From Acidobacteriota bacterium (GTDB taxonomy: Bacteria; Acidobacteriota; Terriglobia; Bryobacterales; Bryobacteraceae), in the NCBI GenBank assembly GCA_016871015.1, contig VFZX01000022.1, positions 1 through 43,084 of the forward strand: a DNA stretch of 43,084 bases. Direction: 5' to 3'. This document shows positions 1 to 43,084 of the stretch, one piece after another (position 1 is the first letter of the stretch; the number at the start of each line of letters is the position of its first letter). The notes below the pieces were generated by a model. It saw nothing but the letters and a program-made list of their open reading frames with translations, was not told the origin of the DNA and searched no databases. Both the position numbers and the translations under genes were made by a program.

Positions 1-101
1 CGGATCAACTGATCAAGGACCGTCTTGCGCTGGTACAGGTTCCCCAGAGCGGCACCCAGCAGTGGCCGTCCCGTGGTGGAGCGACATCCTTTGCGAATCA
101 T
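1..101 (-). CDS. small hypothetical protein, N-terminal part only
   Basis: An ATG at 101 (complement) opens a frame that stays open for 33 codons to the window edge. The predicted peptide has a basic start and then LLGAALGNLYQRKTVLDQLI, a leucine/isoleucine heptad-like pattern that reads like a short helical protein. It lies on the same strand as the AhpD-like gene that ends 40 bp upstream, so it may be the next gene of that group. A duplicated AGTACT motif sits 12-26 bp before its start and could be its operator. The plus-strand frame in the same place is also open, so the call rests on protein-like composition only. No function can be assigned. Confidence 0.35.
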   Translation of the reverse strand, partial: MIRKGCRSTTGRPLLGAALGNLYQRKTVLDQLI

Positions 102-112
102 GTGTTCAGCTC

Positions 113-127
113 AGTACTTCTAGTACT
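113..127. repeat. duplicated palindrome AGTACT-N3-AGTACT
   Basis: The self-complementary hexamer AGTACT occurs twice, separated by TCT, in the short gap between the AhpD-like gene and the minus-strand small gene starting at 101. A tandem palindrome directly before a start codon is typical of a dimer-binding operator. The regulator is unknown. Confidence 0.45.
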
Positions 128-140
128 TGCATGCAACACC

Positions 141-536
141 TCAAACGCGGGACCGGCTGTCTACCTCAACCTGGTAGCCAGACGCGAGCCGGTTGGTTTC
201 GTTTGCCATCCCGGTGACGGCCATCATTTCGGCGAACATCTCCGGGGTCATTCCCGCCCTCCGTGCGTTGGCCGTGTGGGAGGCGATGCAGTAGCCGCAT
301 CCGTTGGTGACGCTGACCGCGATGTAGATCAGCTCCTTCGTCAACGGGTCCAGAGCACCCGGCGCCATAATCTGCTTGACGCTTTCCCAAGTTCGCTTCA
401 GCCCCGCCGGATCGTGTGCCAGCGCCTTCCAGAAATTGTTGATGTAGTCGGTGTTGCGCACCGCCATGATGTCGTCGTAAACGGCCCGTACTTCGGCCGG
501 GGCGTCGGCGTACTCAATCAGTCCGAACGTTGCCAT
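141..536 (-). CDS. carboxymuconolactone decarboxylase family (AhpD-like) protein
   Basis: A 131-residue single-domain protein of the AhpD/CMD family. The C-x2-C-x3-H signature is visible as CGYCIASH (Cys80, Cys83, His87), preceded by a glutamate (Glu68) at the usual proton-relay position. This arrangement is typical of the AhpD-type thiol peroxidase/reductase branch rather than true 4-carboxymuconolactone decarboxylase, which lacks the cysteine pair. A small alkyl-hydroperoxide reductase or redox partner role is therefore likely, in the cytoplasm. It overlaps the end of the upstream AGE-family epimerase by 23 bp, and both follow a redoxin-containing protein, so the three probably share a transcript. 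The exact substrate cannot be told from sequence. Confidence 0.85.
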   Translation of the reverse strand: MATFGLIEYADAPAEVRAVYDDIMAVRNTDYINNFWKALAHDPAGLKRTWESVKQIMAPGALDPLTKELIYIAVSVTNGCGYCIASHTANARRAGMTPEMFAEMMAVTGMANETNRLASGYQVEVDSRSRV

Positions 537-1671
537 GGGAAGCCTCCTCGATCCGCTGGATGCTGAACAGCAGTGCCCGCGGCACGTGGAAGCATCCCTT
601 ATAGTTGTTGCCCTTGAGCGTGTGGGTGGGTTTTCCGTACCGGTCGCAGTAGCCGTACCACTCGCCGTGTTCGCGATCCGGAAACGTGCGGTAGGTGTAG
701 GTGTGGACGCGTTCCAGCCACCGCAGCCACTTTGCCTCGCCCGTGAGCGTATAGGCGTAGACGAGTCCGTAGATCGCCTCGGTGTGCGGCCACCAGAGCT
801 TCAGGCTGGCCTCGAGCTGCAGACAAGGCCGGCCCTGGATATCCATGAAGTAGTGGAGCCCTTCGTAGTCCTCATCCCAGCCAAAGATCAGCGAGTTCTC
901 CATCAGTTGCAGGACCCTCTCTTGGGCGGCCGCGTTGGGATGGTGGCGCAGCGCGTGCAACATAAACCAGCAGACTTCGACCGCGTGTCCCGGGCAAAAC
1001 AGACGCCCCTCTGGAAGGTCGAGTAGATTCTCCCCGGCCGGCGGCACGTTCTCGATCAGGATTCCGCGATTGGGCTCGACGTGCCGGAAGGCGGCCTCCA
1101 TGCACTCGCGGATCACCTCCCCGGCCTCGAGTTCGAGCGCCATCGAGAGAACCACCATGATGTCGGCAAGCTGGCTGAACCGTGGCGACCCGGGAAGGCT
1201 GGGACGGCCGAGAAGTCCGGGCGCTGCGATCCAGCGCCGGATTGAGGCGAACAACGCTTCCGACTCTTCGCGCGCCCACTGTTCGCCGCTCGCCTTCGAG
1301 TATTCCAGCAGCCCGATCATCATGAACACCGCGCCGTAGGGCTTCCGCTGGAATGCAGCCGGAGCGCCTTCGCGGGTGAGCGCGAAGTAGCAGCGTCCTT
1401 CCGCGTCGCGCGCGTGGCGGCGAAGGAACAGGGCGCCCTCCCGGGCGGCGTCGAGCCACTCCTGGCGGCGCTCCACCTGGTTGTACAGGCGTGACAGCAT
1501 CCACACCTGGCGTCCGTTGAGCCAGACGTATTTGCGGGTGTCGTAGATGGTGCCGTCGCGATCGAGGCAGGTGAAGAAGCCGCCGTGTTCCTGGTCGATG
1601 GAGTGCCTCATCCAGAACGGGAGGACGGACTCAAACAAGTCCTGCCGGTAGGTGTCAGCGAAGGTCTTCAA
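514..1671 (-). CDS. AGE family sugar epimerase/isomerase
   Basis: About 385 residues, matching the N-acylglucosamine 2-epimerase (AGE) alpha6/alpha6-barrel family. Recognisable family stretches are GGFFTCLDRDG near the N-terminus, WMLSRLYN, PGHAVEVCWF, WWPHTEAIYG and HGEWYGY; the histidines in the PGH and PHTE motifs are the expected acid/base residues. Members epimerise or isomerise free sugars (N-acetylglucosamine/N-acetylmannosamine, cellobiose, mannose/fructose); sequence alone does not pick the substrate. I prefer the TTG start at 1671, which overlaps the TGA of the upstream gene as TTGA and gives the usual family N-terminus. An ATG at 1716 would add 15 basic residues and a 49-bp overlap. 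Translation is probably coupled to the upstream copper protein gene. Confidence 0.85.
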   Translation of the reverse strand: MKTFADTYRQDLFESVLPFWMRHSIDQEHGGFFTCLDRDGTIYDTRKYVWLNGRQVWMLSRLYNQVERRQEWLDAAREGALFLRRHARDAEGRCYFALTREGAPAAFQRKPYGAVFMMIGLLEYSKASGEQWAREESEALFASIRRWIAAPGLLGRPSLPGSPRFSQLADIMVVLSMALELEAGEVIRECMEAAFRHVEPNRGILIENVPPAGENLLDLPEGRLFCPGHAVEVCWFMLHALRHHPNAAAQERVLQLMENSLIFGWDEDYEGLHYFMDIQGRPCLQLEASLKLWWPHTEAIYGLVYAYTLTGEAKWLRWLERVHTYTYRTFPDREHGEWYGYCDRYGKPTHTLKGNNYKGCFHVPRALLFSIQRIEEASHGNVRTD

Positions 1672-3296
1672 CGCTTGAGTATACCGCCGCCCAGCTCGCG
1701 CATGATCTTTCCCCATAGCGACTGGCCAAGCTCGCGGGCGTCATCATCATTGGCTGGGATTACCTGGACGTGCAGGCCGGCCATCTCGTCCAACGAGCCG
1801 CCGCCCCAGGTGACCCTCCGTGGTGGATTGGATGGATTGCGTGGATTCGCGGCTGAGTTGTCGTAGAGGAACTCCATCTCGATGCGCGTCCCCGCGGGCA
1901 GCGTGAACGGGTGCTTGTAGCGGTAGTGGCGCTGCCAGTTGAAATCCCAGCCGCGGACCGTGATCAGTGGGATACGGCGGCCATCGGGGCGGATGGCGGT
2001 TCCGCGCATCTCCCGGCAGATGTAGTGGGCGTGCGGGATGATGCCGGTGACCTCCACTGGCACCGGCAGCGTGAAGTGGTCGCGGACAATGTAGCGCGCC
2101 TCGCCAGCAGGGATGTCGATGTTGCGGGATCCGAGGGCGACATCCATCATGCGCCGCGTGGGCGCAGTCTCCGTGAAGTACAGGGCCAGCTCGGACTGGT
2201 CGGTTTCGATTGTCCCGGTTGGATGATAGTGCAGTTGCAACACCAAATCCATGCCCGGCCGGAGCGTCACGGCGGTGAGCGGCGGGTACGAAGTGGGACC
2301 GAATCCCGGAGTCCAGCCGCCGAGCGAAGCGGATGGCAGGAATCCCGGGACCCCGAAGCAGGGATAGACTTCGCCATTGCGGCGGGCCGCGCCTGAGGCG
2401 TCGAGGAACATCAGGGCATGATGGACTGTCCTGCGGTTGCCCGGCTTGAACTCGAACGCGCGCACGTAGCGGGTCTGCTTGAGTCCGAGCGGGATGACCA
2501 CACAGGTGTAGATGTCCTCTCCCGTTGCGGGAACCTCGACGGGCTTCTGCATTCTGACCGTCCGGTCCGGCGCGCCGAGCTTCCAACCGGGCTGAAACTT
2601 CGGCGCCGCGGGCTCGATCCCAGGATCGCCGCGCGGAGCCCCATCACGCGCCCAGGATTCAAGCAGCCGGATCTCGCCGCCCGTCAGCCGGTGTGCTCCC
2701 TCGAATTCGAGCGGACCCGGATCTGCTTTCCAGGGCGGCATCAATCCGCGGCGGACCACTTCGGCGATCACGGCGGCGCGCGGCGCGGCATCGCCAAACG
2801 ACTCGAGGGCGAACGGCGCGTCTCCGCCAGTATGATGGCACGGGGTGCAATGACGGTAGAGCAGCGGCGCGGCGTGGCGCGCGAAGGTGACGCCGGTCGT
2901 GGCCTTGGCGGGTGGATAGGCAATCGCGCACCCGATGGCAGTGGTTTCACGCACCGGCGGTGACTTGCCCGCCAGCAGCGCCTCGATCGCCTCCCGCAGA
3001 TCGTGGCGCGTGGGCCGCCGGTGGACTCCAAGGGCTGGCATCCGGTCGTCGATCCGGCCGCGGTAGACGGCACTTCCCCGGGAACCGGTCACGACGGCCT
3101 GCGGAGTGACGCGTGCGCCGAGGCGGCTGGCGGTCCGGAGCCCCTCGGCGGTGTCCGTTGAGACCTGTTCAAACCGCACGCCGCGCGGCTGATATTCCGC
3201 TCTCAATTTCTCGAATTCCGGCTGGTACCGGTTCGACAATGGACAGGCGCCGCTCACCACCAGGTAGACGGTCAGCACGGAAGTCACAATTTCCAT
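1668..3296 (-). CDS. redoxin / cytochrome c-like / PHM-like copper monooxygenase fusion
   Basis: A 542-residue multidomain protein. Residues about 1-120 resemble a peroxiredoxin/redoxin-like domain with ACPLSN (Cys18) and the RIDDR...PTRHDL tail seen in that group. Residues about 135-225 look like a cytochrome c-type domain with one heme-attachment motif CTPCH (150-154) and MPPWK. Residues about 260-520 match ascorbate-dependent type II copper monooxygenases (PHM/DBH fold): His-His 293-294, HYH 357-359, HAH 423-425 and Met431 are plausible ligands of the two copper sites. Such fusions occur as uncharacterised proteins in Acidobacteria and Planctomycetes. No cleavable signal peptide is obvious, although residues 5-17 are hydrophobic; heme attachment would require export. 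It heads the minus-strand group with the epimerase and AhpD-like genes. The hydroxylated substrate is unknown. Confidence 0.8.
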   Translation of the reverse strand: MEIVTSVLTVYLVVSGACPLSNRYQPEFEKLRAEYQPRGVRFEQVSTDTAEGLRTASRLGARVTPQAVVTGSRGSAVYRGRIDDRMPALGVHRRPTRHDLREAIEALLAGKSPPVRETTAIGCAIAYPPAKATTGVTFARHAAPLLYRHCTPCHHTGGDAPFALESFGDAAPRAAVIAEVVRRGLMPPWKADPGPLEFEGAHRLTGGEIRLLESWARDGAPRGDPGIEPAAPKFQPGWKLGAPDRTVRMQKPVEVPATGEDIYTCVVIPLGLKQTRYVRAFEFKPGNRRTVHHALMFLDASGAARRNGEVYPCFGVPGFLPSASLGGWTPGFGPTSYPPLTAVTLRPGMDLVLQLHYHPTGTIETDQSELALYFTETAPTRRMMDVALGSRNIDIPAGEARYIVRDHFTLPVPVEVTGIIPHAHYICREMRGTAIRPDGRRIPLITVRGWDFNWQRHYRYKHPFTLPAGTRIEMEFLYDNSAANPRNPSNPPRRVTWGGGSLDEMAGLHVQVIPANDDDARELGQSLWGKIMRELGGGILKR

Positions 3297-3301
3297 ATAA
3301 T
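3296..3301 (+). promoter_or_regulatory. -10 box TATAAT for the 3312 gene, near-leaderless
   Basis: A perfect TATAAT lies 10 bp before the ATG at 3312, in the 15-bp gap between two divergent starts. Transcription would begin only about 4 nt before the ATG. No good -35 is seen at 17-bp spacing (TCAGCA-like at best). Confidence 0.4.
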
Positions 3302-3311
3302 CGCAACATCT

Positions 3312-4430
3312 ATGGCTACGGCATCTGTGCTGGAGCGTCCTGTAACGGGGAGCCCGGCCTTACCAGCTCTTGAACGCCTCCACTCGCTGGACGTGTTCCG
3401 GGGCCTGACGATGGTGTGGATGGTCTCCAACGGGTTTGGACTCCACTTCTTCAAGGATCATCCGGTATGGGGCTGGCTCGAGCGCCAGTTCACACACGCC
3501 GACTGGCACGGTTTCTACGCCTGGGACATGATCCAGCCGTTCTTCATGTTTATCGTTGGCGTGGCGATGCCGTTTTCCTTCGCGCGGCGGGACGTGGCCA
3601 ACGAGCCTTGGAGGACGCAGTTCCGGCACGTGCTGAAACGCGCGGCGCTGCTGATCGCCTTTGGGATCCTGGCGCGATCGATCGGAGCCGGAAAACCGAA
3701 TCTCGACCTGATCAACGTCCTCGCGCAAATCGCATTCACCTACACGGTCGCGTTCCTGCTGCTGCGCAAGCCGTGGACGGTCCAATTGGGTGCTTCCTTC
3801 GCACTACTGGCGGCGCACACTCTCTTCTACCTTTTTGCCACCGCGCCCGGCGTCACCGGACCTTGGGACAAGAACGCCAATATTGGCTGGTGGCTTGACG
3901 GCGCGGTCCTGGGAAAGCACTGGGGCGGCGGATACGCGACGGTCAACTGCGTTTCCTCGGCGGCGAACACGGTCTGGGGGATGATGGCGGGATTCGTGCT
4001 CATGTCCGCCCGGACCCCGGGTGAGAAGATCAAGCTGCTCGCTGGGGTTGGCGTGGCTGCGGTGGCCGCGGGAATGGCGCTGGATCCGCTGATCCCGAAC
4101 ATCAAGAAGATCTGGACCGCGTCGTTCGCCGTGTCGAGCGTAGGCTACACGCTGCTCGTGCTGGCACTGTTCTATTGGCTGATCGACATCAGGGGCTGGC
4201 GGCGCGGCACGGCGATTCTGGCCATGGTCGGCGCCAACTCAATCTTTATTTACCTCTTCCACGAGATCCTGCACCGCTGGATGCGGCAGACCGGACTCAC
4301 GTTCACCGGATGGGCGGTGAACCTGTGGGGGCCCTTTGGCAGCATGTTGAACGAGTGGCTCGTGATCGGATTCCAGATCTACGTCTGCTACTGGCTATAC
4401 CAACGCAGGATCTTCTTCAAGCTCTCATGA
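3312..4430 (+). CDS. heparan-alpha-glucosaminide N-acetyltransferase-like membrane protein (DUF5009/NagX type)
   Basis: A 372-residue polytopic membrane protein with about ten hydrophobic segments. The opening RLHSLDVFRGLTMVWMV-like stretch (here LHSLDVFRG, about residues 23-31) and the following HADWHGFYAWDMIQPFFMF block are the hallmarks of the HGSNAT/NagX family, which moves acetyl groups across a membrane to amino sugars or is annotated as DUF5009. The C-terminal FIYLFHEILHRW helix also fits. The gene ends in ATGA, overlapping the start of a LacI-type regulator, so the two are translationally coupled and probably belong to one carbohydrate-responsive unit. The transported or acetylated sugar is not known. 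Confidence 0.8.
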   Translation: MATASVLERPVTGSPALPALERLHSLDVFRGLTMVWMVSNGFGLHFFKDHPVWGWLERQFTHADWHGFYAWDMIQPFFMFIVGVAMPFSFARRDVANEPWRTQFRHVLKRAALLIAFGILARSIGAGKPNLDLINVLAQIAFTYTVAFLLLRKPWTVQLGASFALLAAHTLFYLFATAPGVTGPWDKNANIGWWLDGAVLGKHWGGGYATVNCVSSAANTVWGMMAGFVLMSARTPGEKIKLLAGVGVAAVAAGMALDPLIPNIKKIWTASFAVSSVGYTLLVLALFYWLIDIRGWRRGTAILAMVGANSIFIYLFHEILHRWMRQTGLTFTGWAVNLWGPFGSMLNEWLVIGFQIYVCYWLYQRRIFFKLS

Positions 4431-5431
4431 CTCCCGCCGAACAACAGAGGCGCACACCGACCATCTACGACGTCGCACGGCTCGCGGGCGTGGCGCCGTC
4501 CACCGTGTCGTCGGTGATCAACGGACGGGGAAGCGTGAGCGACGAACTCACCGTGCGGGTTCGCGACGCCGTCCGGGAGCTTTCCTACACCCCCAACGCC
4601 GTGGCGCAGAGCCTGCCGCGCCGCAAGACCCGCTCCGTTGGCCTGCTCATTCCCGACATCGGCAATCCGTTCTTCTCGAAAGTCGTGCGCGGCGTCGAGG
4701 ACCGGCTCTCCGACGCGGGCTACTCGGTGGTCCTGGGAGCTTCTTACAACCGGCCGGAGGAACAGGCCGTCTACGTGGACCTGTTCCGCGCGCAGCAGAC
4801 CGACGGACTGATCCTGTTCGCCTCGGGGGACTACGAGAGAATCCGCGCCTACAGTGACTCCGGGCGCCCCGTGGTGTTCTTGGGCCGCGAGCCATCGTTT
4901 TCCGCCGACGTCGTCACGGGCGACAATCGCGAGACCCTGCGGCTGGCGGTGGACTACCTCGCCGGAAAAGGCCATCGGGGCATCGCGATTCTATGCGGTC
5001 CGTTGTCGCTGAGCACCAATTCCGAGCGCGTTGCCGGATGGAAAAGCGCCCTGCGCGCCCATAGGCTTCCGGCGCCGGACCACCACATCGGGTCGGGCAA
5101 CTGGACAGCGGAGTCCGGCTACGAACTCACTCGCTACATGCTTCGCCTGGCGGACCCTCCCACCGCGCTGTTCGCGGGCAATTTTCTGATGCTGACCGGA
5201 GTGTTGCGGGCGCTGAAGGAGCGCGGAATCCGGTGTCCGGAACAGATCGAGGTGATGAGCTCGGACGACTCCGACTGGCTGGACGTGTTCTCCCCTGCGG
5301 TGTCGACCGTCGTGACTCCGAGCTACGAGATGGGCACCGCGGCCGCGGAACTGCTGCTGAAGCGCGTCAAGCAGCCCGGCCGCAAGCACCAGCGGATTGT
5401 GCTGGCGCCCAGGCTTCGTGTACGGGTTTAA
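4427..5431 (+). CDS. LacI family transcriptional regulator
   Basis: A 334-residue LacI/GalR regulator. The N-terminal helix-turn-helix is clear (PTIYDVARLAGVAPSTVSSV, about residues 11-30) with the hinge region ending QSLPRRKTRSVGLLIPDIGNPFF, followed by a periplasmic-binding-protein-like sensor domain to the end. The chosen ATG at 4427 overlaps the TGA of the preceding membrane acetyltransferase-like gene; the frame is open further upstream but that part is not protein-like in this family. It presumably controls its partner gene and perhaps neighbouring sugar genes such as the convergent PQQ sugar dehydrogenase, which ends 3 bp away. The effector sugar is unknown. Confidence 0.92.
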   Translation: MTPAEQQRRTPTIYDVARLAGVAPSTVSSVINGRGSVSDELTVRVRDAVRELSYTPNAVAQSLPRRKTRSVGLLIPDIGNPFFSKVVRGVEDRLSDAGYSVVLGASYNRPEEQAVYVDLFRAQQTDGLILFASGDYERIRAYSDSGRPVVFLGREPSFSADVVTGDNRETLRLAVDYLAGKGHRGIAILCGPLSLSTNSERVAGWKSALRAHRLPAPDHHIGSGNWTAESGYELTRYMLRLADPPTALFAGNFLMLTGVLRALKERGIRCPEQIEVMSSDDSDWLDVFSPAVSTVVTPSYEMGTAAAELLLKRVKQPGRKHQRIVLAPRLRVRV

Positions 5432-5434
5432 CCC

Positions 5435-6550
5435 CTATTCCGGAATCGGTGCTTCAATCCGGTAGATCGAACCCGTGGCCGCGTCCGATACGTAGACTTC
5501 GCCGTCCTCATCCTCGCCGAATGCCGTGATGTTGAATCCGGTCCGCATCAGGAGACGCGTCCGCCAGCCCTCGCCATCGCGTGTGGCGCCCCACAGGAGC
5601 CCGCTGCAGTAGTCGCCGTACAGGTAGAGTCCCGGCAACTGCGGGGCGAGTTTCCCTCGGTACACGACTCCCCCGGTCACGGAGCATCCACCCTCGGCCG
5701 CCTCATGATGGTACTCGGCCGCTGGCGGAACGAAGCCCTCCGTCTTGCAGTTCTGGAGGTAGCAGTGCGCGCCTTCCATCGGGTTCCAGCCGTAGTTCTC
5801 GCCTCCGGTGCTCGACGCCGGCTGGAAATTGACCTCCTCCCAGGTTTCCTGTCCGACATCGCCCATCCAGAGGTCGCCGGTGACCCGGTCGAAGCTAAAG
5901 CGCCATGGATTGCGCAGTCCCAGGGCCCAGATCTCGGGCCTGGCTGCTTCGGTATCGCGGAACGGATTGTTTGCCGGAATCCGTACGGTTCCCGGCTCGG
6001 ACTCGACATCCAGGCGCAGCATCTTGCCGAGCAGCGATGCCGGACTTTGCGAGAAGTCGTGCGGATCGCCACCCGCGCCGCCGTCGCCCATGCCGATGTA
6101 CAAGTATCCGTCCGGCCCGAACCGGATGCAGCCTCCGTTGTGATTCTCATAGGGCTGCGGGATCGTCACGAGCACAGTCTCCTGGGGATCTGCGATATCG
6201 GGATTCGCGGACGCACGGTACATTGCGATCACCGTGGCGCCGTCAAGGTTCGTGTAGTTGACGTAGAACCGCTGCTTTGACGCATAGCCGGGCGGGAACG
6301 CGATGGCCAACAGTCCGCTTTCGCCCTCGCCCCGCGTCTTGCCGCGGATGTCCAGGAACGGCGCCGGCAGCAGGGTCCCGTTGCGCAGGATCCGCACCAG
6401 GCCGTCCTGCTGCACCAGGAACAGCCGCCGCGATCCGTCACCCGCGCTTTGGATGTCGGTCGGTTTTTCCACTCCTCGAGCGGCGAGCACGAGGCGGAAG
6501 TCCTGCGCGGACAATATCACTGCGAACGAAGCTGCCCACCAGAGTTTCAC
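5435..6550 (-). CDS. secreted PQQ-dependent sugar dehydrogenase (aldose sugar dehydrogenase type)
   Basis: A 371-residue protein with a GTG start, a GAAGG ribosome site about 10 nt upstream and a short signal peptide (MKLWWAASFAVILSAQ). It is a six-bladed propeller of the soluble glucose/aldose sugar dehydrogenase (GSDH, YliI-like) family: GLLAIAFPP, NHNGGCIRFGPDG, YIGMGDGG, GKMLRLDVE and NPWRFSFDR are family blocks. The HNGG histidine corresponds to the catalytic base. Members oxidise aldoses in the periplasm with PQQ; no PQQ biosynthesis gene is nearby, so cofactor supply is from elsewhere. It is divergent from the Kelch gene, with 49 bp between starts, and convergent with the LacI regulator. 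Confidence 0.88.
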   Translation of the reverse strand: MKLWWAASFAVILSAQDFRLVLAARGVEKPTDIQSAGDGSRRLFLVQQDGLVRILRNGTLLPAPFLDIRGKTRGEGESGLLAIAFPPGYASKQRFYVNYTNLDGATVIAMYRASANPDIADPQETVLVTIPQPYENHNGGCIRFGPDGYLYIGMGDGGAGGDPHDFSQSPASLLGKMLRLDVESEPGTVRIPANNPFRDTEAARPEIWALGLRNPWRFSFDRVTGDLWMGDVGQETWEEVNFQPASSTGGENYGWNPMEGAHCYLQNCKTEGFVPPAAEYHHEAAEGGCSVTGGVVYRGKLAPQLPGLYLYGDYCSGLLWGATRDGEGWRTRLLMRTGFNITAFGEDEDGEVYVSDAATGSIYRIEAPIPE

Positions 6551-6599
6551 GGCGTCTTGCCTTCAGTGTATGCCAGCGTACCGCGATATGCTGGAATCC

Positions 6600-8225
6600 A
6601 TGCGCGGCACCCTCCTCTTGACACTATTCTGCACGGCTGGATTTGCCCAAACAGCGCTCACCGTGGTCTCTTCGGCGACTTACGAGGCTGGCGGCGCCGT
6701 GGCTCCAGGGATGATTGCCACCGGATTCTCAGCGGCCATCACACCGGGAACCGGATACTCGGTCACGGTGGGAACCCAGGCGGCCACGGTCCTGGCCGCG
6801 GCGCAAGGACAGATCAGCTTCGTTCTGCCCGCGAATCTCGCCACGGGCAACATGACCGTGACGGTCACACGCGCTGGCGCCAACGTGGCCGCGGGACAGG
6901 TGCGGGCCGCCCCCGTTGCGCCCGGCATCTACACGGCGAACGCGGATGGACGTGGCGCTCCGGCCGGACTCCTGCTTCATGTCGCGCCCAACGGCACCCG
7001 CAATCACGCCAACCTGTTCACCGAGGATTCCAAAGGCCGGTTCCTTCCGTCCGCTTTTGATCCCGCCGGTCCGGGCGAGTATTTCCTGCAACTGTTCGGC
7101 ACCGGATTCCGCGCACACACCGGTCCCATCACTGCATCGATCGGCAGCACCCCTGTACCCGTTCTCGGCGCGGCCGCACAAGCTGAATTCGCAGGACTGG
7201 ACCAGATCAACCTCGGTCCGGTGCCCGCATCGGTGAGCGGCAAACTCGGCGAAACCGAGCTGCGGATCCGCTTCGGAGATCAGGCTGCGAATCCGGTAGT
7301 GCTGGCTCCGGCGATGCCCGCCACGGGAGAATGGGGGCGCCGCGCCGCGCTGCCTCTCGCCAACTCGGAGATGAGCGTCGCCGGACTGGACGGCAAGATT
7401 TATGTCCTGGGTGGATATCCGGCATCGCGTGTCACCAGCGCCGCCGTGCAAATGTACGATTCCGCCACCGACACCTGGACCATGGCCGCGCCGCTGCCTG
7501 CTCCCGTCAATCACTCGATGCCGGCGGTCACGGGGGGCAAGCTCTATATCATCGGCGGCCAGTCCGACTCCGGCAACGCGAGCTTTGTGAACACCACCTA
7601 TGAGTACGATCCGGCCGCGAACTCCTGGCGCACCCGCGCCACCATGCCGGCCGCGCGCGGAGGCGGGGCTGCCGACTCGATCGACGGCAAGATCTACGTG
7701 GCCGGAAGCCGCCCTCCGCGTGGCGCCGACTTTGCTGTCTTCGACCCTGCCGCCAACACTTGGACGGCGCTCCCCGACATGCCAACGCAGCGGAATCATC
7801 TCGCGGCAGTCGCGTTTGAAGGCAAGTTGTACGTGATTGGCGGACGGTTCGAAGCCGGGTTCACAAGTCCCGTCACCGACGCCGTGGAGATCTACGATCC
7901 ACGCACGAACACTTGGACAAGGGGCGCAAACATGCCGCGGCCGCGGGGCGGACTGAACGCGGTTGCCGCGCGAGGCTGTATTCACGTGTTCGGCGGCGAA
8001 GGCAACCGTGGAGGTCCGAATGGCCTGTTCCCGGACCACGATGTCTACGATCCGGTGGCCGACACGTGGACGAACCTGGATCCGATACCGGTTCCAATCC
8101 ACGGCGTCACCGGTCTTGTGTTCCTCAACGGACTGATCTACCTGCCGGGTGGCGGAACAGCGGAAGGCGGCAGCAGCGGCGGCACACAACATCAGGTTTA
8201 CCGTCCGCGCCAAACATGCAGATGA
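6600..8225 (+). CDS. secreted Kelch-repeat protein with Solibacter-type beta domain
   Basis: A 541-residue exported protein; the ATG at 6600 gives a clean signal peptide (MRGTLLLTLFCTAGFAQ). Residues about 20-235 resemble the Ig/IPT-like 'Solibacter C-terminal' domain (TIGR03437-like): SSATYEAGGAVAPGMI, a GQISFVLP strand, VAPGIYTAN and FLQLFGTGFR. From about 245 to the end there are six Kelch motifs (GKIYVLGG, GKLYIIGG, GKIYVAGS, GKLYVIGG, CIHVFGGEG, LIYLPGGG), each paired with an NTWT-type strand, enough for a propeller. It is probably an extracellular binding protein; no catalytic residues of the Kelch galactose-oxidase type are apparent. The gene overlaps the following lipoprotein gene by ATGA. 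Confidence 0.85.
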   Translation: MRGTLLLTLFCTAGFAQTALTVVSSATYEAGGAVAPGMIATGFSAAITPGTGYSVTVGTQAATVLAAAQGQISFVLPANLATGNMTVTVTRAGANVAAGQVRAAPVAPGIYTANADGRGAPAGLLLHVAPNGTRNHANLFTEDSKGRFLPSAFDPAGPGEYFLQLFGTGFRAHTGPITASIGSTPVPVLGAAAQAEFAGLDQINLGPVPASVSGKLGETELRIRFGDQAANPVVLAPAMPATGEWGRRAALPLANSEMSVAGLDGKIYVLGGYPASRVTSAAVQMYDSATDTWTMAAPLPAPVNHSMPAVTGGKLYIIGGQSDSGNASFVNTTYEYDPAANSWRTRATMPAARGGGAADSIDGKIYVAGSRPPRGADFAVFDPAANTWTALPDMPTQRNHLAAVAFEGKLYVIGGRFEAGFTSPVTDAVEIYDPRTNTWTRGANMPRPRGGLNAVAARGCIHVFGGEGNRGGPNGLFPDHDVYDPVADTWTNLDPIPVPIHGVTGLVFLNGLIYLPGGGTAEGGSSGGTQHQVYRPRQTCR

Positions 8226-8995
8226 GCTACATGGTGGTGGTACTGGGGCTCCCGGCCTGCAGCCCTTCACCGGAGAAGCGCACAGTGCCCACCGAATACT
8301 CGCGCGAAGATGCGCTCGCCGCCTTGCGCCGCGCCGTCCTTGAACAGCCAGCTCTGTTCGGCCGCGCGGACTACAATCCGCCCTCGATTCCGAACCTGGA
8401 CGAGGCAATCGAGAAGGCGATCAAGGACCGGAACTTCGGCAAGACGCCAGCCTCGGCCGCGGAAGCGGAGCGCTTTGGCGCGATGATCGCACCGCGGATC
8501 TGGGGCGTGTACCTCGACACTCCCGAGGGCAAAGCTGCGTTTGAAGCACGCGTGCGCGACCACTGGGAGAATGCGCCAGTGCGGATCGACGAGTTGAATG
8601 GTGTGATGACGGACCTCGGCGTGTGCCCAGGACCGCTGAGGAGAAACTCGAAGGGCGCTCTCGAGATGGACGAATGCGAGTTCCACGAGGCCGGCGGCTT
8701 CTCGGCGCGTGAGCTGGTCCGCAGGCTCGAATCCCTCCGGACAAAGCACCCGGGCGCGAAAGCCTATACCGTGTCGGTAACGTTCCGGTCTTACCGGCTG
8801 CCGCTCAGAGTCCACTACCGCTATGACGCCCGCGAGGACCGGCTCTACGTCCAGACAGAAGGGGTTCCCGTGACGTACCGTTCACCCAGTCCCCTCGGCG
8901 GACAGCTCTCGAAGCTTGTGACTGGCGAGGAACCGGCGCGGACCAAGGACATGGAGCCGGTCCATCAGAACCTCCGCGTCGGTCCGCCGCGGTAG
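8222..8995 (+). CDS. hypothetical lipoprotein
   Basis: About 257 residues. The start is ATG at 8222 (ATGA overlap with the Kelch gene) or ATG at 8216, both in frame. The N-terminus MSYMVVVLGLPACSPSP carries a lipobox (LPAC), so the mature protein is probably lipidated at Cys14 of the shorter form. The rest is soluble, with many charged residues and mixed alpha/beta character (EAIEKAIKDRNFGKTPA; VTFRSYRLPLRVHYRYDAR). I do not recognise a family. The coupling to the Kelch gene suggests that both products act together at the cell surface. Confidence 0.75.
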   Translation: MSYMVVVLGLPACSPSPEKRTVPTEYSREDALAALRRAVLEQPALFGRADYNPPSIPNLDEAIEKAIKDRNFGKTPASAAEAERFGAMIAPRIWGVYLDTPEGKAAFEARVRDHWENAPVRIDELNGVMTDLGVCPGPLRRNSKGALEMDECEFHEAGGFSARELVRRLESLRTKHPGAKAYTVSVTFRSYRLPLRVHYRYDAREDRLYVQTEGVPVTYRSPSPLGGQLSKLVTGEEPARTKDMEPVHQNLRVGPPR

Positions 8996-9018
8996 TGTCC
9001 TGTCTAGGCCTCCTGTTC

Positions 9019-9024
9019 GATAAT
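9019..9024 (+). promoter_or_regulatory. possible -10 box of the hydroxyproline operon
   Basis: GATAAT lies 14 bp before the ATG at 9038 in the 42-bp gap that separates the operon from the lipoprotein gene. The hexamer at 17-bp spacing upstream (TGTCCT) is a poor -35, so activator dependence is possible. This is only a pattern match. Confidence 0.25.
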
Positions 9025-9037
9025 TGATAGTTTCCCT

Positions 9038-9949
9038 ATGATCCCCAACTGGCACGGCGTGTTCCCCGCCGCAACCACACAGTTCCGTGACGACGAATCC
9101 ATTGACATTGCCGCCACGCTTCGGCACCTCGAGGTGATGATCCGCGCGGGCATTCACGGCGTCATCATGCTCGGCACCGTCGGCGAGAACATGTCGCAGT
9201 CAATCGGCGAGAAGGTCTCGGTTCTCGAAGCCACCGTTGCCGCCGTCAACAAGCGGATTCCCGTGCTTACGGGCGTCGCCGAGACCACCACCCGCGAAGC
9301 TTGCCGGCTCGCTGAAGCGGCGGCCAAAGCGGGTGTCGACGGATTGATGGTGCTCCCCGCGATGGTTTACAAGTCCGACCCCCGTGAGACCATCCTCCAT
9401 TTCCGCACCGTCGCCCGCGCCACCGGACTTCCCATCATGGTCTACAACAATCCGCCCGCCTATTCGGTCGACATCACGCCGCCGATGTTCGCCGAACTCG
9501 CGGACGAACCCACACTGGTGGCGATCAAGGAGTCATCTGAAAATCCGCGCCGTATCACCGACATCGTGAACCTGTGCGGGGACCGCTACATCCTGTTTTG
9601 CGGCGTCGACGACCTTGTGATGGAAGGAGTCCTGCTCGGCGCGGTGGGCTGGGTGTCAGGCCTGGTGAACGCTTTCCCGGAAGAAAACCGCCTGCTGTGG
9701 GATCTGATGATGGCGGGCAACTGGGAAGAGGCCCGCCGCGTCTACCGCTGGTACATGCCGCTGCTGCATCTGGACACGCACGTGAAGCTCGTCCAGTACA
9801 TCAAGCTCGCGATGACGGAGACCGGACTCGGATCGGAGAAGACCCGCGCGCCGCGTCTTCCCCTAGCCGGTGAGGAGCGCGAGCGCGTCCTGCGGATCAT
9901 CCGCCAGGCGATCGCCACCAAACCTGTATGCCGCGCCGCATCCGCGTAG
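9038..9949 (+). CDS. DapA-family lyase, probable pyrroline-4-hydroxy-2-carboxylate deaminase
   Basis: A 303-residue class I aldolase-fold protein of the dihydrodipicolinate synthase/N-acetylneuraminate lyase family. The Schiff-base lysine is Lys164 in VAIKESS and the conserved tyrosine is Tyr136 in MVYNNPP; the substrate loop LGTVGEN (45-51) replaces the GTTGE of true DapA. Lying first in a cluster with a 4-hydroxyproline epimerase and a multi-subunit dehydrogenase, it most likely converts delta1-pyrroline-4-hydroxy-2-carboxylate to 2-oxoglutarate semialdehyde and ammonia (LhpC role in pseudomonads). This role is inferred from context; other DapA-family lyases cannot be excluded by sequence alone. 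It overlaps the epimerase gene by 22 bp. Confidence 0.85.
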
Positions 9950-10869
9950 TCGACTCGCACACCGGCGGCGAGCCCACGCGCATCATCGTGAGCGGCGGAC
10001 CGCAGCTCGGCGGCGGCACCGTTGCTGACCGGCACGAAGCGTTCCAGCGCGATTTTGACCAGTTCCGTTCCGCGGTGGTGAACGAGCCACGGGGTTCCGA
10101 CGCAATGGTGGGAGCGCTGCTGTGCGAGCCCTCCGACTCTTCCTGCTCGGTGGGAGTGATCTTCTTCAACAACGTCGGATTCCTGAATATGTGCGGCCAT
10201 GGCACCATCGGGCTCATGGTGACGCTCGCCCATTTGGGACGCCTCACACCGGGAGTCCACCGGATTGAAACGCCAGTGGGCGTGGTGTCCGCGGAACTAC
10301 ACGAAGGCGGCCGCGTCACGCTGGACAATGTCCCCAGCTACCGCCACGCGCAGGGAGTCCGGATTGATGTTCCCGGCCATGGCGAAGTGGCCGGCGACAT
10401 CGCCTGGGGCGGCAACTGGTTCTTCCTCGTCGAGGGATCTCCGGCCGAGCTCGATCTGCGCAATCTCGACGCGCTGACCGCTCACACCTGGGCGATCCGC
10501 CAGGCGATCGGGCGGGAAGGCATCACCGGCGCCAACGGCGGCGAGATCGACCACATCGAGCTGTTCGGCCCCGCGCGCAACCCCGCCGCGCATTCGCGCA
10601 ACTTCGTCCTGTGTCCCGGCAAAGCATACGACCGCTCACCCTGCGGCACCGGGACCAGCGCCAAACTCGCATGCCTCTATGCGGCGGGCAAGCTGGCCGT
10701 GGGTGACGTCTGGATCCAGGAAAGCATCGTCGGCAGCACGTTTGAGGGACGCGTCGCCCTCGACAACGGCCGCATCATCCCGCGCATCACAGGCTCGGCC
10801 TACGTCAATGCCGAAGCGGATTTGATCCTCGACGATTCGGATCCGTTCTGCTGGGGGATCCGGGCGTGA
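9928..10869 (+). CDS. 4-hydroxyproline 2-epimerase (proline racemase family)
   Basis: A 313-residue proline-racemase-family enzyme. Both catalytic cysteines are present: Cys89 in MCGHGTIG and Cys239 in [11 protein letters not shown]. Having both separates it from trans-3-hydroxyproline dehydratases, in which one is replaced. It would convert trans-4-hydroxy-L-proline to cis-4-hydroxy-D-proline in the cytoplasm, the first step of bacterial hydroxyproline breakdown (LhpA role). The N-terminal [14 protein letters not shown] block is family-typical. The gene overlaps the upstream lyase by 22 bp and the downstream FAD gene by GTGA, so it is tightly coupled to both. Proline racemase activity is the main alternative; the dehydrogenase neighbours favour hydroxyproline. 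Confidence 0.9.
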
Positions 10870-11954
10870 CCGACGCCGTGATCGTGGGCGCGGGAATCGT
10901 GGGAGCTGCTTGCGCCGACGCGCTGGCCGATGAAGGATTGAGCGTAACGGTGGTTGACTCCGGGATCCCAGGCGGTGGCACGACAGCCGGCGGCATGGGA
11001 CACCTCACCGTGATGGATGACTCCGAGGCGCAGTTCGCGCTCACGCGCTACTCGGTAGACCTGTGGCGTTCGATGGACCTGCCCCCACGCGCCGAGTTCC
11101 TGCCCTGCGGAACTCTGTGGGTGGCGGCGGATGACGAGGAGATGGCGGAAGTCCGGCGGAAGCAGGCGTTCCTCTCCAGCCGCGTTGTCGCGTCCGAGGT
11201 GCTGGACTCGCGCGCGTTAGCCGAAGCCGAGCCCAATCTCCGCCGGGGCCTTGCCGGAGCGCTCTTTGTGCCCTGCGACGCGATCCTCTATCAGCCGCTC
11301 ACCACCCGCCACCTGTTGCGGCGCGCGAAGTTCGTTTCAGGCGAAGCCATCCGGCTGCGGGATGACGGAGTGGACCTGCGCGATGGCTCGCGCCTTTCAG
11401 CGGCGGTGACCGTGAACGCGGCTGGGGTGGGCGCACCCAAGCTCACCGCCGGACTCGACATCCAGCCGCGTAAGGGACATCTGTTGATCACGGACCGCTA
11501 TCCCGGATTCGTGCGGCACGCTCTGGTCGAGCTTGGATACCTGAAGAACGCGCACGCAAGCCGCGCCGACTCAGTGGCGTTCAACGTCCAGCCACGTGTC
11601 ACCGGACAGGTGCTCATCGGATCGTCGCGGCAGTTGGGCGCCACCAGTCCGGACATCGAGCCGCGGATGCTGGGCTGGATGCTCCAGCGAGCCGCAAGCT
11701 ACCTGCCTGACGCCCCACGCCTCAACGGGATCCGCACGTGGACCGGACTCCGGCCCTGCACGCCCGACAACCTCCCCTACATCGGACTGGTCCCAGGTAC
11801 GCGGTCCACCTATGTCGCGGCGGGACACGAGGGGCTGGGCATCACCTCCGCGACCGGCACCGCGAAGCTGATCGCGAGCCTGGCCACGGGACGCAAACCT
11901 CCGATCCCAGTTGAGCCCTATGCGCTGTCGCGCGAAATGGTGGAGCATGTTTAA
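10866..11954 (+). CDS. FAD-dependent D-amino acid dehydrogenase subunit (LhpB/HcnC-like)
   Basis: A 362-residue DAO-family flavoprotein starting with GTG inside the GTGA overlap with the epimerase stop. The dinucleotide-binding motif [14 protein letters not shown] lies at residues 6-19, and the C-terminus has the family [14 protein letters not shown] and [16 protein letters not shown] blocks. Its place beside a small 2Fe-2S protein and a second FAD protein matches the three-part Hcn/LhpBEF-type D-hydroxyproline dehydrogenase, where this subunit oxidises cis-4-hydroxy-D-proline. The product would be delta1-pyrroline-4-hydroxy-2-carboxylate. It overlaps the ferredoxin-like gene by 8 bp. Confidence 0.87.
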
Positions 11955-12156
11955 GTTCCGCGTGGACGGCCGCGAGATCACGGCACAGACCGGCACCTCG
12001 GTCGCCGCGGCGATGCTCAACGCCGGAATCCACACCGCGGCTCCGCTGTGCGGAATGGGAGTCTGCATGCAGTGCCGGATCACGGTGGACGGCGTTGCCC
12101 ATGTCCGCTCGTGCCAGACTCAGTGCCGCGAAGGAATGGAGGTCCGGACCCGGTGA
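11947..12156 (+). CDS. small 2Fe-2S ferredoxin-like subunit (LhpF/HcnA-like)
   Basis: A 69-residue protein starting at ATG 11947 (MFKFRVDG). It has a plant-type ferredoxin core, C-x4-C-x2-C followed by C about 11 residues later (LCGMGVCMQC...VRSC), as in the HcnA/SoxA-like small subunits. It would pass electrons between the two flavoprotein subunits encoded on either side. An ATG 36 bp upstream in frame exists but lies inside the preceding gene and gives no family-like residues. It overlaps its neighbours by 8 and 4 bp (GTGA). Confidence 0.87.
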   Translation: MFKFRVDGREITAQTGTSVAAAMLNAGIHTAAPLCGMGVCMQCRITVDGVAHVRSCQTQCREGMEVRTR

Positions 12157-13304
12157 GGCGCGTCGTGGTCGTGGGAGCGGGTCCGGCGGGAATGGCGGCG
12201 GCGGTTTGCGCCGCGGAGGGCGGACGGCAGGTCACGCTCATTGACGACAATCCAGAGCCGGGCGGCCAGATCTGGCGCGGTGAAACAGAGGGAGCCTGGT
12301 TCGAGCGCCTCCAACGCGTCCGGGTGGCGCGGCTTCCGAGTGCGCGCGTCGTTACCGGCGATCCGGATGCACGCGCGCTCACCGTGGAGCTTCCGGACCG
12401 CACTGTGACGGTCACCTGGGATGACCTGATCCTGGCGACGGGCGCGCGCGAGCGGTTCCTGCCGTTCCCCGGCTGGACCCTGCCCGGAGTCCTGGGAGCG
12501 GGGGGGATTCAGGCGCTCGTGAAGTCGGGGCTGGATGTCCGGGGGAAGCGGGTGCTGGTGGCGGGCACGGGTCCGCTGCTGTTAGCCGTGGCGGCTCTGT
12601 TGCGCAGTCGGGGTGCGAACGTGCTCGGAGTCGCCGAGCAGGCCTCCGGAGCGAGCCTGCGGAAGTTCGCGTTTTCTCTGCCTTGGCGGAAGCTGTGGCA
12701 AGGATTCGAGCTGCGGCGCGGGATCCGGTATTGGACAAGCTGCTGGGTCGAGTCCGCTGAGGGCCGGGATCGCGTGGAGCGCGTGCGCTTGCATGGGCGC
12801 GGCGTGGTCGAGTGCGACTACGTGGCTGTGGGATACGGGCTGGTTCCAAACACCGAGCTAGCCCAGATTCTGCGCGGCGCGGGAACGTTGGTGGGCGAAT
12901 GTAACGGAGTCGGGGGCGTCGAGAAATCGCTGATCGAGGGACAGATCGCCGGACACGCGGCGGCGGGGAATGCCGCCGGGGCAGCGCGGCTGCAACCGGA
13001 ACTGGACAGAGCCCGCAAGTTTGCCGCAAGCCTCGACAAGGCCTTCGCGCTCAGGCCGGAATTGCGCCACCTCGCCCAAGCCGAAACACTGGTCTGCCGC
13101 TGCGAATCGGTGACGCACGGGGACTTGAAGGAATTCGGTTCGTGGCGCGAGGCCAAGCTTTACGGACGCTGCGGCATGGGTCCCTGCCAGGGCCGCGTGT
13201 GCGGACCCGCGGCCGAATTCCTGTACGGATGGCAGCCTTCGTCAGTCCGCCCGCCGGTGCTGCCGGCGCGGGTCGGGTCGCTACTGGGAGAACAACATGA
13301 GTGA
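12153..13304 (+). CDS. FAD/NAD(P)-binding oxidoreductase subunit with BFD-like 2Fe-2S domain (LhpE/HcnB-like)
   Basis: A 383-residue pyridine nucleotide-disulphide oxidoreductase-like protein. It starts with GTG at 12153 (GTGA overlap), giving VRRVVVVGAGPAGMAAAV with the FAD motif at once; a second dinucleotide site is GKRVLVAGTGPLLL near residue 130. The C-terminus (about 310-355) carries a bacterioferredoxin-associated-ferredoxin-like cluster: CRCES followed by CGMGPCQGRVCG. This layout is that of HcnB-type subunits of heteromeric amino acid dehydrogenases. With the two preceding genes it would form the D-hydroxyproline dehydrogenase complex that feeds electrons to the respiratory chain. 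It overlaps the permease gene by 8 bp. Confidence 0.87.
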   Translation: MRRVVVVGAGPAGMAAAVCAAEGGRQVTLIDDNPEPGGQIWRGETEGAWFERLQRVRVARLPSARVVTGDPDARALTVELPDRTVTVTWDDLILATGARERFLPFPGWTLPGVLGAGGIQALVKSGLDVRGKRVLVAGTGPLLLAVAALLRSRGANVLGVAEQASGASLRKFAFSLPWRKLWQGFELRRGIRYWTSCWVESAEGRDRVERVRLHGRGVVECDYVAVGYGLVPNTELAQILRGAGTLVGECNGVGGVEKSLIEGQIAGHAAAGNAAGAARLQPELDRARKFAASLDKAFALRPELRHLAQAETLVCRCESVTHGDLKEFGSWREAKLYGRCGMGPCQGRVCGPAAEFLYGWQPSSVRPPVLPARVGSLLGEQHE

Positions 13305-14703
13305 ATTCCGCCGCGAGTTGGGATTGTACGACTCGGTGATGGTGGTCGCCGGAGCGATGATCGGCTCGGGGATCTTCATTGTCTCTGCCGATATGGCACG
13401 GCTGCTCGGCAGTCCGGGATGGCTGATCGCGGCCTGGGCGCTGACGGGAGTGCTGACGGTGGCGGCTGCCCTGTCCTATGGGGAACTGGCCGCGATGATG
13501 CCGGAAGCGGGCGGCATGTACGTCTACCTGCGGCGCGCGTTTTCGCCGCTTTGGGGATTCCTCTACGGCTGGACTCTGTTCACCGTGATCCAGACCGGCA
13601 CGATCGCGGCGGTCGCGGTGGGGTTCGCGCGGTTTGCGGGCGTGTTCGCGCCCTCGATTTCCGAGAGCAACTACCTGGTCGCGCCGGTGCACTTGCCCGG
13701 TGGATACGCGGTGTCGCTGTCGGTGGCCCAGTTGGTGGCTATCGTCGTCATCGTGCTGCTGTCGTGGACCAACAGCCGCGGTGTTCAATACGGCAAGCTG
13801 GTGCAGAACCTGTTTACTACGGTGAAGATCGGAAGTCTGCTCGTGCTGATCGCCGTGGGACTGCTGGTAGGACGCAACGAGCGGGCGATGACCGCCAACT
13901 TCACGGATCCCTGGGCTGGAGCGGTGCCCGCGCTGTTCGTAGCGGTGTGCATCGCTCAGGTTGGCTCGCTGTTCTCGGCCGATTCCTGGCACGACATCAC
14001 GTTCGCGGCGGGCGAAGTGAAGGATCCGAGCCGGATTTTGCCGCTGTCGCTCTTGATTGGCACAGTCCTGGTGGTGGGACTCTATACGCTCGCCAACGTG
14101 GCCTACCTTGCCGTGCTACCCCTGGAGGCGATTCAGAACGCGCCATCCGACCGCGTGGCGACCGCCATGCTCACCGCGATCTCGCCAGACATCGGCGCAG
14201 CGCTCATGGCCGCCGCGATCATGGTCTCGACGTTCGGGTGCGTCAACGGACTCGTGCTGGCGGGCCCCCGGGTCTACTTCGCAATGGCGCGGGACCGGCT
14301 GTTCTTCCCAAAGGCGGGAGAGCTGAATGCCGCGCGGGTGCCGGGATGGTCCGTGTGGGCGCAGGGATTGTGGTCGGCGCTGCTGGTGCTGCCGCGGACC
14401 TATGATTCCACGACCGGGAAGTATGGAAACTTGTACAGCAACCTGCTGGACTACGTGGTGTCCGCCGCGCTGCTGTTCTACATCCTCACCATCGCCGCTG
14501 TGTTCCGGCTGAGGGTGAAGGAGCCCGATGCGCCGCGGCCCTACCGGGCATGGGGTTATCCAGTGCTGCCGGTTTTGTACATCGCGGGAGCGTCCGCGAT
14601 CCTGGTCTGCTTGTTCCTGTACCGGGCATCGACCACCTGGCCGGGATTGATCATCGTCCTGCTGGGGGTTCCGGTGTTCGGCTGGCTGAACAAGAGGGGA
14701 TAA
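13297..14703 (+). CDS. APC family amino acid permease, probable hydroxyproline transporter
   Basis: A 468-residue inner-membrane protein with about twelve hydrophobic helices. The APC superfamily signature GAMIGSGIFIVSADMARLLG lies at about residues 20-39, and the middle helices carry SADSWHDITFAAGEVKDPSR, typical of the LAT/amino acid transporter group. Being the last gene of the operon, with an 8-bp overlap to the dehydrogenase gene, it probably imports the amino acid that the upstream enzymes degrade. Substrate assignment is from context only. No clear terminator follows; the next gene, zwf, starts 36 bp later. Confidence 0.85.
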   Translation: MSEFRRELGLYDSVMVVAGAMIGSGIFIVSADMARLLGSPGWLIAAWALTGVLTVAAALSYGELAAMMPEAGGMYVYLRRAFSPLWGFLYGWTLFTVIQTGTIAAVAVGFARFAGVFAPSISESNYLVAPVHLPGGYAVSLSVAQLVAIVVIVLLSWTNSRGVQYGKLVQNLFTTVKIGSLLVLIAVGLLVGRNERAMTANFTDPWAGAVPALFVAVCIAQVGSLFSADSWHDITFAAGEVKDPSRILPLSLLIGTVLVVGLYTLANVAYLAVLPLEAIQNAPSDRVATAMLTAISPDIGAALMAAAIMVSTFGCVNGLVLAGPRVYFAMARDRLFFPKAGELNAARVPGWSVWAQGLWSALLVLPRTYDSTTGKYGNLYSNLLDYVVSAALLFYILTIAAVFRLRVKEPDAPRPYRAWGYPVLPVLYIAGASAILVCLFLYRASTTWPGLIIVLLGVPVFGWLNKRG

Positions 14704-14739
14704 AAGGCGCGAGGCACCAGCGTGCTATGTTGAGACCAG

Positions 14740-16275
14740 ATGACCGGGAGTAATCCCTTCCAAGATCCTATCCGGTTTCAGCGGCGCGTCAGGCCCTGCG
14801 CTCTGGTGATTTTCGGCGCGAATGGCGATCTCACTAAACGTAAGCTGATTCCGGCACTCTACAGACTGGCATTCGAGCGGCGGCTTCCGCCGGGATTCTC
14901 CGTGATCGGCAACTCGCGGACCGCGATGCCGCACGAGACCTTCCGCGAGAAGATGAAGGAGGCCACCAGGCAGTTCAGCGAAGACACTGAGTTCGTCGAC
15001 TCCATTTGGGACGACTTCGCTCAAGGGCTCTTTTACGAGTCCGGCGACTTGCGGGATCCGGCCTGCTACGCCGCCATCGGCCACCGGCTCAGTGAAATCG
15101 AGCGGACCCGCCACAGCGGCGGCAATGTCCTGTTCTATCTGTCCACCCAGCCGAGCCACTATACCGCCGTGATCGACGGGCTCGGCGGAGCAGGTCTGCA
15201 CCAGGGCAACGGCTGGCGCCGCGTGGTGGTCGAAAAGCCTTTCGGGCACGACCTGTCGAGCGCCCGCGAGCTCGATGACCGCATTCACCAGGTGTTCAGC
15301 GAAGACGAGGTCTACCGGATCGATCACTACCTGGGCAAGGAGACCGTGCAGAACATCCTGGCATTCCGCTTCGGCAACGGCATCTTCGAGCCGCTCTGGA
15401 ATCGCGGCTACATCTCAAACGTGCAGATCACCGCGGCTGAGTCGATCGGTGTCGAGGGACGGGGAGCGTACTACCAGGAAGCAGGCGCTCTGCGCGACAT
15501 GATCCAGAATCACCTGCTGCAGATCATGGCCACGGTGGCGATGGAGCCTCCGGCGGTCTTTGAGTCCAACGCCGTCCGCAACGAGCGGGCGAAGCTCCTG
15601 GGCTCGATTCGCGTTCTCAGGCCGGAAGAGGTAGCGGCCAACGCCGTCGCAGGCCAATACGGACCGGCAGGTGTCGGCGGACAACAGTTGGCCGGTTTCC
15701 GGCAGGAAGAAGGCGTGCGTCCGCAAGCCAACACCGACACCTACGCCGCGGTGACCTTCTTTGTCGACAACTGGCGCTGGGCGGGAGTCCCGTTCTACAT
15801 CCGCAGCGGCAAGCGGCTGGCCAAGCGCGTCACCGACATCGCGATTCATTTCAACGACGCGCCGCATTCACCGTTCGACGCCGCGGGCATGGATCCGGGT
15901 GCGTTCGGATCCCGGCCGAATCTGCTGATCCTGCGGGTCCAGCCCGAGGAAGGCATCTCGCTCCGCTTCCTGTCGAAACAGCCCGGAAGCGGCATGACCC
16001 TCCGGCCGGTGTCGATGGACTTCAAGTACGGGTCGAGCTTCGGAGTCCGTTCACCGGCGGCCTATGAGACCCTCCTTGTGGACGCGCTCACGGGAGACGC
16101 CACCCTCTACACGCGTCAGGACATGGTCGAAGCGAGTTGGCGCGCCGTGACGCCGATCCTCGACGCCTGGACGGCAACCAAGTTCGACTTTCCGAACTAC
16201 ACCGCCGGGTCCTGGGGCCCCGCCGCCAGCGAAGCGATGCTCAACCGCCGTGGGCACTCCTGGAGAACCCCGTAG
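14740..16275 (+). CDS. zwf: glucose-6-phosphate 1-dehydrogenase
   Basis: A 511-residue protein of the usual Zwf length. It converts glucose-6-phosphate to 6-phosphogluconolactone with NAD(P)+ in the cytoplasm. The nucleotide-binding GANGDLTKRKL motif is at about 26-36, and the active-site signature RIDHYLGKE at 193-201 includes the conserved aspartate, histidine and lysine. The remaining blocks (VVVEKPFGHD, FYIRSGKRL) also fit. It starts a tight set with opcA (1 bp gap) and pgl, so the first two chemical steps of the oxidative pentose phosphate pathway are encoded together. The 36-bp leader holds a TATGTT-like -10 but no convincing -35. Confidence 0.96.
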   Translation: MTGSNPFQDPIRFQRRVRPCALVIFGANGDLTKRKLIPALYRLAFERRLPPGFSVIGNSRTAMPHETFREKMKEATRQFSEDTEFVDSIWDDFAQGLFYESGDLRDPACYAAIGHRLSEIERTRHSGGNVLFYLSTQPSHYTAVIDGLGGAGLHQGNGWRRVVVEKPFGHDLSSARELDDRIHQVFSEDEVYRIDHYLGKETVQNILAFRFGNGIFEPLWNRGYISNVQITAAESIGVEGRGAYYQEAGALRDMIQNHLLQIMATVAMEPPAVFESNAVRNERAKLLGSIRVLRPEEVAANAVAGQYGPAGVGGQQLAGFRQEEGVRPQANTDTYAAVTFFVDNWRWAGVPFYIRSGKRLAKRVTDIAIHFNDAPHSPFDAAGMDPGAFGSRPNLLILRVQPEEGISLRFLSKQPGSGMTLRPVSMDFKYGSSFGVRSPAAYETLLVDALTGDATLYTRQDMVEASWRAVTPILDAWTATKFDFPNYTAGSWGPAASEAMLNRRGHSWRTP

Positions 16276-16276
16276 T

Positions 16277-17254
16277 ATGGCCGCCGCTCCGATTCGCCCC
16301 GACAGGATTTTGCGCGAGCTCGACGAACTCTGGGTCAGCCTGGGGAAGGAACAGGAAAGCTCCGACGGCGTGCTCCGGGCCTGCGCGATGACGTTGATCG
16401 TGTGCACGGAGGAATCGGCCGGCGATGTCGGCGAGACGCTTGGGATGCTCGTCCGGGATCATCCGGCGCGCCTCATCGTCCTGCGGCTGGCTGCCGGTGA
16501 CGATCCGGGGTTGAAGGCGCGTGTGCTGGCGCAATGCTGGATGCCGTTCGGACGCCGCCAGCAGATCTGCTGCGAGCAGATCGAAATCACGATGACGGCG
16601 GCGGGCCTCGAAGGAGTCCCCCCAGTCATCCGCGGCCTCACCGCGCCGGACCTTCCTGTCGCCATCTGGTTCCGCAGCCGGACCTTGCTGACGAGCCCGG
16701 AATTCGAACCGGTCCGGAAAATGGCCAACAAGCTGATCGTCGACTCCGCCGGCATCGCGGACCTCAAGGGCCAGCTCGACTTGATCCGTGGCCGCTGCGG
16801 TGGTGACACGCGCGTGGCCGATCTCGCCTGGACGCGGCTGACTCCCTGGCGCGAGTCCGTGGCGGCGATCTTCGATGATCCACAAAGGCTCGCCCGGCTC
16901 GATGGGCTAAACAAGGTGAGAATCTGCTATCAGGGAGCCCACCGTCCGATGGCAACTTGCTACCTGCCCGCTTGGTTCCGGCACGCTCTCGGGCGTCCGG
17001 TCGGTATCGAGTTCCAATACGCGGGTGATTCCCCGCGCGCGCGGTTGTACCGGTTGGCGCTGGAGGGCGAGGGCCTGGATCTCTCGGTCACGGTAGAGCA
17101 GAACCGGCGTGCGGAGATCCACTCCGGCCAGCTCGCCAGCCATTCGGTGTTCCACTCCCTCAGCGATTACGAGCTGTTGCGTGAGGAACTGATGGTTTTG
17201 GGACATGATCCGGTGTTCGAGGCCGTGTTAAACTTAGCGCCGGAGTTTGCATGA
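16277..17254 (+). CDS. opcA: glucose-6-phosphate dehydrogenase assembly protein OpcA
   Basis: A 325-residue protein of the OpcA family, the redox-responsive activator and assembly partner of glucose-6-phosphate dehydrogenase known from cyanobacteria and actinobacteria. Family features are the early RACAMTLIVCTEE strand, the central GLTAPDLPVAIWFRSR block and the WRESVAAIFDDP region. The ATG at 16277 lies one base after the zwf stop and gives MAAAPIRPDRILREL; an upstream in-frame ATG at 16250 would overlap zwf. The gene overlaps pgl by ATGA. Genomic pairing with zwf strongly supports the role. Several cysteines occur (CAMTLIVC, CWM, ICC) but redox control here is not shown. Confidence 0.93.
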   Translation: MAAAPIRPDRILRELDELWVSLGKEQESSDGVLRACAMTLIVCTEESAGDVGETLGMLVRDHPARLIVLRLAAGDDPGLKARVLAQCWMPFGRRQQICCEQIEITMTAAGLEGVPPVIRGLTAPDLPVAIWFRSRTLLTSPEFEPVRKMANKLIVDSAGIADLKGQLDLIRGRCGGDTRVADLAWTRLTPWRESVAAIFDDPQRLARLDGLNKVRICYQGAHRPMATCYLPAWFRHALGRPVGIEFQYAGDSPRARLYRLALEGEGLDLSVTVEQNRRAEIHSGQLASHSVFHSLSDYELLREELMVLGHDPVFEAVLNLAPEFA

Positions 17255-17973
17255 GCATTCACCGATTCGTCCTTCCGGATGCGGGCAAGGCCGCCGAGGC
17301 CTGCGCCCACCAGGTCCTGTTCCATCTCGAGAATGCGCTGTCGGCAAACGGCACCGCGACCTTCGCCGTATCGGGCGGCAATAGTCCACGCGCGCTGTTT
17401 GAGTGCCTGGTGGCGGCGCGGTTTGACTGGTCGCGCGTGCACCTTTTCTGGGTCGACGAGCGCTGTGTTCCGGTTAATCATCCGCAGAGCAACTTCAGGA
17501 TGGCCGACCAGGCATTCCTGATCCCGGCGCGCTTCCCGCACCGGAACGCGCACCGGGTCTACACAGAGCTCCGGCCGGACCGCGCGGCCGAGCGTTACGC
17601 CGAGGATATCCGCGCCGTGTTTGATATTAATGACGGCCAAGTTCCGGCATTAGACCTGGTGCACCCGGGGATCGGCGCCGACGGCCATACCGCCAGCCTG
17701 TTCCCGGGTGATCCGCTCATTGCCGACCGCGAAGTGCTGACCGCGGCCGTGTATGCGGAAAAGCTCGCGCAGTACCGGGTGACCATGCTGCCGGCGATTC
17801 TTGTGAACGCCAAGCACACGGTCGTGTATTCGCCGGGGGCCGACAAGGCACCCGTCATCCGGGACGTTTGGGAGGCCCCCTACGATCCGGTCCGGCTGCC
17901 GGCGCAACTGGTGCGGCACAGCCGGCAGGTGAGCTGGTTCCTGGACGAGCCCGCTGCCGCGCAACTGACTTGA
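17251..17973 (+). CDS. pgl: 6-phosphogluconolactonase
   Basis: A 240-residue protein of the SOL/DevB type, hydrolysing 6-phosphogluconolactone to 6-phosphogluconate. Family motifs are FAVSGGNSPRALFECL (phosphate-binding loop, about 45-60), FWVDERCVPVNHPQSNF (about 68-84) and GIGADGHTASLFPG (about 141-154), with the histidine of the last motif at the active site. ATG overlaps the opcA stop (ATGA), and its own stop overlaps the TTG start of a histidine kinase (TTGA). Length and motifs are normal. Confidence 0.95.
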   Translation: MSIHRFVLPDAGKAAEACAHQVLFHLENALSANGTATFAVSGGNSPRALFECLVAARFDWSRVHLFWVDERCVPVNHPQSNFRMADQAFLIPARFPHRNAHRVYTELRPDRAAERYAEDIRAVFDINDGQVPALDLVHPGIGADGHTASLFPGDPLIADREVLTAAVYAEKLAQYRVTMLPAILVNAKHTVVYSPGADKAPVIRDVWEAPYDPVRLPAQLVRHSRQVSWFLDEPAAAQLT

Positions 17974-19004
17974 GCCGGCCCACGCCGCCTCCCCCGGAGT
18001 TCCGCGACCTCGGAGTCCGGCTGGTGCTCAGTCCGGTTATCGGTTTGGCCTTCTCGGTGATCGCCGGACTGTACGAGCCGTTCGATCGCGGGAGTGTAAT
18101 CTATTGGTTGAGCGCTGTGTGGTTTATGGCGATGCCGTTTTTGGTCTGGACCGGCGCGCGTGCGATCATCTACCACCTGCCTTCCCGGATTGAGCGCATT
18201 CCAGTGCCGTTAGGCCGGATTGGAGCGGCGATTGGGCTCAATCTGATGTTCACCGCCGCGTGCGTAGTGGCCATGCTCTGGACGTGGTATGCGCTGGCGG
18301 GTGCGGCCGTGCCGTGGCCCGCCGTGTTGCAGGTTGCCGGAATGGCGACGCTGGCGACCCTGCTGATTACCCACACCTACGAGACCATGTTCGTGATCCA
18401 CGGCCGGCTTTCGGCGGAGGTGGAAAGGGAGCGCCTGGAACGGGCCGTGACGCAGGCCGAGCTGGCTGCTCTCAAGCTCGAAGTGGATCCGCACTTCCTG
18501 TTCAATTCGCTGAATGCGCTCGCCGAGCTGATCGAGTCGGATCCGGAGCGCGCGGTGTCGTTCAACGCCGGGCTCGCCGAGGTCTACCGCTACATGCTCA
18601 ACAACCGCCGGGTGGACCTGGTGCCGCTGTCGGATGAGATCCGGTTCGCCAGCCGTTACTTCTCTCTGCTGCAGTTGCGGTTTGAGACGGCCATCCGGCT
18701 CGAACTTCCATCGCCGAAGGAGTTGGCGGGCTGGCAGATAGCCCCCCTCGCTCTGCAGATCCTCATCGAGAACGCCCTCAAGCACAACGAGTTCAGCGGG
18801 TCGCAGCCGCTTACGGTTACGGTATCCACCAACGGGGGTGTGCTTGAAGTGCGGAACCCCTACCGCCCGAGGGCGGCTAGCGCGCCGCGCGGGATCGGGC
18901 TCAAGAATCTGGGAGAGCGCTGTGAGCTGCTCCTGGGGCGGAACCTCGAAACATCGGTGGACGAGAATACGTTCGTAGTCCGCCTTCCCCTGAAGAAGAA
19001 CTGA
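17970..19004 (+). CDS. LytS-type membrane sensor histidine kinase
   Basis: About 344 residues, with TTG at 17970 overlapping the pgl TGA; the alternative upstream ATG at 17868 lies wholly inside pgl. Four hydrophobic segments (about residues 14-155) form the membrane domain, followed by a coiled linker (EVERERLERAVTQAELAALKLEV). The kinase core is of the His_kinase/LytS class, with the phosphorylatable His175 in DPHFLFNSLN, the N box QILIENALKHN and a short ATP-lid region RGIGLKNLGERCELL. No LytTR response regulator is adjacent, so its partner is elsewhere. Coupling to zwf-opcA-pgl suggests sensing tied to carbon or redox state, but this is inference. Confidence 0.88.
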   Translation: MSRPTPPPPEFRDLGVRLVLSPVIGLAFSVIAGLYEPFDRGSVIYWLSAVWFMAMPFLVWTGARAIIYHLPSRIERIPVPLGRIGAAIGLNLMFTAACVVAMLWTWYALAGAAVPWPAVLQVAGMATLATLLITHTYETMFVIHGRLSAEVERERLERAVTQAELAALKLEVDPHFLFNSLNALAELIESDPERAVSFNAGLAEVYRYMLNNRRVDLVPLSDEIRFASRYFSLLQLRFETAIRLELPSPKELAGWQIAPLALQILIENALKHNEFSGSQPLTVTVSTNGGVLEVRNPYRPRAASAPRGIGLKNLGERCELLLGRNLETSVDENTFVVRLPLKKN

Positions 19005-19076
19005 GGGAGTTCCGCGGCTCCCATAATGCGAATCGCCTTAGGCGCCGATAATCAGTGAAGCAGGAAACGTGTCGTT

Positions 19077-19823
19077 ATGCCCTGGATCGGAATCTTAACC
19101 GGAATCTCAGTACTGCTGAGCCTGGCTACGCTCTTCTGGTGTCTTCACTTGGTGCGAACACTGAAGATGGGTCCCCCGGCACGGTATATGATTGGCCTCA
19201 CCGGCCTGCTCAGCATCTATCACGCTTCCCGTGTGCTCGGCGAGGCCGGCTACATCGGCAAGGGCAATCCCGCCTTGGCCGAAGCCTCGACCCTGTTGTT
19301 GACTGCGCTCTACTTGGCGGCACTCTCCATCCTGGAGTACTATTTCGTCGAGGTCCGGCGGCTGCGCTACCAGCTCCGTCTGACTCAGGCTTCGGAGAGC
19401 CTCGCCCCCCAGGCGACTCAGGTGAACGATCCCAGGCGCGCACAGGTCCTCTATCAGGCCATGTCGGATAGCTGCCCGCTAGCGGTGTACGCGGAAGACC
19501 CGGCCGGGAACATCTGCTATTGGAATACTGCGGCCGAGCGAATGCTCGGTTTCACCCGGAGCCAGGTTCTGGGCAGACCCCTGCCATTCCGGCTGAACCG
19601 GACGCAGACCGGCGGCCAAGTGGAGTTTCGCGATGGCCGCGTACTCGACGTGCAAAGCTGGTACGCGCCGTTTCAGACCAGCGGCAACGAAATCTACGGA
19701 AATCTGACGATTCTCGATTCCCGGCCCGTCACACAAACCGCTTCGCATGAGGCTCAGCCGCAACGATCAGCAGCAGACAACCCTTCTCAGACCGCACTTC
19801 AGAATGTACGCTGCCCGGCTTGA
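19077..19823 (+). CDS. membrane-anchored PAS domain protein
   Basis: A 248-residue protein with two or three hydrophobic segments in the first 90 residues (WIGILTGISVLLSLATLFWCL; ARYMIGLTGLLSIYHA; LLLTALYLAALSILEYYFVEV), a linker, and one PAS domain at about 120-225 (LYQAMSDSCPLAVYAEDPAGNICYWN and ERMLGFTRSQVLGRPLPF). There is no kinase, cyclase or effector domain after the PAS, so it ends as a pure sensor. It may act with the histidine kinase that ends 72 bp upstream. GATAAT at about 19048 and a GGAAA stretch precede the start. Its last 95 bp overlap the convergent anti-sigma gene. Confidence 0.75.
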   Translation: MPWIGILTGISVLLSLATLFWCLHLVRTLKMGPPARYMIGLTGLLSIYHASRVLGEAGYIGKGNPALAEASTLLLTALYLAALSILEYYFVEVRRLRYQLRLTQASESLAPQATQVNDPRRAQVLYQAMSDSCPLAVYAEDPAGNICYWNTAAERMLGFTRSQVLGRPLPFRLNRTQTGGQVEFRDGRVLDVQSWYAPFQTSGNEIYGNLTILDSRPVTQTASHEAQPQRSAADNPSQTALQNVRCPA

Positions 19824-20313
19824 GAAGCTGAAAATCGCCCGTTCTTAGGACGATCTCGCCGTCCTCGACCTCACCTTCGAGCACCAGACATTGTTCGGAA
19901 CCCCCATGGTGGTGCGCTTCCAGAACCGCCCCCGGACCAAAACGCAGCAGGTAGGTGGCTGTGTTCCGGTCCGCGTCATAGTGCAGTCCTTTCCGCGAAA
20001 TTCCGGCAACCACCGGCTTCCACTCTCCCTGGGTCGCCAGGAGGAGCCACGGCTCCGGGGCGAGGGGCGCTGGACCGATCCGCGACATCAGCCTGCCCTT
20101 GAGTGAAGGCGGCGGAGCGGTTGCCAGCGGATGGGCGAGCTGTGACGCCGTGCGGTCCGTCGCGCGGACCTCGGTGGCGCAGAGTGGGCATCCACCTTCC
20201 ATCCGCTTCTCGAACCGCTTCACTTCCGCGGGCGCCAACAGACCCAGGGCGTGGAAGGCAGCTTCCTCCTGGACCTGGCACACCGCAGCGGAAATATCAG
20301 GCAGCATTCTCAC
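19729..20313 (-). CDS. ChrR-like cupin anti-sigma factor
   Basis: A 194-residue protein with an N-terminal anti-sigma-like helical region (residues about 12-60, including CPLC at 42-45) and a C-terminal cupin (about 95-180) with HHH 134-136, Glu140 and His170 as likely metal ligands. This is the layout of ChrR-type anti-sigma factors that bind ECF sigma factors and respond to singlet oxygen or peroxides. The H-x3-C-x2-C zinc motif has Met38 where histidine is expected, so zinc binding may be altered. No sigma factor gene is adjacent. Its 3' end overlaps the convergent PAS gene by 95 bp; the next gene on the same strand, rseP, lies upstream only in coordinate order and points the same way. Confidence 0.75.
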   Translation of the reverse strand: MRMLPDISAAVCQVQEEAAFHALGLLAPAEVKRFEKRMEGGCPLCATEVRATDRTASQLAHPLATAPPPSLKGRLMSRIGPAPLAPEPWLLLATQGEWKPVVAGISRKGLHYDADRNTATYLLRFGPGAVLEAHHHGGSEQCLVLEGEVEDGEIVLRTGDFQLLKPGSVHSEVRSEKGCLLLIVAAEPHAKRFV

Positions 20314-20337
20314 TTCTAGTATGACGCAAATTCAACC

Positions 20338-21651
20338 TCAGGTTTTTGGCAGGATCTTAGCGATGTCGTTGTAGAGGACGAAAACGACCACGCACATCAG
20401 GAACACAAAGCCGAACTTCATAACGTTCTCTTTGACGCTCATGCTCAGATCGCGCCGGAACAGCGACTCAATCAGCAGCAGCAAAATCACTCCTCCATCC
20501 AGAATCGGAATGGGAAGCAGGTTAAAAACCGCCAGGTTCAGGCTCACCGCCGCCATCAGGCCCAAGTAGTCGTCCGGTCCGCGGCGGATGGCGTCGCCCG
20601 CCATTTGGGCAATCCGGATCGGGCCCTCAAGAGACTTGGGCGACATCCGGCCTTCAATCATCCGCTCGATGAACGTGAAGATCATCGTGGCGCTCTTGAC
20701 GTTGGTATCCACCGATTCACGCAGCGCGTCCACGAAGCCGAGCTTGATGAATTCCACGCGTGGTTCGAGCAGCACGCCGATCATCCAGAGCTTCTGGCCG
20801 TCGTACTCCTTTTCCGCCGGGGTCAGCGTCAACGTGGCTTGCTGGCCTTCCCGCTCGTAGGTGACTTCCACAGGGCTGCCCTTGCTCGCCCGGACCACTT
20901 GGCTCAACCGGTAAGCGGACCGAATTGGCTGGCCGTTGGCGGAAACGATTTTGTCGCCCTTTCGAAGCCCCTGGCGCTGGGCATCAAGCCCAGGCTCGAC
21001 CCGGCTGATCAGAACGTCAGACTGCTCGGCCCAGCCAATGCTGCCAACCCCCAGCTTCGGATCAATTTCCGGAGTGATCGTCAGCTTCACTTCGGCGCCA
21101 TCACGCAGCAGCGTCACCGGAATCGGCTGGCCGGCACCGGTGATCTCCTTCTCCCAGATCTCTTCCCAAGCCGGACTCCGCTTGCCGTCGAACTCGACCA
21201 CCCGGTCGCCTTCCCGCACGCCTGCTTTAGCCGCCACCGAGTTAGCCGTCACCACGCCGACCGTTCCGTTCCCAGTCGAGTTCAGCTTCGGGAACTTCAC
21301 CATGTACAAGCCGGTGAGGATTCCCACCGCCAGAACGATATTCACGAACGGGCCGGCGAAGGCGATGATCATCCTTTGCCAGCGGGGCTTGGCCAGAAAC
21401 GACCTCGGGTCGTCCGCCACGTCACCTGGCTGTTCCCCCGCCATTTTCACGTAGCCGCCAAACAGGATCGCGGACACACGGAAGTCGGTCTCGCCGCGCC
21501 GCCACCCGAATAGCCGGGGACCGAACCCGAAGCTGAACGCCTCCACGCGGACGTCAAAGTACCGTGCCGCCCAATAGTGACCCAATTCGTGGATCATGAT
21601 CATGATCCCGATCAGGATCAGGAATGCCCAAACGTTTTCAAGAAAGCTCAT
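20338..21651 (-). CDS. rseP: RIP metalloprotease RseP (site-2 protease)
   Basis: A 437-residue integral membrane zinc protease. The HELGH motif (His21, Glu22, His25) lies in the first transmembrane helix and the third ligand region NLLPIPILDGG near the C-terminus. Two PDZ-like domains occupy the periplasmic middle (for example EGDRVVEFDG and KGDKIVSANGQPIRS). RseP cuts anti-sigma factors and signal peptides within the membrane. The start overlaps the end of dxr by 14 bp, the classic dxr-rseP order. A 25-bp gap separates its stop from the start of the cupin anti-sigma gene. Confidence 0.95.
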   Translation of the reverse strand: MSFLENVWAFLILIGIMIMIHELGHYWAARYFDVRVEAFSFGFGPRLFGWRRGETDFRVSAILFGGYVKMAGEQPGDVADDPRSFLAKPRWQRMIIAFAGPFVNIVLAVGILTGLYMVKFPKLNSTGNGTVGVVTANSVAAKAGVREGDRVVEFDGKRSPAWEEIWEKEITGAGQPIPVTLLRDGAEVKLTITPEIDPKLGVGSIGWAEQSDVLISRVEPGLDAQRQGLRKGDKIVSANGQPIRSAYRLSQVVRASKGSPVEVTYEREGQQATLTLTPAEKEYDGQKLWMIGVLLEPRVEFIKLGFVDALRESVDTNVKSATMIFTFIERMIEGRMSPKSLEGPIRIAQMAGDAIRRGPDDYLGLMAAVSLNLAVFNLLPIPILDGGVILLLLIESLFRRDLSMSVKENVMKFGFVFLMCVVVFVLYNDIAKILPKT

Positions 21652-22825
21652 GTTGCCTCGCCGTTACGATCCCCTCCGCCACCCTGCGCGATTCCATGTC
21701 TATATTCAACACGTCAGCCACGGAACTGGTTTCTCTTGCTGGAAGCCGGTTCAGCGTCTCCTCGACGACCTCCCAGATTCCAGGATACGAAATCCGGCGG
21801 TCCAGGAATGCGCTCACCGCAACCTCGTCGGCGGCGTTTAGCGTGCACGCAGCCGATCCCCCTGCCCGCTGAGCCTGGTAGGCCAGACGGAGGCAGGGGA
21901 AGCGCTCGAGATCCGGCGGGGAAAACTCGAGGGTCCGCGGCTCGTCCCAACGCATTCGGGGGACAGGTGCGTCCCAACGCTCCGGATAGGTCATTGCATA
22001 TTGGATCGGCATTCGCATGTCTGTAGTGGAGATCTGGGCCATAACCGAACCGTCGTTGTACTCGACCATCGCGTGTACCGTCGAACTCGGATGGACCACG
22101 ACGTCGACTTCGTCTGGTGAAAAATCAAACAGCCAACACGCCTCAACCACCTCGAAGCCCTTATTCATCATCGTGGCCGAGTCGATCGTGATCCGTGGAC
22201 CCATCTTCCAGGTTGGATGCTGCAATGCCTGTTCTGGTGTCACTGACCTGAGGAAGTCCACAGGCGAATTGCGAAATGGCCCCCCCGATGCGGTCAGGAT
22301 CAGCCGCCGGACCTCATCGCGCCGCCCGCACCGCAACGCCTGGTGAGCCCCATTGTGCTCGCTGTCGACAGGGATCAGCTCGGTCTGGGCAGCACGCGCG
22401 GCCTCCATCACCAGACGCCCGCTGGCGACGAGGACCTCCTTGTTCGCCAGTCCGATCTGCTTCCGCGCGCGGACTGCTTCGTAGGTCGCCTCGAGTCCGG
22501 CGACACCCACGATTGCGGAGAGGACGAAGTCGCACTCTGCCGCGACCGCGGCGTCGATCCGGGCCTTGGGCCCCCAAGCCAACTCCGGCCATTCCGATTT
22601 TGGATTATTTATGGATTCCAGGTTTTGGATAAGCTGCGCCTGAGCCTCGGCCGAGTCGACGACCGCTACCCGGGGCCGGAATTCGCGGATCTGCCCAGCT
22701 AGCAGTGGGGCGTTGCGGCCCGCCACTAAGGCGTACGCCTGGAAACGCTCAGGCCAACGCCTGACCACGTCTAAAGTGTTGACTCCAATGGAGCCAGTCG
22801 ATCCAAGCAGCGTGAGAGACCGCAT
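21638..22825 (-). CDS. dxr: 1-deoxy-D-xylulose 5-phosphate reductoisomerase
   Basis: A 395-residue enzyme of the MEP isoprenoid pathway, turning DXP into MEP with NADPH. The NADPH-binding LGSTGSIGVNTLDVV is at the N-terminus; VDSEHN carries the metal-binding aspartate and glutamate; HPTWKMGPRITIDSATMMNKGFEV and VVVHPSSTVHAMVEY are catalytic blocks. After VDSEHN the usual AIFQ is GAHQ, a mild variation. Length is normal. It is followed by rseP with a 14-bp overlap. The usual neighbours uppS and cdsA are not upstream; instead there is a 223-bp gap to an unrelated dehydrogenase gene. Confidence 0.95.
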   Translation of the reverse strand: MRSLTLLGSTGSIGVNTLDVVRRWPERFQAYALVAGRNAPLLAGQIREFRPRVAVVDSAEAQAQLIQNLESINNPKSEWPELAWGPKARIDAAVAAECDFVLSAIVGVAGLEATYEAVRARKQIGLANKEVLVASGRLVMEAARAAQTELIPVDSEHNGAHQALRCGRRDEVRRLILTASGGPFRNSPVDFLRSVTPEQALQHPTWKMGPRITIDSATMMNKGFEVVEACWLFDFSPDEVDVVVHPSSTVHAMVEYNDGSVMAQISTTDMRMPIQYAMTYPERWDAPVPRMRWDEPRTLEFSPPDLERFPCLRLAYQAQRAGGSAACTLNAADEVAVSAFLDRRISYPGIWEVVEETLNRLPARETSSVADVLNIDMESRRVAEGIVTARQHELS

Positions 22826-23048
22826 TAGAGTTGAAGCCCCATCCTACCACTCTACCGTGTACCCAGCGGCTGCTGCCTTCTGGGATTTCATGCCGTCAAG
22901 GGAAGACCCTTTCGGGCGCCGGGGAGGAATTGCTTCAGGGGTCTATTGAGTGAGGTTAGTCTCGCTTTGGTGGGGTTGCCTCCCCGGCTTAATTCCAATC
23001 TTAGAATATGATTTTCTGGATTTCAACAAAAATCGGAGGCAACGACCA
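22826..23048. other. intergenic region between dxr and the HIBADH-family gene
   Basis: A 223-bp gap that should hold the dxr promoter and the 3' end of the upstream transcript. The part at 22985-23035 is noticeably AT-rich compared with the surroundings. A 9-bp inverted repeat, GTTGCCTCC at 22975-22983 and GGAGGCAAC at 23035-23043, encloses it, but the 51-nt loop and lack of a T-tract make a terminator unlikely. No protein-like frame was seen. Confidence 0.5.
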
Positions 23049-23945
23049 TTAAGATTTCTTAACCTGAACGCCCGCGATCCCTTCCAGCACCTTGATCGTC
23101 GAGCAGATGTCCTCGTCGCCCGTTCCGTTGGCAATCGCCGCACGGAACATCTGCTGCGTCAGCGAGGTGAGGGGCATCGGAACGCCCAGGTCCTGTGCCG
23201 ACTCCAGCATCAGCCCGATGTCCTTGTGCATCCACCGGACCGAGAAGTTGGTCGAGAAGTCGCGCCGGAACACGTACGGAGCCTTAAAGGCGATCAGTCC
23301 GCTGCGCGCCGCGGAGTTGTTGAGGATGTCGAGCATCAGCTCGGGATCGACGCCGGCCTTGGTCGACAGCACCAGGCCCTCGTTGAACGCCTGCAGGAGG
23401 TTTGACAGGATCAAGTTCTGTGTCAGCTTGGCGTGCATCCCCATCCCGTGGCCGCCGCAGTAGTAGAGCTGCTTGCCCATCGGTTCGAGCAAGGGCTTGA
23501 CGCGCTCGAAGACTTCCTGGTCGCCACCGATCATGAAGGTGAGCGTCCCGCCTTCGGCTCCGGGCCTGGATCCCGTGCAGGGTGCGCCCAGGAAGTCGAT
23601 GCCCTTCTCCTTGAGCTTTGCAGCCGTTGAGACATTCGACGCCGGGGAGACAGTTGAGGCGTCGACGACCACCGACCCTGGCTGCATGCTCTCAATCAAG
23701 CCGTTCGCGCCGAGGATCACCTCCTCCGACATCTTCGTGTCGCCGACGCAGAGCACCACGCACTCCGCCTTCTCGCCGACCTCTTTGGGAGATCCGCAGA
23801 TGGTGACACTCGCCTCCTCCGCCGCGAGCTTGTCGCATTTCGCCTTGGTGTGAGACCACACCGCTACGTTGTGGCCCGCACGGGCCAAATTCCGGGCCAT
23901 AGGGTAGCCCATGATGCCGAGTCCGATGAATCCGAGGTTTGCCAT
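23049..23945 (-). CDS. 3-hydroxyisobutyrate dehydrogenase family NAD(P)-dependent oxidoreductase
   Basis: A 298-residue beta-hydroxyacid dehydrogenase. It has the N-terminal Rossmann motif GFIGLGIMGYPMARNLARAG, the substrate-binding GAPCTGSRPGAEGG block (DAPVSGG in other members) and the catalytic lysine in HAKLTQNLI. The family reduces or oxidises small 3-hydroxyacids, tartronate semialdehyde, glyoxylate or succinic semialdehyde; sequence alone does not decide. It stands alone, with GGAGGT 13 nt before the ATG and TAGAAT between the two. Confidence 0.88.
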   Translation of the reverse strand: MANLGFIGLGIMGYPMARNLARAGHNVAVWSHTKAKCDKLAAEEASVTICGSPKEVGEKAECVVLCVGDTKMSEEVILGANGLIESMQPGSVVVDASTVSPASNVSTAAKLKEKGIDFLGAPCTGSRPGAEGGTLTFMIGGDQEVFERVKPLLEPMGKQLYYCGGHGMGMHAKLTQNLILSNLLQAFNEGLVLSTKAGVDPELMLDILNNSAARSGLIAFKAPYVFRRDFSTNFSVRWMHKDIGLMLESAQDLGVPMPLTSLTQQMFRAAIANGTGDEDICSTIKVLEGIAGVQVKKS

Positions 23946-24096
23946 GAGTTTCTATTCTACCTCCAGGCGTATTCGGAAGCTGAAAAAGAAGTGGAGGTGC
24001 TCACGCGGTTTATCAGTGTTGGGATTGAGCAGCAGCGAAACTTCAACCGTTCCGTCTCGGGTGCGCACATTCTGGTGTCGGCAACGGGTTAGCGAT

Positions 24097-24438
24097 TCAC
24101 ATCCTCGCGAGCCACCGCGGCGCGCTACTTCCAGGCCCCGAGGCCCGCGAAACTCCCAGGTTCCTCATGGCCTGGTCTACCTTGGCCTCTGCCTCATCCA
24201 GCGCCAGTGCGCCAAACCTCCCAATGGCTATGCAACTGTTCGAACTCCTGACGCTCGTCTGCGGACAGTTTTTGCTCGCCCAAGAAGGCGGTCCCAATTC
24301 GTCGTGATGGCGGCCGTCCCACTCGGCAATGTCCCGTACAGCCTGAATGACTCCTTCCGGGTGCTCGCGGAAAATCTCTCCCACCAGCCGCCGCAGCAAC
24401 TCAACGTAATGGATATCGCCGGGGCCGGTCACGACCAT
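24097..24438 (-). pseudogene. small unknown gene with two compensating frameshifts
   Basis: The frame from ATG 24438 reads MVVTGPGDIHYVELLRRL... to about 24292 as a normal helical protein. Then the most protein-like reading shifts by one base: TAFLGEQKLSADERQEFEQL and onwards to about 24200, ending in a stop at 24194-24196. After that the first frame again looks coding (ALALDEAEAKVDQAMRNLG). Taken together a continuous protein of about 113 residues is implied with a -1 and a +1 change. The start lies 7 nt after the sulfatase-tail stop, so it belonged to that operon. I do not recognise the family. Real decay and assembly error are both possible; a genuine single-frame protein is less likely. 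Confidence 0.5.
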
Positions 24439-24445
24439 CAGAATT

Positions 24446-24880
24446 TCAACCGGCCTTCGTCAGCCGCACCTTGTTCAACGTCATCAGATCCCTCCCCGGC
24501 GCATCGGCCACAACCACCCGCAACGCCACTGGACCCCGGCCGAGCGTCACTTCTCCCGCCGCCCGCCATTCAAACACATTCCGGTTCGAAGTGGACTCCA
24601 CGCGCCCCTCGATCCTCTCGCCGCCCAGGTCGATCCGGTAGCGGCCACCCGCATCCTCCGGCGAGCAGCCATAGCTCAATTCCACCCGGTAGCGTCCCGC
24701 CACCACCACGTCGAGCTTCCACCCGGCCCAGTCGCCGGGTTTGCGCCAGCCATCGATCGAATCCCAGTCGTATCCGGTGAAGGTGTAGTTGACCCCCTCG
24801 GGCACCTGAGCCCAACTTGCCTCCAGATCGACATGCGGATCCCCCGGCGCGCCGATCTCGACCGCCACCGGCTCGAACAC
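24446..24880 (-). pseudogene. out-of-frame C-terminal domain of the sulfatase
   Basis: This frame has no start of its own that makes sense but continues the sulfatase: after WLKEVNRG the main frame turns into low-complexity GAGVRAGGG, while here VFEPVAVEIG leads into a beta-rich, carbohydrate-binding-like domain (VNYTFTGYDWDSIDGW, GRYRVELSYGC, FEWRAAGEVTL). The switch is at about 24880-24890, in a run CCGCCCCGCG, consistent with one added or lost base. About 140 residues are affected. In related arylsulfatases a similar accessory domain follows the catalytic part. Confidence 0.7.
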
Positions 24881-26123
24881 CCGCCCCGCGGTTCACCTCC
24901 TTCAGCCATCGCTCGAACTCGCGGCGCAAGGCTGCCGCCTCCTCCGGGTGCTTCGCCGCCAAGTCCGTCTTCTCGCCCGGATCCGCCCGCAGGTCGAACA
25001 ACTCGTTCTTCACCAGCTTGAACCGCCGCCCGTGAATCGACCAGTTGCTCCGCATGCCCGGCCGGTGCCGGTCCCAGATGTGGTAGAGGAAATCGTGCGG
25101 CGGCTCGCCCCTGCCCTCGCGCATCAGCCGCGCGATGCTCTTGCCGTCAAGTTTCCGCTCCGGCAGCGGAGCCCCCGTGAGTTCGCACAGCGTCGGCAGC
25201 ACGTCGATGTGCGCGGCGGCGGCCTCCACCACGGCGCCCGCCGGGAACCGGCCCGGCCATCGCGCGAAAAACGGCACCCGGACACCGCCCTCGTAAGCCG
25301 TCGCCTTGTTCCCGCGCAGACCCGCGCGGAAATGCCGGCTCACGCCGCCATTGTCGGTGAGGAAGATCACGATCGTGTCCTCACGCAGTCCCGCCTCGTC
25401 CACAGTCTTGAGCAGCCGTCCGATCTGCTCGTCGCAGTGGCGGATCATGCCATAGACCTTGGCGTCGCGCAGCGGGACGCCCTTGTCCAGGAAACGCTGC
25501 GTGTAGCTGTCATCCACGAAGCTCGGCTCATGCGGCACGTTGAAGGCGAGGTAGAGGAAGAACGGACGCGCGCGGTTCGCCTTGACAAACGAGACCGCGC
25601 TATCGGTAAAGACTTCCGATACGTGGCCGCGCGCCTCCACCGGACGGCCGTTGTGGTTCAACTGGTCCGGATGGAAGTAGCGCTCAATGTGGCCCTGCGG
25701 AAACCCGAGATATTCGTCGAACCCCCGCTGGTTCGGATGCACGTTCGAGTAGTGGCCCAGGTGCCACTTGCCGAACAACGCGGTGCGGTAGCCATGGCCG
25801 CGCAGGACTTCGGCGAGCGTCACCTCCGCCGGATCCATCGTATCCCCGCCGAACCGCGTGTTATAGATTCCGGTGCGCAGGTAATGGCGTCCCGTCATGA
25901 GCGAGGCGCGTGTGGGCGCGCACACGGGTGACGCGTAGAAGTGCGAGAACCGGACGCTGTCGCGCGCCAACTGGTCGAGCACCGGAGTCTCGACGTGCGG
26001 ATTCCCGTGAATGCCCAGGTCCCACCAGCCCTGGTCGTCGGTGAGGATCAGAATCACGTTGGGCTTGCGCCCGGTCTGGGCACCCGCCGCGGCCGCACCG
26101 AATAGGAGTTCGCGCCGCCGCAT
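24570..26123 (-). CDS. arylsulfatase family enzyme, Tat/Sec-exported, frameshifted near the 3' end
   Basis: The catalytic part runs from ATG 26123 (MRRRELLFGAAAAGAQ, a twin-arginine-like leader) to about 24885. Family motifs are clear: LILTDDQGWWD with the calcium-binding Asp29/Asp30, the formylglycine site C-x-P-T-R (Cys68 in CAPTRASLMTGR), FGKWHLGH and FLTDNGG. It would remove sulfate esters outside the cytoplasm after maturation by a formylglycine-generating enzyme, not seen here. The frame stays open to 24570, but the last 100 or so codons are out of frame with the real C-terminus given in the adjoining entry. It starts 2 bp after the stop of the serine hydrolase gene. The in-frame ATG at 26267 lies inside that gene and is rejected. 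Confidence 0.85.
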   Translation of the reverse strand: MRRRELLFGAAAAGAQTGRKPNVILILTDDQGWWDLGIHGNPHVETPVLDQLARDSVRFSHFYASPVCAPTRASLMTGRHYLRTGIYNTRFGGDTMDPAEVTLAEVLRGHGYRTALFGKWHLGHYSNVHPNQRGFDEYLGFPQGHIERYFHPDQLNHNGRPVEARGHVSEVFTDSAVSFVKANRARPFFLYLAFNVPHEPSFVDDSYTQRFLDKGVPLRDAKVYGMIRHCDEQIGRLLKTVDEAGLREDTIVIFLTDNGGVSRHFRAGLRGNKATAYEGGVRVPFFARWPGRFPAGAVVEAAAAHIDVLPTLCELTGAPLPERKLDGKSIARLMREGRGEPPHDFLYHIWDRHRPGMRSNWSIHGRRFKLVKNELFDLRADPGEKTDLAAKHPEEAAALRREFERWLKEVNRGAGVRAGGGRDRRAGGSACRSGGKLGSGARGGQLHLHRIRLGFDRWLAQTRRLGRVEARRGGGGTLPGGIELWLLAGGCGWPLPDRPGRREDRGARGVHFEPECV

Positions 26124-26125
26124 CA

Positions 26126-27175
26126 CTACGACGCCGCTTCGGCAACCGCGTCGGAAACCGGCCCGAGCACGCTCGACCGCGATTCCGCCGCCGGACGCGT
26201 CGTCAGCAGCACGCACACAGTGTCTGTTGCCGGATCCGCCCAGGCGACGGTTCCGGTGCTGCCCCAATGTCCGAACGTGTGCTCCGAGCAGGCCTTGCCG
26301 AACCGCGCGGACCTCACCATCCAGCCGAGTCCCCAGGGTTCGTTCAATCCGGCATTCTGGTCGGTGATCATCTTCCGCGCCGTGGCTGGGCGCAGCATCC
26401 GCCAGTCGGGATGGAGGAAGTACTCAAGGCATTTGCCGACGTCTTCCGCGCTCGCATGCGCGCCGCCCCATGGAGCGCCTAGATCGCGCCAGTAGGGACT
26501 GTTCCAATTCCAGCCGTCGTTGCCGGTCACCTGACACAGGGCGGTGTCCTCGATCTTGCGGCCGCCCATTCCGAGCGATGCGGTCTCCATGCCGAGGGGA
26601 CGGAAGACGTGCCTGGCGAGATGCTCGCGGAAGGGGGCGCCAGTAACGCGTTCGACGGCCTCGGCGATCAGCAGGATGCCCATGCTCTGGTATTTGCACT
26701 GGGTCCCGGGAGCGAACTGGAGCGCGACCTCGCAGGTCCCCTCGACGAACCACTTGAGCGGGGCGTGCCGCGCCCGCAGCGCCTCGTTTTCGGGGAGCAT
26801 GTCGGGAAGTCCCGACGTGTGGGTCGCCAGGTGATGGAGCGTGACCTTCCCGCGGTCTCCGTTTTTGAACTCCGGGATGTATTTCTGGATGGGATCGGAC
26901 AGCCGCATGTGGCCCGAGTCCACCAGGACCATGAGTCCAGCCACGGTCATCGGCTTGGTGATCGAGGCGAGCAGGAACGGGGTGTCGATGTTGATGTCGG
27001 GTCCGCCCGCCGAACGGTGCCGGCGCTGGCCTTGGCGGACATACAGGCTGTAGTAATGGATGTCCCCCCACAGGATCGCCTGTTCGAGGATCGACTCGGC
27101 CTTTTCGAGCCGGTCTTCGCGGAGAGCGGCGATGACGGGGGAGGCTGTGGCGGCGAGGAAGGATCGGCGCAGCAT
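26126..27175 (-). CDS. beta-lactamase-fold serine hydrolase (class C-like)
   Basis: A 349-residue serine beta-lactamase/esterase-family protein with a hydrophobic N-terminus (MLRRSFLAATASPVIAAL) that suggests export. The catalytic triad motifs are S71-I-T-K74, Tyr162-Gln-Ser164 (YxS in place of YxN) and HWGSTG near residue 310. YxS with HxG points to the esterase or D-aminopeptidase-like branch more than to true antibiotic hydrolysis. It is the first gene of an operon with the sulfatase, perhaps dealing with the same external polymers. The upstream gap contains the divergent tRNA-Leu gene. Confidence 0.85.
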   Translation of the reverse strand: MLRRSFLAATASPVIAALREDRLEKAESILEQAILWGDIHYYSLYVRQGQRRHRSAGGPDINIDTPFLLASITKPMTVAGLMVLVDSGHMRLSDPIQKYIPEFKNGDRGKVTLHHLATHTSGLPDMLPENEALRARHAPLKWFVEGTCEVALQFAPGTQCKYQSMGILLIAEAVERVTGAPFREHLARHVFRPLGMETASLGMGGRKIEDTALCQVTGNDGWNWNSPYWRDLGAPWGGAHASAEDVGKCLEYFLHPDWRMLRPATARKMITDQNAGLNEPWGLGWMVRSARFGKACSEHTFGHWGSTGTVAWADPATDTVCVLLTTRPAAESRSSVLGPVSDAVAEAAS

Positions 27176-27225
27176 AAGGAGATTATGGCATCACGCCTGC
27201 GCTAAGATGTTGATTGTCCACCCAC

Positions 27226-27312
27226 GCGGATGTGGCGGAACTGGCAGACGCACTGGATTTAGGTTCCAGCGCCCGCAAGGGCATGGGAGTTCGACCCTCC
27301 CCATCCGCACCA
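27226..27312 (+). tRNA. tRNA-Leu (anticodon TAG)
   Basis: An 87-nt class II tRNA. Acceptor stem GCGGATG pairs with CATCCGC; the anticodon stem CTGGA/TCCAG holds the loop TTTAGGT with anticodon TAG at positions 34-36; the long variable arm is GCCC-gcaa-GGGC; the T arm is GGGAG-TTCGACC-CTCCC. Discriminator A and the CCA end (27310-27312) are encoded. It reads CUA and related leucine codons. A possible -10 TAAGAT is at 27203-27208. miaE starts 14 bp downstream on the same strand. Confidence 0.97.
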
Positions 27313-27325
27313 GGATCCACCGACC

Positions 27326-27934
27326 ATGCCCGCCCCCGGTGACTTGCCCCTCCTCTCCCAAACCCCGCCGGAATGGGCCCCCTCCGTCCTCACCGACCCT
27401 GTCGGGCTGCTCATCGATCACGCGTTCCTCGAAAAGAAAGCCGCCAACAACGCAATGGACCTCATGATCCGCTGGCCGGGCGACTGGGTCCCCGGATGGG
27501 TCGAGACCATGACCAGCGTAGCGCGTGACGAGGCGGCTCATCTGGCGCAGGTGACACGGCTGCTTCTGCGCCGCGGGGGAAGACTCACGCGGATCCACAA
27601 GAATCCGTACGCGAATGCGCTGAAGGCGCTGGTCCGGCGCGGCGAGATCCATGAAGCGCTGGACCGGTTGTTCGTCTCAGCGCTCATCGAGGCGCGGTCG
27701 TGCGAGCGGTTCGCGTTGTTGGCGGAAGCCACGTTGGACCCGGAGCTCGCCGCGTTCTACCGCGCGCTACACGCTTCAGAGATGGGACACTATCGCGTGT
27801 TCACGCGTCTGGCCGCCAAAGTCGCCGGCAAGGCAGAGGCCGAGGCGAGGTGGACCCAGATGCTGGAGCACGAGGCCGGGATCCTGGCCCGGCAGGAACC
27901 TGGTCCGCGGATTCACTCGGGAGTCTCCTCTTAA
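27326..27934 (+). CDS. miaE: tRNA 2-methylthio-N6-isopentenyladenosine-37 hydroxylase MiaE
   Basis: A 202-residue diiron monooxygenase. Family features are DHAFLEKKAANNAMDL (31-46), RDEAAH with Glu69 and His72, EARSCERF with Glu122, and SEMGHY with Glu152 and His155, which together supply the carboxylate and histidine ligands of a ferritin-like diiron centre. It hydroxylates the isopentenyl side chain of ms2i6A37 in tRNAs that read UNN codons. It lies 14 bp after a tRNA-Leu(TAG) gene, and may be read from the same promoter, but that tRNA has G at position 37 and is not a substrate. Its stop overlaps by 3 bp the end of the convergent broken gene. Confidence 0.93.
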   Translation: MPAPGDLPLLSQTPPEWAPSVLTDPVGLLIDHAFLEKKAANNAMDLMIRWPGDWVPGWVETMTSVARDEAAHLAQVTRLLLRRGGRLTRIHKNPYANALKALVRRGEIHEALDRLFVSALIEARSCERFALLAEATLDPELAAFYRALHASEMGHYRVFTRLAAKVAGKAEAEARWTQMLEHEAGILARQEPGPRIHSGVSS

Positions 27935-28328
27935 ACACCGGCGGCGGCGGTGCGCGGTTTCATCGAGTAGTACAGGAAATCGTCGAGGCCATCGTTGACC
28001 AGACTGTCGAACATCTTGATGTGGTCCGTCCGGCCGGAATCGAGCACCTCGCCGAGGTGGCCAAACAGGCTCACGGCGTCGAATCCGGATTGAAAACGTC
28101 GATGTCCATCTCGGCGAAGAACGGATTCGAGGACTTCTTCGGCTTGGCGAAGATGATCTGCATGGACCGCCGGCCCACATTCTCGCGGAATCCGATCAGC
28201 GGCTCGTAGTCCTTCAGCCGCGGTCCCAGTTGGTTCTGAGCCATCTCGAGATGGACCCCCGCCAGCGGCTTGTCGTCCCGCTTGAAGGCCGTTCCCTTGC
28301 TGATCGCCTGGAAGAGGCTGGGCGACAC
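27931..28328 (-). pseudogene. C-terminal part of the broken unknown gene
   Basis: Directly after the TAA of the upstream part (28329-28331) the same frame continues GTG-TCG..., reading VSPSLFQAISKGTAFKRDD... to a stop near 28071. Near 28081 the protein-like reading passes to another frame, FDAVSLFGHLGEVLDSGRTD... ending in KPRTAAAGV at 27931. One lost base explains the change. The parts together give about 130 residues that look like the natural end of the 28329-28976 protein. Alternatively the GTG after the TAA starts a separate gene that is itself frameshifted. Confidence 0.55.
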
Positions 28329-28976
28329 TTAGGTGTAAATCCGGTCGATCTCTGCTTGCGTCACCGACGTGACGTGCTGGGTCAGGGACACTCCGCCTTC
28401 CTTGATGTGGCGCAGCTTGGCCATCAGATTCAGCAGGCAGGCCTTGCGCCGGGCCCGCCGAAGCGGATCCTTGAGCCACGCGGTGGCCGGCATGCCGTCG
28501 ATGACCGACGCCGCGTTCGACAGGATCGAGAAGATAGACGGTTCAAACGCAGGGTCGTCGATCAGCGTGAACACCTTCTTCTCGATTTTCTCGGTGACGT
28601 CGACCACCGTCTCCTTGCCCTTTTTCACCGTGACTGTATCCAAGCGCTCGAGTTTGAGGTCGTCAAGCTCGATGCGAATGTCGTAGGTCCCCGGAGGCAA
28701 GGACGTGATGTCCGGCCGGATTCCGGTGAGCCGGATGCCGCCATTCGCCACCACCGGAGTGACGCGATACTCTTCCAGACTCTGCATTCCAAGCATCGGG
28801 AGCACGTTCTTGAGAACCGTCCGCGTCACCGGGTCCGCTGGCGACATGCCGAACCGGACCTTGATCAGCGATGCGCTCGACTCGCCAGCGAGCTCAATTC
28901 CACGGCCCGAAACAAACTTCGTCACCGGGACCATCTTGCCGTCCCGGATGTAGCGGAGGAAAATGCTTTCGTTCAT
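28329..28976 (-). CDS. unknown protein, probably truncated by an in-frame TAA
   Basis: ATG 28976 with AAGG upstream gives about 215 residues (MNESIFLRYIRDGKMVPV...); a TTG 18 bp further upstream is less likely. The middle has a PEGA-like beta segment (LPPGTYDIRIELDDLKLERLDTVTVKKGKETVVDV), then a helical part ending TQAEIDRIYT and TAA. The next codons continue in the same frame with equally protein-like sequence, so the TAA may be a nonsense mutation in a protein of about 345 residues. I do not recognise the family. It is divergent from ggt with 36 bp between starts. Confidence 0.6.
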   Translation of the reverse strand: MNESIFLRYIRDGKMVPVTKFVSGRGIELAGESSASLIKVRFGMSPADPVTRTVLKNVLPMLGMQSLEEYRVTPVVANGGIRLTGIRPDITSLPPGTYDIRIELDDLKLERLDTVTVKKGKETVVDVTEKIEKKVFTLIDDPAFEPSIFSILSNAASVIDGMPATAWLKDPLRRARRKACLLNLMAKLRHIKEGGVSLTQHVTSVTQAEIDRIYT

Positions 28977-28993
28977 TGCAGTGTACCTTCGCA

Positions 28994-29000
28994 ATATACT
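28994..29000. promoter_or_regulatory. overlapping divergent -10 boxes
   Basis: TATACT at 28995-29000 on the plus strand suits ggt (with TTCATT at 17-bp spacing as a weak -35), and TATATT at 28999-28994 on the minus strand suits the divergent unknown gene. Both use the same bases, so the two promoters would exclude one another. The ggt transcript would have a leader of only about 6 nt. Confidence 0.35.
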
Positions 29001-29012
29001 ACTAGAGATCCG

Positions 29013-30722
29013 ATGCGATTCCTAGCAGGATTATCACTTTTCGCCATGACAGCCTTTTCACAGGACCGCTGGCACGCCCGGTCCATGGTGATCTCGCAAC
29101 GCGGGATCGTGGCCACGAGCCAGACGCTTGCCTCCCAGGCCGGGGCCATGGTGCTTGCTCGCGGAGGATCCGCCGTCGACGCCGCGATCGCCGCCAACGC
29201 CGCTCTGGGCGCGGTCGAGCCGATGATGAACGGCATCGGCGGAGACCTGTTCGTGATTTACCGCGACGGCAAGACCGGCAAGCTGCACGGACTCAACGCC
29301 AGTGGCTGGTCGCCCAAGGCGCTCACCACGGAATTCCTCAAGAAAGCCGGACACTACTCGATGCCCAACGACGGCATCCACTCGGTGACCGTGCCGGGTT
29401 GTGTCGACGGCTGGGAGAAGCTGCACAACAAGTTCGGGCGCCTGCCGTGGGCCGACCTGTTCGCCCCGGCGATTTACTACGCGCGCCACGGATTTCCGGT
29501 GACCGAGCTGATTCAAGGATCGTGGCAGGGAGCGCTTGGAAAGCTGCAGGCGGACTCCAACGCCCGTCGCGTGTTTCTGCGGGATGGGAAACCACCCGCT
29601 CTCGGGGAAGTGTTCCGGAATCCGGAACTGGCATCCGCGCTTGACCTGATCGCCAAGGGCGGCCCTTCCGCCTTCTATCGGGGTCCAATCGCGAAATCGC
29701 TGCTGGCCACGTCGCGCCGGCTGAACGGCGTATTGGCCGCGGACGACCTGGCGCAATTCCAGTCCGAGTGGATCGATCCGATCCAGACCACCTACCGCGG
29801 TTGGAAGGTCGCCGAGCTTCCGCCGAACGGCCAGGGCTTGGCGGCGCTTGAAATGCTGAACATCATGGAGCGCTCGCCCGCCGGAGACCATGAGGCGCTG
29901 TCGGCGGACGCGCTGCATTTGAAGATCGAAGCGCAAAAGCTCGCTTATGCCGATCTCGCGCGGTTTGTCGGGGACCCCCGGTTCGGACCGGTTCCGGTGG
30001 CCGAGCTGCTGTCGAAGTCCTACGCCGCGCAACGGGCCAAGCTGATCGATCCGGAAAAGGCGGCCTGCTCGTTCCAGCACGGTAATCCGCTGCCCTCCGC
30101 CGGCGACACCATCTACCTGAGCGCCTCCGACAAGGATGGCAACGTGGTCTCGCTGATCCAGAGCATCTACCTCAGCTTCGGTTCCGGCATCGTCGTGGAC
30201 GACTATGGTTTCCACCTGCACAACCGCGGCGGGCTCTTCGTGCTCGACAAGGGACATCCGAACGAGCTTTTGCCGCGCAAGCGCCCCTTCCACACGATCA
30301 TTCCTGCCTACATGGAAAAGGACAACCTGCACATCGGATTCGGAATCATGGGCGGGCTCAACCAGGCCCAGGCGCACGCGCAGTTTGTCTCCTACATCGC
30401 CGACCACGGCATGAACATCCAACAGGCGATGGAAGCGCCGCGATTCACCAAGTTGAACTTTTCCGGCTGCGACGTGATGCTGGAGGACCGATTCCCGGCC
30501 GCATCCATCGAGCAGCTTCGCGGGCGCGGCCATTGGGTGCAGATGCAGGGTCCGTTCTCATCGTGGATGGGCGGCGGACAGGCCGTCATGTACGACTCCA
30601 AGGGCAAGGTCAACTACGGCGCTTCCGATGCCCGCAAGGACGGCGCCGCGGTTCCTGAACCTGACGGCTATTTTCAAGACGCGAAACCGCCGGGGCCCGT
30701 TTCGCATCAGACACGAAGGTGA
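29013..30722 (+). CDS. ggt: gamma-glutamyltransferase family protein
   Basis: A 569-residue exported Ntn-hydrolase; the ATG at 29013 gives the signal peptide MRFLAGLSLFAMTAFSQ. Family blocks are GGSAVDAAIAANAALGAVEPMMNGIGGD, the self-cleavage and nucleophile region GDTIYLS with Thr366, DGNVVSLIQSIYLSFGSGIV and GGLNQAQAHAQFV. In well-studied enzymes the nucleophile is followed by T-H; here it is Ile-Tyr, and NRGG replaces the usual NDEM region, as in YwrD-like and acylase-like members. It would cleave gamma-glutamyl or related amides in the periplasm. Its stop overlaps the next start (GTGA), so it is coupled to the START-like gene. The frame is open further upstream but not family-like. Confidence 0.9.
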   Translation: MRFLAGLSLFAMTAFSQDRWHARSMVISQRGIVATSQTLASQAGAMVLARGGSAVDAAIAANAALGAVEPMMNGIGGDLFVIYRDGKTGKLHGLNASGWSPKALTTEFLKKAGHYSMPNDGIHSVTVPGCVDGWEKLHNKFGRLPWADLFAPAIYYARHGFPVTELIQGSWQGALGKLQADSNARRVFLRDGKPPALGEVFRNPELASALDLIAKGGPSAFYRGPIAKSLLATSRRLNGVLAADDLAQFQSEWIDPIQTTYRGWKVAELPPNGQGLAALEMLNIMERSPAGDHEALSADALHLKIEAQKLAYADLARFVGDPRFGPVPVAELLSKSYAAQRAKLIDPEKAACSFQHGNPLPSAGDTIYLSASDKDGNVVSLIQSIYLSFGSGIVVDDYGFHLHNRGGLFVLDKGHPNELLPRKRPFHTIIPAYMEKDNLHIGFGIMGGLNQAQAHAQFVSYIADHGMNIQQAMEAPRFTKLNFSGCDVMLEDRFPAASIEQLRGRGHWVQMQGPFSSWMGGGQAVMYDSKGKVNYGASDARKDGAAVPEPDGYFQDAKPPGPVSHQTRR

Positions 30723-31501
30723 AGCGCGTGATCGCGGCGGTGGTGGCGTTTGCCGCGGTGCAAGCGCAGGACACAGAGTCCCTCAAGCCGGAAACGCTCA
30801 ATGCGTTCCAGCAATATGTGCGCGGGCGCGAAGCGCGGATGGAGCGGGAGCGGATCCGCGGCGGCAAGTTCCTCTGGCTTGACGAGTCACGCGAGCGCCT
30901 GGAAAAAGCCCGGTCGGGTGAAGTCGTGGTCGAGGCGTTCTCCGGGAAGGGCGCCTTCGAGGTCAAGGGAGGGCTGGTCCATGACTGGACCGGAGCGGCG
31001 TTTCTTCCCGGCACAACGCTTACCCAGGTGGTCAGCAAAGTGCAGGACTACGACCGGCACAAGGATGTCTACCAGCCCGAGGTGATCGACTCCAAGCTTC
31101 GCTCGCGGCAGGGAAACCGGTTCAAGGTCCATTTGCGTCTGCTGAAGAAGAAGGTCATCACGGTGGTCCTGAACACGGAACACGACGTCGAGTACTTCAC
31201 TCTCGACGCAAAGCGCGCGCACAGCCGGTCCTACACGACGCGGGTGGCCGAGGTGGAGGACGCGGGCACTGCACGGGAGCGCGAACGGCCGATGAGCGAC
31301 AGCCATGGATTCTTGTGGCGGCTCAATTCCTACTGGCGGTTCGAGGAGCGCGACGGCGGCGTGTATGTCGAGTGTGAGGCGATCTCACTCACGCGGGGTG
31401 TTCCATTCGGACTGGGCGTGGTGGTGATGCCCATCATCCGGGACCTGCCGCGGGAATCGCTGGTGCGAACGATGGAAGCAACGCGCACCGGGCTAAAATA
31501 G
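30719..31501 (+). CDS. secreted protein of unknown function, START/SRPBCC-like
   Basis: A 260-residue protein with a GTG start overlapping the ggt stop and a short signal peptide (VKRVIAAVVAFAAVQAQ). After a charged helix (EARMERERIRGGKFLWLDE) a beta-rich region from about residue 70 to the end (VHDWTGAAFLPGTTLTQVVSKVQDYDRH; NSYWRFEERDGGVYVECEAISLTRGVPFG) resembles a START/SRPBCC helix-grip fold that holds lipids or other hydrophobic ligands. Such proteins are common as hypotheticals in this group. Next to a periplasmic hydrolase and an ABC exporter, a carrier role is possible but unproven. Confidence 0.7.
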   Translation: MKRVIAAVVAFAAVQAQDTESLKPETLNAFQQYVRGREARMERERIRGGKFLWLDESRERLEKARSGEVVVEAFSGKGAFEVKGGLVHDWTGAAFLPGTTLTQVVSKVQDYDRHKDVYQPEVIDSKLRSRQGNRFKVHLRLLKKKVITVVLNTEHDVEYFTLDAKRAHSRSYTTRVAEVEDAGTARERERPMSDSHGFLWRLNSYWRFEERDGGVYVECEAISLTRGVPFGLGVVVMPIIRDLPRESLVRTMEATRTGLK

Positions 31502-31508
31502 GAAGTCT

Positions 31509-32612
31509 TTGGTCAATCAACTGGTAGCGGAGAATCTGAAGCACCGGCCGGTCCGGACTCTGCTGAGCATCGTGGCGATCGGCATCGAAGTGGTGCTCAT
31601 CCTGACGCTGGTGGGTTTGAGCCGCGGCATGATCGACGAGGCCCAAAGGCGCGCGCGTGGCGTGGGCGCCGACATTTGGGTCCGGCCGCCCGGTACCTCG
31701 GTGCTCAGTCTCAGCGGCGCGAGCATGCCCGAAAAGATGATCGCCTATTTCGCCTCGCAGCCTCACGTCGTGGTCGCCACGGGCAGCATCGTGCAGAGCG
31801 CAGGCACGGGCCTGGACAACGTCCAAGGGATCCAGATCGAGCATTTCGAGAAGATGAGCGGCGGGTTCCGGTACCTGGAGGGCGGCCCGTTCGCGGGTTC
31901 GGAGGACCTGATCGTCGACGAGCGCTATGCCAGCCAGAACAAGCTGAAAGTCGGCAGCCGGTGGAAAGTGATCAACCGTGAATGGCGGGTCGGCGGGATC
32001 GTCGAGCCGGGCAAGCTGACGCGCCTGTTCCTGCCGATGAATCTCGTCCAGGATCTCACCGGGAACACGGGCAAAATCTCGCAGATCTTCATCAAGCTGG
32101 ATGATTCCAAGAATACCGCCGAGGTCGTCGCGGCGTTCAAAGCTAATCCACAGTTGGCCGGCTACGGGATCTTTTCGATCGACGAATACACGTCCCTGTG
32201 GTCGATCGACAACCTTCCGGCGATCAAGCCCTTCATCTTCATCGTGATCTTCATCGCCGTGACCGTAGGATTCATCGTGGTCTTCCTGTCGATGTACACG
32301 GCGGTGCTCGAGCGGACCCGCGAGATCGGCGTGCTGAAGTCGCTGGGCGCGCAGCCCGGCTACATTCTCGGGATCCTGCTGCGCGAGGCAGGTGTGCTTG
32401 GACTCCTGGGCGCGGTGCTCGGCGTGATCTTCTCGTTCGGGACGCGGATGCTTGTCGCGCGCTTCGCGGGTGCGATGCTGGTCCAGCACATCGTTCCGGA
32501 CTGGTGGCCCTACACGACGGCGCTGGCCGTGGGTGGCGCGATGCTGGGGACTCTTTATCCGGCGTGGAAAGCGGTCCGCCAGGACACCCTCGAGGCGTTG
32601 TCCTATGACTAA
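31509..32612 (+). CDS. ABC transporter permease, MacB/FtsX-like
   Basis: About 367 residues starting with TTG at 31509, supported by the ribosome site AGGAAG 3-8 nt before. One N-terminal transmembrane helix (RTLLSIVAIGIEVVLILTLVG), a periplasmic MacB-like domain of about 200 residues, and three C-terminal helices (FIFIVIFIAVTVGFIVVFL; LREAGVLGLLGAVLGVIFSF; WWPYTTALAVGGAMLGTLYP) with the FtsX-like signature ERTREIGVLKSLGA. This class moves lipoproteins, peptides or drugs out of the inner membrane by mechanotransmission. It overlaps the ATPase gene by 8 bp. Confidence 0.87.
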   Translation: MVNQLVAENLKHRPVRTLLSIVAIGIEVVLILTLVGLSRGMIDEAQRRARGVGADIWVRPPGTSVLSLSGASMPEKMIAYFASQPHVVVATGSIVQSAGTGLDNVQGIQIEHFEKMSGGFRYLEGGPFAGSEDLIVDERYASQNKLKVGSRWKVINREWRVGGIVEPGKLTRLFLPMNLVQDLTGNTGKISQIFIKLDDSKNTAEVVAAFKANPQLAGYGIFSIDEYTSLWSIDNLPAIKPFIFIVIFIAVTVGFIVVFLSMYTAVLERTREIGVLKSLGAQPGYILGILLREAGVLGLLGAVLGVIFSFGTRMLVARFAGAMLVQHIVPDWWPYTTALAVGGAMLGTLYPAWKAVRQDTLEALSYD

Positions 32613-33285
32613 CGGCGGCCCGATCATCCGGGTGCAGGCACTGCGCAAGGTCTTCCGGGTGGGCGACGTTGACGTCGAGGCGTTGCGCGGCGTGGACCTC
32701 TCGGTAAACAAGGGCGACTTCGTCGCGATTGTGGGTCCCTCAGGCTCGGGCAAATCAACGCTGTTCCACATCCTGGGCGGACTCACTGCTCCGACGTCCG
32801 GCAGCGTCAGCATTGACGGTACCGACCTTGCCACGCTGTCGGAAAATGGCCGGACCCGGGTCCGCGGCAGCAAGGTGGGATTCGTGTTCCAGAAGTATAA
32901 TCTGCTGCCCACGCTGTCGGCACGCGACAACATCGCTATCGCGCTCGACATTGCCGGCAAGGCCACGGAGCCGGATGCCTCGTTTCAGGATGTCCTGCGA
33001 TTCCTCGGCATCGAGCACCGGCTGGACCACAAGCCCCGCGCCATGTCCGGCGGCGAGCAACAGCGGGTGGCGATCGCGCGTGCGATCGTGAATCAGCCGG
33101 CGATCTTGCTGGCCGACGAGCCGACCGGGAATCTCGATACCGCAAGCTCCGACGCTGTGCTCGCCCTGCTGCGCGACCTGAATCAGCGCATGGGCCAGAC
33201 GATCCTGATGATCACCCACAATCCGGAAGCGGCGGCCTACGCGAACCGTACCGTCAAGATGCGCGACGGCCGCATCGTGAGTTGA
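32605..33285 (+). CDS. ABC transporter ATP-binding protein, LolD/MacB type
   Basis: A 226-residue ATPase from ATG 32605. Walker A GPSGSGKST (44-52), Q-loop VFQKYNLLP, signature MSGGEQQR, Walker B ILLADEPTGNLD and the H-loop ITHN are all intact. The EPTGNLDT ending is typical of the LolD/MacB/FtsE branch, matching the permease gene it overlaps by 8 bp. Two copies would power the exporter. Its stop TGA overlaps the ATG of the metallophosphoesterase gene by one base. Confidence 0.95.
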   Translation: MTNGGPIIRVQALRKVFRVGDVDVEALRGVDLSVNKGDFVAIVGPSGSGKSTLFHILGGLTAPTSGSVSIDGTDLATLSENGRTRVRGSKVGFVFQKYNLLPTLSARDNIAIALDIAGKATEPDASFQDVLRFLGIEHRLDHKPRAMSGGEQQRVAIARAIVNQPAILLADEPTGNLDTASSDAVLALLRDLNQRMGQTILMITHNPEAAAYANRTVKMRDGRIVS

Positions 33286-34085
33286 TGCCCGGACTCGGCT
33301 GGGCCACGGATCCGCACCTGAATTTCGTGTCCCCGGAACGGTTGGACTGCTTCTGCGGCGAATTGATCGCGGAAAATCCGGAAGCAGTGCTCCTCACCGG
33401 TGACCTCGCCGAGGCACCGTCGCTAGGCGGAATCCTCACCCGGATCGAGCAGAACGTGCAACGGCCGGTGTACTTTGTTCTCGGCAATCACGACTACTAC
33501 CGGTCGTCGATCGAGCGGGTCCGCAATGCGGTGGCCCAGCATTGCCGGGCGTCGAAATGGCTCACCTACCTGAACACGGCGGGCGTGGTCGAGTTGTCCC
33601 GGGAAACCGCGCTCGTGGGCCACGACGGCTGGGGCGACGCGGGCTACGGGGCGTATTGGCTGTCGCGGGTCCGGCTGAGCGACTTCGAGCTGATTACCGA
33701 TTTCATTGGACTCGATCGCGGGGCGCTGTGGCGCCGGCTGCGGGAACTCGGAGCAGAGGCGGGGGAGCATTTCCGGTCCGTCCTGGCGCAGGCGCTGCCG
33801 CGGTACCGCAACGTGATCATCGCGACCCACGTTCCGCCGTTTGACAGGGCCGCCTGGCACGAGGGCCGGATGTCCGAGCCCGGCTGGCTTCCTTACTTCA
33901 GTTGCAAGGCGGCGGGCGAGGCCATCCGCGAAGCGTTCGAAAACCATCCGCAATGCCGCGGGCTGGTGGTCTGCGGACACACCCACGGCGGCGGCGAAGT
34001 GGACATCCTGCCCAACCTGCACGTGACCACTGGCGCGGCGGTGTACGAAAAGCCCGCCGCCCAGCGCGTGTTACCCTGGACATAA
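33285..34085 (+). CDS. metallophosphoesterase
   Basis: A 266-residue calcineurin-like phosphoesterase. All metal-binding motifs are present: D-x-H (Asp9, His11 in TDPHLNF), GD (39-40), GNHD (67-70), THVPPF and GHTHGGG. ATG 33285 shares one base with the upstream TGA; a TTG at 33282 would add one residue. No signal peptide. The substrate of such proteins (phospho-diesters, nucleotides, lipid intermediates) cannot be told from the motifs. It is coupled to the ABC genes; 18 bp separate it from recO. Confidence 0.87.
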   Translation: MPGLGWATDPHLNFVSPERLDCFCGELIAENPEAVLLTGDLAEAPSLGGILTRIEQNVQRPVYFVLGNHDYYRSSIERVRNAVAQHCRASKWLTYLNTAGVVELSRETALVGHDGWGDAGYGAYWLSRVRLSDFELITDFIGLDRGALWRRLRELGAEAGEHFRSVLAQALPRYRNVIIATHVPPFDRAAWHEGRMSEPGWLPYFSCKAAGEAIREAFENHPQCRGLVVCGHTHGGGEVDILPNLHVTTGAAVYEKPAAQRVLPWT

Positions 34086-34103
34086 TCGGCGAAAAATCAA
34101 CGC

Positions 34104-34745
34104 ATGGCTGCGAGAGTGAGCGAAACCATCGTTCTGCGCACCTATCCGTTGCGTGAAGCCGACCTCATCGTCAGCTTCTTCACACGCGACCTGGGAAAGT
34201 TGCGCGGGGTGGCGCGGCGTGCGCGCAAACCGGGCAACCGCTTCGGCAGCGGCCTGGAGAGGCTCTCCTACATTCGGCTGTTTTTCTTCCACACAGAGAA
34301 CCGGGAATTGGCAACGTTGGACTCATGCGAGCTGATCGGCTCGCGCTTCAGGCTCGCATCCGACTATGAGCTCACAGTCGCGCTCGACTACTTGGCCGAG
34401 GTCAGCGAGACGCTTCTGCCCGCCCACGAGCCGAACGAGAAGTTCTTCCGGCTGTTGCTGGCCGTGTCGGATCACCTGTTGCAGTCCGGAATCCAAGGAC
34501 TCTGGCCCGCAGTCGACTACTTCACCCTCTGGGCGGTCCGCCTCAGCGGACTGTTGCCGCCGCTGCATCTCGGCGACCAGGACCGGGAGATCGCCGAAGA
34601 GATGCTGCGCACGCCCGTGGCAAAACTGCCGCCGCGCGAATGGAACCGTGCGACTCTCCACGGACTCCGCCGGCAGCTTGTCCGCGTGATCGAGGATCAC
34701 GTGGAGCACCGCCTGTTGACCCCCCAATATCTCGAAACCCTGTAA
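34104..34745 (+). CDS. recO: DNA repair protein RecO
   Basis: A 213-residue recombination mediator that helps RecR load RecA in the RecFOR pathway. The N-terminal OB-fold region is typical (ETIVLRTYPLREADLIVSFFTRDLGKLRGVARRARKP), followed by a helical domain. The C-terminal four-cysteine zinc site present in many RecO proteins is absent, and the protein is somewhat short, so it is a zinc-less variant. It sits directly before glyQ (3 bp gap), an arrangement also seen in other bacteria. Confidence 0.88.
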   Translation: MAARVSETIVLRTYPLREADLIVSFFTRDLGKLRGVARRARKPGNRFGSGLERLSYIRLFFFHTENRELATLDSCELIGSRFRLASDYELTVALDYLAEVSETLLPAHEPNEKFFRLLLAVSDHLLQSGIQGLWPAVDYFTLWAVRLSGLLPPLHLGDQDREIAEEMLRTPVAKLPPREWNRATLHGLRRQLVRVIEDHVEHRLLTPQYLETL

Positions 34746-34748
34746 GCA

Positions 34749-35657
34749 ATGCTTTCCTATCAACAGCTCTTGTTCAATCTGAAGCAATACTGGTCTGGCC
34801 GCGGATGCATCATCCAGGAGCCCTACGACCTGGAGGTCGGCGCCGGAACCATGTGCCCCGAAACATTCCTGCGCGTGCTGGGTCCGAAGCCGTACCGTGT
34901 CGCTTATGTCCAGCCCTCGCGCCGGCCGGCCGACGGACGCTACGGCGAGAATCCGAACCGGCTGTACAAGCACCAGCAGTTGCAGGTGATCCTCAAGCCG
35001 TCGCCGGACGACATCATCGAGCAGTACCTGGGTTCGCTCGAAGCGATCGGTATCGACCTGCGGAAGCACGACATCAAGTTCGAAGAAGACAATTGGGAGT
35101 CGCCCACTCTTGGCGCCTGGGGCGTCGGCTGGCAGGTGATGCTCGACGGACTCGAGATCACGCAGTTCACCTATTTCCAGCAGTGCGGCGGCATCGATCT
35201 CGACCTCGCGCCCGCCGAGCTTACCTATGGACTCGAGCGGATCGCGGCGTTCCTGCAGGGCAAGGAGAGCATCTACGAGGTCGAGTGGACTCCGGGATTC
35301 ACCTACGGCGACGTGCGGCTGGCTGACGAGCAGCACTTCTCGGTTTACAACTTCGAACTCGCTGACATCGCCACACTGTGGCAGCTCTTCGAATTGAACG
35401 AACGCGAGGCGCAGCGGCTGATCGACGGATACGGCAAACTGACGGGCAAGGAGCGCTATCCGGTGCTGGCGGTATATGACCACGTGCTCAAGTGCTCGCA
35501 CCTGTTCAACCTGCTCGATTCGCGCGGCGCCATCAGCGTCACCGAGCGCGTGGCTGTGATTGCGCGGGTGCGCAAGCTGGCGGTCGGCACGGCGAAGATC
35601 TGGGTCGACCAAAACCAGCTCCTGGACGCCCGCTGTGAAGCGAAGGAGGCCGCGTAA
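34749..35657 (+). CDS. glyQ: glycyl-tRNA synthetase alpha subunit
   Basis: A 302-residue class II synthetase subunit of the bacterial alpha2beta2 type. Recognisable blocks are [44 protein letters not shown] and the motif 2/3 regions [27 protein letters not shown]. It carries the glycine- and ATP-binding site. Its TAA shares a base with the ATG of glyS (TAATG). Confidence 0.97.
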
Positions 35658-37648
35658 TGGCACAGGATCCGCAGCCGAACTTCCTCCTTGAAATTGGGGT
35701 CGAGGAGATCCCCGACTGGATGATCCAGAACGCGCTCGATCACTTGCAGAAGGCGTTCGAGAATCTGCTGGCTGAGAACAAGCTGGGTGGACGCGTGTTC
35801 TGGACCGATGCAACTCCCCGGCGCCTGGCGCTGGTGGCGCGCGGTGTGCTTCCCGGACAACCGGACTCGGTGGAGCAGGTGATGGGCCCGCCCAAGTCCG
35901 CTGGCGAGGGCGCGGCCAAGGGATTCGCGCGCAAGCAGGGCGTGGGCGTCGAAGCGCTCCAGGTGATCGAGACCGGCAAGGGCGAATACTATTCGTTCGA
36001 GAAGAAAGTGGCCGGCCGGCCCGCCGTGCGGATCCTCGCCGAATCGCTCCCGGGAATCATCCTGGGGATCCCATGGCCCAAGGCAATGTACTGGACCTCC
36101 CGCGGCGGAGCGCGCTTCATCCGCCCCATCCGCTGGGTGGTGGCGCTGTTTGGATCCGAAGTGATCCCGTTCGAAGTGGCGGGCGTGAAGCCGGGCGCAG
36201 TCTCACAAGGACACCGCCGGTTCGGAGCGCGGGATGTTCCTGTATCGATCGAGCACTATCAGGAAGAGCTCGAGAAGAATCACGTGCTCGTGCGCGTGTC
36301 CAGCCGCCGCAAGAGGATCGTCGAGACGCTGAAACGGGTGCTGCCGGAAGGCCACCACATCAAGCGCGACCTGGAACTGCTCGATACTCTCGCATTTCTT
36401 ACCGAATATCCGACGTCGATTCTTGGATCCTTCGACAGGAGCTACCTGGCGCTCCCCGCTGAAGTTCTGGTGACCGTGATGCGGCACCACCAGAAGTACT
36501 TCTCCGTCGAGCATGAGGATGGGAGTCTGGCGCCCTATTTCATCGCGGTGATGAACACACCGTCCGATCCCGAGGGATTCGTACGATCCGGCAACGAGCG
36601 CGTGCTGCGCGCCCGGTTCAACGACGCGCGGTTCTTCTGGCAAGTGGACCAGAACCGGAAGCTGGCGGGCCGCGTCGAGGACCTGAAGGCCGTCACCTAC
36701 CAGAAGCAGTTGGGCGAGCAGTCCTCTTATTGGCACAAGGCCCAGCGGATGGTGAAGCTGGTGTGCGAGCTGGGCGGCGATGCGGATGCCCAACGCGCCG
36801 CGCTGCTTTGCAAGTGCGACCTGACCACCGAGATGGTGAAGGAATTCACCGAGCTGCAGGGCGTGGTCGGCGGACTCTACTGCCGCGCCCAGGGCGAGCC
36901 TGAGGCCGTCGCGAAGGCCGTTTACGAGCACTACAAGCCGGAAGGCATGGAGGACTCGATCCCCTCAACCGCTGGCGGGCAGATCGTCGCCCTGGCCGAC
37001 AAGGTGGACACGCTGCGCGAGTGTTTCCGCATCGGACTGGTTCCCACCGGATCCAAGGATCCGTTCGCGTTGCGCCGCGCGGCCCAGGGCGTGGTCAAGA
37101 TCCTGGCCGAGGGCGAGGTGGACCAATCCCTCAGGGTGCTGCTCGACGGCGACGAAACGCTTGAAGGATTCCTCGAGGACCGCGTGCGCCACTATTTCCG
37201 CGAGGTCCGGGGATTTGCCTACGATGAAGTGAACGCGGTGATGGCGGCGGGCTGGTCCGACTTGAAGGACTTGCAAAGCCGGCTCGAAGCGCTGTCTTCA
37301 GTCCGTCCCACCGGAGGATTTGAGCCGCTGGCGGCGAGCTTCAAGCGGATCCGCAATATTCTGAAGCAGGCCGGTTTCGAGGGCGGCGAGGTGAACGAGG
37401 ATCTGCTCGAGTCCGGCGCCGAGAGCGCGCTCTACAACGCTATCGGGGAGCTGGAGCTCACCGGAACCGACTACACCGCTGATCTCGAAGCGATCGCCGC
37501 GTTGCGCCCGCGCGTGGATGACTACTTCGATCACGTTCTCGTTAACGCGCCGGATCCGGAAGTCCGCGCTAACCGCCTGGCCTTGCTGCACGGCATGCTC
37601 ACACGGTTTTCCGGCATCGCGGACTTTTCCGAAATCGTCACATCGTAA
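35657..37648 (+). CDS. glyS: glycyl-tRNA synthetase beta subunit
   Basis: A 663-residue beta subunit that provides tRNA recognition. It starts FLLEIGVEEIPDWM as in the family, with the HD-like middle (HKAQRMVKL) and a C-terminal anticodon-binding domain (DYFDHVLVNAPDPEVRANRLALL). Normal length. It is coupled to glyQ by a one-base overlap and followed after 60 bp by ppdK; that gap has TAAAAT at 37646-37651 as a possible -10. Confidence 0.97.
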   Translation: MAQDPQPNFLLEIGVEEIPDWMIQNALDHLQKAFENLLAENKLGGRVFWTDATPRRLALVARGVLPGQPDSVEQVMGPPKSAGEGAAKGFARKQGVGVEALQVIETGKGEYYSFEKKVAGRPAVRILAESLPGIILGIPWPKAMYWTSRGGARFIRPIRWVVALFGSEVIPFEVAGVKPGAVSQGHRRFGARDVPVSIEHYQEELEKNHVLVRVSSRRKRIVETLKRVLPEGHHIKRDLELLDTLAFLTEYPTSILGSFDRSYLALPAEVLVTVMRHHQKYFSVEHEDGSLAPYFIAVMNTPSDPEGFVRSGNERVLRARFNDARFFWQVDQNRKLAGRVEDLKAVTYQKQLGEQSSYWHKAQRMVKLVCELGGDADAQRAALLCKCDLTTEMVKEFTELQGVVGGLYCRAQGEPEAVAKAVYEHYKPEGMEDSIPSTAGGQIVALADKVDTLRECFRIGLVPTGSKDPFALRRAAQGVVKILAEGEVDQSLRVLLDGDETLEGFLEDRVRHYFREVRGFAYDEVNAVMAAGWSDLKDLQSRLEALSSVRPTGGFEPLAASFKRIRNILKQAGFEGGEVNEDLLESGAESALYNAIGELELTGTDYTADLEAIAALRPRVDDYFDHVLVNAPDPEVRANRLALLHGMLTRFSGIADFSEIVTS

Positions 37649-37708
37649 AATAGTGACTCACCCCCTTCCTTTTCCTCACCAAATTCTCAAGGAGAGACTT
37701 CCCCAGCA

Positions 37709-40459
<2,751 letters not shown>

Positions 40460-40467
40460 GGGTAATG

Positions 40468-40498
40468 GGCGGCTGGTTCTGTTCCCGGACCGGCCGCC
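40468..40498 (+). terminator. hairpin after ppdK
   Basis: GGCGGCTGGT (40468-40477) pairs with ACCGGCCGCC (40489-40498) with one G-U pair, leaving an 11-nt loop. It starts 8 bp after the ppdK stop. There is no T-tract, so it may end transcription weakly or protect the 3' end. Confidence 0.45.
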
Positions 40499-40532
40499 TG
40501 CTGCTACACTCGAATTGGTGTTTGGGAAGTCC

Positions 40533-41675
40533 ATGATCAGCCGTCGGAGCTTTGTTGGGGCGGCCGCCGCCGCCGCTGTGCCGCAATTACATGCGGCTGA
40601 CACGTTCCGGGGTTTTCGGATGGGGTTCACTCCTTACCCGGTTGAGTTCACTCTCGAGGGATTCGCGGAGATCTACCTGACGCTCCAAAAGCACGCCGAC
40701 GTATACGCATTGTTCGTGCACGACGGGGTGCCCTGGCCGCAAGCCCTTAACACCACTGATATTGCCGCCTATCCAAGGACCCTTCGTGAGTACCTGGAAC
40801 TCCATAAGACCATGCGAGACAGGGTCCTACCGAAGCACAAACTGTACCTGGTGACGAACGTTATCCATCATCAGAAGTACGACCAGATCGCGCCGCTGTG
40901 GGGTGCAGGCCCGAACGAGGATCTGCCGGCGGACTGGGATGGGACCGCGTTTGACAGCGACCGCGTGAAGCGCGCGTCGCTCAACTATCTCAAGGCGCTA
41001 GTAGAACACTTCCGCCCCGACTACTTCACATTCGCAGTCGAGATCAACATCCTCTTCTCCCGGCGCCCGGACCTGTGGCCCCGCTATTCCGAACTGCACC
41101 GCTTTCTCTATCGCGGCGTAAGGGAAGCGTTCCCAACTCTGCCAGTGTGTTACTCAATCCATTATGAGAACATGCTCGGCCTGGGCACCGACGCCCGGAA
41201 CGTTTTGCGCCGGCTTGGAGAGACCAAGCCCGACCCGATCATCAACGCTGTCGGAAGCCTCCTGGATTCCACGGACTGCATAGCGTTGAGCACCTATCCG
41301 TTCATGGTGCCCGAACTGACCATCAACGAGCGGTACTACGACTTCGCGCGGCAGATTGCGCTTTTCAGGAATGTGCCGATGTTTATTGAGCAGACAGGGC
41401 ACACGTCGCAGCCTTTCGATGTTTTCGGCGTGACGGTTCCCGGCTCGACCTCGGCGCAAGAGGCCTTCATGGCACGCATCTTATTTGAAGCGCTACTGTT
41501 TGACTTTCTATTTGTCATCAACTGGGTCCCCAGGGACTACGGTCTCCGGCACGGCGACGACATTTTCTCAAGGACGTGGGCGCATACCGGTCTGTTTGAC
41601 GAAGCTGGCGCTCCCAAGCCGGCGCTCAATGTCTGGGAGGCGTTCCGCGCGCTGCCCTTGAGGCCTGAGCGGTAA
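40533..41675 (+). CDS. Tat-exported TIM-barrel protein, possible glycoside hydrolase
   Basis: About 380 residues from ATG 40533. The leader MISRRSFVGAAAAAAVPQLHAA has a twin-arginine motif (SRRSFVG) and an alanine-rich core. The mature part alternates beta strands and helices like a glycosidase barrel: FRMGFTPYPVEFTLEGF, FTFAVEINILFSRRPDLW (possible acid/base glutamate in VEIN) and VPMFIEQTGHTSQP (possible nucleophile glutamate in IEQTG), then NWVPRDYGLRHGDD. It resembles GH53-like and related clan A proteins but I cannot name a family. Its base composition seems less GC-rich than that of ppdK. The frame is open upstream inside ppdK, which I reject. Its end overlaps the convergent minus-strand gene by 50 bp. 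Confidence 0.7.
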   Translation: MISRRSFVGAAAAAAVPQLHAADTFRGFRMGFTPYPVEFTLEGFAEIYLTLQKHADVYALFVHDGVPWPQALNTTDIAAYPRTLREYLELHKTMRDRVLPKHKLYLVTNVIHHQKYDQIAPLWGAGPNEDLPADWDGTAFDSDRVKRASLNYLKALVEHFRPDYFTFAVEINILFSRRPDLWPRYSELHRFLYRGVREAFPTLPVCYSIHYENMLGLGTDARNVLRRLGETKPDPIINAVGSLLDSTDCIALSTYPFMVPELTINERYYDFARQIALFRNVPMFIEQTGHTSQPFDVFGVTVPGSTSAQEAFMARILFEALLFDFLFVINWVPRDYGLRHGDDIFSRTWAHTGLFDEAGAPKPALNVWEAFRALPLRPER

Positions 41676-42762
41676 CCCCTGGAACCCGGACAGGGACGGA
41701 CATTTCACGGCTCAGAATTCCGTTGCCGTACACGTGAAGGATCGCGCGCTCACCACGGATATTTGCTGGTACGATGAACACGGCCCGGGTGGGCGAGACG
41801 GACCGCACGGGGACCGGTACTCCGTTTACGAGCACGGCTGTTCCTTCAATCGACAGCGGCGGCGGTCCCTCAGAGGACGACCCTGCCCCGGAGGAGAATC
41901 CTGTGCCGGCCACCGTAGCCTCCGCGCCAGGAGTCAGTCCAGGCTCGCTTAATGACGCCAACACAGGCCGCCCTTGGATCGCCTGTCCGGCCGTGGTGGC
42001 AGTCACCACACCGCTGAACGGTCCCAGCCGCCCCCGGTAATCGTACGCCGCTACCTCGAAATAATATTGGCTTCCCGGCGCCAGATCCGAGGCAACGAAC
42101 GAACCATGATGCCGGGTGACCGCCGCTTCAAGGGTTCTCGACTGCGGGTCCTCGCCGTAACGGACCAGGTATCCGGCGACATAGCCCTGTTGTACCCGGT
42201 CCCACGCCACTTCCATACCGCCTTGCGCAGCCGCCGCCCTGACTCCACGAACCAGTTCGGCTGGTGCCGCCGGAATTCGGTCGGCCAGCAAGACAATCCC
42301 ATCGCCCGAGGGAATCTCGATGCCGTCCGTCACGGCCTGGCCGTTGTTCCACTCGGGAACCTGGATTCCCCGGATCCGCCGGATGCCGGTCCGGTTGCGC
42401 GTGCCCCTCACTTCGGCCTGGCTCACCCGGATCGGGTCCGGAGACGGATTCACCAGCACGATTCCACCCTCGAAATCACGCCGCCACACTCCGGGACCGC
42501 CTTCAGTTACGCGGATGTTGTCCACGATCATGGTGCCGCGATCCAGGATGAAAGCGGCCAGCTTTCGAGGTTCAGCTTCGATGATCTTGGCGACCAGCCG
42601 GAGCGTGCCACGCTGCCCCGCACCCTCTACGTCCGGCAGGTAGAGGACGTCGGTTGCCCCGGCAGCGAAGTCCTTGCCCTCAACCGAAAGTGTGAGGGCC
42701 GGCATGCCGATAAAGTTATCCGGCGTGTAGTCCGTGAGCGCGAAGTTGCGCGACCGGACACA
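41626..42762 (-). pseudogene. 5'-truncated glycoside-hydrolase-like protein with FN3 and TIG domains
   Basis: The minus-strand frame ending at 41626 is protein-like only from about 42760 inwards. It begins FALTDYTPDNFIGMP, then a region ending VWRRDFEGGIVLVNPSPDPI, which is how the barrel domain of some putative glycoside hydrolases finishes. A fibronectin type III domain follows (VAWDRVQQGYVAGYLVRYGED ... GSQYYFEVAAYDYRGRLGPFSG), then an IPT/TIG-like domain (LSEPGLTPGAEATVAGTGF ... VNGVPVPVRSVSPTRAVFIVP). The catalytic N-terminal part is missing: upstream codons are replaced by sequence with IS-end repeats. The frame happens to stay open to 43029, but that extension is not protein-like. Confidence 0.65.
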
Positions 42763-42764
42763 TC

Positions 42765-42799
42765 CTTGACACTTTAGCCTGGATTCTTGCTTGACACTT
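42765..42799. repeat. direct repeat CTTGACACTT x2
   Basis: Identical 10-mers at 42765-42774 and 42790-42799, 25 bp apart, next to the presumed IS boundary. They fit transposase-binding repeats. Confidence 0.65.
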
Positions 42800-42890
42800 A
42801 TCAAGGGCGGGTGCGGCTCGATCTTCACCTTACACCTTCTCCGCGCGATTGTCAATACCTCGATATTCCGGATTTCTTGGTTTCCTGAAC

Positions 42891-42920
42891 GCCCCATTTT
42901 CGGAGAAAATGGGGCCTTTT
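42891..42920 (+). terminator. perfect 11-bp hairpin with T-tract
   Basis: GCCCCATTTTC (42891-42901), loop GGA, GAAAATGGGGC (42905-42915), then CTTTT. It is a convincing intrinsic terminator for plus-strand transcripts and would block read-through into the element from the outside. Confidence 0.7.
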
Positions 42921-42976
42921 CCCCGGCGCGCGTGACGTAAGGAGCCCGAAGGGCGACTGGAGTCAGGCGCGCCCAG

Positions 42977-43002
42977 CCGGGCCGGGCGCAGCCCGGGCCC
43001 GG
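42977..43002. repeat. very GC-rich inverted repeat
   Basis: CCGGGCCGGGC (42977-42987) faces GCCCGGGCCCGG (42991-43002) across a GCA loop, with one bulged base. It lies just after the minus-strand IS protein stop and may limit transcription or translation through the element end. Confidence 0.5.
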
Positions 43003-43025
43003 GGCGGGGCCTGTGTTGCTCCGCG

Positions 43026-43084
43026 TCATTCGGGGAGTGTCTGACGATCCTCACCTGGCGCCGCCTTGCGTGCCCACTTCTCGG
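43026..43084 (-). CDS. C-terminal end of a probable IS protein (transposase or helper ATPase)
   Basis: From the window edge the minus strand reads EKWARKAAPGEDRQTLPE and stops with TGA at 43026-43028. The charged tail and its position just inside the repeat-bearing end suggest the last gene of an insertion sequence. Only 18 complete codons before the stop are visible, so the family is uncertain. Confidence 0.4.
   Translation of the reverse strand, partial: EKWARKAAPGEDRQTLPE

Follow-up and report, generated by a model that had tools for sequence, protein, structure and literature searches.

A probable PHM/DBH-type copper protein with a fused monoheme cytochrome c-like domain and an eroded redoxin domain in an Acidobacteriota genome

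Our analysis of 43,084 nucleotides of Acidobacteriota DNA (contig VFZX01000022.1, here called the window) revealed that a single open reading frame encodes a redoxin-cytochrome c-PHM-like protein of 542 amino acids, which is probably a two-copper oxygenase of the PHM/DBH type, most likely fed by its fused monoheme cytochrome c, with the redoxin as an accessory. The gene lies at 3296..1668 on the minus strand, so that codon r starts at 3296-3(r-1); the ATG start is at 3296, and the 21 codons back to the upstream in-frame stop hold no ATG, GTG or TTG. A preliminary description of this DNA had proposed one 542-residue chain of three domains, and that chain is real, on the minus strand, which had been left unstated. 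PHM (peptidylglycine alpha-hydroxylating monooxygenase) and DBH (dopamine beta-hydroxylase) are copper type II ascorbate-dependent monooxygenases, which in animals serve to produce amidated hormones and noradrenaline. To our knowledge, work on the two has dealt almost exclusively with eukaryotes. In the table of a 2020 review (PMC7435645), both appear under eukaryotes and nowhere else. What is new here is a probable bacterial PHM-type two-copper oxygenase, from a soil-type bacterium, with a likely heme c donor fused to it; the protein had been thought undescribed, and our search of the literature, which took in few subscription journals and preprints, likewise found no bacterial protein joining a cytochrome or redoxin to PHM.

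The template-free AF2 model of the protein (pLDDT 94.0, pTM 0.87) contains a PHM fold at residues 240-531 (1704..2579, minus strand), supported by VIA and hmmsearch. Superposition of a predicted structure on PHM had been suggested as a check, and this region matched PHM (3mic) with a VIA Z of 22.4 over 270 residues at 3.4 A rmsd, while Foldseek matched the model to PHM at E 2.2e-16. A profile of 76 sequences matched rat PHM (E 9.5e-13, hmmsearch) and human DBH (5.8e-7), and the copper-oxygenase fold is also common to DBH (4zel, Z 21.2). Besides the fold, the likeness to PHM (1opm, 3mic) extends to six copper-ligand positions, the DEM motif and the Q170 position; the window protein differs in being bacterial, in carrying a fused cytochrome c and redoxin, and in having only ~20% identity to PHM. 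DBH carries a DOMON domain, in place of which the window protein has a c-type heme domain and the redoxin.

Conservation was scored in an alignment of 129 rows (the window protein, relatives and paralogues, duplicates dropped), which are not independent since close relatives and paralogues are included, and many of which have no redoxin in the same frame; some rows of alignment A2 start a few codons ahead of the likely start. The CuH ligands would be His292-His293 (2418..2423, minus strand; PHM H107 and H108) and His356 (2229..2231, minus strand; PHM H172), present in 129/129 rows. For CuM, the candidates are His422-x-His424 (2025..2033, minus strand; 129/129 and 128/129 rows), which we take to be PHM H242 and H244, and Met505 of the common DEM motif (1782..1784, minus strand; PHM M314; 129/129 rows). 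All are aligned to PHM, whose H107, H108, H172 and M314 are named in PDB titles. The full ligand set claimed earlier thus stands in that all six positions are conserved, but two of its ligands were misnamed. Its residue numbers were correct for C18 but one too high for each copper motif, which should read HH 292-293, HYH 356-358, HAH 422-424 and Met 430. The supposed ligand Met431 is in fact M430, a Met in 48 of 129 rows (46 of the 76 closer rows), and the true M314 equivalent is M505; within HYH, H356 alone is a ligand, since H358 is His in 38/129 rows (45/76 closer rows). Conservation and the alignment to PHM therefore rule out both the Met431 and the H359 of that description, and on sequence grounds neither M430 nor H358 is a general copper ligand. 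Both congeners, whose proteins are 63% and 61% identical to that of the window, retain all named heme and copper residues.

By analogy with PHM, where O2 binding and hydroxylation take place at CuM and CuH relays an electron, CuM of the window protein would bind O2 and hydroxylate the substrate, with CuH as the relay. Peptidylglycine is not the expected substrate, because the PHM substrate-anchor residues are absent: at the positions of R240, N316 and Y318, the peptide-carboxylate anchors of PHM, the window protein has I420, G507 and H509. Among 76 rows, N occurs at 507 in three and Y at 509 in two, while the eight commonest letters at 420, which cover 65 rows, do not include R. Together with the up to 19 matches per genome, which suggest diverse roles, the missing anchors might indicate that copper in the PHM-like half serves storage, sensing or peroxide chemistry and that no substrate is oxygenated. 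This reading seems improbable, as both copper sites are complete and Q354, at the Q170 position of PHM, is Q in 61/76 rows; storage alone would need neither.

The window protein is below every Pfam cut-off (Cu2_monooxygen, 15.2 bits vs a cut-off of 30; Cu2_monoox_C, no match), and NCBIfam models gave no match to it. This miss is a matter of recognition threshold and no biological feature; four of the five Cu2_monoox_C matches in the same genome, all four paralogues, exceed the cut-off. When 105 aligned members, redoxin-only members included, were scanned singly at E <= 0.01, Cu2_monoox_C matched 32, Cu2_monooxygen 18 and Cytochrome_CBB3 49.

Residues 131-240 (2577..2906, minus strand) are read as a monoheme cytochrome c-like domain from Pfam, fold and profile comparisons. 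Cytochrome_CBB3 matches the window protein at a sub-threshold E of 0.0058, and the domain folded alone reached a pLDDT of 87. Its top profile and VIA matches are the monoheme cytochrome PccH (4rlr; E 0.021; Z 6.8 over 75 residues) and the cytochrome c part of hydrazine synthase alpha (5c2v; E 0.0018; Z 4.3), neither of which, judged by titles, has an oxygenase. The similarity is weak: even the best PDB match of the fold, PccH, is modest, and Foldseek returned 0 matches to this fold at E <= 0.001. The CTPCH heme motif noticed earlier is present as C150-T-P-C153-H154 (2835..2849, minus strand) and conserved in 128/129 rows with one gap, and Met186 of MPPW (2739..2741, minus strand; 129/129 rows) is a candidate distal heme ligand. 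As CxxCH and the candidate distal M186 are essentially invariant, electrons are likely to come from the cytochrome c domain. Its heme, to be held by C150, C153 and H154, would take electrons from a donor in the periplasm or the respiratory chain and pass them to the coppers; such a heme-to-copper route in place of ascorbate, as the preliminary description had it, is plausible and nothing found contradicts it. Cytochrome c assembly genes are encoded in the same genome (3 matches over cut-off). Profile, structure model and invariant ligands all back the claim that a PHM-like copper monooxygenase and a cytochrome c share one chain.

The N-terminal residues 1-130 (2907..3296, minus strand) are a shortened redoxin of genuine thioredoxin fold, as shown by phmmer matches to 2ywi and 2cvb and by VIA (2ywi, 2cvb and 3u5r, Z 13.1-13.4; for 3u5r, Z 13.4 with 124 residues aligned over residues 4-130). 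The claimed Cys18 (CPLS; 3243..3245, minus strand) is conserved in 78/80 rows with two gaps, and Cys123 of a GC motif (2928..2930, minus strand), a further conserved cysteine towards the C-terminal end that aligns with those structures, in 79/80 with one gap. However, the domain is eroded: compared with the three structures it lacks the N-terminal part and ~23 internal residues, and the span from C18 to C123 is 106, against a median of 129 (77 rows, short ones included). Where 2ywi and 2cvb carry Cys-Asn-His-Cys, the window redoxin reads SGACPLS, with one Cys and no CxxC, and a Cys three before Cys18 occurs in 0/75 full-length redoxins. Pfam AhpC-TSA matches 38/105 aligned members at E <= 0.01, the window protein not among them.

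Relatives span at least six bacterial phyla, and a redoxin adjoins a cytochrome-PHM gene, or is fused to one, in six phyla. Of the best 80 of 173 loci, 64 show the pairing, 8 by fusion and 56 with the redoxin as a neighbour on the same strand, a share inflated by the redoxin-containing query; distances were taken between stop-to-stop frames, overlapping frames make the up/down labels untrustworthy, and L081 went unscored at the pairing cut-off, though both parts are present there. In-frame TGAs at some loci are provisionally read as stops that separate or follow distinct redoxin genes, rather than as selenocysteine codons. Judged from these sequences, redoxin and cytochrome-PHM are a conserved module. 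This pairing and the conservation of Cys18 and Cys123 would fit a relay in which electrons run mainly from Cys18 through the heme to the coppers, the thiol route favoured earlier as one option, but that route is poorly supported and we consider it very unlikely. Of the 30 closest loci of the family, 18 yielded no redoxin, either in the gene or in the flank fetched with it (<=1.5 kb, some ended by contig ends; wider for L132-L135), while the heme and copper residues stay, which makes a compulsory thiol-to-copper route unlikely. Moreover, the window redoxin has no CxxC, the shortened form, eroded in the genus, requires two changes on the tree, and a one-electron heme is in our judgement an unlikely dithiol partner. 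In that tree, the 'none' state of L031 is uncertain since the row ends at a contig end, and 'fused_full' includes L148 (intermediate, span 116) and L143-L145 (span unmeasured by pattern).

ResA is a heme-maturation reductase, and ResA-type enzymes use CxxC. The redoxin may be a dedicated maturation factor outside turnover, which keeps the thiols of CxxCH or of the copper sites reduced or helps to load copper, and we regard this as a real possibility, if not the favoured one. It would account for pairing without strict dependence; in several phyla, cytochrome-PHM genes are accompanied by a free-standing redoxin gene whose product has a hydrophobic leader, and the ResA model picks up 17 of 105 aligned proteins (E <= 0.001). 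Against it, the ResA/TlpA-type CxxC active site is not present in the window redoxin and many orthologues have no redoxin. For the oxygenase fed by its own cytochrome, we prefer to see the redoxin as an accessory thiol protein that might serve in folding, in heme or copper-site maturation, or in protection; its probable origin is a once separate gene next door, and it would now be eroding in the genus.

In c-type cytochromes the heme is attached outside the cytosol, hence an export signal is needed. By eye, no separate signal peptide is apparent in any of the three genus members, which is awkward for a c-type cytochrome. None of the three has K/R before Cys18. G001 and G002 each have a start codon with a 4-nt overlap with the gene upstream, and their chains open at the redoxin's first strand. 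It might be argued from these features that the signal peptide of the genus protein is gone and that the protein is cytosolic, a relic or repurposed, and not a working heme-copper oxygenase. We think this unlikely, as the congeners keep every named heme and copper residue, which selection for a loaded enzyme would predict, and fused relatives (L143-L145, L147 and L148) also have short leaders without K/R. Of 75 full-length redoxins, 60 have D or E directly before Cys18; the genus members have A, A and G, and the equally short G259 has D. First-strand hydrophobicity in the genus (2.1-2.5) is inside the range of 65 full-length redoxins (1.1-3.4).

Genes for an AGE epimerase (514-1716) and an AhpD-like protein (141-536), both on the minus strand, adjoin the gene as had been described, but the link does not recur: neither was found beside the gene at any other of 140 loci (tblastn, E <= 1e-8), both congeners' downstream flanks included, and a partnership with them was rejected. 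In L135, however, the orthologue has a NagX-like gene (42% identity) ~5 kb away, which argues against a wholly private neighbourhood. The DHDPS-family gene upstream of the congeners' gene is 27% identical over 154 residues to the window DHDPS gene (9038-9949), and no orthology is claimed. Neighbour clusters were built by single linkage, the second largest being taken for antisense shadow frames, and tblastx comparison gave mostly background beyond the gene.

Tentatively, these proteins may represent an ascorbate-free bacterial PHM-type branch, spread over at least six phyla with up to 19 matches per genome, in which CuH would receive electrons of the respiratory chain through the built-in cytochrome c, with a dedicated redoxin partner to mature or guard the enzyme; some members might act on substrates or products that neighbouring outer-membrane transporters move, and in this genus the redoxin may have shrunk to the point where its first strand and Cys18 double as an export or lipidation signal. 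A widespread bacterial branch with the likely donor and the oxygenase in one chain would allow tests, within a single polypeptide, of how and by what each copper is reduced, and would give Acidobacteria, Planctomycetes and Bacteroidetes an oxidative activity new to them.

The gene for the 542-aa redoxin-cytochrome c-PHM-like protein runs from 3296 to 1668 in the reading frame of the preliminary description, which named no strand; it lies on the minus strand. The ATG at 3296 is the earliest possible start, because the 21 codons back to the in-frame upstream stop contain no ATG, GTG or TTG. In a search with the single sequence, the redoxin alone was clear (2ywi, E = 3.3e-10); the heme and copper parts were matched by Pfam below the cut-offs, and none of the NCBIfam models matched the protein. 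A profile of 105 sequences matched both thioredoxin-like structures (best E = 1.8e-20) and rat PHM (5.4e-13) on a single chain, and a profile of the PHM part only (76 sequences) retrieved PHM (9.5e-13) and human DBH (5.8e-7). The domain picture is firm once relatives are included.

An AlphaFold2 model was built without templates (mean pLDDT 94.0, pTM 0.87), with lower confidence (72) over its first ten residues. Comparison of residues 240-531 with PHM bore out the proposed PHM fold of the copper part (Z = 22.4, 270 residues, 3.4 A), and residues 4-130 matched redoxins (Z = 13.4, 124 residues, 2.6 A). The middle, heme domain folded alone reached a pLDDT of 87 with a modest fold match, and Foldseek returned no match for it at E <= 0.001. 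PccH and hydrazine synthase, the top VIA rows (Z = 6.8 and 4.3), also head its sequence profile (E = 0.021 and 0.0018), so that the same two proteins lead both comparisons, weakly.

Among 129 aligned rows, H292, H293, H356, H422, M505 and the candidate distal heme ligand M186 are invariant, H424 is kept in 128, and C150, C153 and H154 of the heme motif are kept in 128, the remaining row being a gap. In the alignment to PHM, H292/H293 fall on H107/H108, H356 on H172 and M505 of 'DEM' on M314 (ligand numbers as given in PDB titles), and H422/H424 fall on the CuM histidines H242/H244. Two further ligands had been proposed, Met431 and H359 (correctly M430 and H358), but the first is Met in 48/129 rows (46/76 closer rows) and the second His in 38/129 (45/76), and this poor conservation rules both out as general copper ligands. 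The positions of R240, N316 and Y318, the peptide anchors of PHM, are I420, G507 and H509 in the window protein and variable across the family, whereas the Q170 position is Q in 61/76 rows. Judged from these residues, the catalytic centre is PHM-like and the substrate site is not, because the ligands and the Q170 position are kept and the peptide anchors replaced.

The earlier remark that the role is undescribed agrees with the literature searched (coverage partial), in which no account of a bacterial cytochrome/redoxin-PHM protein was found. PHM and DBM are entered only under eukaryotes in a table of a 2020 review (PMC7435645). The fold of the copper oxygenase is already known and bacterial proteins are already matched by its Pfam domain models, so what is new is a variant form rather than a new kind.

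The redoxin is eroded in the window's genus. C18 and C123 span 106 residues, where the median of 77 rows is 129, and genus members begin right at the first strand of the redoxin fold. This start is supported by the two congener genomes (G001 and G002), in which the start codon overlaps the upstream gene by 4 nt; that gene belongs to the DHDPS family in G002 (Pfam) and has its homologue in G001. The residue preceding Cys18 is an acid in 60/75 full-length redoxins and A, A and G in the three genus members, none of which has K or R before Cys18. Within one family the redoxin forms a series of decreasing length (L001, L009, L010, L141, L142, L146 and L148), with Cys-to-Cys spans of 93-116 aa compared with 128-129 in L022 and L147. 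The redoxin of L146 is short and that of its sister L022 full-length, and a tree of 54 rows requires two changes for the shortened form.

Among the 30 closest family loci retrieved, 12 have a fused redoxin; in the other 18 none was found, either within the gene or in the retrieved flank. With residues 1-149 as query (redoxin plus start of the heme domain; E <= 1e-15), 17/237 family genomes matched, 12 of these in the fused gene. Our conclusion is that the protein benefits from the redoxin but can do without it. This speaks against the redoxin as main electron donor, and of the two sources suggested earlier, thiols or heme, the thiols are poorly supported.

Export is obligatory for a c-type cytochrome, and cytochrome c assembly genes are present in the window's own genome. 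No ordinary signal peptide was seen in the three members of the genus, and a hydrophobic leader opens about 21 of 23 frames inspected by eye, the two without it being the congener loci L009 and L010. The genus has a hydrophobic first strand (MEIVTSVLTVYLVVSGAC, MIAGITVYLFLSTAC and MTPALTVYLFLASGC). This strand may double as a weak export signal, perhaps with Cys18 as the site of lipidation; alternatively, the protein may stay in the cytosol and remain unloaded.

Next on the minus strand, an N-acylglucosamine 2-epimerase-like gene (1716-514) overlaps the end of the oxygenase gene and is itself overlapped by an AhpD-like gene (536-141, minus strand). Both neighbours are present as reported, but a partnership with the oxygenase did not hold, neither being found in any other of the 140 loci compared. 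A NagX-like acyltransferase gene starts divergently at 3312, and one lies near a single orthologue (L135). Epimerase-like, NagX-like acetyltransferase and LacI-type regulator genes are clustered at 514-5431, which suggests amino-sugar use around the oxygenase gene. Farther along, 9038-14703 (plus strand) encodes a DHDPS-family protein, a 4-hydroxyproline epimerase, FAD oxidoreductases and an amino-acid transporter, and looks like a 4-hydroxyproline catabolism operon; the epimerase scored 442.2 bits against a cut-off of 442 in one NCBIfam model and 435.1, under 450, in another.

Matches to the PHM part lie on ten contigs of the window's own genome (14 matches in total, pieces and one redoxin-only match included), where 4/5 Cu2_monoox_C matches exceed the Pfam cut-off. 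At least one match was found in 56/61 genomes searched (relatives, own included), with a maximum of 19 in one genome. Scanning a genome collection yielded 173 relatives, the best 80 of which were kept; their record titles place them in Acidobacteria, Armatimonadetes, Planctomycetes, Verrucomicrobia and Bacteroidetes, with one Phenylobacterium, and metagenome assemblies are numerous among them. Of these best 80 of 173 loci, 8 have a fused redoxin and 56 carry it on the same strand no more than 300 nt away; it is nearby but on the opposite strand in 1, more distant in 3, unscored in 1 and not found in 11. Since the redoxin was part of the query, these figures overstate its share. Even so, the pairing recurs in different phyla and in either gene order, which identifies redoxin and cytochrome-PHM as a real two-gene module.

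Many cytochrome-PHM frames (L055, L072, L056, L060 and others) are 600-800 aa long, and their PHM match stops well ahead of the stop codon, leaving a long C-terminal extension. Outer-membrane receptor or SusD-like genes were seen near the pair at L088, L098, L100, L107, L108, L126, L054 and L057, and at the last two a receptor-like gene has a PHM frame on either side. Comparison of 92 loci showed recurrent clusters of outer-membrane receptors (in 17 and 13 loci) and one of SusD-like proteins (in 10 loci), and such genes stand near the pair in the drawn loci (Pfam check on L107 and L057 only). These neighbours hint that the redoxin/cytochrome-PHM pair helps the cell to deal with organic matter that it imports.
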